NCBI GenBank assembly: GCA_032622095.1
Contig: CP136066.1
Coordinates: 98,105,319-98,169,318, forward strand
From: Siphonodentalium dalli
Lineage: Eukaryota; Mollusca; Scaphopoda; Gadilida; Siphonodentaliidae
Reading direction: 5' to 3'
DNA: 64,000 bases
The translations under genes and the position numbers were made by a program. The notes under the pieces were generated by a model. The model was given only the letters and a program-made list of their open reading frames with translations. It did not search any database and had not been told where the DNA came from. Positions 1 to 64,000 of this stretch are shown here, in pieces; within the stretch, counting starts at the first letter, position 1; every line of letters begins with the position of its first letter.

Positions 1-720
1 TGGCCTGTAGGGTGTGAGGTACACAGTTATCAGAAATTCCAACAAGAGCATCGCTAGGGCGTGGCAAAATACGCCCTTTAGCTATTTCGAATTGTACTAC
101 CGCAAAATAAAATAATACTTTAGGCTTACATTTGAAGAATATCTGATATACCACTAATTTCAATGCCAAAATGCGGTCAAATTCTAAGTCGAAAAATAAT
201 TAGACAGAACCTATATTCGAACTTGGCCTGTAGTTTTAGCCGGGAAATACACATACCAGCTTTGGTTCAGATCAAGTTATCGATCGGAAACCGAAATGTT
301 ATGAAATTGGTCAAATTCTAAGTCGAAAAAGGGTTGTAACTCACATTAAAATAACTGGACGGAACCCATATTCGAACTTGGCCACTTGGCCTGTATCGTT
401 AGCTGGGAAATACACATACCAATTTTGGTGCAGATCAAATAATCCAAATTGGAGTTAACGGTCAGAAACCAAAAATATTAACAGACAGTCAAATTCTAAG
501 TCGAAAAAGGGCCGTAACTCAAGTAAAAATAATTAGATGGAACCTATATTCGAACTTGGTCTGTATCTTTTGCTGGGAAATACACATACCAACTTTGGTT
601 CAGATCAAATAATCCAAACTGGAGTTATCGATCGGAAACCAAAAATGTTAATGGACGGACGGACGGTACGACAGACAGACGGACGGACAGATGGATGGAC
701 AGACGGACAGCCAGTCTGAT
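1..720 (+). repeat. Three tandem units of a dispersed repeat with a GGAC-rich tail
   Basis: Units begin near 175, 310 and 488, each with gtcaaattctaagtcg. They share blocks such as tatattcgaacttgg, gggaaatacacatacca and ggttcagatcaa. The last unit runs into a short GGAC/ACAG microsatellite at about 653-715. The same family recurs at about 3540-4015, 8500-8720 and 19970-20180, each ending in GGAC-like runs. Repeats of this style are common in marine invertebrate genomes. The short reading frames inside are by-products of the repeat. Bases 1-174 hold nothing recognisable. Confidence 0.75.
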
Positions 721-1529
721 TACATAATACGACCTTTTTTCAAAAAGGGCGTATAAAAATGTTGGCATTGAATGAGTTACGGTAATCATAATATTGGTAA
801 ACTGTAAACACTACTGCACTACTCAATCTGCACACAATGAAAATTGTCAGATTGTGACATCAGGGTCAGGATCAATTATCGTAAATTATTCACTGGGAAG
901 TTCTCTGTAGTTCTGTCGATATCACTATATACATGTATATATCCCCAGAAATTTGATACCTCTATAATTACTCACAGAACATGTATGCTACAGCTTTAAC
1001 AAGACATACTACTCTACTAATTATCTAATGCATAAATTTATTGGCCAAGTTGGCAAAGAAATCATTGGACTAACAGCATAAAACGATAGCCTGCATCGAA
1101 ACCTCCAAGAAACAAAAGACCCTGGTCCTAAATTCGCCATGAAACGTCTTAATTTCACTTTAAATTTTCGCTCCTCAGAGAAATTTTCTATAAAATGCAA
1201 ATTCTGTTCTGATGACAAAAGCTTACAACGAGTTGCGGTAAAAATCGATTAGGTTTTGAATTTGGGATTAGAATTTTCAACATTGTTTCTCTTTATCATA
1301 TTTTATGGATGTTAGTGATGAAGAGTAATATCTAAAGAAGGGGTAGTGATATCAACACATTTTATATTTCGAAAAATGGTTTTTTGAGGCCATTTCCCCC
1401 AAACTTCGTGTTATTTTCTCGAGAATTCAGCTGAGACCCTTCAAAAAATAATAATATTAAATTAAAAAAAAAAGTTTTCTGACCCCTGTGAAGGTCACCT
1501 GTCATAGGTGACAACTAGCTTAAAATCTA
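721..1529. other. No gene recognised (probable intron of the aminopeptidase gene)
   Basis: This AT-rich stretch lies downstream of aminopeptidase exon 2 in the gene's minus-strand direction, so it is probably intron 2. A 65-codon minus-strand frame at 1021-1218 has no recognisable domain and does not look like the next M1 aminopeptidase exon. No match to the block expected after exon 2 was found here, so that exon is probably beyond the left edge. Confidence 0.5.
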
Positions 1530-1748
1530 CAGTAATGCCCTAAATAATCGACTCTTTGACCACAGATGAATTATGGGTGATTTTTCAGGATTTAGTCGGA
1601 TATATGGCTTGTTGCCATTCATCGGAAAGCTCTCAGTGAGAGCTTTCCAATGAATGGCAACAAGCCATATATTTCAGACTAAATCCTGAAAAATTACCCT
1701 TAATTCTGCTGTGGTTACTTAAGGAGTCGATTATTTAGGGGATTATTG
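1530..1748. mobile_element. Tc1/mariner-type MITE, 219 bp hairpin
   Basis: The left end CAGTAATGCCC is preceded by TA, and the right end is a slightly diverged inverted copy followed by TA. Almost the whole element folds back on itself about a centre near 1634, with arms of roughly 100 nt. It belongs to the same family as 17216-17296 and the three copies at 40288-40765. CAGT termini and TA target duplications are typical of Tc1/mariner. No transposase is present. Confidence 0.8.
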
Positions 1749-1823
1749 TACATGTCAGTGATGTCACCCAAAAACAGTGACCCGTAAACATTTTGAGTCC
1801 TTGTGAAGCCTGTTTATACATAC

Positions 1824-2484
1824 CCTTGCTCTCCATTCCCTCGAGTATACTTGGATTTGTAGAATCCTGAGAGTGATGAATCAAGAGCCCCAGTAAAACC
1901 TATGTCAATATGCAGGAGCTCTTTTGGGTCCACAGTTCTTTTTAGGCCGATATACAACTGTTCATTATCTGGATATAATAGAAGCTCACTCGCTATATTG
2001 TCACTTTTTATGTTATGATCGTCTTTACCATGCACCTTGAAATTATCGGAAATATTCAAGTCTTTCGAGTGAAGAACTATAAAATCTGTTGGAGTAATCA
2101 CTTCCACAGTGATTTCCACGGTCCCACGGAAGACAGACTCAGTCAAATTGGGATGCAAGAATATCCCGTAGGTTTGTGGCACCACACTCTTTGGTAACCG
2201 GATGTTCCGCCAAGGAAACGGCTTCCCATTTTTGGCAATATACGACTGAGTTTTTGTTTTATTTTCATTTTCATTCTTAATGATTTTGTTATTATTCTTT
2301 TCAGTTTCCTTTCCGCAAGGTGCAGAACCTCTCCCTCCGGCAAGTGCAGCAAAAGCAGCCGTTGCCACGATAACAATTCCGACAAACACAGTGATAAGAA
2401 TAGCCTTCTGTTGACTACACACAAGCTGCCTACATCTTTGTGGTATACTTGGCTCATAAACTGACTTCTTATTCCTACCATCAC
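1824..2484 (-). CDS. M1 aminopeptidase, LNPEP/ERAP-like, exon 2 (partial gene)
   Basis: This exon encodes residues 14-233 of a type II membrane zinc aminopeptidase, a family that removes N-terminal residues from peptides at the cell surface or in vesicle or ER lumen. Visible in order are a short cytoplasmic tail, one membrane segment (about residues 41-62, Ala/Val/Ile-rich), a polar Asn/Lys-rich linker, and the start of the N-terminal beta domain. That domain carries FPWRNIRLPKSVVPQTYG and LHPNLT, the family signature of LNPEP and ERAP proteins. NLT and NIS are possible N-glycosylation sites. The exon is bounded by an acceptor ending tttcag and a donor GTATGT. It opens with two bases completing a codon and closes with two bases of the next. 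The GAMEN and HExxH catalytic motifs would lie in exons off the left edge. LNPEP/ERAP is more likely than ANPEP or TRHDE, but orthology is not settled. Confidence 0.9.
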
Positions 2485-2689
2485 CTGAAATGATAGAACA
2501 CAGTCATATTTCAAACTTCCCATTATCCTTCGACTGCTGAAAGAATTTCCCCACTCTGTTATTTAAGAAATAACTCTTGTTTCTATTATATTTATGCAGT
2601 TATACATGTATCAATAAAGTGACTGGGCCAACTTGAAATATTTAACGAACCCCGAACCAAAGAAGCATCAAACACTAGGTGGTACATAG

Positions 2690-2830
2690 TCTGGTGACGA
2701 GGGCAATCTGTTTCCAGATCTGTGATGACGAGGGCCGGAGACAACTCGCCCAACAGTAAATTCGGGCCGACTTTGGGCCGACTTGACTTACGTGTCTGGG
2801 CCGACTTGTCTCAGGTGGATGACCATATAA
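2690..2830. repeat. GGGCCGA/TTGTCT repeat, inverted copy at 12050-12130
   Basis: Several gggccga and ttgtct motifs are packed together. The segment around gacttgtctcaggtggatg reappears in reverse complement near 12055-12075, next to a similar gccccgagttgtct cluster. It looks like fragments of one dispersed element in opposite orientations. Confidence 0.45.
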
Positions 2831-2981
2831 TAGTTCATATGTTTTTATGAATTTTTTTATTTGTATTTATAACAAATTATATTAAATTATCCTGATGTTT
2901 ATTATCACTTCAATATAATCCAGGTGTCACATTGTTTGAGGGAATAAAAAGACTTTGTAGATGAGACAGTATTTTTACAGC

Positions 2982-3044
2982 AAAATGTTGCATAAACACA
3001 ATTAAATGCTTTAAAAGCATTTAATTGTGTTTATGCAACATTTT
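2982..3044. repeat. Perfect 63-nt palindrome
   Basis: Two 31-nt arms beginning aaaatgttgcataaacac are exact reverse complements about a single central base. The left arm's start is echoed just downstream (gcaaaatgtta, aaacacaatta at about 3070-3105), suggesting the fold-back grew from a local repeat. Confidence 0.85.
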
Positions 3045-3539
3045 GAATAGCTCCGACAGTGTTTTTATGGCAAAATGTTATACATACATATAAACACAAT
3101 TAATTATCATTTGACAGTGTTTTTATGGATAGGCCCATTAGGTCTTAACAGGACTCAGAGTGACATGGCTTCAATTATGAACCTCTGGTGGAGAGTATTC
3201 AGTCATAAATAACATGGAAAGACACACATACCCCCACATACATAATAACACCCAGTCCCGACATCAGCTGCCCTATCCTAACAAGAGGTGTGCACTCGCG
3301 TGCTAGCATACCCCCACCGTGGCAAATTCAACCCGCATTATCGGTAAACAAAAAAGATTTTTAACTTTAAAGAAATATTTGGATTAATAATATCGATATG
3401 GTGTCGCATGAAGCTTGTATGAAAAAAAAAATATATATTCAAATTGGTTCATATTTGTTCGAATGATTGCAGAAACCCAAAAAAGGGTAGAAAATGAAAC
3501 GCAATCTTAGCATCTAAGATGGCTTTTGTCGAGTTTTTT

Positions 3540-4015
3540 GTCAGTCAAATCAAACTTTTGCTAAGAAGGCACACTCAAGGGAAAAAAGCATCCACAAAAA
3601 ATAAGTCAAAATAAGTCGAAAATGAAGTGTAATGTTAGGAAAAACAATCCGAGCCAACCCTGAGCCGCATCATGTAGAGAGGGTGTTGTGAGAAGCATGT
3701 ATACCAAAGTTTATTGAAATCGGTTCATATTTGTTAAAGTTATTAAGTCGGACAAAATTTTCTTAGTCAAAATAAGTCGAAAAGTAAGGCGTAACTTAAA
3801 AAAAGAAAGTCGGACCGCACCGCAATTAGCATCATGTGGAGAGGCGGTCCTAAGGAGATTGCATACAAAAAATTACTGAAATCGGTTATGAGGTCGGACG
3901 GATGACCGGACGGATGGACACACGGAGGGAGAAAGTGTGACGGACAGACTGCGAAAGTGTGACGGACAGACGCAGTCAATCCAGTATACCCCCCATTTTC
4001 TTCGAAAGTGGGGGT
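3540..4015 (+). repeat. Dispersed repeat with GGAC tail and terminal hairpin
   Basis: Two related units (about 3600-3740 and 3765-3890) share aaaataagtcgaaaa, gagccgcatcatgt-like and atcggttcatat blocks. They are followed by cggacggatgaccggacgg repeats and a closing hairpin ataccccccattttc / gaaagtgggggtat. The frames seen on both strands are not believed to be genes. Confidence 0.7.
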
Positions 4016-4569
4016 ATAATAATAACACAACAAGGGGTCTGCACTATAAAACTGTTGCACTTGTATACAATTTCCTAGTGCGCGGGACAGTTATTTATGA
4101 GCTTATCAGTCTACGTCTGTGCGCTACAGTACCCGCAAAAGAAGCCATTTATAAATTGCATGCTTGCTCGTCCAACTGTACCTTAGTAGTGTTCTATAGT
4201 TTCGTTAGACTCGAATCGGGCAGTTGTAGGCATACATGATGATGAGCATGGATGTTCAGCGAATCACTGGATTGCTTCTTGCTGCGGTGGCATGCACCAT
4301 ACATGTTGGGCACCTATAGATATGAATTTATCCACAAACCTTAAATATCTTCAGCAGCAACACAACATAACCAATGTGGATTGTTGGAGAGGACTGACAG
4401 CCCTTTCAAATCTTCCCAGGTCTCACACCCAAACTCCAAACTGCGGTTCTTTAGTCATAATTTCATAATGTATTACTGCATTCATCATAACAAGGAGACC
4501 AACAACTTCAACAGACTAAAGCCATTGTTTCTTAGCCATGCTATATATTTTTATTCATGTTTTTATCTG

Positions 4570-5345
4570 TTAATTATAAGGCCAAAATAAATTAAGTGTG
4601 TGTTTCCAGTACCCGCCCCAATCTAAGATGCCGCGCCCAAAATCATTTTATTGATTTTGACCCTTTCCGTCAATAAACATTTATTAAAAAAGTTTAGTCA
4701 TGTAGTATACTGCACACTGCTATACTATTTTCCAAATAATGATATCACAAGTGTCCGATCATGCCACCTAATGTAATTAAATAGTTTCTGTCCATTTAGT
4801 TGGCAAGCCGACAGCCCTTTTTTTTGAGTGTTCAAACCAAATGACTTCCTTTTCCAATTTTGGATTTTTATTGATGATAAGGCCCAAAAAAAAATATACC
4901 TGTGTTTCTGGTGACATACAAGAAAAAAATAGGGATGGGCGGGTGGCTTTTCATTTTATTTTATTTTTTCATTTTATTTTCAACTTTGCTCAAAATAAAT
5001 ATGAATACCCCCCTCCCGGACTTCTTCTCCTTGTTTGTAATATACTATAAAATAATAAAACTAAGTACATAATATTAGAATATACATGTAATTTATTGTT
5101 TGACTGAATAAAACATGAAAAAATTAATTTGATTCAGCTGTGACCTAACTGAAGTGTGGTATAATTTCCGGTTTAACAGTACACAACACAATGTGTCTAT
5201 TTTTAAAAAAATGAATCAGTTTACAAGGAAAATCAAATTGGATGCGTACTAATTTAGCAAAATCAATAAAATGAAAATGGTCGGTGGCGCTGGAATAGGG
5301 GCGGGTCACCAGAAACACAGGTTTTTGTTTTATTTTGGTCTAAAC
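4570..5345. repeat. Foldback repeat with inverted arms
   Basis: The block gtgtttccagtacccgcccc with aatcattttattgatttt at about 4575-4665 recurs in inverted form at about 5250-5340 (ggggcgggtcaccagaaaca). A third, direct fragment lies at about 4876-4980. The middle is AT-rich and without a gene. Confidence 0.6.
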
Positions 5346-8280
5346 ATGTTCTCATCAAAATGTCTTCGGGCATCACAAAGAGACGATGTTAGTTGTAACA
5401 AATAACATAGTTATAGTCTCCTGATTGTCATAAATTGTAAAATCTAAGACCAATTTCCAAAATGTGACAAAATCAGACAAAGACATTGTGCATAACCTAT
5501 TTTTTATTCACATGGTTTGTGCTTAACTTAAGTAACCCATATGTTAACAGAATAGTTACTCAAAGATAATAATTTTGAACCTCTCAAATTGAGCAATAAT
5601 TAAGATGAGAATTAATCAATGACAGCGAGACATAATTGTAAAGAAATGTGGCTTGGCGCAATCTGTTTTTCATTCAAGGCATTTTTGTTCAACATGTAGG
5701 TAACCTCCAGGGGAACTGAATGGTAATTCACCTCAAATTTGCAGATGTGGTCTGTTTGATTTAACATTAATACATAATGTATATCTTGTCGTTGAATATG
5801 TCAAATCAAAAATACTACATGTGGTAGTCAACTCATCCCAATAGTTCTTTTCTTTTGGTATACTACTCCCACATGGTGAACGATAAGCCATGCATTATTT
5901 ATATATTATAATATATATGTAAGGCTGGTTTACAGCTATGATAGATAAACTTGTGAGCAGTGAAGAGAAAAACAAACATTTGTGTGCACTATCATCACAC
6001 TCAATTTCATAAACATAAAAACTTAAAAAGCAGACCAGATCCCATTTATTTCCATTTATGGTCTCCGGTGCCATTCTGTCACATGACCGGCCATACAATG
6101 CTACAACATATTTGGAACTTCGCTATTCTATTCAGCTGATCTATTTGTAAATATTGCTTTGATATACTGTTGCATGTACAATGTATGCAGTATATCATTT
6201 TCTCTGTTACTGATGTCTGACTACATGTACCTGACTTCACAACAGCTCATTATGTATGTTCCGTTGTTAGTTAACAATGAAAAATAAAAAATTGCACCCC
6301 AATATTTTTGGACCCATTTAGGCCATTCAACAGAGATTCCTTGTTTCTAATCAGACATTTCTGAGAATGGAGTGGGATGGCGTTTTGTTTTTTGTATTGT
6401 AACTTCAAAGTCCACTCATAGTAAATTTAGACAATCACCTTTATGTCATTCAGATGTGTATATGTGGTTAAAATTGGAACATTGGTCAGAAGTTAATTTG
6501 AGATGATTACCATGGGATTTAAATTATTCACTGGCCCTCCCAGAGTATGATATGAATATTAATGATAGTGCACATTGAACTGCAGAAATCATGGCCAATA
6601 TTAACGAGAGGCCGATCACGATCGGCAGATGTTAACCCATCCCTTGGCGATAGTAAATTACTATGATCGGAATCATAAATGAGAGTTTTGATGTTGAATT
6701 ATAGAGTATACTGTTATGTACTATTATAGACAAATGTACATAACATAAATTATTGGAATTTATGAGTCACTCGCATGAATATAAGAGAATGCACTGGTAC
6801 AGGATCTGTAATGCTGCACCACCACAGCCTTGGGTTAAATCAGTCCTTCGAATTTGGAAAACGTAGGTGCGCGATATATCGCTCGGAGCTTTTGGGATTT
6901 GCGCGCGCCTTTTTTGAGGGAGCACAATTCAAATTATCATCGATGAAATGATTACTGAATAAATACAAACTCAAGTATAATGATACACACGTATAATTCC
7001 AAGTGTGGCAACAGAAACAGAAATAAAAACATGTTTATATTATACAATAGTCCACATGATAATAACATCAACAATCCCGGTGAATCTGATCACGGTAATT
7101 AGTCGACTTCCGCCTCTGAGAGCGCATGCTCATCAGACTCGATTAAAGCTTCAAACTCGGAAGTGGAATCCGAATCGCTACCGGAATCAGATTGCCAGGG
7201 AGCAAACTACTTTTAAAATTTTGATTAGTATATAGCTAGTCAATTATTGTAATTGAATAGCATCCATTCCGAATTGAATAGCTATTTTTATGGGCCTAAT
7301 ATCTCGGTGAATTAAAAGTAATAATGTCACACCTGTGAATTACGTCCCAGTGAGCACACGCGACAGCTTGTCTGGGACTAATTTGTCACATATTATCTTT
7401 AGAATTAGCGCTTTTAAGATTGCACACTTTTGCCCTTTTAGGCAGTGTCACCATCACTATCCGACATGAATGATGATACAGTATAAACCCTAATCTAATA
7501 TTCAAATGAATCGGCGAATCCCGCATGCCGAAACATCAAACGAGGCCGCCAATGAATTGACACGCTTTTTGCGGGAACTCGCACGTGCAGCAGTTGTGAT
7601 GAGGTGTCACCCCAATCATTGAGTGCGAAAGACGCCGCTTTGATCTTTGTTACCAGGTTCGTAATCAACGTCATCCCTGCTGAGAAAGATACATGGTGAA
7701 TAGTCTTGTCGGCGTTTAACCATTGCTGTGTTGTTTGTTAAAATCTCGTTCACTGGTTGCAATTTCCGAGGCGCGCATTTGAAATTTTCGGCGTACGCAT
7801 TTAATAACTCGCTGGTTTTTAGATCCGCGCGCGACAAGGCGCGCAAGCGCAATTGCGCGCCTCAAAATCGAAGGACTGGTTAAATGTGAAAAAGGTGACC
7901 TGGACATGGAATATTTGGGTTAAGAGAGTCAAATTTAAGTTTACAAGGATAGTGTATCAAATTCTACCAACACCCATCAAGATAAAGACACCTCACTGCT
8001 GACCCATTAATATCAATTAGATAGCAGAGCTGTCAACAAATCAGAGATTGTTTATATTGATGCTGGCATCTCTGTTAAACCAATAACATTTATAATGACC
8101 TCAGGCCATCTGTCGAGTGATATACTCAATGATATACATAGCTTTCTTTATTTGCACATTGGCATAAGAGACATCAGAAAATAAAATCGCCTTATCAATA
8201 GCTAAGTAGTCCAAAGGCATTGGATAGAAATGTTGAATTGGGTTTAAAGTTGCTCCAAACAAATTTACCAGTACATAACA
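5346..8280. other. No gene recognised (intronic)
   Basis: This AT-rich intron sequence has only short, unsupported frames on both strands. A small CpG-containing patch at about 7500-7860 has repeated GCGCGC strings. A relic near 6765-6800 (cgcatgaatataagagaatgc) resembles the subterminal hairpin of the element at 44202-44664. Confidence 0.5.
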
Positions 8281-8770
8281 CAAGATTATGGACCGATTTA
8301 AACCAAATTTGGTGTGGTGACTCGGGGTACCCTTGGCAGAGTTATAATGGTGTTAGTTTTTCAAATTTTGTTAACTTAATTTTAATTTTTTTTTAATTAT
8401 TCAAACAAAAAATATTTTATTATATATTTTTTTTATTTATTAATTCATATTCATTTTTTTTTTTAAATTGAGCAAGGATTTCAATCTAAAAAAAAAATTC
8501 TTTTTGTTTTGAGTGAATATATTTTTTCGAAAAAGGGCCATAACTCAGTTAAATATAGTCGAATCAATCCCATATTCGAACTAGATCTGTCTTTTATGCT
8601 GAGAAATTCATATACAAAATTTGGTTCAGATAGAAAATGTTCGAGTTATCGCACCATGCGTAAAGTGTCTACAGACAGACAGAGACAGACGGACTGACGG
8701 ACGGACCAACGACGAGTGGTCAATCCGGACAACGACACTATGTTTACCATACTATGGTATGGGTAAACAT
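8281..8770 (+). repeat. Dispersed repeat copy with GACA/GGAC tail and hairpin end
   Basis: This carries the same blocks as the repeat at 1-720 (aaaaagggccataactc, catattcgaact, aaatttggttcagat). It ends in an acagacagacagagacagac run and a terminal hairpin at about 8740-8770 (gtttaccatac / gtatgggtaaac). Confidence 0.7.
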
Positions 8771-10244
8771 AAAAACGTTGTTAAATTATCAACAGGCACC
8801 GCCCCGGAGTCAATCTGTCAATTTGAGATCGATTCATAGCAATATAAAATTGATGTTCCTTAAGTTATAGGTCAGAAGTTACTGTTCTTTGTAATAATTA
8901 TGCCTTCTTATCTGTTGGCCAAGACAAAGCTTTTTGTTTGATATAAGAATAGGACTCCTCACAAAAGACATTATCCAATTTTTGCATGGTAGAATCAGTT
9001 TCAGTACATTCTTAAATCGGATTTACACAGTTCCAACTTCAATGTTTATTTGTTTCTATACATACATGTAGTACACACATTCTAACAAACTTTTGTTCTG
9101 ACAGCCAAGTATGCTTACCACTTTTAGTTGCTATACAAGTATATTCTATTGTAAAAAGACCCAACAACGGGTATAGGTATATCTTGGGTAATAAATTTGC
9201 ATATGCATGTACTATCATGATCTATGTGCATATCACGATAAACTAGGGGTGCCACGATTAATCGTAAACTGTTGATAAAGCCGATAATCAATTACCATTT
9301 CCGTCGTCGATTAATCTGCGTTATTTATTTCGACGTTGGAAAATGCCGGTTATTGCAGGGTTATTGTTGAATACCCTGATTGTTTTACACAGTTTAATCT
9401 ACAACCGAGGGGTTAACAACCTTTGATCATGTATCAAAGAGATTCCAACAACATGAGTACTTCTAATATATGTTGCAAACAGTCGGCAGTTCATTTGATG
9501 ATGCGACATGGTTACTCTTCGGGTCATTGTATATTCTTCAAATTGGCGGCACTGAAGCTTTGAACTTATGCCGATGTCGTTATATATTTCTACAAGAAAG
9601 TTGGCACTATGTCTGGAAATTGGCTGACTGTCAATGAACTGAATGCACTCGCCCTTGAATCTCATTGTACCAAAGGGGAGTTGATTGACATTCTCTCGAA
9701 ACCAGGGAACCTACAGCATTTTAATCAGTAATATTCTCCGCGGTGTCATTTGCAGCAACTATACTTTGCTTATATAAGTATACTTAGATGTTACTAGTAC
9801 AGGCTATCACTTATTGTGTGGTGACTGCTGAATGAAATTGACTATTATCAAATACTTTTAATATTTAAAACTTGTTCTGAGTCCTGAAATTTGTGGGCAA
9901 GGGCCCACCTTTGTGATTGGGATCCACCTCTGGAACTTTGCTGAAACTTATAGTTTATGTAACATTAGATTCCCTTTTTTAGGAACCACCGTCAGTCCGT
10001 CGTGCATTCCTAATTTTATATTGCTTATATGTTTCGCTATTAAATTAATCGCTATGTTCGTTCCAATGAACTCACAAATATTATAACCATGACATCGCTG
10101 AAAACTGTGTTTGTATTGAATACATTGTTCTCATTAGTCATTAACATAAAAATTACAACAGCCGATGTCTCAAACAAGCAGTGATTGCAGTTAACCCACA
10201 CCCATCCAATATGGCAATATACCAATAACTTGATATTGGAGGGC

Positions 10245-10390
10245 GTTATGGTTTATTAACGGCTCAACAGAAATGATCAACAGCTCGAGGGGTTCATTAA
10301 AGGCCCGAGATGAAGTCGAGGGCCGTTAATGGCCCAAGGGCTGTTAATCATTTCTGGAGGGCCGTTAATAAACCTAAGTCAACGCCCGAC
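10245..10390. repeat. Hairpin repeat with GGGCGTTATGG/AACGCCC ends
   Basis: The arms gggcgttatggtttattaac and gttaataaacctaagtcaac are imperfect reverse complements folding around 10312. Another copy of the end (gggcgttatggcttgtta) lies at about 10868, so this belongs to a local family. Confidence 0.65.
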
Positions 10391-10739
10391 AAAATCATGT
10401 TATTACTATTATTATCACTCTCTGAATGAAACCCAACTAGAACATAGATGAGTGAGTAAGCAGCAATATGTCAACTGAAATAATAACAATTCAAACCATG
10501 TGTCATCTGTTTGTTGTCAAACAAATTGTCACGCGACTAATTAATATTATTTACCATGAAAATAGGGCCATATCTAAGGAAAATTCAGTCCGAAATATAA
10601 TTTATTCCATTTGTTAGATAACACTTACTCACCTTGAATGTGTTGTTGGTCTGTTATTACATCTACTACAGTAAAATATCCGTTTTATTCGTAATAATAT
10701 ACTACTGTTTTAACAGAAATTAGGTTGCGTTTGATTAGA

Positions 10740-10859
10740 TTCCTAGCAAATCGCAACCCGGAAGCGGGCCATTAATATTGTTAACACATAACTTCCTGTT
10801 TCCTAGCAAATCGCAACCCGGAAGCGGGCCATTAATATTGTTAACGCATAACTTCCGGT
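10740..10859. repeat. 60-bp exact tandem duplication
   Basis: Two 60-bp copies start with tcctagcaaatcgcaacc at 10740 and 10800. They differ at only about two positions, so the duplication is recent. Confidence 0.85.
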
Positions 10860-10956
10860 TTGATGCCGGGCGTTATGGCTTGTTACCGTTCGGGTAAAAT
10901 ACTGTTAATCTACTAGAGAACACCCTCTAAAGTGGTAATAATATATGTTATTAATT

Positions 10957-11090
10957 GGTTGTTTCCATACTGGCCGAGTTATGAGGCCGAGGTCTGTCGT
11001 ATTGGCCTGAGGCCACAGGCCGAAGGCTAATACGACAGACCAAGTCTCATAACTCGGTCAATGTGGAAACAACAAATTAATAAGTATTTT
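10957..11090. repeat. Hairpin repeat, about 134 bp
   Basis: The arms ttgtttccatactggccgag and ctcggtcaatgtggaaacaa are imperfect reverse complements. A shorter inner hairpin (gtctgtcgtattggcc / ggctaatacgacagac) surrounds a central gaggccacaggcc. Confidence 0.75.
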
Positions 11091-12149
11091 ATTAATTAGC
11101 AACAATGGCAATAATTGTTTCACAGGATGAATATATTAACATAGATGTACCATTGTGTGTTTTATTAAATTAACAATTATTCCTGATTATTCCAGCAATT
11201 TTTATTCTTGTGAACTTTGTGAAGAACTTGCAGCGATTTCACAGTAATGTCAGTTTCCACTGGGAATGATTTTGACACAGATACATGTAGTTCATCCACG
11301 TACATGTATATTTACTCCCAAAAACAGTGACTGTCCGTAATTCATCCGAAATCAACTGCAATCTATCTTCCGTCGACCCAATATTCTTTGCCGGTAGAGC
11401 TAATAACGTATGACGTCATTTACGTTACCTTTACTTATTGGCCGCATTTTCTACTTATTGGCCGACTTTTTATTACTTATGACGCGGGCAACGTTCTACT
11501 TATTGCGACCGATAACCTATAGCTAATTAATATAGGCCATATTACGGAATACTTCCACTTTTGTTATTAATATTAGGTTCCGGTACGACTAATCGATAAT
11601 AATTGATTATTGACGACCGATTATCGATAAACAAAATCAATAATCGGGGCACATCTGTGATATAAAACACCAAAACCACATATTGTTACACCCTAGCATT
11701 TTAGCTACTGCTTGACCGATGTTTTGTCTTCGTGTATGTGCGATATAGATCATTTATAAAATGGGACGGGGGCGCTGATGAGAAACAAGGAATCTTTTTT
11801 GAATGGCCTTATACCAGAAACATGCATGCTTCACGTTATTTTGGCCTAATCGTTTATCTTGTCTTGTGATTTTTGCTTAATATCATTTATCTTTAAAACA
11901 TTTTCAATGATGATTTAATATCATGTCATAATCTTATTAAGTTCTTTTAATCAAGCGTCAAATTTATCGCTAAAACAAAATTAATACCGTATAAATATAA
12001 TTACCAAGGTTATTATGCCAATCACTCTAATCTTATGAAATTAATTAAGTTTCACACCTGAGACAAGTCATCCTGGAATTATGGCCGGGGCGAGTTGTCT
12101 TCGCCCCGAGTTGTCTTTGGCCTGAGCCGTCCCATTCCCTCTGTTTCTA

Positions 12150-12665
12150 TGCTAGCTGGCGCCACACCAATGTTTTATATCAAGGAATGGCAGCACTGTC
12201 AAAGTAACCCTAATGGGGTCCTTCTTGTAATGTTTTATACATACTGGTAGATGCATACCGTGTGCATTTCTGTATACATAAATGCACACCAGTCTCGAGT
12301 AGCACTTGTCACGTGACAGGGTCACTGTCGTAGTGTTTTCTACATAAATGCACACGTGAAAACATTGATATTTTTTGTAAGTTCATTTTCTTCCGTTCAT
12401 TGATCCAACAACCATGGAGTTCTTTCAGTCCCTGTTTAATACCGGTACTACTATCAATATGCGACTGATGATCAATTTGATTGCAGTTTCGTCATTGTGA
12501 TAAAACGATGCCTTTATCAGAAGTTCGGAAGAAAAATAGTCTGAATTGAAGCAGACGGCAATTATACGCGGCAACATTTCAATCTCTTGCCGACTGAGAG
12601 TGGTGTGCATTTATGTATACACAGTGTGCATTTATGTATAAAACGTTACAACAACGACCCCATTA
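12150..12665. repeat. Foldback element with GTGTGCATTTATGTA arms
   Basis: About 75 bp at 12217-12293 (ggggtccttcttgtaatg, tgcatttctgtatacata) is mirrored at 12598-12662 (gtatacacagtgtgcattta, acaacaacgacccc). An extra direct copy of acataaatgcacac lies near 12342. No gene is inside. Confidence 0.6.
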
Positions 12666-12731
12666 CTGCATTCGGCTAGCCAAAGGCAAAGTAATGAAAC
12701 CAGATTTGCTCATTTAGAATTTTAATTATTA

Positions 12732-13675
12732 AGACCACAGGGGTTTGTCAGAATGATAGTAAATAAAAAATATAAGAGATATATAGATATATATAGATAT
12801 ATATAGATATATAAGTAATAAATAAAGAATAAGGTCGCAACTAGGGGATTAGCGATTGACGTCATTTTTTTTTATTTTTAGTATCACAAAAATTAGAAAC
12901 ATGAAAAAAACGTTTCGCTCGTGGCGCTCTCCATATTCATTGCTATTATGACTGTTATACATCAACGTGACCGCTGTGATTTACATTTAGCATGACATTG
13001 GCAATATCACCTTATGTTCTCTTTATATCACCGCAACGCCAGGTTTCATTTTCGAACCGTCCGCTGATTTCGTGGACACGCGACCATGTACATCCGTTGT
13101 AATTAGTTGGCGGTGTCAGGCAAAAATGTACACATATAATAAAAGGGCCGAGGAATCTGTGCGTTTGCATCCTGCTGTCCGAATATTACCGGGGCATGTT
13201 AATGTTAGTAACGATGTAACATTTAAAAGATTTAGGTCAAAATATTCGGACCACTGCTGCAAACAACTTCGTCGAAGAGTTGATCAAGTTTTACAGGACA
13301 CCGTACCCAGCAGCGTGTCACCGAGGGCAGCCAACGCTTCGAAAATGAAACTTGCCGTTGCGGTGATTTAAAGAGAAAATAGGTCATGTAGTTAATGCGA
13401 AATTAAATTTCAGCCACATGCAGTCATATTGATGTATAATAGTCATAATAGCAATCTGTCTGAACTTCGATACAATCGATAACATTTTGGCTTTCCTATT
13501 TTCGAGGCAAAAAATTTATAAATACACATTTGTAGGTCAAATCACTAATCCCCTTGATTCAATCCTATACTCTTATTAGTATATTACTATTTATTATTAC
13601 TACTATTTATTATTATTTGTATATATTTATTATTATTATTATTTATTATCATTCTGACAAACTCCTGTGTTAAGA
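12732..13675. mobile_element. Foldback DNA element (about 0.94 kb) with a 99-codon internal frame
   Basis: The outer ends (cacaggggtttgtcagaatg on the left, cattctgacaaactcctgtg on the right) are inverted copies with TTAA close by on each side. Inner arms of about 230 bp (aggggattagcgattgac to gccaggtttcattttcgaa, and the mirrored block at about 13325-13553) are also inverted. AT microsatellite fills the space between outer and inner arms. A plus-strand frame of 99 codons (13072-13371) spans the loop and part of each arm. It is Arg/Lys/Val-rich, matches nothing I recognise, and may be chance or captured sequence. Confidence 0.65.
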
Positions 13676-13907
13676 TGAAGAGATTGGTATAATACTTTTG
13701 ATGTGCATTTTCCCACTTTTATCAACTATTGAGCTGCATCATGCAGTCCGAGATTAAGCTATTGCGCAGGAAATTAATTTCCATTTGTGTTTACTGTTTT
13801 TAGTGTTTACCTAAATTACCATGATTGGCATGAATCGCTCACCGTTTCTGCATAAATCATAATTAAATGTAGAATTTCAGTCAATTTACGAAATGTCATT
13901 CAAGTAC

Positions 13908-13947
13908 CTGGTAAGAATGAAACCTCTTCTATTTCGTTGTCAGACAT
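13908..13947 (-). CDS. M1 aminopeptidase, coding exon 1
   Basis: On the minus strand the frame reads MSDNEIEEVSFLP plus one base of a glycine codon, then CCAG|GTACTT, a good splice donor. Exon 2 (ending at 2484) begins with exactly the two bases that complete that codon and continues DGRNKKSVYEP in an open frame. The acidic start gives the short cytoplasmic tail expected of this type II membrane family. The exon has no homology signal of its own. The call rests on exact phase, the splice consensus and the promoter-like sequence just upstream. An alternative first exon cannot be excluded without transcripts. Confidence 0.72.
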
Positions 13948-14045
13948 ATTCAAAATTCCATTGTCATCGATGAAGATATCGTCAAAATAAACGAACTTTG
14001 TTAATAAAAATCACGCTTGACAGATTGATTTTCAGATCGATAAAC

Positions 14046-14285
14046 AAGTCCGGAAGTTGTTGTGAAACCTGGGACAGATCCAGTCATTACTCGGGGTAGA
14101 AAGGAGCAGTCCAACAAAAACTCCGTCCTGTAAAAGCTAGTCTTGATTGACAGCCGTCTTGTTCCAATAGACGTCTGATAACAGCTGCGGCCATCTTAAT
14201 TTAAGATTAAGCTCCGCCCCTCGACATCTACCGGCGCTTTGTTGGGATGACATTAACTAACACGAACACTGACTTCCGGGTTGAT
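14046..14285 (-). promoter_or_regulatory. TATA-less promoter of the aminopeptidase gene
   Basis: Reading along the minus strand there are an ETS-type site (CCCGGAAGT, about 14272-14280), a GC box (GGGGCGGAGC, 14211-14220), and a YY1-like AAGATGGCCGC (14187-14197) in the orientation usual just downstream of a start site. An inverted CCAAT at about 14163 and a second CGGAAGT near 14048 follow. The predicted 5' UTR to the ATG at 13947 is about 240 nt or less. No TATA box is evident. Motifs are read by eye, and the start site is inferred. Confidence 0.5.
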
Positions 14286-14490
14286 AACACGTTTTTCGAA
14301 AACAATGGATCTAAATTAAAAATCAAGATTAAATCTACTTGAAAACGAAATGACACAAGACTAAATCATAAAATTTAACATCATTGAGTAAAAGCACAAG
14401 AAAAGAGAGTGCGCGCTCCGCATATCGAGATAAATCGATCGAATTGATGGATGCACGATATTGGGCAATAAATTATAAACTGACTCAGTT

Positions 14491-14650
14491 ACTGAATTCA
14501 CTAGTCCAACAAATTAGACTATTCGGATTAATACATATTTTTATATTTGGACATTTACGATTGTATTACTCCTTAAATGGTCCATAAATGTCCAAATATT
14601 AAAATTCCAATTAATCCGAAAGTCTAATTTGTTGGACTACTGAATTCACT
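14491..14650. mobile_element. 136-bp hairpin MITE with 12-bp flanking direct repeats
   Basis: The element 14503-14638 begins agtccaacaaattagact and ends agtctaatttgttggact, folding back along most of its length. It is flanked on both sides by an identical 12-mer, actgaattcact (14491-14502 and 14639-14650). The flanks look like a target-site duplication of unusual length. No coding content. Confidence 0.8.
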
Positions 14651-16374
14651 AACTAACGGATCACAAAATCTATTTGTTATTGTAGGGCCATTAATGCCCT
14701 ATTCTATATCTGATGACTGTTGGACATGAAGATTAGGCAAGTTTTTATCACTTTATTTCACCAATCGACTTTCAATCAATACTTTCTCATATGTCCTGTC
14801 CATCTATTTGTTTACTTGTTTGTCTGTTTTATCTAAATTACTCTACCTGTGAAGGTGACTTGATTGTCAATAAACTTATCTTTACATATATGATAGGCCA
14901 ATAGATATATATCTGTGTTGATTCGTTACGGTATTTAACGTACAAGTCATATTTATAGCTCTAGCCTCTATTAGTTGGGTTGTACATATATGCTAAATAT
15001 GTTGATGTTCTTTGTTGGTTCTTTCGGTTGATGTTATTTCACGGTGTCTGTATCGTCCAGATGATCAATTTCATTATTGTCAACTCAGTCTTGAAAAAAT
15101 GCATATTTCTATTGAGACTTATTTGCTATTATTGCACAAATTATTAAATATTGAAAACAAATATACATTTGGTCAAAATTAATTATGAGCATTGAGCAGA
15201 GCCTGGTTGAAATGCTACGGTGTGGCGAATCATACTCGTCTGCGAGCGACGGTCAGAACTGATGCTATATATGCATGGTTCTATTAATGGTTTGTATTTT
15301 GATGAGGTAAACTGCTCGTAACCTCCATTGTAGACAATTTCACACCAGGTTCTATTCATAAACAAATTAGAAATTTGGCATAAGGATTCAGGAACTGTAG
15401 TAAACAAATGTCTGTCCAAATGACTAGATCATTGAGACTCGGGCAGACATATACGTGTAATCCAATGTTAATAATGTAATGAGGCAGCATGTTTAACACA
15501 ACCTTTATTATTAAACATTATAAAGCTAACATATTAAAGACATATTATGGACTTGTTCGGGCACGTGAAACTGATAAGTTAGTATTCAGGCACCATGCCA
15601 ACTGGGAGAATGTAGTATTCTACTATCAGAGGCTCAGAGCCAAAAATCTGAAACAAATCGACCGTACCACTCCATTGAAAACATCGCCTGAACTACGCTC
15701 AAATGTAAATATTTATGACTAGATTCGGGATGCAACTATCAACGATAAATTTACAAAAATGATTCCGCCAACGAAAGTCACTGCATTTCAATAATATATA
15801 AGAATGACGGTGTGTGTTGTGAATTTGGAAATAATATTTGTAAAAAGTAACTAAGTACTTTGAGGAAGATTATTCACCATTTCTATTTGGTCACCCTACT
15901 GGAGTGTTTCACATCACTTTAAAATTTAAAGAAATATGGTCGAAATGCAAATGAAAGAAATAATGTTGAATGAGGCCAGAAAATAAAGATGCTTTGTTTC
16001 CATGCATCGACCGACCCTAAAAAATAACCCGCCGACCATAAAGTGTTTATTGATATTTGGAGAAAAAAATTTCAAAATTTTTTATTTCTGTTTTTACGAC
16101 TAATGCTCATAAATATTGATGATTATTAGTGTACAAAACACATGGCTTCTAATAACATATCCCTGTGAAAAGTGACGTGAAGTGTGTGATGGGTTGTGGG
16201 TTGATGGGCATGAATTTTGCAATTTTAATTTTATGAGAGTGGATCCCATGCCTGGCTGGTTTACCTGTATGCCTTGTTTCGGACTTATGGAACATACTCT
16301 TGGGTTCCAAATAAACATGCATGCATATTTGTTATTTTATTTGGAAATCTGCCCCTGCATAGTGGTTATTTGGG
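14651..16374. other. No gene recognised
   Basis: AT-rich sequence. Frames of 60-80 codons at 15183-15419 (minus), 15489-15722 (plus) and around 16100-16400 have no recognisable domains and no splice or start context that supports them. Confidence 0.5.
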
Positions 16375-16821
16375 CAGCCCTGGGAATTAAGGAAAGTTTG
16401 CCTAGGTGAAAGAAATCAGCCTAGGAAAAAACAGATTTTACCTAGGCAATTTTCCAACAATATTGCCATCTCAAATAAATATGATTCAATAATAACCTGA
16501 AATGCTTAGTTATTTTGGAGAAAATTTCCAGGCCACTACTCATCATATATATACATTCCACAAAGCATCTCCAAAACTAGTGCCCTTATGGGTAGCTAGT
16601 TAATGGCCCAGTACCATGGAATCAATTTTAGGACAATATATGTAAATAGTGATTTAAGGAAGTCATTTTGGCTAAAGAGGTTCTATTTCTGATAGACACA
16701 AATCAATTTTAGTAACCCAATGAACTTGTTTTACCTAGGCAATATAATTTCCTAGGCAAACTTATTTTGCCTCTGCTTTTACCTAGGCATTGCCTATTGC
16801 CTAGGTCAATTCCCAGGGCTG
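16375..16821. mobile_element. 447-bp non-autonomous element rich in CCTAGG
   Basis: The ends are inverted (cagccctgggaatt on the left, aattcccagggctg on the right) and flanked by a 6-bp direct repeat, tttggg (16369-16374 and 16822-16827). The subterminal regions carry about eight cctagg motifs, mostly as gcctagg or cctaggc, clustered at both ends in inverted orientation. The centre is unique AT-rich sequence. No transposase is present. Confidence 0.8.
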
Positions 16822-17215
16822 TTTGGGTCTGCAAGTTTATTAATTTTGAGGCTATGCAAATTGAAAACAGCACAAACTCAAGATTTGTATATGATTCTGA
16901 TACCAAATTGATGAGCTTATAACTTTATGCATGTACAAGTTCAAGTATATTGCATACATGTGAACATTTAAATATTGAATAAACACCACATGACACATAT
17001 TTTGTTGATTACCATGTGTGATTGCTTGGCCTATATTGCATGTACTATACAAATAATTGTTTATTAATAGTTGATGTTTTGCTCAGTTTCCCCTGTGGTA
17101 TTTTTTGGGTCTGCACTGTTATTAACTTGCAATGGAATCCCCCCCTGCACTTTTATTTGGAGCCCGAGAGTACAGATAGGAACACTATCAACAATCATGG
17201 TGGTGTGTATCTGTA

Positions 17216-17296
17216 CAGTAATGCCATAAGTAATTGACTCTATCTACAGCAGAGTTATGGGTAACTTTTCAGGATTTAGTACTTAGGGCATTACTG
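17216..17296. mobile_element. Tc1/mariner-type MITE, 81-bp short form
   Basis: It has TA-flanked CAGTAATGCC and GGGCATTACTG ends, like 1530-1748 and 40288-40765. Only one full arm remains (with cagcagagttatgggtaa and ttcaggattta). It probably derives from the longer form by deletion of one arm. Confidence 0.75.
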
Positions 17297-17299
17297 TAA

Positions 17300-19960
17300 G
17301 TATATATACATGTATAGAGGTTATCACCACATATGGTAGGGGTACAGCTACTGTTTCCAAAAACCAGGCATGCTAGGTTGGGTGTACTGGCTACCTCCAG
17401 ACAATGGGATGTAGTCGTCACAATACAAGTACAGTATTATAGTCGTGTCATGGGTAAAATTATAAAAAATTAGTGACATCAATTTCGTACCAAGTTGATA
17501 GCCAACTTTAGGAAAATGTGGTATGTGAATATTAAATAAAAAACATTCTTAAGTATGAAGTACCGGTAAGTTTGATCTTTCATCAATCATAATGTATATT
17601 TCCACTGTGTTTATAATCAAGCAATACTTTTCCCACAACACAAGTTGGCATTTTATGTCTCTTCAGTCGAGGTGATTCAATATTTCTGCAGCTGGATAAA
17701 AAATATCAAAATAAAATAGAAAAAAAAATCCCTACCTACCTACAGCCCTCTTTATTCAGATTGTTTGGCTTCGGCAATACACTACGGCAACAGTATGCAG
17801 TGGCCTAGTTTGCTTCAGCAAATTGCTTCGGTATTGAATGCTGATTGCCGTAGGCAATTATGAAGGCTGTACCTACCCTAATTTTTTCGCTCCATTATCG
17901 GAAATATACTCTTTTTTTTTTTTGCCTGACAAATATATTTGTGTTTAAAGAATACAAAAAATGTCAATATAATTTAATATATAGATAATTAAATAAAATA
18001 ATATATATTGAATTAGTTAAAAATAAATTAACAATTTAACATGCTGACCAGTTAACACAATTAGTGACAGTAATCATTATTTCATTATTTAGGATCCATT
18101 GAATGAGACTGCACTTGTCTTCAGTTGTTCAGTGATCAACAATCAGCAGAAAAATTTAATCTTTAAAAAATAAGTTAAAATAGTAATTTTGGGTTCTTAA
18201 ATACGTTCCACATACCGCAGAAAAGAGATTTTTTTCACCTACATGGTGTTACTAAAATAATCTTTAGGAACTCCATATTAAGGTTGATTTAATGAACTTT
18301 ATGAAGCTATGGGGGGGGGGGGTAAAATAATATAAATTGCAACAAAAATGGTAAATAAAATAAATTTCATATGATTTGAGTGAATAGCATATACCACTCA
18401 CACACTGACTCAAGTAACCAAACATTCGTCACAATCAGAGATGGACATGTATGTCCTTTTGTAGCCATAAACACATTTTCAACCGTTGAACTTGACCACC
18501 GGGGTTGCTGGGTGCACGGAAATCTTCCGAAATTGGTTGGCCCATAATGTTTTATAAGTGCAATCTAAGTCGTTCTAGCTGAAAATGTGTTTTAACATTT
18601 GTAAGTCATATCCATATAATTGAGCGTCTTACTGTATAGTATTATTCAATAAATTTGACAGTTTGTGCTATAATTCGTTAACAATTGCAACAACTTGCTC
18701 GTAAAAATTTAAAATGGTGAAGTTTGTTTACCACGTTGGATAGGTCAAGGGTCATTGGCGAAAGGTCGAGGTCACTAGCTGTTCCCTGACGCCTAAAGTG
18801 TATGCTTGGCGTCAGGTAAGCCCTGGTTAGTAAAAGCCAGCTTTGGTCACTAGGACGTAACAACTACAGATACAGACAGATACAGAACTCCAGCTTTCCA
18901 TCCAAGTAATTAATTAATATTCGGATCTACCTAGCATGAGATCGACGAGGGTCCATGTAATCAGACTAGGATCATCCCGGCCCTCAGCCACGTACAATGC
19001 CTAAAAAATAAATAATTAATTTAGTATGTATATATAAAAAAGGAGCTACATCTAAAATAATCATTGGTTGAATGCAAAAATTCGAGAAGGATGGTGTCCA
19101 ATCTGGCCGCGGGACACACTATATGTTATTATTAAAGTAAACTGAGGCCGATCGAGGTGCGATGTAACTGGTGCGCATTCAAGCCGCATTGTCGCGTTTT
19201 CTACTCTATTTCTCAATGGATATGAATGGATTTGGAAAAGCATGTCCGTATTGGGCTATGCAATACATAACGTTTGAAATAAAAAAAAAATCACAAATTT
19301 GTTAATTTTATTGAACGTTTTCGTTCTGAAACACATGCACTAAAATAAAAGTGTTTACAAGCTGATTGGTTTAAGCGGCATAATTAGCTTTATACATGTG
19401 TGAATTGTATAGCAATTTTAAAAGTCTTTTTAATAGGTTATTATATATGTAGTTTGTGTCAATAATGACACAATAATGTACAACTTCTAGACGGTCTTTT
19501 CAATAAGAATTGCCTACATCATTAGAAATACAAATTGGACAATTATATAATAACAACACGGTTCATGAATGCACGTATGCCACACGTAAAATGTTCAGCA
19601 TACACATTTCGTTGATTGCGGCTATTTGATATACGGTAGCTTCCCTAGTCGAATTTTTCAAAATCAATAAGACAGACATGTATGCAGAATTGTGATAAGC
19701 AGAAGCTTAGTGTGTCATACCGTATATACTGTTTAGAGAGTATTCAATTCACAATGTTTCCAACGAAGAAGAGACGACTGTCAAAATTCTTGTGTATACG
19801 ACCTCCAGCTTGATTGTATGTTGATTAATCAATAAATATTGCAACTAAAAGTGGTATGGATGTTCTACGCTGTACGTCTTACTGCGTGATATATGAATGT
19901 TTGGACAAAGACCGTTACCGTACCAAAATCAACATTCAATCAATTCTAAAACGACTTTTT
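17300..19960. other. No gene recognised
   Basis: AT-rich sequence with a run of 12 G at 18311-18322 and a small hairpin at about 18787-18816 (ctgacgcc / ggcgtcag). Short frames on either strand carry no recognisable motif. Confidence 0.5.
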
Positions 19961-20200
19961 TTGCGTATTTCCAACATGCACGGCCTATAACTCAGGCACA
20001 ATTTCTCGGGCCAACACCATATTCGAACTTGACATGCATGTGTCGACATGTGATTAAACCACATACCAAGTTTGTACTCGAATGAAAAACGAATATGGCC
20101 TACTAAAGTTATCACCCGGAAACCAAAAATGTTGATGGCTGGACAGACAGAGATATCGAGTGGACGGACGGACTGATTACCTGTTATACCAATTACCGTT
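19960..20200 (+). repeat. Dispersed repeat copy with GGAC tail
   Basis: This is another copy of the 1-720 family. Diagnostic blocks are ataactcaggcac, catattcgaacttgac and acccggaaaccaaaaatgtt, with a tail gtggacggacggactgatta. Confidence 0.7.
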
Positions 20201-20670
20201 TTGTTTTTCATCGGATACATAGAAAGCATGCAATCAACAGTAAAACATGCACATTATATAAAAACGATTCGAGAATGCACCACATAATTCCTCACGGTGT
20301 ATTATATACATGTAACGGGCAGATTGGAGATATTTCGTATTCTAATCCTTTGTATACTAACTGGATTATCCCAGACAGTTAAAAGGGTACATCGGAATGG
20401 TCTGCATGTGTTATTGCAAACTCCATGCAGAGTTTACCTTCCTTGATGACTCGGAAGTATGACTGGTGCTCTCCGGTAGAGATTGGTGTTATTGGTTTGC
20501 AGGGATCCACGTATATAGGTAATATAAGCAGACGACAGATACATAAAACTACAGAAGGAGCCCTAATTATTGAGGGAATTGTTTAGATAATATGGTCCTT
20601 TGTTGAACTTATTATATGAACATTTCCAATGGGATAATTACTGATCAATGATGCGCATAAAACGGGTTAA

Positions 20671-22067
20671 AGGAACACAGTGTGTTCGCCATGTGCACAT
20701 GTCGTCGGTGGGCTTCTAAAAGGTCGTACCTGCCATTTTGGCGCGAAACTTTTATTGCATTTTCGGAATCTACGGGTTCCATTACATACGTTCCTGAGAT
20801 AACTTGTCAATATTCCATGTATAAATGCAATTTTTCGATGTTTATCAGGGAAATTGGTATCCTAAAATGTCGTATATGGGTTCCCCGCGAAAAGTTTTCG
20901 TTAATTTTAAAATGTCGTAATGTTTATTTTGAATCTGTTCCGGATAGGATAATTCTGATTGGATTGTTAAGAATTTCCCGATGGCACAGCTGGATGGCAT
21001 ACTCCTTATCTCCTTATCCTTAGTGAAAGAGACTAACGGAGCCAAGATTTAAATTTTTAACTTATAAAGAGTCGTAGAACACAATCAAATCATGTTTTCT
21101 CGTCAACTAGAAGATAATTGAACATGAAATTGTTATATAAAGTGTTATTGTGCACAGTTATTGGCAGATACCAATTATATAGTTCCAGAGATAAATAGTT
21201 TTTGTGTCTCCTGAACAATTTGATTTTCCTGAGGTACGACATTTATATATAGGCCTACCAACGATGTGCAAAATAGAAGAAAAAAATCTGTAAAAACTCC
21301 ACTATATATAGATCACGAACGTGGAGAAATAGATCATCTGTGTTCTTATTATTTATTGAGTTCTACAATAACGAAATTTCAAGTGTTGAAAACATTGTTA
21401 TGTTTAAACAACATCTTTACAGATATCTTCAACAAACATCGCTAATTGCGTAGTAAATTAAAATATTTTAGTCTAAATATATTATTTTAAGAATATTTTT
21501 CAGTGACCTTTTCCAATGTTTAAATGTTAAGTTTTTATTAAAGGTAGTCAATCCGATAAGACGGTCCCTATAATTACAACAAAATAATACTTATCAACAT
21601 GTCGTTCAACGAAATGGCCGTAGTATCACTTGATTATCACACAATTTGGTCGTATTACCACTTGATTTTATAGTTATTCATCTTCATCCGCAATTTTGCC
21701 GAGACCGTCGCCTTGACGATTTATCCCAGGCCACAAATAAGTACATATCTCAAGAAATAACAAATTTAAAAACTCGATATCTGATAACTTCGAGCTTTGA
21801 CGGGCGGGTTCTTCGACTCGAATCAAATATTTTTAACGCCCCGTATTTAGGGAGCGTTAATCGGATTATGTATCTTTGAACTTTGGTATCTTATTGAACT
21901 GATCGGCTATTCGTTGGTAATACCAATATAACTGTAATGTTTGGATATGCGAAATTTAAGAACAAAATCGATCTATTTTGATTGTAGATGTTGGTGATAG
22001 TTGTTCTGACAGACTTTTCTAAAATCTCATTTCACATGAACCCACTTTGAAGGAATATTGTGTCCCT
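20671..22067. mobile_element. TTAA-flanked element, about 1.4 kb, with a second element nested inside
   Basis: Left TTAA|AGGAACACAGTGT at 20667 and right ACACAATATTCC-type inverse ending CCCT|TTAA at 22071 form short imperfect inverted ends with TTAA duplications. This is the pattern of piggyBac or Kolobok elements. A plus-strand frame of 113 codons (20682-21023) starts near the left end but has no recognised domain. A copy of the AAAGGTACTCAATCC family sits inside at 21542-21877. The pairing of the two ends is moderately supported. Confidence 0.5.
21542..21877. mobile_element. TTAA-flanked MITE (AAAGGTACTCAATCC family), short diverged copy
   Basis: It starts TTAA|AGGTAGTCAATCCGATAAG and ends near cggattatgtatctttgaa. 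Internal blocks are shared with 31225-31690 (acggtccctat, gatttta.agttat, gtacatatctcaagaaat). Confidence 0.7.
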
Positions 22068-22374
22068 TTAAGTTTTCACACAGTGTATACTATTCAACAT
22101 GGCATACACCCACTTCGCCTTTGGTACTATAACACATATACAAACCAATAGCATATACTTCAAGTTTCCTTCGACCTAGCCAGCCAGTTGCGTCTGATCC
22201 GTAGTGCCAAACCATTTTATGATGTTGCAACATTTACTGAAATGAACGTGCACATTTCTTTCCACCAGTATAATCCGTGCATTTCTTGGAATCATTATGA
22301 CGAAACAACCGCCCAGAGACGTGACGACAGGGAGGGGGGTTGGGGTGGCTCACCCCCCCCCCCAACTTTGGTCC

Positions 22375-23290
22375 AAATTTTCAACAGTTGGAAATTTCAT
22401 ACCTGCCAAAACATTAGTTGGAAATTTAAAACCAACAATAGGTTGAAAATGTTCTTGTAGTCTGATTTTCAAACAATATATAGGGGGAATACAAATTTTT
22501 TGGACCAATATTTGCATATTTTCCTATTTGTTGTCAAAATTTTGGACTGAAATGGTCATCATGTTTGAAATTTTCCAACCTTAGAGGGGTGACAGGTTGG
22601 AAATTTCCAACAGGTTGGAAATTTCCAACACTTGGAAATATTGTGTCCTGGTCCCTACCCCCGTGGCCAGTCAAAAACTGCTAGTTAATTTAAGAAAACA
22701 ATATATTGTCATACATTTGGTGAACATTGTCATTGGAATTGTCATCAGTTGGAAATTTTCCAACCTAAGTGGGGGTGTCAGGTTTGGAAATTTTCGACTC
22801 TAGGAAGGCTTGAGGCCAGTCTAGATGCTAGGATTTTGCGATTTTCTTGTTTAGATTTCAAAATTTTCGCACACCGGGCCGAGGCATGGTCGGCCCGGTG
22901 TGTCATTGTCCCTCCCCCGTGGCCAATACAATACTGCTGATTAGTTTAACAATATTTTACTACATTTTGTCAAACTTGTGGACTGAAATGATCATCAGTT
23001 GGAGAATTTTCCAACCTGTGGGGGAGTATGGAGTTTGAAATTTCCATCACTATAGGAAAGCTTCAGTTCAGGCCAGGCTAGATGCTAGGATTTGCGATTT
23101 TCTTGTATAGTTTTCAAAATTTTCTCACACCGGGCTGAACAACCATGGTCGGCCCGGTGTGTCCTGGTCTCTTGTCATATCCGTGTGCATTTGTCTGGAA
23201 TTAGACCACTAGATGTTAGGATTTATGCAATTTTCAGGTTAAAATATGTGAATGTTCTCACACCGGGAATATAGAACCATGGTTTATGGA
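22375..23290 (+). repeat. TTGGAAATTTCCAAC repeat block with CACACCGGGCCG hairpins
   Basis: There are many copies of gttggaaattt(t)ccaac in both orientations. Two tandem subunits (about 22800-23050 and 23050-23280) each hold ggctagatgctagga, tttctcacaccgggc-like sequence and a hairpin cacaccgggcc / ggcccggtgtg. The same family is inverted at 24220-24650 and 58260-59960. Frames within are by-products. Confidence 0.75.
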
Positions 23291-23305
23291 TATACAGGAT
23301 ATTAA

Positions 23306-23458
23306 TTAGGCCTGAGCACAGAGGTGCAAGGGGGAGGGTGCAAATGGAATTATTCAAAACTTGTGTTTTGTCTGATTTTAATTCAAGGGGGGGGGGGGGG
23401 GGTGCAGTTAGAATTTCCTAATGTGGTCACACCCCCGACAGAACTAGCCACGTCCCTG
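23306..23458 (-). repeat. GTGCAGTTGG repeat copy with 16-G run
   Basis: This is the inverted relative of copies at 57640-57790 and 58945-59085 (shared words: gaattcc/ggaattatt, tgcaccccc/gggggtgca, cctgagcac). It contains G16 at 23387-23402. Confidence 0.55.
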
Positions 23459-23599
23459 CTGAACCGCCGAATCAACAAAATAATTAATTCAGGCCCATAG
23501 TCATTCAAACTTCAACATAACACATATTGATGATCACAAAACACCGAGCGAGTCGTGTCTATAACGCATTGTTCACACAGTATATTGACAGACAGAAAT

Positions 23600-23770
23600 A
23601 TCATATTACCACCCGCCTGACATATTGAAACAACCGAATACCGTCCAACATTTCTTATTATGCCATATATAATATATACATGTATACCTGTACTGAAATA
23701 TATTGTATATTATATCCATATATATCTGTAATGTCTTAATTTGACGATCAGAATAAACTAATTGAATTGA
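23600..23770 (+). mobile_element. Possible LINE 3' tail
   Basis: The sequence ends in cagaataaactaattgaattgaattgg. An AATAAA-like word followed by a short TTGAA microsatellite is the usual form of many non-LTR retrotransposon 3' ends. No coding part was recognised upstream, so this is tentative. Confidence 0.25.
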
Positions 23771-23814
23771 ATTGGAAGGTTAGATGCAGCGCAGAGATAT
23801 GTTTCTTGGTTGCC

Positions 23815-23835
23815 GGGGGGGGGGGGGGGGGGGGG
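23815..23835 (+). repeat. Poly(G) run of 21
   Basis: A homopolymer of 21 G, the longest G run in a region with several. The only longer homopolymer in the window is C27 at 24293-24319. Length may be unreliable in sequencing. Confidence 0.9.
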
Positions 23836-23977
23836 TATGCAGTTTTTTTCCAGACACAACTCGCGGGTGGGTGGGTGGCTGTGTCGGGGCCGAAAAAATT
23901 GAGAAATGCATTTTTTTCCTACACTGAAATGTACTCATTTTGTCCTTTATGGGAAGCCAAATTGACATTTAATAAAT

Positions 23978-24207
23978 AATTGGGCTTAAGCGAAATAAGT
24001 ATTCTCTAATTGCACTTAAGCACAATAAGGGAAGATGTAATTGAACTTAAGCGCAATAAGAAAATATCTAATTGTGCTTTAGCACAATAAGGAATATCTT
24101 ATTGCGCTTAAGGAATATCTTATTGTGCTTAAGTGCAATAATGAATCTCTAATTGCATGCACTTAAGTGAAATATAAGGAATAATCGTTTAAGCGCAATA
24201 AGGAATT
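23978..24207. repeat. Tandem repeat of about 35 bp, GCTTAAGCGCAATAAGG
   Basis: Roughly seven imperfect units carry cttaagcgcaataagga and its inverse attgtgcttaag, so each unit is partly palindromic. Related sequence lies at about 39470-39500 and 39865-39905, on both sides of the element at 39497-39861. Confidence 0.75.
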
Positions 24208-24219
24208 TTGAAATCTGAA

Positions 24220-24650
24220 CAAGAAAATCGCAAAATCCTAACATCTAGACTACCTTCAAGTCTTCTTAGAGTTGGAAATTTCAAACCTGACACCCCCCCC
24301 CCCCCCCCCCCCCCCCCCCACTTAGGTTGGAAATTTTTCAACTGATGACAATTCCAATGGCAAAGTTGACCAATTGTATGACAATATTGTTTTCTTAAAT
24401 TAACTAGAAGTTTTTGACTGGCCACGGGGGAGGGACCAGGACACCTGTCACCCCCACTAAGGTTGGAAAATTTCCAACTGATGACCATTTCTGTCAAAAT
24501 TTTTGACAAAAAATAGGAACATATGCAAATTTGGTCGAAAAACAATAAATTCCCCCCAATAAATTGTTTTTACCTGAAATTAGGAATTTCCAACTATTGA
24601 AAATATAGCTCTCTGCTGGGGGGGGGGGGTGAGACACACCCACACCCCCC
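24220..24650 (-). repeat. Inverted copy of the TTGGAAATTTCCAAC repeat block, with C27
   Basis: This is the reverse complement of the 22375-22800 block: gttggaaatttcaaacctgac, a run of 27 C (24293-24319), then ggttggaaatttttcaactg, ggccacgggggaggga and a G12 run at 24618-24629. The 118-codon minus frame across it is repeat-derived. Confidence 0.75.
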
Positions 24651-25363
24651 TCTAGCCACATTCCTGCACATAGTGTATATGTCACCAGTGACGAATAAGC
24701 GCGTGCTTCCCGCCAACTTGGCAGCGCGCTAACAAAATTACTTTACAAAAAGTTTACATTGATTAGGCGGATTAATACTATTTTGAAAAGCCGCCCATGA
24801 CACAAAAACCAGACATCGCAAAATTATTGATTTGTTCATTAAAGTTAAATTATTGTCCAACTTCGTTACTAACGAAAATAGACACACAAACAACGAGGAA
24901 AATTGGGGGACTATATTTTTCGTCACAATCCTGAGCGCGCAATACTGTCGTATATATACGGGCTATGAAGCGTCTCAGCCAACGTTGTAAATGCATGTAC
25001 GTATTGTTAAGCTTCTTTTAAGGATTTTGTTTTGTTAAAAAGGCAAAAAGCTCTAGTTTTTTCATGTGATATACAGATCTTCAACTCGTTATGTTGGGAT
25101 ATCAAATTTTATGAAACTCGTTTCATAAAATCTTATATCCCAAGTTACCTCTATATATATACTATCTAAGATGCCCAGGCGACGACGTAACCATCGCGGG
25201 TTGTTTATGTGGAGGAAACAAGAAAATGACTCACCTGAGTGCATGGTGTCAAAAAGTTAGTTTAAAGAGAAAGATATTTGTGCACCCAAATGTAATTAAT
25301 GGTGCATTCACACTGAAAAAAATGTCTCCACGATAACGTCAACCATCGTGGGATATAATAGTC
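24651..25363. other. No gene recognised; one small hairpin
   Basis: A hairpin at about 25087-25135 (gggatatcaaattttatgaa / ttcataaaatcttatatccc) is the only structure seen. A repeated accatcg.ggg word occurs near 25190 and 25345. Confidence 0.5.
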
Positions 25364-26227
25364 GAGCCAGGCTCCCCACAAATAGAAAATGGTAATAAAT
25401 TGGTGGGCAAATTCTACAAATATTTTGTCTGGAAGCTAATAATCTGAATTTTATGTCAGTGCTGGGACACACTGGGGCAGTGTAGCCGAGTGTGCAAAAT
25501 GTGTTTCCATGGCAACGGAGGGTGTTTTTGGCCGGTATAACACATATGCTTATAATGGTTTATAACTAGAAAGTGTTATGCAGTAACTATATCTTGGCAT
25601 TGATATGGGGTGCTATACCCTTGGCGGGCTTTCTTTTGACACTGGATATTTCACCTCTAGATGTCAAGGTCATATACTTTATAATATACACAGAAGCACG
25701 ATAACTTGGGCAATATCTTATTTTGACCCATTTTGGAAAATGGTCACCAAAGTTTAAAGGTCGAAATCTCATGACGGACTTGCCGGTTGCAATAATAACG
25801 CAGTTCTCCATGTAGCCTATACGCTGTAAATTATTTCTGAGTAAAGAAAACGTATTCAAAACTGATTTATAAACTCAGTGGGTAGAAAATGTACGACCCG
25901 ATAAAAAGCTAATATTTTGGTCAATGACCTTGACCTCTAGAGATGAAATCTCCCGTGCCAAATGAAAGCCCACCAATGGTAGCACCCCATATCAATGGAA
26001 AGATAGATAGACTTATACTGCTTTAAACTTTCTAGTTATTTGTTAACCATTATAGGCATATTTGTTATACCGGCCAAAAAATCCGTTGCCATGGAAACAC
26101 AAATTTTGCATACTAAGCTACACTGCCCCAGTGTGCCCCAGCACCGAAATAAACTGCAGATTATAAGCTTCAGAAAAATGTTGATAGAATTTGCCAACCA
26201 AAATGGTACCATTTTCGGTCCTGGCTC
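25364..26227. mobile_element. Large foldback element, 864 bp with arms of about 300 bp
   Basis: The left arm starts gagccaggctccccac and the right arm ends with the inverse ctggctc. Through both arms paired blocks can be read: ggcaaattcta / tagaatttgcc, ggggcagtgta / tacactgcccc, gtttccatggcaacgga / tccgttgccatggaaac, ggccggtataacacata-like / tataccggcc. No transposase frame is present. The frames on both strands near 26036-26251 are arm shadows. Confidence 0.8.
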
Positions 26228-26822
26228 ATATATTGCATGAATCCGGTACATTTTTCCTCCACTAGGTATTTTGTAACAGTGTTACAAGTGTTACAAATGT
26301 TACAATTGTTCCGTTAGAGTATAATCCATAAGACAAAATACAAACCTGGATGCGAAACTCAAGGTTGACTCGTTCAGGAGTATATAGTTCACTTGTGAAT
26401 TGTTTAAATAAAAGCTGTTTGGTAATCATATATCTCAACAATACCTGCACATTAATGAATAGGAATCTAATTTACAACTTTAATAGAGACCTTTTATTAA
26501 AATGTGTTGACTAATAAAACACATATTTATTCATTCACTCCTTTCAAAATAACTAAATATATATAGAAATCCTGTATTCTATACTTGTATTACCACAAAA
26601 AAAAAAAAACAACAACACTATACTCCAAATGAATTCATTCCATGCAATGTTCATTTTAGTCCATTCAGTTTTGAAAGAACTAACTCACGGCGGAAGGTAC
26701 GTTTCCCCACACATCACGATTGTACGTTCCTATATATATATGTGTCCACGTTTTTATAAAAAATAAACCTAATACTATATAGTATACATACTACCAAAAC
26801 CCCCAAGTCCATCACCACAACC
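26228..26822. other. No gene; short TGTTACAA tandem repeat
   Basis: At 26272-26312 the word tgttacaa occurs about four times in tandem. The remainder is AT-rich, with tatatagtata at about 26775-26787 upstream of the small frame at 26823. Confidence 0.5.
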
Positions 26823-26900
26823 ATGCAGCACTATACTGTTACTATTGGCGTTATAATACTACTATATTTAAGTGTTGCTTGTGATTGCGCTAACCCATGA
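26823..26900 (+). CDS. Tiny frame with a signal-peptide-like sequence (25 codons)
   Basis: In the context acaaccATG a 25-residue frame reads as a short polar start, a hydrophobic stretch (VTIGVIILLYLSVA) and a Cys pair (CDC) before a stop. This resembles a secretion signal with a cleavage site, possibly a first exon whose donor I could not place. It lies just past the 3' end of the antisense fibrinogen-domain remnant. Such frames also arise by chance in AT-rich DNA, so the call is weak. Confidence 0.2.
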   Translation: MQHYTVTIGVIILLYLSVACDCANP

Positions 26901-26927
26901 CCACCAATGTTATCTTCCACCAATGGT

Positions 26928-27581
26928 TCACAACCTCCTCAACATCATTGTCGTGTGCATCATTGAGTTTTTATACCCGAAGCCCTTTTCCCAGAACATA
27001 TGTCTTTCCATCCATCCCCACTATTTGTTGTGTTCTTGTACTCTCCATTTAGATTGCTAGTGGCACATCCGGGGATATTCAGTTTGTACCACCAACCGCC
27101 ATGGCACCTGGTAGGGCATGGGTCAGCTGAACCTTGAGTTTTGTCGAAAGTGCTAAATGGCAACCCATCGTGGTAATTCATTGAGTCTCCAGAAGAAGTG
27201 GGGCTGCTGTACCCGCTAACTCGAAGAATGAAGTTGTTTGATTCGTCATCGATGCTAAAATAAGAGTATCTAACATTGGCATCTGTTCCGTTAGCTGTTT
27301 TCAGTTTGACGTACAATTCGGTAGCATTGGGCGTGATTAGTTCAAATATCGACAGCAAGCCAAGCCAGTAATTGCCATCTGTTTTGACGCAACCAAATCC
27401 GCTGACGTAATCGACCCATCCACGGTAGAAATTGACGGTTTGATCTCGACGCTGTTGCATTACGGTCCAGCCGCGCCATCAGCGGTCATGTCACAGACCA
27501 CGTTCATTTCGATTGACCCGTCTGGGCTGATCGAGTACAAGCCGTCTGTGGAGAATCCGGATTCCAGCAGAGATTTGCAAT
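26928..27581 (-). pseudogene. Fibrinogen-related domain exon broken by two frameshifts
   Basis: A fibrinogen C-terminal-like domain, of the kind found in secreted recognition lectins. A strong acceptor (tgtcttctcag) precedes the exon, which opens (D)CKSLLESGFSTDGLYSISPDG and reaches VVCDMTADG in one frame. At 27473-27474 a base is missing (GC where a glycine codon is expected), and WTVMQQRRDQTVNFYRGW continues in a second frame. That frame carries YWLGL, the F-S-T-F-D segment, GGWWYK and NLNGEY. Near 27000 two extra bases (AT) shift to the third frame, MFWEKGFGYKNSMMHTTM, ending at a TGA at 26928-26930. All three frames are needed for a full domain, so as written it is not translatable. It may be a pseudogene, or carry assembly errors at two sites. 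Upstream exons were not found. Confidence 0.88.
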
Positions 27582-29918
27582 CTGAGAAGACACAAAACAC
27601 GTTCATGTGTATTTTGGAAAGAACATTCCAGAACTCCCCAGTTAAGACTGATCAATGGGGGTATATATATTTCTTAGAATAGAGTACCGGTATTTTCTAA
27701 CACATTGTGTGTGGATGTGTATTTGAGAGAATGCTATCTATGCACTGGTGGATTTTTGGAGGAGGTCTTCTTTGAATATTTAAAAATATTATGATATAAC
27801 GCATTTCTCTCGTTCTCCTGTAAGGTATACAACAATCTTCGAAGCAGTTTTAATCTTGGCAGTTAAAATCGTCATTCACAAACACCGACAGGAAGACAAC
27901 GCGGTCCACGTGAGTAGGATATCCCGACATTCATATTGCGGATCATAGTGATGTTATATATATGGGATCTAATATGGTTACGAGACTATGTTCCGTGATA
28001 CAATCGGATCAGTGTCCCGTATAGATATCGACGGGACTATATATGTTCCATGATACCTTACTCGTATTTAAATTCCCGCAGTACTATTTTTCACTCAGTT
28101 TTGAATTCGCGCACTTTAAAGGCACGTGAGGCCTTAGTTGTCGAAAATATTCATATTTGCTCCAATCACCGTAAACATTAAAACATTAAAACGCATACAA
28201 TTTCGTTCATATATACCATGACCATGGCGTAAACAGCATGTTATCATAAAGATTTACTATATTTTACCTAAGCAAGAGCCTGATTGTGTTACAGAAGACA
28301 GCACAATGCTGCTGGCTAATCACACACAAATGGCATAAACGCTCTTTGGTCGTTCCATATCAGGAATTCACCAACAAAGAACGCTCTTTATGTTTACCAT
28401 CATAATATAAACAAACACCAGAAAAGTTACTTTTTATGGTTTTGTTTACATAACAATGGTCAAAGATATGACAATAACATACTGTTTATGCGATATTTCT
28501 TATTTGTATACGGACAAAGTCTGTCTACATTTTGTTGTTCTTTCTGTTTGTGGCGGTTTTTGACGGGTGGAAATATTTTCACAGGATACCCACCGCCAAG
28601 GCCAACCGTACCTTTAAATTCGCGCACCTATCTGCGCGAATTCAAATCTGACAAATATATTTTCGTAAAAGTCTTGGATCTCTTGACAGTTTCAGTTCTT
28701 AGTCGTTTCTAACATTTATATATTAAACACGATCACAGTGTATTTACATCGTGTAAAACATAACTATACATCATCAATTTGTTGCGATGATGGATGTTTA
28801 TTTGCTCCAAATAATGACTCTGATATTGAAATAGTTACGGACTGGAAATCAATGCAATGAACTCGAAAACAGAATACCATAACCGCGAAGGCAATTGACT
28901 TCAGAAAAATCAACACATGGTTGCGGGTTGTGATGACATTGCTAACCCAGACTGTATGGTCACGATGTCACTCCAGTGTGGTGAATGGTGAAGGTGGGGA
29001 GCGTGCTTTCATGCACATGCGATCTAGAATATGTGCATTTTGTGTGCCGTATAGATATCGACATTTTCAACAATGTGCACGGGAAACAGCACATGTCAGT
29101 GCCGGTATACCAGCGATGACCATTAGGCTTTACTGGCAGACAGCATGATGCCGGCATAAACATTTTATTGAATGCACATCTATACTATATATTTTGAGAC
29201 TTCCGTATATATGTGTGTGTGTACTTTATAGAATCGAAACCGGCTGGCTCGATTGAGTTCAAACTTCCCATCTAAGGGTAAAAACCCACGAACACCGTAG
29301 TTGTCGCGTTTTGGAGAAGCTCTGAGCACCCTTTATCAACTCCCAAATCACCACAAATGCACGGCGGGGGTTAATCAAGTGATAATTTAATGAGCGTTTG
29401 TTTTTTGACGCATCGCTATAAAGAGCGTCTGTTTACCATTCAACGTTATTAGCATATGCAGATAGATATATACGGGAACATTGAGTGGTTTCCTATGCGG
29501 GGAGATTTATTGGATGCCATAGTACTCTTACAACATCATTGTTATAGTATGTATGACACTTAGGTCAGGGCTTGGGGGGGGGGAGGGGTAGTTATAGGCA
29601 TAATGCTTCTCAGAAATCCCGGTTACAAACCAACACTCACAATTTCGTATTTACGCAAACGTATACGGGAACAAGTGCTTTCCCAATTTTAGAACGCAAC
29701 ACATGATACCAAACACAATTACGTCGCGTTGGTGATGGCGTTCACGACGGGATTAATTGACTGTCCGCTCTTTGCGAGGATGGGGTTCACGACGGGATTA
29801 ACTTTGCGGGGACTATTGACCATCTCGTAAGGGTGGACAACCTCTGTCAGGGGCTGCTCAATGGCCACGGGCAGGTTAAAAAAAATCATACCTCTTCTGG
29901 GTCTGGGCGTGTATAGAC
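27582..29918. other. No gene recognised
   Basis: No signal-peptide exon for the fibrinogen-domain remnant was identified. Small features are a hairpin at about 28615-28650 (aattcgcgca / tgcgcgaatt), paired words around cgctctttggt / aaagaacgctctt at 28340-28390, and a cacgacgggattaa word repeated at about 29742 and 29787. Frames of about 75 codons on both strands lack support. Confidence 0.5.
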
Positions 29919-29974
29919 ATGAGCGTGTTGTGTTCCTAAGAACGCGGAGCGTGTTGTGTTCCTAAGAACGCGGA
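29919..29974. repeat. 27-bp tandem duplication
   Basis: Two copies of gagcgtgttgtgttcctaag followed by aacgcg occur back to back. Confidence 0.85.
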
Positions 29975-30501
29975 TCGGGTAAGTTTTTCCGCCCTAGGTG
30001 AGCTCAAACTTCGTATATAAGTGTAAAAACACACGGGGATCGTCGACGTCGCATTGTGTGAAACATTCTTATGTCTGTCGTTCCTAGGAACGGGGGAATT
30101 TTTCATCGGGTCAGTCTTAACCTTCAAACGGGTTCCCACAAATTATATATTGTGACCCCGACATGATCAATTCAAGGTCAAATCGGGTAAAATATTGAAA
30201 AACCCAATATTAACTCATTGAAAAACACAAACAAAACATAAAACATTGTCATGTTTCTGACCAAGCACGCCAGTGGCGGGCTAACCTGCTATAATTTATA
30301 TAATGTAATATCCACTCAATACCGAAATACATGTTTTATGCACTACATATGGATAACGATCATAACGTCTGATGGCACACCATTAATCGTATACAGTTGG
30401 CCAATATTGGCTGCCAGCACGATACAATTGTCATTATGTTGCCATTATAGGTTGCCGGGACCGACTGACTATTAGCATGCATGCACTGCCGGCAATTACC
30501 A

Positions 30502-30989
30502 TTAAAAGTACTCAATCCGATAAAACTCCTCTCAATTACTATTTCAATGGCTTCGGGGGTCAAAAATATTTGATTCGAGTCGAGGAAGTCACCCATCAAA
30601 GCTCAGATTTGTTAGATATCGATTTTAGAAATCTATTATTTTTCATTATCGGGAATACTTTCTGGCCCAGAACACAGTCAAAATTGCGTTATTATTACCA
30701 CTTGATTTTAGAGTTATCCATCCTTGTCTGTTTGAATAGTGTTTTGATGTACACATCTCGAGCAGGTTACGGAATTTACGGCAATTATTAGTACTCATCT
30801 CGAGCAAATAACAATTTTCAAAAATCAATATCTAATAACTCTGAGCTTTGTTTGATGGGTTCCTCGACTCGAATCAAATATTTTTTACCCCCAAAGCCAA
30901 AGAAATAGTAATATAGGACCCTCTGATAGGATTGTTGTTGTTTGAATCTGTTGAGATGGGGACCCTCTGTTCGGATTGAGTACCTTTAA
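30502..30989. mobile_element. TTAA-flanked MITE, 480 bp (copy 1)
   Basis: The element 30506-30985 lies between TTAA repeats. Its ends are aagtactcaatccga and tcggattgagtacct. Subterminal arms are inverted (ggcttcgggggtcaaaaata / ttttttacccccaaagcc and gattcgagtcgagga / tcctcgactcgaatc). It has no transposase. Frames on both strands, including one starting MMGDFLDSNQIF, recur in copy 2 and are repeat-derived. Confidence 0.88.
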
Positions 30990-31220
30990 TGTAAGATGGG
31001 CTATAATGTAAGGTATGTTTGTTAACCAGATGCTGCTGCGATACTCCGTTATGTTGAGAGGGGTCTTTTTTGTTCGTTATAATGTTTCTTGTTTAAATTC
31101 TTCATTCATGGTATTAGATTTAAGTGCTCATATTTTGCTACAAGTAATAGATGGTCGAGGGCACTCGAAAACGCGAGATGGTCATGCAAGGGCACTCGAA
31201 AAAAAGGGGAACTGAATTTT

Positions 31221-31694
31221 TTAAGGTACTCAATCCGATCAGACGGTCCCTATATCATCAAGTTACAACAACAATAACAAAAACAACATTTCTTCAAAAT
31301 ACGCTTTATTTATCAGAAACGATTAATTACAACAAAATAATGCTAACCATGCACTGTCAACTATGGTATAAAATTTCCCAAAACGTGTTATTTAACAGCA
31401 TGTTGTTCAACGAAATATGGCCGTATTATCACTTGAGTATCACGAAATTTGGCCGCATTATACCCACTTGATTTCAGAGTTATCCATCTTCATCCGCAAT
31501 TTTATCAGAGACCGTCGGTTTGACGACTTTTTTCCAGGCCACAAATAAGTACACATCTCGAGAAATAACTAATTGAAAAAATCGATATCTGATCACTCTG
31601 ATCATTGATGTCCTCGACTCGAATGAATTATTTTTACATCCGAAGCCAATGAAATAGTAATTTGGGTGCGTTAGTTCAGAATATGGATCTTTAA
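31221..31694. mobile_element. TTAA-flanked MITE, diverged copy (466 bp)
   Basis: TTAA|GGTACTCAATCCGATC on the left and TATGGATC|TTAA on the right. It shares interior words with 21542-21877 (gacggtccctat, gttcaacgaaat.ggccg). It follows a short duplicated word ggtcgagggcactcgaaaa-like / gcaagggcactcgaaaa at about 31150-31202. Confidence 0.75.
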
Positions 31695-31734
31695 TTCACA
31701 GATTCTACAACCTGAGAATACAATCTTACAATCC

Positions 31735-32640
31735 ATCTATTAGTCGGATTCCTTATGTCGAAAAAAATGGTCGCGCATTTTCGGAATGTTAAAAGCGATA
31801 TGAGAACGGTTTCTCTACCACCAGTGTGTCATTTTTCAGAATATTTTAGTGGAAACAGGTTTGTGTGAGGCTTTTGTTTGTCTACCTATTTTTCTCGTCC
31901 ACCTGGTAATAAAAAACATGCTATTACGCATAGCAAGTTCGGTAAGTGGCTTTCTTTGTTCCTGCATGGAAATCGAAAAACGGGGAGAGATCTTGCCACA
32001 AATTGCATAATTACATATCTTAATGTGGAATTTTATGATAAGATCATCAGATGAATTGTATTTATGACTGCATTTTCAATTTTCTTTCCCAAATATTAAG
32101 GTATTGTATATTCTTAAAATCAGCTACATCACAGATAGACGAACGTGAACAATCTACAAGGATATCTTGATCATATTTCACAAACAAAACTCCGATACAT
32201 CGAATTTTGGTAAAGATATCGCAGTAAAGATAACCCTACCCCCACCCTCGCTGATTTCACGACAAGTCGGATTCCTTTGGTCGAAAAAAACGGTCGCTCA
32301 ATTTCGGAATGTCAAACACGACAGAGTCTACCTGTGTCCAGTTGAAATTTTATTGGAAAAAAGTTTTTTTTGGACTGTTTTAAGAATTTAAAGAGCGTAA
32401 TTTACTTATTGTACAAATATTAATCCCCATTTACTAACCTTCTGGTGGACTGTGCGAGTTGAAATTAACAAAACTATCAAATATTGCGGTCTACCTGTTT
32501 CCAGCCTGATATTTTAGTGGAAACAAATGTTTGGACGGTTTTAAGAATTTAAAGAGCGTTTCCTGGTTGTATAAAAATATTAACTAACACGATTAGCCTT
32601 ATATAAATCATGAATTGTGCGAGTTGAAATTATGCACATA
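31735..32640. repeat. Three diverged direct repeats of about 150-300 bp
   Basis: Shared words are gtcggattcc.t.tgtcgaaaaaaa, ggtcgc.cattttcggaatgt, tctacctgt.tccag, attttagtggaaaca and tttaagaatttaaagagcgt, at about 31742-31870, 32265-32400 and 32488-32560. No gene was seen. Confidence 0.6.
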
Positions 32641-32712
32641 TATCAAGTATGACTCTGAAATGTATTTTTGAGAATATTGGTGTCGTCAGATAAGTCTCCG
32701 TGGGTACAGTAC

Positions 32713-35433
32713 TACAGTTGCGATCAAAATTTAACGTTGAACCCTATAGAGAGTTTGACAATTTACTCAAATGTTCACAGTAGTGGAACTTAATGGCTAT
32801 CATACATGCATGGCTCTTACATGTAATCTAATGTAACTATGTGTGATTTTACAAAATTATCTTGCAATATAGTCAGGCCACCAGATACAGTAATTGATCA
32901 AAAAATGTGGTTCACATCAATCATATACATCACAATCACGTGCTTCAGTAATAATGTCCACTATTCTACAAATGTAATGTTTATCAAGACTAAAGTTTCA
33001 GGATGTCGTTTTAAATTGATTGATGGTGTTTTTTCATCAATTGACAAACTTAATGTTTATTGCCAGGATGAAGTACCGCATAATACGGAGTTGTGTGGTA
33101 ACAAATCTGAAAGTCGTATTTATGTAAGTGTCAGTCACTGTTTGTTAAAATTGTTCGGTCATGTAGAATTTTTTTAATATTTTCATGCCAAGCTATGGTG
33201 CTTATGGATCATTCCGTTTTAGTATTAAATTTGGAGAAACCCGACCAACATATATGTAACAACTCATCTATGCCAATGATATGTTTAGCCTTACATGTGA
33301 ATATGGTTTATTGTTTCAATTTTTAAACAATGTTATCAAGTCCATATGTATTGCTAAACATTGCTGGGCATAGATTATTTGTTGTTCTATCAATCCTGGT
33401 CGGGTTTATCCAAATTGGGAGTTGAAATTATGCTGATCTGATGATAAAGAAGACACTTTCTCAGTCCACTTAATACATCCCCCTGGATACAAGTTTAACA
33501 TACTAAATTAACATCTTAGTCAACATAACAAATCACTCCCTCAAATCTTTTGCCACAAGAATAAAAATAAATTGTCAGTATAAATAGGCAAGACATCTCT
33601 GGACACTTTCTAAGAGAGAATTGATTTGCAAGAAGACATATATGTGCATTATGTGCTTGGTCTTATATATAAAGATGCAAGTGACAAAACTTAAAAAGAC
33701 TTGCATATGAATGGGATAGAATAATAATGACACATACGCGTGTTGCCAATTTCACCATGTCTACTACAAAATTAAAAGTCATACATTCTATATTTATGTG
33801 CATGTGTGAGAACTGTGGGTCCTAACAAAAGCAATGACTTTGTTGTATTATTATATAGTGATAAAGTTTACTATAATTCTCTCATTTTGCGACACGTATA
33901 CGTGCCTTTACTACATGGACGGACACTTGTCGATATTGTGGATTGTAGAGCATTGTTTATATTGTGAGGAGAGGGTTCAATATATCTTAGGCTGACATGA
34001 TAATGGTGCGACAAGATCGCGAAGAGACAGGAAGTCGTGCATAGTGGTTTCGTGAATACAACTTATTGATACTAGCAAAGTTGAAGAACATAGTTGAGGG
34101 GACCCTTCCATCATCATTCATAATGTACCATGAATCCATCGGTTGTGAACAAACCATCGACTTATAGCTTAATGGATCGTTCTATTCTTGGGCTTTGGTG
34201 GCGATCAGCTGTAGTCGGGTGATATTGGTTACGTTCAAATGGTGACACATATATGAAACTGTACAAATTTGTGCCCCATGGGCCATTGATCATTATAAGA
34301 TCGAGAAACTTAACCTAGGTAACTACCGGGAATTGACTGGAAATTGCAATTATAGCGTCGTAATTCAACGCCAGTGTTTGCATTTCCAACGCAGTTAATA
34401 CCCAAATGTGAAATTTGAGATATACCTGACCACCAGAGTTATCCAAATGTCTTATTTAAGGTTAGCAACGGTTGCTAATCAAGTACCACAATGGTGTACT
34501 AATCATTCATTGGTAGGCAGTGTCTAATCACAAGGTTTGGTTATGTTCTCAAATTGGGCACATGTATGTCTAAAACTGTGCAGGCATGTTCTGCATAGGC
34601 CACTGATCATTATAAGATCGGGAGACTTTGCCACACGATAGCTCCTTAGTAACGGTTACTAAGCACATACTCGGAATTTGCAGGAAAATGCAATTATAGT
34701 TGATATCTATTTTACTCATTAAGCTCTACTTTAGTGGAAATCTGAATTTACTTGATATGTCACAGCTATACATGAAGTGTGAAGATTAATTGTGGTTAGA
34801 ATATTGATGGTGAATGTTGGGTTTCAGTAGCTGTATACTGAAGTTCGCCAAATGTAACCGGCGTGGGAAGTGTGAAAGCCAAGCCTATACTGCTATTGTA
34901 AAGATCTCAGCTGCACCGAAATATATATTTGTCAGTAGCACAAATCCTGCGAAAACACAGAATCTCCCAGTGTATGTGGGATAGACTCCGATGACAACGA
35001 TGGGGTTAATGACTATGAACAACTAACATCGACATCTATACCTGTGTATTTGTGACACTACACAATAGTTATGAGCAACGATGTGGCTTCAAAAACTAGG
35101 CAGTGGACAATACGACAGACAAGTATCAAATAAAACAATAATTTAATATGTAATCACATCGTGAAACTTCAGTCTTGTTGGGAATATTTTCGTTTGCTTC
35201 CACAAAATGCATATTATCGAAATTACAAAACCACTCGACACTTACTTTTGTCAATTACTGTATCTCGAGGCATAACTATATCATATATTGCATCTATTAA
35301 ATCGCGTGTAGTTAGAGTGTTAATCTTCATATATAGTTGCACAAGATCGCCAATAAGTGATATTACAATCAACGATTGAGCATAACACGAAATTCTCCAT
35401 AGGGTTCAGTGTTAAATTTTGATCGCAACTGTA
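32713..35433. mobile_element. 2.7 kb element with Tc1-like inverted ends
   Basis: TA|CAGTTGCGATCAAAATTTAA at 32715 and its inverse TTTTGATCGCAACTG|TA ending at 35431 share about 45 bp of imperfect identity. The end sequence resembles Tc1-family termini. A Tc1 transposase of about 340 residues with a DDE core is expected, but only anonymous frames (32839-33177 plus; 35161-35379 plus) are present. The inside contains its own duplicated block (34235-34400 and 34545-34710, shared words tgatcattataagatcg and aatgcaattatag). It could be a non-autonomous Tc1-like element with foreign filler, or two solo ends by coincidence. Confidence 0.6.
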
Positions 35434-37146
35434 GCCAGCAAGAATCGTCAGATCACATCCAATCTTTTTAGAACTACGTCTGTGTTCATACTTAGTATTT
35501 TTTAGGAATATCATCATACGCAAAATGGCGCCATTTTTATCCAGAATACTAGAATCTCCCACGAGTTTGATAAATTCGATTCACAACGAGTCGTATTTTC
35601 AAGCACGGCGTTGGCTGAGACGTTTCACAACCGTTTACGACATTATTGCGCGCTCTGCCTTGCAACAAAACATATAGTCCACTAAATTGCTTCTTTGTTT
35701 GTGTGCCTATTTTCGTTAGTGCAACGAAGCTGGACAATAATTGAACCTTAATGATCAAAGCACTCATGTGTGCAATGTCTGGCATTTGTGTTAAGCGCGG
35801 CTTTTCTAAATAGTATTAATCCGCGTGGTAATTTACTTGGCGCAATGACAAGTATCCAGGGATGCACGCGGCGATTACTCACTAGTGAGAGATAAGAATA
35901 TATCTAATGGATTGTGCAATTTATTGTATGGGCATTGTGTGATTTATATTTATTAATTCATGATTCTAACACATCTGTATTTCGGATATTTGTTTCCAAC
36001 GAAGTAACCAAATTTCGATACACTCAATTATAGAACAATTAAAACAGCATCATACAATACTCAAATTAATTAACAGAAATAGTATTCTACCATTATAAAT
36101 TCGGAAACAAGCATGCACTCCTGCAACGTATGTACCAGCAATAGTTCATGCTATGAAATAGTGATCGGAAAACGGGGGGACGTTTGTCGGATATTCATGT
36201 ATCCACCACGTTGTCCACACCAATCTATGTTATATACCCATGTCAGCATTTAATATGAACCACAAGTACACGCATGTTACCACACCGTTATGCGTATATA
36301 TAGCTAGCGTTGGTGACCGGAATATAAATAAATATGCGCGGATATAAAGTCAACTATTAAGCATGGAGCCAAGCGGTCAACTGAAGACTGGAACAAAATT
36401 GTCCTTCGATCATTTAATTCCTATCTCAATCTTGCGAATCTATATTATGAGTTCGTCTTTGGTCCGATAATTCTAAAGTTTCGGTCCATTGCAGATGGGT
36501 GTCGTTCGACGTGTTGTGATGTAGCAAAAGTGAACAACTATAATCGATATTGTCGGTCGCAAACCAACCACGGAACTATTCATCTAATACAACTTTAAAA
36601 AGAGGACATACAGCGAGTCCCCATTGTATAACGGAATTTACAAAAATACTCCCCATCTAGACAACAACCAACAGTCTTGACTTTTGAAAACTTTCAGTTT
36701 GATGTTGGTATTTTATATTATGTAATAATTTGTTCAAAAGGAACGGCTTTTAAAAGTTATATATTTAGGTTTTAAGTCTGAGTCGGTGAGCTCGTGGTCT
36801 GTTTGCATTGTGAATCTCTGGTTTCTCACAGGCCTTGATGTTTGACATGAATGACCTAATTTATACACGAAATTTCTATAGGACCCACTCTGTCGATGAA
36901 CCCTTGTGTGTGTCTGGAGTGTAATATATCATCACACCACGATATAAGGCCTATGTTAATATTACTTGATGGGAATACGCATCTATGAAGTAATTTTTTT
37001 GGATTAAAAAGACACAGATATATCCTAGATTATGCGTGTGTTTTAGCTGTGGTTCGTTAATTATGCTATCGTATGGTCATATTATTTGTTCATATATATT
37101 TATATATATGAATTTACATGGAAGATAATAATTATATAGAAGATCT
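35434..37146. other. No gene recognised
   Basis: AT-rich sequence. A half-copy of the next hairpin's arm (gcgagtccccattgtataac) lies at about 36613-36650. Frames at 35320-35785 (minus) lack domains. Confidence 0.45.
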
Positions 37147-37282
37147 ACGACGAGTCCCCAGTTTATAGCGGAATTTACAAAACGAGTCCTTTAAATTAGG
37201 TCTGGACCGAGCCTTTGGTGAGATCCAGTCGTAATTTACTGGATGAGTTTTGTAAATTTCGTTATAAACTGGGGACGAGTAG
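37147..37282. repeat. Hairpin repeat, 136 bp
   Basis: The arms gacgagtccccagtttatag and ctataaactggggacgag-type sequence are inverted, with an inner pair aatttacaaaacgagtcc / gatgagttttgtaaattt. A solo arm occurs at about 36613. Confidence 0.75.
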
Positions 37283-38387
37283 TAGATTATATTTATTACA
37301 TGATCTAAAACCTCGATAAAACATACTTAAATCAACAAATGGGACGTGGAACTAACATCGGCTTATACAAGGCCTGCGATGAGGTTCCTCGTATCTATGC
37401 GTTGTTTGCCGCATAAGGAAATAGCCCCAGGTCAATACATACATAAAGATTTAATGTGGTGAAATATATTTTCAAACTCTTCATTCATTTGAGTTATTTT
37501 GGGGAAAAAATCACAAACACTGCCGAAGTCAAGGGTCACGTTTACTCAACAATAAAACATTTTGGCACACCTGCCACGGGTTTATTGACAGGAATAATGG
37601 TGTGTTCATGTAATACAAATATATCCCCACACGAAGGTGCTGGTTCACTGCCCACAGGTCATCATAAATATCTGTATGAATATTCAACTAACCTGCAAGC
37701 TGACAATCCCTACAAATGAACACATTTTAATCTGTATTAAATACTAGTTTATATATATATTAGAACATAACTTGAAATCAATATTGAAGAATCAATTATA
37801 CGGAAAGCGATCATACCATGTTTATTAGCAAACCACCAGTAACAGAACTGATGAATATATAGACACACAAAACCACCCTTAATAGAACTGATGAATATAT
37901 AGACACATGCATACAACAGAGGCTATGATATAGGTCGTAGACCAGTCGTTGAGGCCGAGGATTCAAAAGTCAGCCTCATGCAATGGCCATCTAAAATCCA
38001 GTAGAACCAAAATATGATCGTGTATACATTGCCCAAATGTTCATTCATGCTAAACGAAACAAGTGGAAATAGTATCCCTCGCAAAAGTGACTTTCCACTG
38101 AGGTTTATTTATTTTCTGACATTGATCAATTCGGAATAATGTCTGCAAACGGTATATGATTAATAAAATCTGCGTTCAGAGTAACACATATTGAAATCAG
38201 TTCATCTTTGTTTGAGTTATTCAGCGAAAAGACACTTTGTTACCAAGCTAAAACATACTGAATAAATGTTATAATTCACTCCAAGAAATCAATTTAACCC
38301 AATGATTATTCGAAGGTTCCTCACTGTTTTTCAGTGTGTATACATCTGTGCATGAATTTTCATTGTTCTTCGTTGTATCGATTTCAG
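37283..38387. other. No gene recognised; short direct repeat
   Basis: A roughly 40-bp direct repeat, agaactgatgaatatataga with flanks, occurs at about 37845 and 37882. The end of this stretch is a polypyrimidine tract leading to the splice acceptor at 38386-38387. Confidence 0.5.
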
Positions 38388-38602
38388 GTTATATAGCACC
38401 CACGCAACACTGGGACGGCTACTATGTCGAGGGCGGGAATCAAGAGACAGAGGTTTGGGACATCAGTTTCAACTCAGATGGCACCATTGAGGGAACAGGC
38501 ATTGAAGATTACTGTGACATTATCGTATCGGGATTCTGGAACCGAAACCCGGTGGTCGAGTTCGTCTTAGTCTGCACTGGAACAAGAAATTCAATTAATT
38601 GA
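38388..38602 (+). CDS. Exon fragment of an unrecognised beta-rich domain protein
   Basis: After a consensus acceptor (ttcgttgtatcgatttcag) the frame reads (G)YIAPTQHWDGYYVEGG, then VWDISFNSDGTIEGTGIED and a Gly-rich, beta-strand-like tail to a TGA. The pattern W-x-G-Y-Y, F-x-x-D-G-x-I-x-G-x-G-x-[D/E]-D, then x-x-x-x-G resembles small beta-barrel domains in many invertebrate predicted proteins, but I cannot name the family. Alternating hydrophobic residues and codon choice look genuinely coding. The domain seems cut short. A G13 run begins about 40 bp later and a 480-bp element sits at 38755. It may be a truncated or terminal exon. No partner exon was found upstream. Confidence 0.45.
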
Positions 38603-38642
38603 GGAAAAACACCCACTGTCCTGAGTGGTATTGATAAGCTAT

Positions 38643-38655
38643 GGGGGGGGGGGGG
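38643..38655 (+). repeat. Poly(G) run of 13
   Basis: A 13-G homopolymer just downstream of the exon fragment. Confidence 0.9.
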
Positions 38656-38750
38656 TCTATCACTTCGCATGCAAAATAACATGTATGACACCAACAGCTT
38701 GAATGTGAGAATAACCCACCATATATGGTAGATATTCAACCAGGATGTGC

Positions 38751-39238
38751 TTAAAGGTACTCAATACGATAAAACTCCTCTCAATTACTATTTCAATGGC
38801 TTCGGGGGTCAAAAATATTTGATTCGAGTCGAGGAAGTCACCCATCAAAGCTCAGATTTGTTAGATATCAATTTTAGAAATCTGTTATTTTTCATTATCG
38901 GGAATACTTTCTGACCCAGATCTCAGGCAAAATTGCGTTTTTATTACCACTTGATTATAGAGTTATCCATCCTTGTCTGTTTGAATTGAGTTTCGGTGTA
39001 CAAATCTCGAGCAGGTTACCAAATTGACGTCAGTTATTAGTACTCATCTCGAGCAATTAACAAATTTCAAAAATCAATATCTAATAACTCTGAGCTTTGT
39101 TTGATGGGTTCCTCGACTCGAATCAAATATTTTTTACCCCCAAAGCCAAAGAAATAGTAATATAGGACCCTCAGATCGGATTGTTGTTGTTGGAATCTGT
39201 TGAGATGGGGACCCTCTGTTCGGATTGAGTATCTTTAA
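38751..39238. mobile_element. TTAA-flanked MITE, 480 bp (copy 2)
   Basis: The element 38755-39234 is the same length as 30506-30985 and nearly identical through most of it. Ends are TTAA|AGGTACTCAATACGA and tcggattgagtatct|TTAA. The high similarity implies recent movement. Confidence 0.9.
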
Positions 39239-39496
39239 GTTTCTCAACTGATGACTGATGTACATATACAATACACACAAATAGTAATAACAAGTAACGT
39301 TGTGATTTTGAAACTAACCATGCTAGAATATTGACGGTAAGGTAGTATTAACTACTATGAAGACCATTAATAATAGTACTATTCTTTTATAATATATGTG
39401 GGCATGATGTATGGAAATATTAAAGGACAAACCAATAGTTACAATACAATTATAACCTTTTTATAATTAAGCGCAAGAAGAGCTAATTGTGCTTAA

Positions 39497-39861
39497 AAGA
39501 TATCGATTTTAGAAATCTTTTATTTTTCATTATCGGGAATTCTTTCTGGCCCAGAAGAGAGTCACACTTTCGTTATTATTACCACTTGATTATAGAGTTA
39601 TCCATCCTTGTCTGTTTGAATAGAGTTTTGGCGTAAAATCTCGAGCAAGTTACCAAATTGACGGCAGTTATTAGTACCCATCTCGAGAAATTAACAAATT
39701 TCAAAAATCAATATCTTATAACTCTGAGCTTTGTTTGATGGGTTCCTCGACTCGAATCAAATATTTTTTAACCCCAAAGCCAAAGAAATAGTAATATAGG
39801 ACCCTCTGGTCGGATTGTTGTTGTTGGAATCTGTTGAGATGGGGACCCTCTTTTCGGATTG
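39497..39861. mobile_element. Truncated copy of the 480-bp TTAA element
   Basis: It lacks about the first 115 bp of copies 1 and 2, starting at atatcgattttagaaatc and ending ttttcggattg without a right TTAA. It is embedded in aagcgcaa..aag repeat sequence like that at 23978-24207, visible on both sides. Confidence 0.8.
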
Positions 39862-40287
39862 GGCTGAAGCGTAATTAGAGATTCCTTAAGTTATTGCGGT
39901 TAATCGAAATTATCTATTAAATGTCAATTTTGATTCCCATAGAGATCATCAATGATGTCTATGCTCAGGGGCGACGTGTCAATCTTCGCTATTGGGGTTC
40001 CAATTGTTGGCTCATTAAATATGCACATATGCTTAAGATACAGTCGCGCACGAAGCGAGCTCCCGTAAGTCGGGTTTTGGATCCCATGCAGTTAATGAAA
40101 ATATTATTGAAATAATCGGTTTCCTCCAATAAACAACCATATATTCAATATACATGTTTTGGAGAAGAATTAGGCAGTCCATATTGGACGCCATCATGGA
40201 ATTTATTTTTGTTTGTTTAATTTTCACACATATTTATTAGTTATGTGGATGGAGTTCTCATTAAACCTAACATCCTTAAATTGGTTA

Positions 40288-40765
40288 CAGTAATGCCCAA
40301 AGTAATTGACCACTTAATCATATCAGAATTATTGGTAATTTTTCAGGATTTAAAATCCTGAAAAATTACCCATTATTCTGCTGTGGTTAAGTGGTCAATT
40401 ACTTTGTACATTACTGTATGAGGATTGAGTTATCATTACACCTCAAATCCTTATATTGGTTACAGTAATGCCCAAAGTAGTTGACCACTTAACCACAGCA
40501 GAATTATGGGTATTTTTTCAGCATTTAAAATCCTGACAAATTACCAATAATTATGTTGCGGTTAAGTGGTCAATTACTTTGGACATTACTGTATGAGAAT
40601 TGAGTTATCATTACACCTCAAATCCTTATATTGGTTACAGTAATGCCCAAAGTAATTGACCACTTAACCACAGCAGAATTATGGGTAATTTTCAGGATTT
40701 AAAATCATGAAAAAATACCCATTATTTTGCTGTGGTTAAGTGATCAATTACTTTGGACATTACTG
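40288..40765. mobile_element. Three Tc1/mariner-type MITEs in a 175-bp tandem array
   Basis: Elements at 40288-40416, 40463-40591 and 40638-40765 are 128-129 bp hairpins with TA-flanked CAGTAATGCCC and ...ATTACTG ends. The spacers (gagttatcattacacctcaa, tccttatattggtta) are also repeated, so the whole 175-bp unit was duplicated after insertion. Paired arm words are ccacagcagaattatgggta and ttacccattattctgctgtgg. Confidence 0.88.
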
Positions 40766-41841
40766 TATGTAGATGGAGTTAAACCTCACATCAGTGTGTT
40801 GTGGATTTGGACCTTGACTTGGGACCTTTTGTTTTTAACGCGACAAATGCGCGTACACCTTATACACAAATTTCTTTATATATGTAACCAGAGTTTTTCT
40901 TGGATAAGATGAGTTTGAAGCCTGCTTACATTTCAAAATGTTGTCAGTTTTATATTGTCTGCAGCGGAACTCAACGCGTTGAAGCAAAAGTTACAAAAGA
41001 TAAAATGTGTACGTAACGAGACTATAATACAACTGAAAAAATAAATTGAGGGAGGGGTGGGCGATACAGGGAACTAAGGGTTGAACCGATATAAATTTGT
41101 AGAGCGATAACGACCAATGTTGACATATTATGCATCTGAACTCTACTGTTGCAACAAGGCTATAAAATAGGGTGGTGTCAGAATCTTAGTCATCTCTATA
41201 TAGTGCCAGAATAGTCATTTATGGACTTCTATAAGAAAAGATGTTGGGTTGGTTATATGGACTCGGAGAAAAAGTGGTTTGTACCGATGAACTGACATAA
41301 ATTAGTGGAGCGATGTTGCATCGCGACTGTACTAAAGCAGCAATGATATAAAATTGGGGGGGGGGGGGGGTATGAAATTATCTATCTCTATAGATGGCAC
41401 CAGGATTATATAGAAAGGAATAGCAATTGATATACGGTATACTATAGTAATACCACAGACATATAAGTACAAGTATCACGTGATAAAATATTACGTAACG
41501 TGACTATACCGATGAAAGAAAGAAATAAATTGGACCGGGATTAGAGGTTGGGTTGGTTATATGTGGATAATTGGATATGGAATTCATACCGATGAAACGA
41601 TACAAATTAGTGGAGCGATAAAGACCAATGTTGACACTTAGTCAGGCTACGCGGTAGAAAATAGGGGTTGATACGATAGACCAAAATAAATTTGTCGGGT
41701 GATAATGACCAATGTTGACCTATAAATTAACGCGACTATACTGTCGCATAATTATCAGGTGTAACCAGTCAAATATGGACTCTAGTGACCTATATAGAAC
41801 AGCTCAGAAAACATTCGCAGGGCCCTAAAATTTATTTAACG
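40766..41841. repeat. Degenerate local repeats around AGAGCGATAACGACCAATG
   Basis: Words such as ataaatt.gt.gagcgataa.gaccaatgttgac and gttgg.ttggttatatg.a occur several times (about 41090, 41230, 41300, 41550, 41610 and 41690), with a G15 run at 41356-41370. No coding frame was recognised. Confidence 0.5.
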
Positions 41842-42190
41842 ATGCATTTGCCATTAAAATCGATTTATGTCGATAAAACTGTCATTTTTCAAAATTTTAA
41901 GCTGAGACTTGGAGTGTGTGTGTGGGATAGCTACATATTCCTAAAATGACAGAGTACAGCACGTAATTATGTTTTAGATGGAAGAAATTAATTTTTTTCA
42001 ATGATAAAATTTAACATAGAATTTACCATTAAAATCTATTTATGTCGATAAAACTGTCATTTTTCAAAATTTTAGGCTGAGACTTGGTGTATGTGCGTGG
42101 GATACATATATGTTCCTAAAATGACAGAGTCCAGTGCGTAATTATGTTTTAGATGGAATAAATTGAATTTGTTTTCGATAATAAATTTGC
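41842..42190. repeat. Tandem duplication of about 170 bp
   Basis: Two units share attaaaatc.atttatgtcg, ataaaactgtcatttttc and taattatgttttagatgga. They differ by scattered substitutions. Confidence 0.8.
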
Positions 42191-43445
42191 ACGTGGACGG
42201 GTCATCCAGTGCCGAGTGCGCTCAATTTGTAAACAAAGATTTGTCAATAGTCGTTTTGGTCAAACTATCCCTTTTTAGACCGGGAAAGCGGATCCGAATA
42301 GTAGCTAAGATGTATTTAGATAGAATTATCAAAAGGATTTGACCGATTAGTGTACATTTTAAGAGAATAGAGTGGATAAATATTGGTGAGATTTTCACAA
42401 AAACACTCCGATTCGGCAATGACTGTACTTGCAGACGAGCGCTCGTTAATTTTCATGCCAAGAAATGCAGGCGTCAAACTCATCTTTTTGGAAGGTTAAT
42501 CCGATATACACATATTGAAATAATCCTTCCAGAACACCTTCCAAGATATAGAAGAATATTTTAATAGATTAGGACGCCAAAACAGTCGTGATGAAAGAAT
42601 TAAAATGCACATCGCCTCCGCTTCGATTATCACCGCGGAGACCGCTATCGGCAATTGGAATTCTAATGACGTCATTTGCGTTGCTTACCAACCTTAACCC
42701 TTTCCGCTCTCAACGACATTTCAATTGGTTAAAATTAAAAAGTTCTCAAGTTCTAGCTCAACCTGAATCTAGTTACTCAATTGGTAGAAATACCTTAGCA
42801 GTAATTCTTAGTTTTATAAGTTATAACTCTAATTTCATTAATGATACGAGCTCAACATCATAATATGTCACTGTTTATGGCGGTGTTATCCAAAATTGTG
42901 CTTTGATAATGATTATAATTTTATTTTGCGATCAAACGTCAGTGCAGCTCAGCAGAAACGCATAGGCACTAGTTCAATTCAGCAGAAACGCACGAGTCCT
43001 ACGATTATAGTACACCCACTGGACGCGCTTCGCGCGTCGGGCAGTGGGTGAAAAAATGACGGCGAGACAACCCACGGTGAAATGATCATTGCCGTCACAA
43101 TGGCGACGATGACAGGATGGTGGTGTGAAGATCCAGCATGCAAACATAACGTGCAAACAATGTCATTGAAAACAGATTATTAAAAACTAATGTGAAAACA
43201 GTTTGTTTGAATTAAACACTAAAGCTGTACTGTGACTCTGTTTTGTTTATAAATATGTGTAGTTGAAGTTTCTCTAACGATAGTCTTTTAATATACAATG
43301 CGTTAACGTGCATTACATACAATGTGTCAAATACATTACGTACAATGTGTTACGACAAAACCCATCCGAACTGCTATGCAAAATATTTGACCAAAAACAG
43401 AAAAAAACAACTCTTTTCAATATCTCAGAAGAGGTTTATTTAAGA
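42191..43445. other. No gene recognised; hairpin at 43012-43049
   Basis: cacccactggacgcgc / gcgcgtcgggcagtgggtg forms a strong GC-rich hairpin. Two copies of cagcagaaacgca lie just upstream (about 42951 and 42980). A CRE-like tgacgtca is at about 42666. The 91-codon frame at 42588-42863 is unsupported. Confidence 0.5.
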
Positions 43446-43592
43446 AATAAATACAGTGCGCATCGGCGTGTATCGTAGAATTTGACCACAAAGAAACTAA
43501 GTGTGGGACGACGCGAAGCGGAGTCCTACAATCAGTTTATGTGGTCAAATTCTACTATAAACGCCGATGCGCAGTGTATTTATTTCTTTTGT
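43446..43592. repeat. Hairpin repeat with GCGCATCGGCG arms
   Basis: Arms aagaaataaatacagtgcgc... and ...gcgcagtgtatttatttctt fold back, with inner arms agaatttgaccaca / tgtggtcaaattct and a loop around gggacgacgcgaagcgg. A decayed relative is at about 53710-53815 (aggacgaatcgaaccggagt, gtgtatttatttga). Confidence 0.75.
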
Positions 43593-44201
43593 AATTCAAC
43601 TGCAACGTCAAACATGACGTCATTATTGAACGGCGACCCCTTTTCATTGCCTTTTTGTGGCAAACAAATTTCAGTTAACACTTATGTTTGTTCCATCTTA
43701 TATACACTTAAGTATAGTACAGTAGGTAGTCATTATAATATTATGTCTCTTTCTTCGGTCTATAGCATGACATTAACCAATGCCCGTGTGGTTTGACTTC
43801 TGAAAGGTTGAGGCGTTGGCCGCATTTCACTGATTGTACCACGTTTTTTGTGGTACAATTCAGAATATCTAGAATTGTACCACAAAACGACGGTCGTGTC
43901 TCCATGGGAATACATGGTACTGACCAATCCGGACGAGCCTTGTATGTAGGTTTAGGCAAGGTCGTATATTACAATTGTGTGTCAATGCATAGTATTTATT
44001 CCATTTGACAATCGAAGTTACTCTTAGACAGGGTTCACTCTGTCATGAGCCAATGACCACTTTTTTTCCAAAATGGCCAAACACAAAAGAAGGTACTATA
44101 TTTCAAGTAACATTTGTGGGATTAAAGCCGTCTATACACGGTAATTGAAGGTATGGAATACTTGTAACGACCCGCTCGGCGTGCAAGCTCGGATCGTGTA
44201 C
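43593..44201. other. No gene; small hairpin
   Basis: At about 43833-43862 ttgtaccac / gtggtacaa forms a hairpin, with a third ttgtaccac copy about 20 bp further on. Frames of about 70-100 codons here are not supported. Confidence 0.45.
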
Positions 44202-44664
44202 ATATGTGACCCGCCATATCAAATCCAGTCGTAAGTCGGGATTGTTTTACCTTGTGTCAATGCATTCTCGTATATATGCGAGCCGAACATAGGTCGCCTC
44301 GCATATATGAGAATGCATTGGCCTAACAATTTGTTATCATTTTTTTTAAATAAATGTTTCTTACAATTTTTAGGACATAAAATAAAAAAAGATCCATTAC
44401 CCTGCAAGGAGCCCCACACATATATAGAAGCATATAGAAGAGTGTCGTCTGCTCATGTTTGTCTGGGGCTCTGTATGGGTGAAATTATAAAATTGTTAAA
44501 GAATACAAGAAAAAATTATTAAAATTGTAAAACATTGTTAGGCCAATGCATTCTCTTATATATGCGAGGCGACCTATGGTCGACTCGCATATATAAGAGA
44601 ACGCATTGGTACAGGGGAAAAAAATCCCGTCTTACAACTGGATTGGATATGGCGGGTCACATAT
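44202..44664. mobile_element. 463-bp element with two internal hairpins
   Basis: The ends are inverted (atatgtgacccgccatat on the left, atatggcgggtcacatat on the right, continuing through ccagtcgtaagtcggga and its inverse). Just inside each end lies a separate hairpin built on aatgcattct.gtatatatgcgag (44258-44330 and 44538-44614). The loop holds a 71-codon plus-strand frame (44307-44522) of no recognised type. Related relic at about 6765-6800. Confidence 0.8.
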
Positions 44665-44890
44665 AAACTGGCGAGCGTACATGTACGTACTTGTCACACA
44701 TTATTTACAGTATACGAGAAGGTGACATTTTTGGCGAGAACACTTTTTCGAGAAGCAAATCACGTGACTTCGGCAGTGCATGGTCGCGCAAAAGCGCGGA
44801 CTCAGTAACGAACCATCGCGATGAAACGAAAACAAATGTCACTTCACAACTGACGATATGTGATCATGAACAATTGTATTTTGCGTTTTA

Positions 44891-47800
44891 TAATCAGTTA
44901 CTAGGTTCATAGTAGATCAATTCATAATCAGTTATTACGTTCATAGTAGATCAGTTTATTATCAGTTATTATGTTCATAGTAGATCAATTTATAATATGT
45001 TATTAGGTTCATAGTAGATCAGTTTATAATATGTTATTAGGTTCATAGTAGATCAGTTTATAATCAGTTATTATGTTCATAGTAGATCAGTTTATAATCA
45101 GTTATTAGGTTCATAGTAGATCAGTTTATAATCAGTTATTATGTTCATAGTAGATCAATTTATAATATGTTATTAGGTTCATAGTAGATCAGTTTATAAT
45201 CAGTTATTATGTTCATAGTAGATCAGTTTATAATCAGTTATTAGGTTCATAGTAGATCAATTTATAATCAGTTATTAGGTCCATAGTAGATCAGTTTATA
45301 ATCAGTTATTAGGTTCATAGTAGATCAATTTATAATCAGTTATTAGGTTCATAGTAGATCAATTTATAATCAGTTATTAGGTTCATAGTAGATCAATTCA
45401 TAATCAGTTATTCGGTTCATAGTAGATCAGTTCATAATCAGTTATTAGGTTCATAGTAGATCAGTTTATAATCAGTTATTATGTTCATAGTAGATCAGTT
45501 TATAATCAGTTATTACGTTCATAGTAGATCAATTTATAATCATTTATTAGGTTCATAGTAGATCAGTTTATAATCAGTTATTAGGTTCATAGTAGATCAA
45601 TTCATAATCAGTTATTAGGTTCATATTAGATCAATTCATAATCAGTTATTAGGTTCATAGTAGATCAATTCATAATCAGTTATTAGGTTCATAGTAGATC
45701 AATTCATAATCAGTTATTATGTTCATAGTAGATCAATTCATAATCAGTTATTAGGTTCATAGTAGATCAATTCATAATCAGTTATTAGGTTCATAGTAGA
45801 TCAATTTATAATCAGTTATTGGGTTCATAGTAGATCAATTCATAACCGGTTATTAGGTTCAAAGTAGATCATTTCATAATCAGTTATTAGGTTCATGGTA
45901 GATCAATTCATAATCAGTTATTGGGTTCATAGAGGATTAATTTATAATCAGTTATTCGGTTCATAGTAGATAAATTCATAATCAGTTATTAGATTCATAG
46001 TAGATCAATTTATACTCAGTTATTAGGTTCATAGTAGATCAGTTTATAATCAGTTATTAGGTTCATAGTAGATCAATTTATAATCAGTTATTAGGTTCAT
46101 AGTAGATCAGTTTATAATCAGTTACTAGGTTCATAGTAGATCAGTTCATAATCAGTTATTAGGTTCATAGTAGATCAGTTTATAATCAGTTATTATGTTC
46201 ATAGTAGATCAGTTTATAATCAGTTATTAGGTTCATAGTAGATAAGTTTATAATCAGTTATTAGGATCATAGTAGATCAGTTTATAATCAGTTATTAGGT
46301 TCATAGTAGATCAGTTTATAATCAGTTACTAGGTTCATAGTAGATCAGTTTATAATCAGTTATTAGGTTCATAGTAGATCAGTTTATAATCAGTTATTAG
46401 GTTCATAGTAGATCAGTTTATAATCAGTTATTATGTTCATAGTAGATCAATTCATAATCAGTTATTATGTTCATAGTAGATCAATTCATAATCAGTTATT
46501 AGGTTCATAGTAGATCAGTTTATAATCAGTTATTAGGTCCATAGTAGATCAGTTTATAATCAGTTATTAGGTTCATAGTAGATCAGTTTATAATCAGTTA
46601 TTAGGTTCATAGTAGATCAGTTTATTATCAGTTATTAGATTCATAGTAGATCAATTTATAATCAGTTATTATGTTCATAGTAGATCAATTCATAATCAGT
46701 TACTAGGTTCATAGTAGATCAATTTATAATCAGTTATTAGGTTCATAGTAGATCAGTTTATAATCAGTTACTAGGTTCATAGTAGATCAGTTTATAATCA
46801 TTTATTAGGTTCATAGTAGATCAGTTTATAATCAGTTATTAGATTCATAGTAGATCAATTTTTAATCAGTTATTATGTTCATAGTAGATCAATTCATAAT
46901 CAGTTACTAGGTTCATAGTAGATCAATTTATAATCAGTTATTAGGTTCATAGTAGATCAGTTTATTATCAGTTATTAGGTTCATAGTAGATCAGTTCATA
47001 ATCAGTTATTAGGTTCATAGTAGATCAGTTTATAATCAGTTATTAGGTTCATAGTAGATCAGTTTATAATCAGTAATTAGGTTCATAGTAGATCAGTTTA
47101 TAATCATTTATTAGGTTCATAGTAGATCAGTTTATAATCAGTTATTAGGTTCATAGTAGATCAATTCATAATCAGTTATTAGGTTCATATTAGATCAATT
47201 CATAATCAGTTATTAGGTTCATAGTAGATCAATTCATAATCAGTTATTAGGTTCATAGTAGATCAATTCATAATCAGTTATTATGTTCATAGTAGATCAA
47301 TTCATAATCAGTTATTAGGTTCATAGTAGATCAATTCATAATCAGTTATTAGGTTCATAGTAGATCAATTTATAATCAGTTATTGGGTTCATAGTAGATC
47401 AATTCATAACCGGTTATTATGTTCAAAGTAGATCATTTCATAATCAGTTATTAGGTTCATGGTAGATCAATTCATAATCAGTTATTGGGTTCATAGAGGA
47501 TTAATTTATAATCAGTTATTCGGTTCATAGTAGATAAATTCATAATCAGTTATTAGATTCATAGTAGATCAATTTATAATCAGTTATTATGTTCATAGTA
47601 GATCAATTCATAATCAGTTACTAGGTTCATAGTAGATCAATTTATAATCAGTTATTAGGTTTATAGTAGATCAATTCATAATAAGTTATTAGGTTCATAG
47701 GAGATAAATTCATAATCAGTTAGTAGGTTCATAGTAGATCAATTCATAATCATATATAAGGTTCATAGTAGATCAGTTCATAATCAGTTATTAGATTCAT

Positions 47801-49957
47801 AGTAGATCAATCTACAATCAGTTACTAGGTTCATAGGAGATCAATTTATAATCAGTTATTAGGTTTATAGTAGATCAATTCATAATAAGTTATTAGGTTC
47901 ATAGGAGATCAATTCATAATCAGTTATTAGGTTCATAGTAGATCAATTCATAATCAGTTATTACGTTCATAGTAGATCAATCTACAATCAGTTATTATGT
48001 TCATAGTAGATCAGTTTATAATCAGTTATTAGGTTCATAGTAGATCAGTTTATAATCAGTTATTAGGTTCATAGTAGATCAGTTTATAATCAGTTATTAT
48101 GTTCATAGTAGATCTGTTTATAATCAGTTATTAGGTTCATAGTAGATCAGTTTATAATCAGTTATTAGGTTCATAGTAGATCAGTTTATAATCAGTTATT
48201 AGGTTCATAGTAGATCAGTTTATAATCAGTTATTAGGTTCATAGTAGATCAGTTTATAATCAGTTATTATGTTCATAGTAGATCAGTTTATAATCAGTTA
48301 TTAGGTTCATAGTAGATCAGTTTATAATCAGTTATTAGGTTCATAGTAGATCAATTTATAATCAGTTATTATGTTCATAGTAGATCAGTTTATAATATGT
48401 TATTATGTTCATAGTAGATCAGTTTATAATCAGTTATTAGGTTCATAGTAGATCAGTTTATAATCAGTTATTAGGTTCATAGTAGATCAGTTTATAATCA
48501 GTTATTAGGTTCATAGTAGATCAGTTTATAATCAGTTATTAGGTTCATAGTAGATCAGTTTATAATCAGTTATTAGGTTCATAGTAGATCAGTTTATAAT
48601 CAGTTATTAGGTTCATAGTAGATCAGTTTATTATCAGTTATTAGGTTCATAGTAGATCAGTTTATAATCAGTTATTAGGTTCATAGTAGATCAGTTTATA
48701 ATCAGTTATTATGTTCATAGTAGATCAGTTTATAATCAGTTATTAGGTTCATAGTAGATCAGTTTATAATCAGTTATTAGGTTCATAGTAGATCAGTTTA
48801 TAATCAGTTATTAGGTTCATAGTAGATCAGTTTATAATCAGTTATTAGGTTCATAGTAGATCAGTTTATAATCAGTTATTATGTTCATAGTAGATCAATT
48901 TATAATCAGTTATTACGTTCATAGTAGATCAATTTATAATCAGTTATTAGGTTCATAGTAGATCAATTTATAATATGTTATTATGTTCATAGTAGATCAA
49001 TTTATAATCAGTTATTATGTTCATAGTAGATCAATTTATAATGTTATTAGGTTCATAGTAGATCAATTTATAATCAGTTATTAGGTTCATAGTAGATCAA
49101 TTTATAATCAATTACATTAGGTTCATAGTAGATCAATTCATAATCAGTTAGTATGTTCATAGTAGATCAGTTTATAATCAGTTATTAGGTTCATAGTAGA
49201 TCAGTTTATAATAAGTTATTAGGTTCATAGTAGATCAATTTATACTCAGTTATTAGGTCCATAGTAGATCAGTTTATAATCAGTTATTAGGTTCATAGTA
49301 GATCAGTTTATAATCAGTTATTAGGTTCATAGTAGATCAGTTTATTATCAGTTATTAGGTTCATAGTAGATCAGTTTATTATCAGTTATTAGGTTCATAG
49401 TAGATCAGTTTATAATCAGTTATTAGGTTCATAGTAGATCAGTTTATTATCAGTTATTAGGTTCATAGTAGATCAGTTTATTATCAGTTATTAGGTTCAT
49501 AGTAGATCAGTTTATTATCAGTTATTAGGTTCATAGTAGATCAGTTTATAATCAGTTATTAGGTTCATAGTAGATCAGTTTATTATCAGTTATTAGGTTC
49601 ATAGTAGATCAGTTTATTATCAGTTATTAGGTTCATAGTAGATCAGTTTATAATCAGTTATTAGGTTCATAGTAGATCAGTTTATTATCAGTTATTAGGT
49701 TCATAGTAGATCAGTTTATAATCAGTTATTAGGTTCATAGTAGATCAATTTATAATCAGTTATTAGGTTCATAGTAGATCAGTTTATTATCAGTTATTAG
49801 GTTCATAGTAGATCAGTTTATAATCAGTTATTAGGTTCATAGTAGATCAGTTTATTATCAGTTATTAGGTTCATAGTAGATCAATTTATAAAAAGTTATT
49901 AGGTTCATAGTAGATCAATTTATAATCAGTTATTAGGTTCACAGTATATCAATTTAG
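44891..49957. repeat. 34-bp satellite array, about 149 copies (5.07 kb)
   Basis: Consensus parts are ataatcagttattaggttca then tagtagatcagttt. Most monomers are exactly 34 bp. Variation is concentrated at a few sites (ttagg/ttatg, tcagttt/tcaattt/tcaattc, ataatcag/ataatatg/attatcag). A rare variant run (cataaccggtta, gtagatcatttc, atagaggattaa) occurs at 45841-45994 and again at 47405-47558, 1,564 bp apart, exactly 46 monomers. The array is free of long frames. Monomers grow more uniform towards 48-49.9 kb. Confidence 0.97.
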
Positions 49958-50521
49958 TTTGTCACTTAACTAAAACCAGTCATGACATCATTTGTTTTCG
50001 CGGACCAGAACACATGCAAAACTGCACTTAATTGTCATGTTGTCTCTGGACAACCTATTTCGTCTCACCAAGTCAGCCATTTAAATGCAGACACGCTTTT
50101 ATTACTATTATTATAACGTGGGATAAACATATAATGTTTACCGTATAACTGTCCGTATTAATCCTGGTTTCTTGTCATGTTTCTGAAGATGTACAATTCT
50201 CGCCAGTATCGGGCTGAACTTTTTTGATCATTAATCAGCGGCTTAATTGCAGAAACATACATCGTATAGAAAAATCGCTACATACAATATGATGTGATAG
50301 GCCTTTGTTACAAAAGGCCGATGTGTAATTTATAGGCGATATTGATATGCATATTAATTATCGCCGTTTACTTGCATCCAAAACTATCAACCGGATTAAT
50401 CAAGCATTCGCATCGTTAACATATACAATAATCATATAGCATGATTATAATACAAATACAAAGTAGTATACAGGTTTATCGTTTCATGACGATGTGGACG
50501 ATCCTTCGCACTCTCCGTCTT
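49958..50521. other. No gene recognised
   Basis: Single-copy-looking AT-rich sequence right of the satellite, with no frame of note. Confidence 0.5.
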
Positions 50522-50655
50522 ATTAAAGATGGAGTATCTCTTTAAGTACCAAATTTGAGATAGTTGCGTGGGCATACAATAATAATAATGAATTGACGAC
50601 CCCTGTCCGGAAATACTTCTATCAATTATTACTGATTTTATTTCGAATATTTATA
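50522..50655 (+). repeat. CCTGTCCGGAAATACTTCTATC repeat family, copy 1
   Basis: It shares gtatctcttt, cctgtccggaaat.cttctat and tgattttatttc.aatattt with 60368-60500, and the inverse with 51420-51560. A hairpin follows directly. Confidence 0.7.
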
Positions 50656-50818
50656 TAAGGATTAACTGTCATGTGGACTGTTTTTATGGAGATGTAACGG
50701 TGAGGTAAGTGGACATAACTTGTGTAAAACCCGAAGGGTTTTACATACAAGTTATGACCACTTACCTCACCGTTACATCTCCATAAAAATAGTCCACATG
50801 GCAGTTAATCCTTATATT
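50656..50818. repeat. Long hairpin, about 160 bp
   Basis: The arms ataaggattaactgtcatgt and catggcagttaatccttata are inverted. Complementarity continues through ggagatgtaacggtgaggta to a centre near 50736 (aacccgaagggtt). Near-perfect stem of about 75 bp. Confidence 0.85.
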
Positions 50819-51344
50819 TATATACATTTAGCGAAAAAGCCACTTTTGTAAATTTATTTAAATCGAAAAGGGTATCGTGACAAGATCAGCCAAAAATACC
50901 CAATAGCACCCTTGGCAAAAGTTAATAGGAACAATTTCTCTTCATATTGAAACCCGATGATGTATTAAGTCAGTCCTGCGCGAGTCCAAATGCGCCCAAA
51001 ACATTACGCGTTCGTCTTTCCAAACATAATGACGTATCGATGGTGTTATTAGCTTGGTGTTATGAGGCGATGCGCATTCACCGAGAAATAACTGCAACTA
51101 GCCACGTGGGCGCCGACCAATCAGAATGCTGGATTTAGTGATGACAACACTTAGTGTGTAAATATAATAAATTGAGACACTTTGTTTGTATATTTTTAGA
51201 ACATACCATTCGGGTGATACCATACATCGATAGAGAGCAGTAGGCTGCTCCTATATCTACGTACCGAACGTCAAATGTCCCAGATTGATTGATTGTATTG
51301 TTTTGTTCCATAGTTATAAGCGACAATGAGTGTTATTATCGTTT
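50819..51344. other. No gene recognised
   Basis: Two frames of 63 codons (50947-51138 plus, 51135-51326 minus) have no domain and no support. Confidence 0.4.
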
Positions 51345-51570
51345 AGTTTTGACAAAATTACACAATAAAAGTTTGGTGTATGTTAACAGTAACCACTAGT
51401 GTTCGTTAGCTAAACAACCACACCTTTATAGACCAGAAAATAATCTAAATAAAATCCGTTTTAATAGATAGAACCATTTCCGGACAGGAGTCTTCTATTT
51501 CATATCTAGTATTTTCTACCCCGGTAACTATATAAAACATGTATACAAAGAGATAATCCACCTTTAATAT
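51345..51570 (-). repeat. CCTGTCCGGAAATACTTCTATC repeat family, inverted copy 2
   Basis: This is the reverse complement of 60368-60595: acaaaattacacaat, ggttagctaaacaac-like, ctatttcggacaggagtctt-like and agagataatccacctttaa blocks are in the same order. Copies 2 and 3 face each other across 8.8 kb. Confidence 0.8.
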
Positions 51571-51974
51571 ATGCCTTGCATATTATCGTACTATGAAATG
51601 TTGCATGTTAAACAAAACACAAACATTCATCAACTGTGGGACAAGAAAATGAGGATTAATTTGGCCAACATAATCAGAAATGGTCAACAGATGGTTCTGT
51701 GTGAACACTGAGTACTACAGTACTGCGGGTTTGTTTATTCCATTGTACAACAAGAAATAGTGTTCATTATATTATAATACAGAACATATTGGGTACTACG
51801 TTACAATACAATGTGTAATGTCCATTACAATATAATACAATGCATTGTATTTATCATATGGTATCAACCTCCTACGCTCTCCACTATACATATAAATCCC
51901 ATTAGATAAAACACCCTCTATCCGTCTACTAGACAGATAAAGCATTCTCTACTAGACAGATAAACTTAATAATA
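51571..51974. repeat. Local short repeats
   Basis: attacaatataatacaatg-like words and a duplicated tctactagacagataaa (about 51925 and 51948). No gene seen. Confidence 0.4.
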
Positions 51975-53650
51975 TGCTAGGAAGAAAGGTAACAATAACT
52001 TGGACCAGTTAACCTCCAGCAGTTCGTGAGTTACGTCACTGGGTCGTAACAACGTTATGGAGCATCATTGGAACGGACCATGCTGGTTTCCTTTGTTTGC
52101 GACAGCGTCCTTAGAAACGTCAACATCCACAACCTATTTTCATACAATCGGTGGCGACTCATTTCTAAAATATCAAACGATGCGCCCAAAAACGCACTCA
52201 AATAGAATGTTTCAGTTGGTGAAGTCTATAAATTTATTAAGTAATTGGTAGTTTCGTTACTATAAAGTATACGATATTCTTCCGTGAGCTGGTGCATTTG
52301 CACTGTCGATCTTGGTGCTGGTGCTACCGTTAAAGTTCAGATTTTCAATTCATTAATAAGTTTCAAGCACAATCATCCACATTCACTCGAACATTTCAGT
52401 TTTAGATTTGACAGTAACGCAAATCATTTCGATTTTATTATAAATTACACCATGCTATGATATTTCCCCGGCATAATTTAGAAATTATAAAGCGGACTAT
52501 TTCGCGGTGCAGTCGAATGAATACAAAACTCTTTCATAATTAATTAGTATCTACTATACAGATACAGTCGCTAAGTAGGTCATCGCTTCTCTATAAGGAG
52601 CATGTCAATTTTGCGATGTTTTGTACTAAAACTGCGATAAAATACATTTAAATTTGTTCGGTGGATAAACAGAACATCCGCATAGTGTAACTGAAGAGAT
52701 AATTTATTTTGGTCGTATGTGGGCATCTATTTGGCTCGCCCAGAGGCTCGCCAAATAGATGCCCACATACTCGCAAAAATAAATTCTTTATTCAGCTACA
52801 CTATGCGGATATATTAATATGCGAGGGAGGAAGGTTACAAGAACTTGGACAAATTGACCTCTATCAGTCCGTGAGTCACGTCACTGTGTCGTAACGGACC
52901 ACGCTGGTTTCCTTTGTTTGCGACAGCATCATTAGAAACGTCAACATCGACAACATACTTTCGTGCAATCGGTGGCGGCTCCTTTCTAAAAAGTCAAATG
53001 ATACGGCACAAAACGCACTAAAATAGAAGTGTTCAATATTGGTGAAGTCTATAACTTGATTAAGCAATTGGCAGTGTGTTACTCTAAAGTGTATTGTTCT
53101 ATGGGCTGGTGCATCTTGTGCTAGTGCTGTACTGCTAAAGTTTAGACTTTTAATTCAATTATAAGTTTCAAGCGCAAACAACCAAATTCACATGACTGCT
53201 ATACACTTACACTTGAGTTATAAGTGTTAACGTTACGCGAAACATTTAAGTATTATTATAAATTACAACATGCTAAATTTTCCGGCATAATTTTCAAATT
53301 ATAAAGCGGACTATTTCGCGGTCCAGTTCATCAATACAAATCTTTTTCATAATTAGTTAGTTTCTACTAAACAGGTAAAGCCGCTAAGTAGGTCAACTCT
53401 TCTCTACAAGGAGTCTGGTCTCTAGTATACCGGTAAAGTCGCTAAGTAGGTCAATGCTTCTCTACAAGGAGTCTGAGAATTTTGAGATGTTTCTTGACAA
53501 AAAACTGCGATAAAATATATTTCAAATTGTTTGGTGGATAAACAGAACATCCACATATTGTAGTTGAATAGAAAATTTTATTTTACTAGTATGTGGGCAT
53601 CTATTCGGCTCGCCAAATAGATGCCCACATACTCGCAAAAATCAATTATT
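51975..53650. repeat. Diverged tandem duplication of about 0.84 kb, each copy ending in a hairpin
   Basis: Unit 1 is about 51975-52800 and unit 2 about 52815-53650. Shared words include ctggtttcctttgtttgcga, gaaacgtcaacatc, caatcggtggcg, ttggtgaagtctataa, gcggactatttcgcggt and ggtggataaacagaacatcc. Each ends with a hairpin gtatgtgggcatctatt / aatagatgcccacatac. The second copy also has an internal re-duplication (ccgctaagtaggtca) at about 53380-53470. Short frames are not conserved between copies, arguing against a coding gene. Confidence 0.85.
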
Positions 53651-53699
53651 TATTCAGCTACACTATGCGGATATTCTCTATATAATACAAATCATACTA

Positions 53700-53815
53700 T
53701 TTATTATGTATCACAAATAAACTGATTGTAGGACGAATCGAACCGGAGTCCTACAAAAATTAAGTGTGGCACAAATTGACCATACACCCTGATATACCGT
53801 GTATTTATTTGATAG
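53700..53815. repeat. Decayed relative of the hairpin at 43446-43592
   Basis: Shares aggacgaatcg..ccggagtcctaca and gtgtatttatttga words. Confidence 0.5.
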
Positions 53816-54338
53816 AACTTATGCCAGCGAAATGTTCACTATCTTTGTTGGTCACTGAATAACAATGTGAGATTTATTAGTGATCAGTGTAATTTTCGGT
53901 ATGACAAAGAACATGCAACAGCCGTTGAGTATTGTCTACCGAGCCTCGATGTGAATGGCGACAAATCTAAATGCGATAAATTATTGTCCCAACAGTAACA
54001 GTATTTGGGTTACTGGCGCGACAAATTGAAATTTGTAATGCATACTTCGTTACGTCATATATATTTCCACGGAGCGAGTCAGATAGACACTTGGTACCTT
54101 GGGAAGTTCATTCTGCAATCTGAATACAGTTTATTGTGTGTGTTTATGTGCCATTATAAGCTCCTGTTAGGCTATGTTTGTGATAGTTAGCGAAGCTATG
54201 GTAAGCTCCGGTTTGGCTAGGTTTAATTATAAATTTATAATTGTGCTTCTTGGCACCCAATAAGCGTGCCAGTTTTAATAACGGATGAAGGCGAACATGG
54301 CATTGGTGCTTGATGTTATCACAGCGACAATGTGAACG

Positions 54339-54662
54339 ATGGCCGTGGCGGGCAAATCAGTAGGTGTTTATCGGAAATTGGAAACTCTAGTAGCCAGCTT
54401 GGTATTGTGGTTCGTCTTCCTGTCGGAGCACGACAGTGAAATTAATTGTGTCTTATCCGCCGGTGGGAGGATGCATGAAGGTTTCCACGACAAAAGTATT
54501 TGTGAGTTGTCTTCCCGTGTGAGGAAGAATAAAGGTCGCCACACGAAACGTATAATAGCCTTGTCCTCGGGTGGGATGAATAAGGAATGTTTCCACATCA
54601 AGCAGTTTTATCGTAAACATACTCAGAAACATACTATGTTGTCTACAGGGAGGTCATGTTGA
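54339..54662 (+). CDS. Doubtful 107-codon frame with three 18-residue repeats
   Basis: The frame begins ggccgtggcggg with MAVAGKSVGVYRKLE and a hydrophobic stretch (about residues 16-28, TLVASLVLWFVFL). Three 54-nt units follow at about 54448-54610. Their translations start CVLSAGGRMHEGFH, CELSSRVRKNKGRH and IALSSGGMNKECFH, sharing L-S near the start and a late His. The opposite strand is also open across the repeats (W-K/R-x-x-x-x-I/L-P/T-x-E/A-D), which is expected for a 54-nt repeat and weakens the case for a gene. No known family. It could be a decayed zinc-finger-like or other repeat. Confidence 0.2.
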   Translation: MAVAGKSVGVYRKLETLVASLVLWFVFLSEHDSEINCVLSAGGRMHEGFHDKSICELSSRVRKNKGRHTKRIIALSSGGMNKECFHIKQFYRKHTQKHTMLSTGRSC

Positions 54663-55689
54663 ACGTTTTCGCTAACGTTGTGTCTGTGTGCAGCGGAGTC
54701 ATTCCTTATGCATGAGAACAGAAACTGGCTGATCCAGTCGCGCCTTTGTATTATCTTAGTCAAAAGTGTAGGCCCAAGTTGAATGTCACAAACTGTCCAA
54801 AATATACCGGTTGGTGTGGTGAATTATCTAGTTATATGTGTCAGGACGCCAATGAATTAAATCTATAACTGGCCAGTATGTGTATCTTTGTTTGATATAG
54901 CGGGTGATACAGTTGTAGTGTCCATGGTGGTACATTTGCAGAAGAAAGTGGGGAACAGATATGTGGTATATAAATCACACAAACAAAATACACAAGATCA
55001 CTATTTTTAGGCAAGGCGACGTTAACCGACGAATAGTTTCTATAGTAATATGCAAGCTGGTATTTAATCATAGCAAATCATGCACCGGTCCGTTTTGAGT
55101 TGTCAAACATTGTTCTCCATTAGGCAGGAGTGATGTGTGATGCGAATGTTTGCACACTATCACTCTTACCACCGCGGGGATTTCCCTAGCTATCCCTTCA
55201 GAAAGGCGCGTTTGTTCCTGAAAACCCACCAGATGAATAATAGACCAGTTCAATGCACACTTTCACAACTGAGTGGGAGTATCCATTTAGTATGCATGTA
55301 AAGAGGTTAGGTGACAATACATGTCATGTTCTTCTGTACTACCTGTACCGTACGACTCAACGTCTCAACATCGCCTTACAATGTATTCGCCTGACTCCAG
55401 ATTGATCTAATGTAGTATTGATCCTTTGGAGCAGTACGTCGCATTATCACTTTAATACAGAAACATTTTGTATTGTGTTATGATAATAATACTCCTCTTG
55501 TTTTCTTGTATTTTTTATAATCTCCATTATGTTTCGTTCTCCTGTAGTCATGTACTGCTTATACGCCGTTCTGTTTAACTTAATATCCTACATAATCGCC
55601 TTAGTTGTCGACGGGTTTTTATGTTTCGCAAGTCGTTTTATTGTTATCGTGGTACATGCTTTTTGATAGTGTCCTCTATCATTGTCAAT
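54663..55689. other. No gene recognised
   Basis: AT-rich sequence between the repeat frame and the zinc-finger locus. A few frames of 60-76 codons lack domain support. Confidence 0.45.
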
Positions 55690-57270
55690 CTACTTGTGTG
55701 CAATCTTATGTACGGTCATGCGACTGTTCTGCACACACCTCGCACGGATAAGGACGATCGCCGGTGTGTGTTCTTTTATGAACGGTGGCTTGAGATAAAA
55801 TAGTGAATGATTTCTCACACACATCGCACTGATACTGACGTGTGAATTTGTGTGGATTTGCATATGTAAGGTCAGAGTTCCCGAATGTGTAAATGCGTTA
55901 AAGCATATCTCACATTCAAATGATCGAGTCCCAGTTTTCTTGTGTTTAGTCCGGTTAGAAGACCGGGTGAAAGGTTTCCAAACAGATATACACTGATATT
56001 GGCGATCTCCTGCGTGGACTCTCTTATGTATTATCAGGTTAGTATTCTCAGCGAATGACTTCTCACACATATCACACGGATACGGACGCTCTCCCGTGTA
56101 GGTCCTCTTATGTATTATCAGGTTAGTATTCTCAGCGAATGACTTCTCACACATATCACACGGATACGGACGCTCTCCCGTGTAGGTCCTCTTATGTATT
56201 ATCAGGTTAGTATTCTCAGCGAATGACTTCTCACACATATCACACGGATACGGACGCTCTCCCGTGTAGGTCCTCTTATGTATTATCAGGTTAGTATTCT
56301 CAGCGAATGACTTCTCACACATATCACACGGATACGGACGCTCTCCCGTGTAGGTCCTCTTATGTATTATCAGGTTAGTATTCTCAGCGAATGACTTCTC
56401 ACACATATCACACGGATACGGACGCTCTCCCGTGTAGGTCCTCCTATGTATTATCAGGTTAGTATTCTCAGCGAATGACTTCTCACACATATCACACGGA
56501 TACGGACGCTCTCCCGTGTAGGTCCTCTTATGTATTATCAGGTTAGTATTCTCAGCGAATGACTTCTCACACATATCACACGGATACGGACGCTCTCCCG
56601 TGTAGGTCCTCTTATGTATTATCAGGTTAGTATTCTCAGCGAATGACTTCTCACACATATCACACGGATACGGACGCTCTCCCGTGTAGGTCCTCTTGTG
56701 TATTATCAGGTTAGTATTCTCAGCGAATGACTTCTCACACATATCACACGGATACGGACGCTCTCCCGTGTAGGTCCTCTTATGTATTATCAGGTTAGTA
56801 TTCTCAGCGAATTACTTCTCACACATATCACACGGATACGGACGCTCTCCCGTGTAGGTCCTCTTATGTATTATCAGGTTAGTATTCTCAGCGAATGACT
56901 TCTCACACATATCACACGGATACGGACGCTCTCCCGTGTAGGTCCTCTTATGTATTATCAGGTTAGTATTCTCAGCGAATGACTTCTCACACATATCACA
57001 CGGATACGGACGCTCTCCCGTGTAGGTCCTCTTATGTATTATCAGGTTAGTATTCTCAGCGAATGACTTCTCACACATATCACACGGATACGGACGCTCT
57101 CCCGTGTAGGTCCTCTTATGTATTATCAGGTTAGTATTCTCAGCGAATGACTTCTCACACATATCACACGGATACGGACGCTCTCCCGTGTAGGTCCTCT
57201 TATGTCAGATGTTTTCTCTGGGTGAATAATTGCTCACACACATCGCACCCATACGGACGATCACTGGTGT
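55690..57270 (-). pseudogene. C2H2 zinc-finger array: 14 near-identical fingers flanked by decayed ones
   Basis: The core (55987-57162) is fourteen 84-bp units in one frame, each a canonical C2H2 finger (CDMCEKSFAENTNLIIH plus KRTYTGERPYP linker). Such proteins bind DNA. Helix residues at -1, 2, 3 and 6 are E, T, N and I in every unit. Units are almost identical even at silent sites; seen changes are one Lys to Arg, one silent His codon, and a Ser codon turned to TAA in unit 5 (56812-56814). Upstream, a finger CDVCEQLFTQRKHL lacks about 5 nt before its last His, shifting frame. Downstream, fingers lose a Cys (CISVW), lose the final His (HKKTGTRSFEC) or need frame changes (YQCDVCEKSF in another frame, then MTVHKIAHK). 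Two open stretches remain, 56812-57162 and 55690-56742. As written it looks like a decaying gene with a recently homogenised core. Whether either half is expressed is unknown. Confidence 0.85.
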
Positions 57271-57320
57271 GGATAATAATACTATATACGCAATATTTAT
57301 GAGTTGTATAAGAACACAAT

Positions 57321-57365
57321 CAGTCAGATGCTCGTAGCCCGTTTATATATAACCATGGGTATATG
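57321..57365 (+). repeat. 45-bp perfect inverted repeat, left member
   Basis: From cagtcagatgctcgtagccc to accatgggtatatg. The exact reverse complement is at 60280-60324. Identity stops abruptly at both edges of both copies. Confidence 0.9.
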
Positions 57366-57639
57366 CGAAAATACACAACGAAAACACACTCCACAGTTTG
57401 GATCGATAAGTCTTGCCCTGTGTATTTTGATGTTGAATTTTTTGACAATCGGTCTTCCGTATCATTTCTACAACACAATTATCGTCTTACCTGCAGCACG
57501 ACTTTATCGTGTGATCGTCAAGGAAGCGTTTTATTTCAGAGTATGGCTAATACATTGCCGCCGGTGAAGTGTATTGTCGGATAAGAAACAAATAAGCATA
57601 TGCCGAGGGCAGAAACTAAAGTTGCGAGAGGCACCCCTG

Positions 57640-57790
57640 GTTGAGTGTGGGATATTTGGCACTCGAGACTTGGTTAGAGGGTTTTCGTTGGGGTGGTCTC
57701 CACCTTGGAATTTCCAACTGCACCCCACCCAATTGAACCACACCAAACTCATAAGTTTGCGTAAGTCAATTTACACCCCCCTGGATTTTT
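57640..57790 (+). repeat. GGTGGTCTCCACC repeat copy
   Basis: It resembles 58945-59085 (shared ggttt.cgtt.gggtg, ccacc.tggaa..tccaactgcaccccc, aatt.a.aatcaccccaaac). An inverted relative is at 23306-23458. It supplies the first half of a long plus-strand frame (57574-57963), whose N-terminal part is therefore not a gene. Confidence 0.65.
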
Positions 57791-58072
57791 CCCAAATGTT
57801 CCCTCACAGACTACCAGATGGTAGACTATTCAAAATGAAACAGAGAGTTGTTATACCATGGAACAATTTACCAGAGATGATTGTTTCATCCGTCAACCTG
57901 ACGCAGTTCAAAGAACTGTTTGACTCATATCTCTATAGCCAGAAATGTGAGTACGATGAGTGATTTTAACATATTGTGTTTATGATTACGATTTATATCC
58001 ATGTTTCAAATCGGAACAAAAAGTCGGATGACTTGTTTCGAAATAAATGATACTGATACTGATACTGTGGCC
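57779..58072 (+). mobile_element. 3' end of a truncated LINE retrotransposon
   Basis: The frame ends RVVIPWNNLPEMIVSS then NLTQFKELFDSYL and stops at 57961-57963. The pattern R-x-V-x-x-W-N-x-L-P followed by L-x-x-F-K-x-x-[L/F] is the classic C-terminus of non-LTR reverse transcriptases of the CR1/Jockey type. A short 3' UTR, aaataaatgatactg and a (GATACT)n tail follow, as expected for such elements. The reverse-transcriptase core is absent (5' truncation), so it cannot move. Confidence 0.8.
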
Positions 58073-58083
58073 ACTTGTCGTGC

Positions 58084-58097
58084 GGGGGGGGGGGGGG
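58084..58097 (+). repeat. Poly(G) run of 14
   Basis: Homopolymer directly after the LINE tail. Confidence 0.9.
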
Positions 58098-58129
58098 TGA
58101 AAAAGATGGCTCGGCCCAGTATGAGATTA

Positions 58130-59970
58130 AAACATCTTAACATCTAGTGGTATAACACCACACAAATTTACACCCCGATCTATTTTTTCTTAAATTAATT
58201 AGCGAGTAACTACTGGCAAGGACACAGAACACACGGGTCGGCCGATGGTTAGGCCCGATGTGAGAACATTTTTGAAATATGAACATGAACATTTGACAAT
58301 CCTATAGCATAGACCGGCCTCAAGTTTTCCAATTCTGGGAAATTATTAACCTGACACTCACCCATAGGTTTCAAAATTGCCAACTGATGGCCATTTGAGT
58401 CCATAATTTTGCAAATGAAAGGGAAATATGCAAATGTTGGTCTAAAAACAACGAATTCGTCACTAAGAAAGTGTTGGAAAATCAAACTACGAGAACAATT
58501 TCAACCTAATTTTGGTGTGAATTTTCCAATTAATTTTGCTCGGGGTATTAGGTATGACTACAATTGGGGGTAAGACCCCTGCATAACCACCCCTGTCGGC
58601 AAGTCCCTACTTGACACCCTATTCTAAATAATCGATACTAAGTTATGTTGGGTGGCACGGGGGGGGGGGGGGGGGGGGTCAGGGGCTACATCCCAGCCCT
58701 GTCGGGAGTCATAGCCATCCCCCGTCGGTGAGTTATGTAATTGTCAACCCGCCAGGGGATATCCTGGTGCCACCCCTGTTTGAAATCATATAAAACTTTT
58801 AAAGAAGACCACATATTGAACAGAAATCAGAGGGAAATGAGCTCTCGTAACCACAAAAGTGCACTAAAGACATCCCAATAAATCCAAATTAGATGCAACC
58901 GCATATTGTATATATATGGCATCGTTCTGTTTGCCTCTCTATATCCAGGGACGTGGCTATATGGTTTCCGTTAGGGGGTGTCCACCATGGAAAATTCCAA
59001 CTGCACCCCCTTGAATCAGAATCACCCCAAACATAAATTCCATTTGCACCACCCCCCCTTACATCAGTGCTCACGCCTAATATCCTATATATATTAAAAA
59101 AAAACCTATATTCCAGGTTTGAAAATTCAGATAGTTGAACCTGAACAATTGCATAAATCATAACATCTAATGGTCTAACTGCAGACAAATTCCCACGGCT
59201 ACGGGCAAGAGGCGGGGACACACCGGGTTGACCATGGTTCTTCGGCCCGGTGTGAGAAAATTTTTAAAACTATAAAAGAAAATATTAAATCCTAGCATGC
59301 ATCTAGACTGACCTCAATTGAACCTTTCCTGGTGTTGGAAATTTCAAACCTCATACTCCCCCTCAGGTTGAAAAACTCTCCAACTGATGACTATTTCAGT
59401 CCACAAGTTTGACCAAATGAAGTAAAATATTGTTTTGCAGTTTTGTATTGGCCACGGGGGAATGGACAATGACAACGATAGTCGGCAATTTTTTTTTAAT
59501 CTGAACAGGAAAATCTCAAAATCCTAGCATCTAGACTAGCCTCAAACCTTCCTAGAGTTGGACATTTCAAACCTGACACCCCCACTTAGGTTGGAAAATT
59601 CCAATGACAATATTTACCAAATGCATGACAATATTGTTTTCTTAAATTAACTAGCATTTTTTTTGACTGGCCACGGGGGAGGGACCAGGACACAAACTGT
59701 CCCAAGTGTTGGAAATTTCCAACCTGCCACCCTCCTAAGGTTGGAAATTTCCGACTGATGACCATTTCAGTCCAAAATATTTACCAAAAATAGGAAAATA
59801 TGGAAATAATTTGTTTGAAAATCAAACTACAATAACATTTTCAACTTAATGTTGGTGTGAAATTTCCAACTAATGTTTTGGCAAGTATGAAATTTCCAAC
59901 TGTTGAACATTTTGACCAAAGTTGGGGGAGGTGAGACATCCCAACCCCCACCCCTGTCGCCACGTCTCTG
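58130..59970 (-). repeat. Large block of the TTGGAAATTTCCAAC / CACACCGGGCCG repeat family
   Basis: Inverted relative to 22375-23290: a hairpin cacaccggg...cccggtgtg (59219-59254), tcctagcatgcatctaga, gttggaaatttcaaacct, ccactgatgaccatttcagtcc-like and ggccacggggga repeated several times. It contains G20 at 58659-58678 and a GTGCAGTTGG-type copy (58945-59085). The 110-codon minus frame at 58889-59221 is repeat-derived. Confidence 0.75.
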
Positions 59971-60279
59971 TCTATATCATATAAATACTTTTTCTAAAAA
60001 CCCTTAAACCAACTCGACGTGCGATTTCCCTGCGCTCCTGTTGCGCATATTCTAGTATAAAAAGTGCGTCTATTTCAGACAAAGTTCAAACAGTAAATGT
60101 GACCAGACAAGACATAGAAACCGCTAATCTCATATTACCAATCTGACAACACCAGTCGAACATGATTACCTTTCAAAGCAATAACACCGGGCACCATGTT
60201 ACGGACAACCACAGGCACGCACACCATGGATAAATACACGGTGAAAAGAACGGCGTTTTTTTTGTACGGTTATATCTGA
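59971..60279. other. No gene recognised
   Basis: Short single-copy-looking stretch between the repeat block and the 45-bp inverted repeat. Confidence 0.4.
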
Positions 60280-60324
60280 CATATACCCATGGTTATATAT
60301 AAACGGGCTACGAGCATCTGACTG
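60280..60324 (-). repeat. 45-bp perfect inverted repeat, right member
   Basis: Exact reverse complement of 57321-57365. The pair encloses the LINE end and a repeat block. No matching target duplication could be read at the outer edges. Confidence 0.9.
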
Positions 60325-60367
60325 ATAATGTCTATATTTTAATGTTCATTCTGTTTGTGGCAGTTTT

Positions 60368-60595
60368 AAAGGTGAATTATCTCTTTGTAAGCATGTATTA
60401 TATAGTTACCGTGGTATAAAATATTATATATGAATCAAAGACTCCTGTCCGGAAATGCTTCTATCGATTAATATTGATTTTATTTCAAATATTTTCTGGT
60501 CTAAAAGTTGCGTTGTTTAGCTAAAGAACAAGAGTGGTTACTCTTAACATAGACCATAACTGTCATTGTGTAATTTTGTCACAAATAAACGTTAA
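60368..60595 (+). repeat. CCTGTCCGGAAATACTTCTATC repeat family, copy 3
   Basis: Direct relative of 50522-50655 and inverse of 51345-51570. It starts near ttttaaaggtgaattatctc and ends near tgtaattttgtcacaa. Confidence 0.8.
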
Positions 60596-60599
60596 TTAA

Positions 60600-63248
60600 A
60601 TCAATTGGATTTCGACCAAGCCCTGTTGCCTAAAACAACGGAACCTTAGTTCGTAGAATTATGAAGTCCAATCTTACTACACTCATATACACATATTATT
60701 TAATGGAAATGTCTGCTTTATTTTTGTATCCATATATGCAACATTGCGATGGGAGAAGATGGCCGGCAGGTGTGTCAAAACTTCATAAGTTCATCGCCTC
60801 ATTAAAGAGTAATCATGTTGAAGCGGGGGTTCCAAATATCATGGACGCCATAAACAATCCAGACATATGAACCATATACATCAAATTATATCACAGAACG
60901 ATGTGATATCTCGCAACATACCGTTATTGAATAACCACAATCATACCCGCCCTTAGACCATACGGCGATACAATTGATTTTATTCAATCAGTAGTAGCGC
61001 CTAATTTGCTCCATTGGCATATTAAGTTTTATCTGAACAAGCAAAAGTTACTACTAAATCAAACAAAATACCAACAAAATAAGATTTGATATTTTCTTAT
61101 AGATATATAATAAACATGACTGGTATAAATATACCTTTGGCAAGCATAGCATAATCCAAGAAATCTCAATGTTTGCACATTGTTTCCTAGAATGACACAC
61201 AGAAAATTATGGTGAATCCCCCAAAAAATCCAAGAAAAGACATCACATATTTTGTCAAATCTGGGGTTTCCATGTTATAAGGCAGGAAACCCAGGGTGAA
61301 TTTTCACCTTTTGGCCATTGGCAGGGCCTGATGCTTGTTCGTGTGACTATTGACCTGGTCAATGCATAATGACATCACATTCATCGTCTGTTATACCACG
61401 TGTTCAAGATGGGAGTCCATTTTTGGTATTTGAAATAATGTTTTTATTTTTGATTACGCTATTCTTACCAAGGGTAAATTTATACCAGTCATGGTTATTA
61501 TACACCCAAAAGAAGATATCAAGGCTTATTGTGTTGATAATTTATGTAAAACTGATGGAAATGACAGATGTGTCACATAAACGGCAAGTTTGGTGCGATG
61601 GATAAATATAATATGTAGTTGATGTTGCCACTTCAGCTGATTATGTACGCTGGGGGAATTTGCATCGATTGAACTCGACAGGGCCTGGCCCAAGATATGC
61701 ACACCCCCCCCCCCCTCACGGACATACACAGTTTACACGACGACACTGGCTACATATTATGTGTATATGCAGGGATATTGTAATTACGACATACCGTTGT
61801 TCGGACCATCGGACGACTTTCATTGGTCAACGGTTGATCGGCGTGTTATACACAGCTGAAGAACAATTGTCTCACATAGGTGTCGATTGTACCGATACAT
61901 GTGGCGTTATGGTATACGTGTACCTCCCCATTCACATATCCAGACAGAAGGGAAGCCCGGTAACGAAGGTCACAATGCCGAGCGTTTGTCTAAACAGACA
62001 ACAAGTCAGAAGGAGGAACACGATAAAATATGCCGAAACTGAACATGTGAACATAATACTACGCCCATTGCTGATATAATGTAAATGTCGCGACCACCAA
62101 AGGCGATCTGATCTGAGTCTCAAAATCAGTAACGAGTCGGAACCATTTCGGAGATTTCGTTTTGAAGTTCAAACAGACTCAATGGTCTATCCATACGTTA
62201 TTATTCGAGTGAACAGTTTCAATGGCAAATCGTATAGACAAGCGCGTGTTTCAGTGACGGTAAATATCAATATACATTGCCCAGTTTGATGGGTCGAACA
62301 TAGCTAACACAACCGTACGAAACCGATAACGATTACAATCATCGGAAACAATATCGAAATAATGTCATCCACCTGTTCGCCTTTGTGCATCAAAAACCTC
62401 TCAACATGTTTGAAAACAACGGAGTCGGAACGAAATCGCTAATGATCCAGCTGAACCCCAGTTATCACATTCCATGGTTGACGCTGCCGATCGCCAATTT
62501 AGCAAAAAAATCCCGATTGGCTACAAAAATTGGCACCTAGCTCTTTGGCTTTTGGTAATTGATAGCCATCGGGCATATAATAATAAAGCTTGCAGTCAAT
62601 CGGTCCGAAACAAAACACATTGATATCCGGTCGCGACATAGCTAATTGGGTCCTAATTGAAAGCGTATAATAGATTCGAGGCTTATGCCAGATCGACATA
62701 TTATATTGCTGGGGTGAATGGGTTTCGAAGTTCTACTCGATTATTACACTGAGTACGGCTATTGACTCCAATTTGACAAACATTAGCAAAACATATAATA
62801 GGTAATTTGCTTCTTCTTTTTTTTTTTGGAAAACCAAATTCAAAAATGGCACCAAAAATATTGGTCGGAAAAAAGTGGCAACATAAATTATAAAGTGGCT
62901 CTTAAAATAGTGCAATTGGCAACAGTGTTGGCACTTCTGAATTTTGGGCCAGCGCGAACCCTGTCACATTCGGTGAATAAACCCATTGAATAAGCGACCT
63001 GCGTTAAGGGGGTGATTGAAATCAAACTTGTTCGGTCCGCCATACGGGATCCCATCGAGTCGAGTGCAGTTGAACATGTGTGTTGTTCAAAATCACGCTT
63101 CTGAAATCCCACCGAGTGACAACTGGTCAAGTTCAAGAAAATCGCACTCAGTAATAAAGCCGGTGAAACGAAACGAACAGTGTTCATGCAGTTATCATAT
63201 CGATACGGGTTATTTTCAACGTCAAAATTGAAAGTGCGACTTTAAAAA
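60600..63248. other. No gene recognised
   Basis: Mostly unrepeated. A 69-codon plus frame (60661-60870) and a 139-codon plus frame (61660-62079) are the longest. The latter spans a C12 run (about 61703-61714), is rich in His/Arg/Thr, and has no recognisable domain. Both could be chance. Confidence 0.4.
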
Positions 63249-63359
63249 ATGGCATTTTCCATTTACAGGATGATGATCTTGGTGTTATCGGTTATACTTG
63301 CCTCAGTCTCGTGCAGTGCTCTTCAACAACAGACGGCAGACATCTCATATATATTTTGA
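63249..63359 (+). CDS. Signal-peptide-like start of a secreted protein, cut by a repeat
   Basis: In context aaaaaATGGCA a 36-codon frame reads MAFSIYRMMILVLSVILASV then SCSALQQQTADIS and ends at a TGA inside atatattttgaag. The layout (Arg near the start, a run of Leu/Val/Ile, small residues before Cys-Ser-Ala) is a textbook secretion signal. The frame stops where a repeated motif (tatatattttgaaga, echoed at about 63983-63997) begins, so the exon may be interrupted by the tandem-repeat element that follows. No splice donor is visible before the stop. Chance remains possible. Confidence 0.4.
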   Translation: MAFSIYRMMILVLSVILASVSCSALQQQTADISYIF

Positions 63360-63977
63360 AGACCTCTGTTTGTTTGTTTGTCTGTCTGTCTGTATGTTTG
63401 TCTGTCATTTATACAAATCTACGATTCTCGACCGATCGGGACGAAACTTGGTACGTGTGTGTAGTTTGACCAGGCGGTGGACGTTGTCGTATTGGCGAGC
63501 CCGTGCGGCGCCCGCTTCGCGCATGCGCAACGAGATCTCGGAAACGGGTGGAGCTATCGACTTGAAATTTGCTATGTGAATGTATCTTGCCCCGGATACG
63601 AATTTTATCGGGTCGCCGAGCCCGTGCGACGCCAGCTTCGCGCATGCGCAGACGAGATCTCGGAAACGGGTGGAGCAATCGACTTGAAATTTGGTATGTG
63701 AATGTATCTTGCCCCGGATACGAATTTTATCGAGTCGCCGAGCCCGTGCGACGCCAGCTTCGCGCATGCGCAGACCAGATCTCGGAAACGGGTGGAGCTA
63801 TCGACTTGAATTTTGCTATGTGAATGTATCTTGCCCCGGATACGAATTTTATCGGGTCGCCGCGCCCGTGCAACGCCAGCTTCGCGCATGCCCAGACCAT
63901 ATCTCGGAAACGGGTGGAGCTATCGACTTGAAATTTGGTTTTTGGATAGCCCGGACAACGTCGGGCTCATCGGCTAG
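63360..63977 (+). mobile_element. Tandem-repeat element with Helitron-like 3' end
   Basis: A TTTG/TCTG microsatellite (63366-63408) is followed by about four units with a 122-bp period (tcggaaacgggtggagc at 63538, 63660, 63782 and 63904; gccagcttcgcgcatgcgc in each). The element closes with a hairpin (agccc...gggct, 63948-63967), six bases, then CTAG|T at 63974-63978. A short hairpin before CTRR-T is the mark of Helitron 3' ends. Non-autonomous Helitron-like elements with tandem-repeat cores are known from bivalves (the 'pearl' type). Frames in several registers on both strands follow the 122-bp repeat and are not genes. Confidence 0.6.
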
Positions 63978-64000
63978 TCTATTATATATTTTGGAAGATC

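Follow-up and report, generated by a model that had tools for sequence, protein, structure and literature searches.

Probable recent amplification of one finger to 14 tandem copies in a putative C2H2 zinc-finger pseudogene of Siphonodentalium dalli

How does a run of 14 nearly identical zinc-finger units come to stand between decaying fingers, and does it still encode a protein? The window, that is, the whole stretch of 64,000 nucleotides that was analysed (C6:98105319-98169318), carries on its minus strand 14 tandem 84-bp units plus nine bases, 1185 bp in all (14 × 84 + 9), hereafter referred to as the core (Table 1). TRF returned 84 bp × 14.1 copies with 99% matches and a score of 2349, which places the run far beyond chance. 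The units are distinguished by three single-base changes, each confined to one unit and none common to two, namely, the TAA in unit 5, a silent CAT-to-CAC change in unit 6, and a K-to-R replacement in unit 9. Identity at a lag of 84 bp was 0.976 to 1.0 inside the core, fell to about 0.2 to 0.3 beyond the 5′ edge (coding sense), and went to 0.75, then 0.57, and then about 0.2 to 0.5 beyond the 3′ edge; the drop came within about one unit on either side, and the end units were as uniform as the central ones. Consisting of tandem, near-identical units within the range of about 10 to 100 bp in one local array, the core has the structure of a minisatellite. Helix positions -1 to 6 are unchanged in all 14 units.

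An in-frame ATG is present in every unit, within CDMC, and the TAA splits the core into open blocks with 4 and 9 whole units, the latter belonging to an open frame of 373 amino acids that spans nine units and the 3′ flank. On these points, as on the 14 near-identical units and the position of the TAA, the preliminary description of this DNA proved accurate. We found no evidence for the two blocks as coding units; each ATG lies between the two zinc-binding cysteines, and with a period of 84 bp a frame stays open of its own accord. Neither an open frame nor near-perfect identity is thus a sign of selection in a finger array, because the period alone accounts for the open frame.

Table 1. Features at and around the finger array (window coordinates)
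Feature	Position	Strand	Remarks
Four fingers or remnants after the array	55690..56020	-	End in VHKIAHK and a stop
Array of 14 × 84 bp + 9 bp	56021..57205	-	Unit GERPYPCDMCEKSFAENTNLIIHKRTYT; bounded at each end by ACATAAGAG; C2H-Y in 13 of 14 units, C2H2 in the last
TAA stop in unit 5	56812..56814	-	
Finger remnant before the array (IIHTSDRPYGCDVCEQLFTQRKHL)	57206..57279	-	Frame differs from that of the array; by eye, 5 bp are missing where the two meet
Transposon, about 3 kb	57319..60326	.	Perfect 47-bp terminal inverted repeats, 57319-57365 and 60280-60326
218-bp piece inside the transposon	57844..58061	+	Resembles the 3′ end of a LINE, with a tail of the TGATAC type (assigned by eye)
Dispersed 233-bp repeat	60366..60598	-	40 bp beyond the transposon

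The core had been described as C2H2, a label that did not hold. Tyrosine replaces the second zinc histidine in 13 of the 14 units, which end in TY, and only unit 14, ending in HKRVH, retains it, which makes the core C2H-Y. It is nevertheless still recognized by the Pfam models zf-C2H2 and zf-H2C2_2 (four reading frames at the array scanned). A functional C2H2 array would hold two cysteines and two histidines in each finger and a continuous frame through the array and its neighbors; here, tyrosine stands in for histidine in nearly every unit, unit 5 has its TAA, and the frame changes on both sides.

Finger arrays are abundant in this genome, among others on C1, C2, C3, C6, and C7. For comparison, we used 39 arrays chosen from matches resembling the core or flank rather than at random (L062, L063, and L064 for a listed stop), which are not independent, as L017/L018 and L025/L026 look like mutual duplicates. 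From this set, L015 had been removed (overlapping L035) and L007, L008, L010, L011, and L012 excluded (overlapping L024, L023, L029, L030, and L031, respectively). Only 13 of their 592 fingers lack the second histidine, and 3 of these 13 carry tyrosine, in a count that skips stop-holding fingers and thus leaves unit 5 out of the row for the window. Tyrosine by itself is no proof of gene death, since L031, an array of 17 fingers without a frame change, has a single tyrosine finger.

The sequence on either side of the core is decayed. Judged by eye in three frames, the 5′ finger lacks 5 bp, the first 3′ finger is missing one cysteine and one histidine, and the last was shortened by a deletion that breaks the frame; in FECEIC...HMQIH and YQCDVC...HKRTH, no ligand is lost, but their frames differ. 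By this inspection, three of the five flanking fingers or remnants are broken and two have all four ligands, so that the earlier statement that the flanks had lost Cys, His, or frame is right for the flank overall but not for each finger. Over about 396 bp, no fewer than five lesions can be read in the flanks: besides the missing 5 bp and the out-of-frame deletion, there are a frameshift and the losses of one Cys and one His. This count is small and was made by eye. The 1185 bp of the core contain one stop and no indel, against about 15 lesions expected at the flank rate. The core thus looks younger than the decay of the flanks, and because about 15 lesions were expected and one stop was found, the death of the gene probably preceded the expansion. 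Finger homology is recognizable at the locus (Pfam; matches to other arrays) alongside disabling lesions (by eye), as in a pseudogene. A search of the window with 23 finger proteins, extending beyond the transposon, gave no finger match outside 55696-57327; the 5′ part of the gene is therefore missing or beyond recognition in the window.

The edges of the array suggest how the expansion took place. The same nine bases, ACATAAGAG, corresponding to the codons around HKR, open and close it, and from these identical edges we infer that one finger lay, before the expansion, between the HKR of its upstream neighbor and its own HKR. We consider it likely that the locus is a C2H2 zinc-finger pseudogene and that a recent tandem amplification, by exchange within HKR, turned this one finger into 14 copies. 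The exchange points would have fallen in the conserved HKR codons, at the ends of the upstream neighbor and of the founder, and the repeated unit would span from the mutated linker of the neighbor to the founder's own HKR. The neighbor's linker, with Tyr for His, would then have been copied into every new unit, the amplification spreading the ligand defect of the neighbor to all copies but the last, and the founder's own end, HKRVH, would persist as a single copy behind the last unit. The three point changes, including the stop, would date from after the expansion. This history is reconstructed from the anatomy of the array rather than from observed steps.

Among 27 loci compared, the best-matching unit outside this array shows about 80% identity. 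As the best unit elsewhere reaches only this value, the comparison of sequences suggests that the array probably arose in place. We also considered and rejected two other origins. As for a dispersed satellite, all 100% matches among those listed lie at the locus itself and the best elsewhere is 79%, in a genome search in which only the best candidates were scored. As for transposon cargo, the inverted repeats of the neighboring element bracket nothing but sequence that lies upstream of the array, and the match ends between 57305 and 57323 in the nine loci compared, with one further partial copy, in L038, starting at 57378.

Tandem 84-bp finger units are known from two related systems. PRDM9 is a coding minisatellite of 84-bp fingers that evolves by duplication, deletion, and conversion (PMC3890296); ruminant PRDM7 has retained its 84-base units but bears multiple disruptive mutations (PMC4874674). 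The array shares with PRDM9 the tandem finger units of near-perfect DNA identity and with PRDM7 the presence of 84-base units in a broken gene. It differs from both in that the core is invariant at the DNA-contact positions, according to the numbering that we assumed, and in that 13 units lack the second His. Units of PRDM9 vary at these positions, while none of the 14 core units does, and we do not claim that the array belongs to PRDM9. Broken 84-bp finger minisatellites are, with PRDM7, already in print, and the array is ordinary in kind. A literature search on tandem repeats in zinc-finger pseudogenes found nothing on point, judging by title and start of abstract; we do not claim that the spreading of a His defect is absent from print. 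The cephalopod C2H2 expansions (PMC12513265) are comparable in forming large poly-finger gene families.

Within the genome, the most similar arrays we describe are L021, L025, and L026, which are built of 84-bp CDxCEKSF...HKRxHTG-type units and in which adjacent units are at least 97% identical over 4.2 to 5.0 units. In contrast to the core, they have the second His in all fingers counted, and their homogenized stretches reach at most 743 bp (looser measure) versus 1194 bp here. The 4.2-unit run of L021 stands in an open frame of 1152 amino acids, whereas L025 and L026 combine homogenized runs with frame changes. The latter two (C7:174.99 and 175.25 Mb) are duplicate-looking arrays of homogenized SFTTSTQATVHKRTHTGDRPYQCDVC units in which the frame changes 2 and 3 times, respectively. 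In L062 (C3:64178500-64182000), for which a TAA is listed in the array, a run of nine consecutive fingers recurs 1845 bp away with its finger residues unchanged, a block duplication within one array.

These arrays bear on the question of whether the core, in either case part of one broken gene, expanded in a burst or was kept uniform by ongoing unequal exchange or gene conversion, that is, by steady-state concerted evolution. PRDM9-type finger arrays evolve in the latter way (PMC3890296). In this genome, adjacent units are at least 97% identical in 7 of the 39 other arrays, over up to 5.0 units (in L026) versus 14.2 here, and stretches of at least 96% identity at a lag of one to five fingers (the looser measure) occur in 22 of the 39, the longest being 860 bp (L051) versus 1194 bp here. 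Duplication that frequent inside arrays is as compatible with ongoing exchange as with a burst. What speaks against steady exchange is the lack of any variant common to two units and the end units being as uniform as those in the middle. In simulated arrays of constant size undergoing duplication and deletion, with no change in length (three mutation rates, 3,000 runs each), three variants all lying in single units were seen in only 15 of 317, 40 of 564, and 27 of 462 of the runs that had three variants (5 to 7%), so that the model leans slightly toward a burst but is no proof of it. In view of the sharp edges, the lack of shared variants, and the uniformity of the end units, we weakly favor the view that a gene already dead underwent a burst recently, rather than homogenization over a long time, and regard steady exchange as unlikely. 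The idea in the preliminary description of a minisatellite-like core in a broken gene is supported, all the more so with 13 of the 14 units devoid of the second His; the homogenization by exchange or conversion that it proposed is less supported than a burst.

Two further explanations have to be weighed against a burst in a dead gene. If the locus were still a working gene, the array would encode a repeated C2H-Y protein, or two of them split by the TAA, as might be suggested by the 373-amino-acid frame open over nine units and the 3′ flank and by the persistence of the Pfam zf-C2H2 and zf-H2C2_2 matches. The 84-bp period, however, holds the frame open without selection, the ligand is lost in 13 units, both flanks contain frameshifts, and a 3-kb transposon lies 40 bp upstream; a working gene is thus scarcely credible, and a protein product is presumably absent. 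The number of units, on the other hand, could reflect false expansion or collapse in the assembly, which would be compatible with the other readings, near-identical repeats being prone to assembly error. Yet an array of 1.2 kb is short by the standard of long reads, units 5, 6, and 9 are each set apart by a difference of their own, and the 9 contigs for 2.2 Gb suggest an assembly at chromosome scale, which makes an artifact very improbable.

Whether exchange within HKR is a general, phase-dependent route to wholesale loss of zinc binding in poly-finger genes is more doubtful than the history of this one array, and we put it forward only tentatively. If it were, with exchange falling in the nearly invariant HKR codons, a duplicated finger would owe the linker behind it, second His included, to its upstream neighbor. 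One broken His could then cover a whole array in a single expansion, and one would expect other arrays whose units, except for the last, all carry the ligand defect of a neighbor. No second array with a neighbor's defect spread over its copies was found among the 39 (L062 and L031 inspected). None of the other tyrosine fingers (one in L031, two in L062) is a copy of another; the L062 pair, 240 bp apart, matches at 63 of 84 bases. The spreading of a His defect as a general process thus rests on a single case, with none in the 39 arrays. The locus offers a small, clear example of a coding repeat that seemingly expanded after its gene broke, and it is slightly instructive in that its edge structure suggests where finger arrays recombine; otherwise, it represents ordinary decay within a genome rich in zinc-finger arrays.

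The array-side end of the transposon recurs at 97 to 99% identity over about 378 to 397 bp in 39 of the 42 matches listed elsewhere, from a search in which 40 of 1,883 candidates were scored. The 218-bp piece inside the element is absent from six of the nine transposon loci fetched and present in L040 and L041, and both states occur in L038. Parts of the fetched loci also match 22314-24552 of the window.

The 233-bp repeat beyond the transposon is also found at 51335-51567 and 50523-50652. It lies within about 1 kb of 17 of the 39 finger arrays, versus none of the nine fetched transposon loci, and several loci have a second, inverted partial copy; it is possible that the repeat is enriched in zinc-finger clusters. 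We considered whether it is the normal upstream part of zinc-finger genes; at the 17 arrays, it occurs on both sides and in both orientations, and it is dispersed over the genome, for which reasons we take it to be a mobile repeat.

Another minisatellite, with a 34-bp unit in about 149 copies, occupies 44887-49956, some 6 kb away from the finger array; 44 of its 45 genome matches listed are at its own locus, and the remaining one, on C5, is weak and covers 38 bp. Other tandem repeats (122 and 175 bp) lie at 63496-63937, 40242-40781, and 41834-42185.
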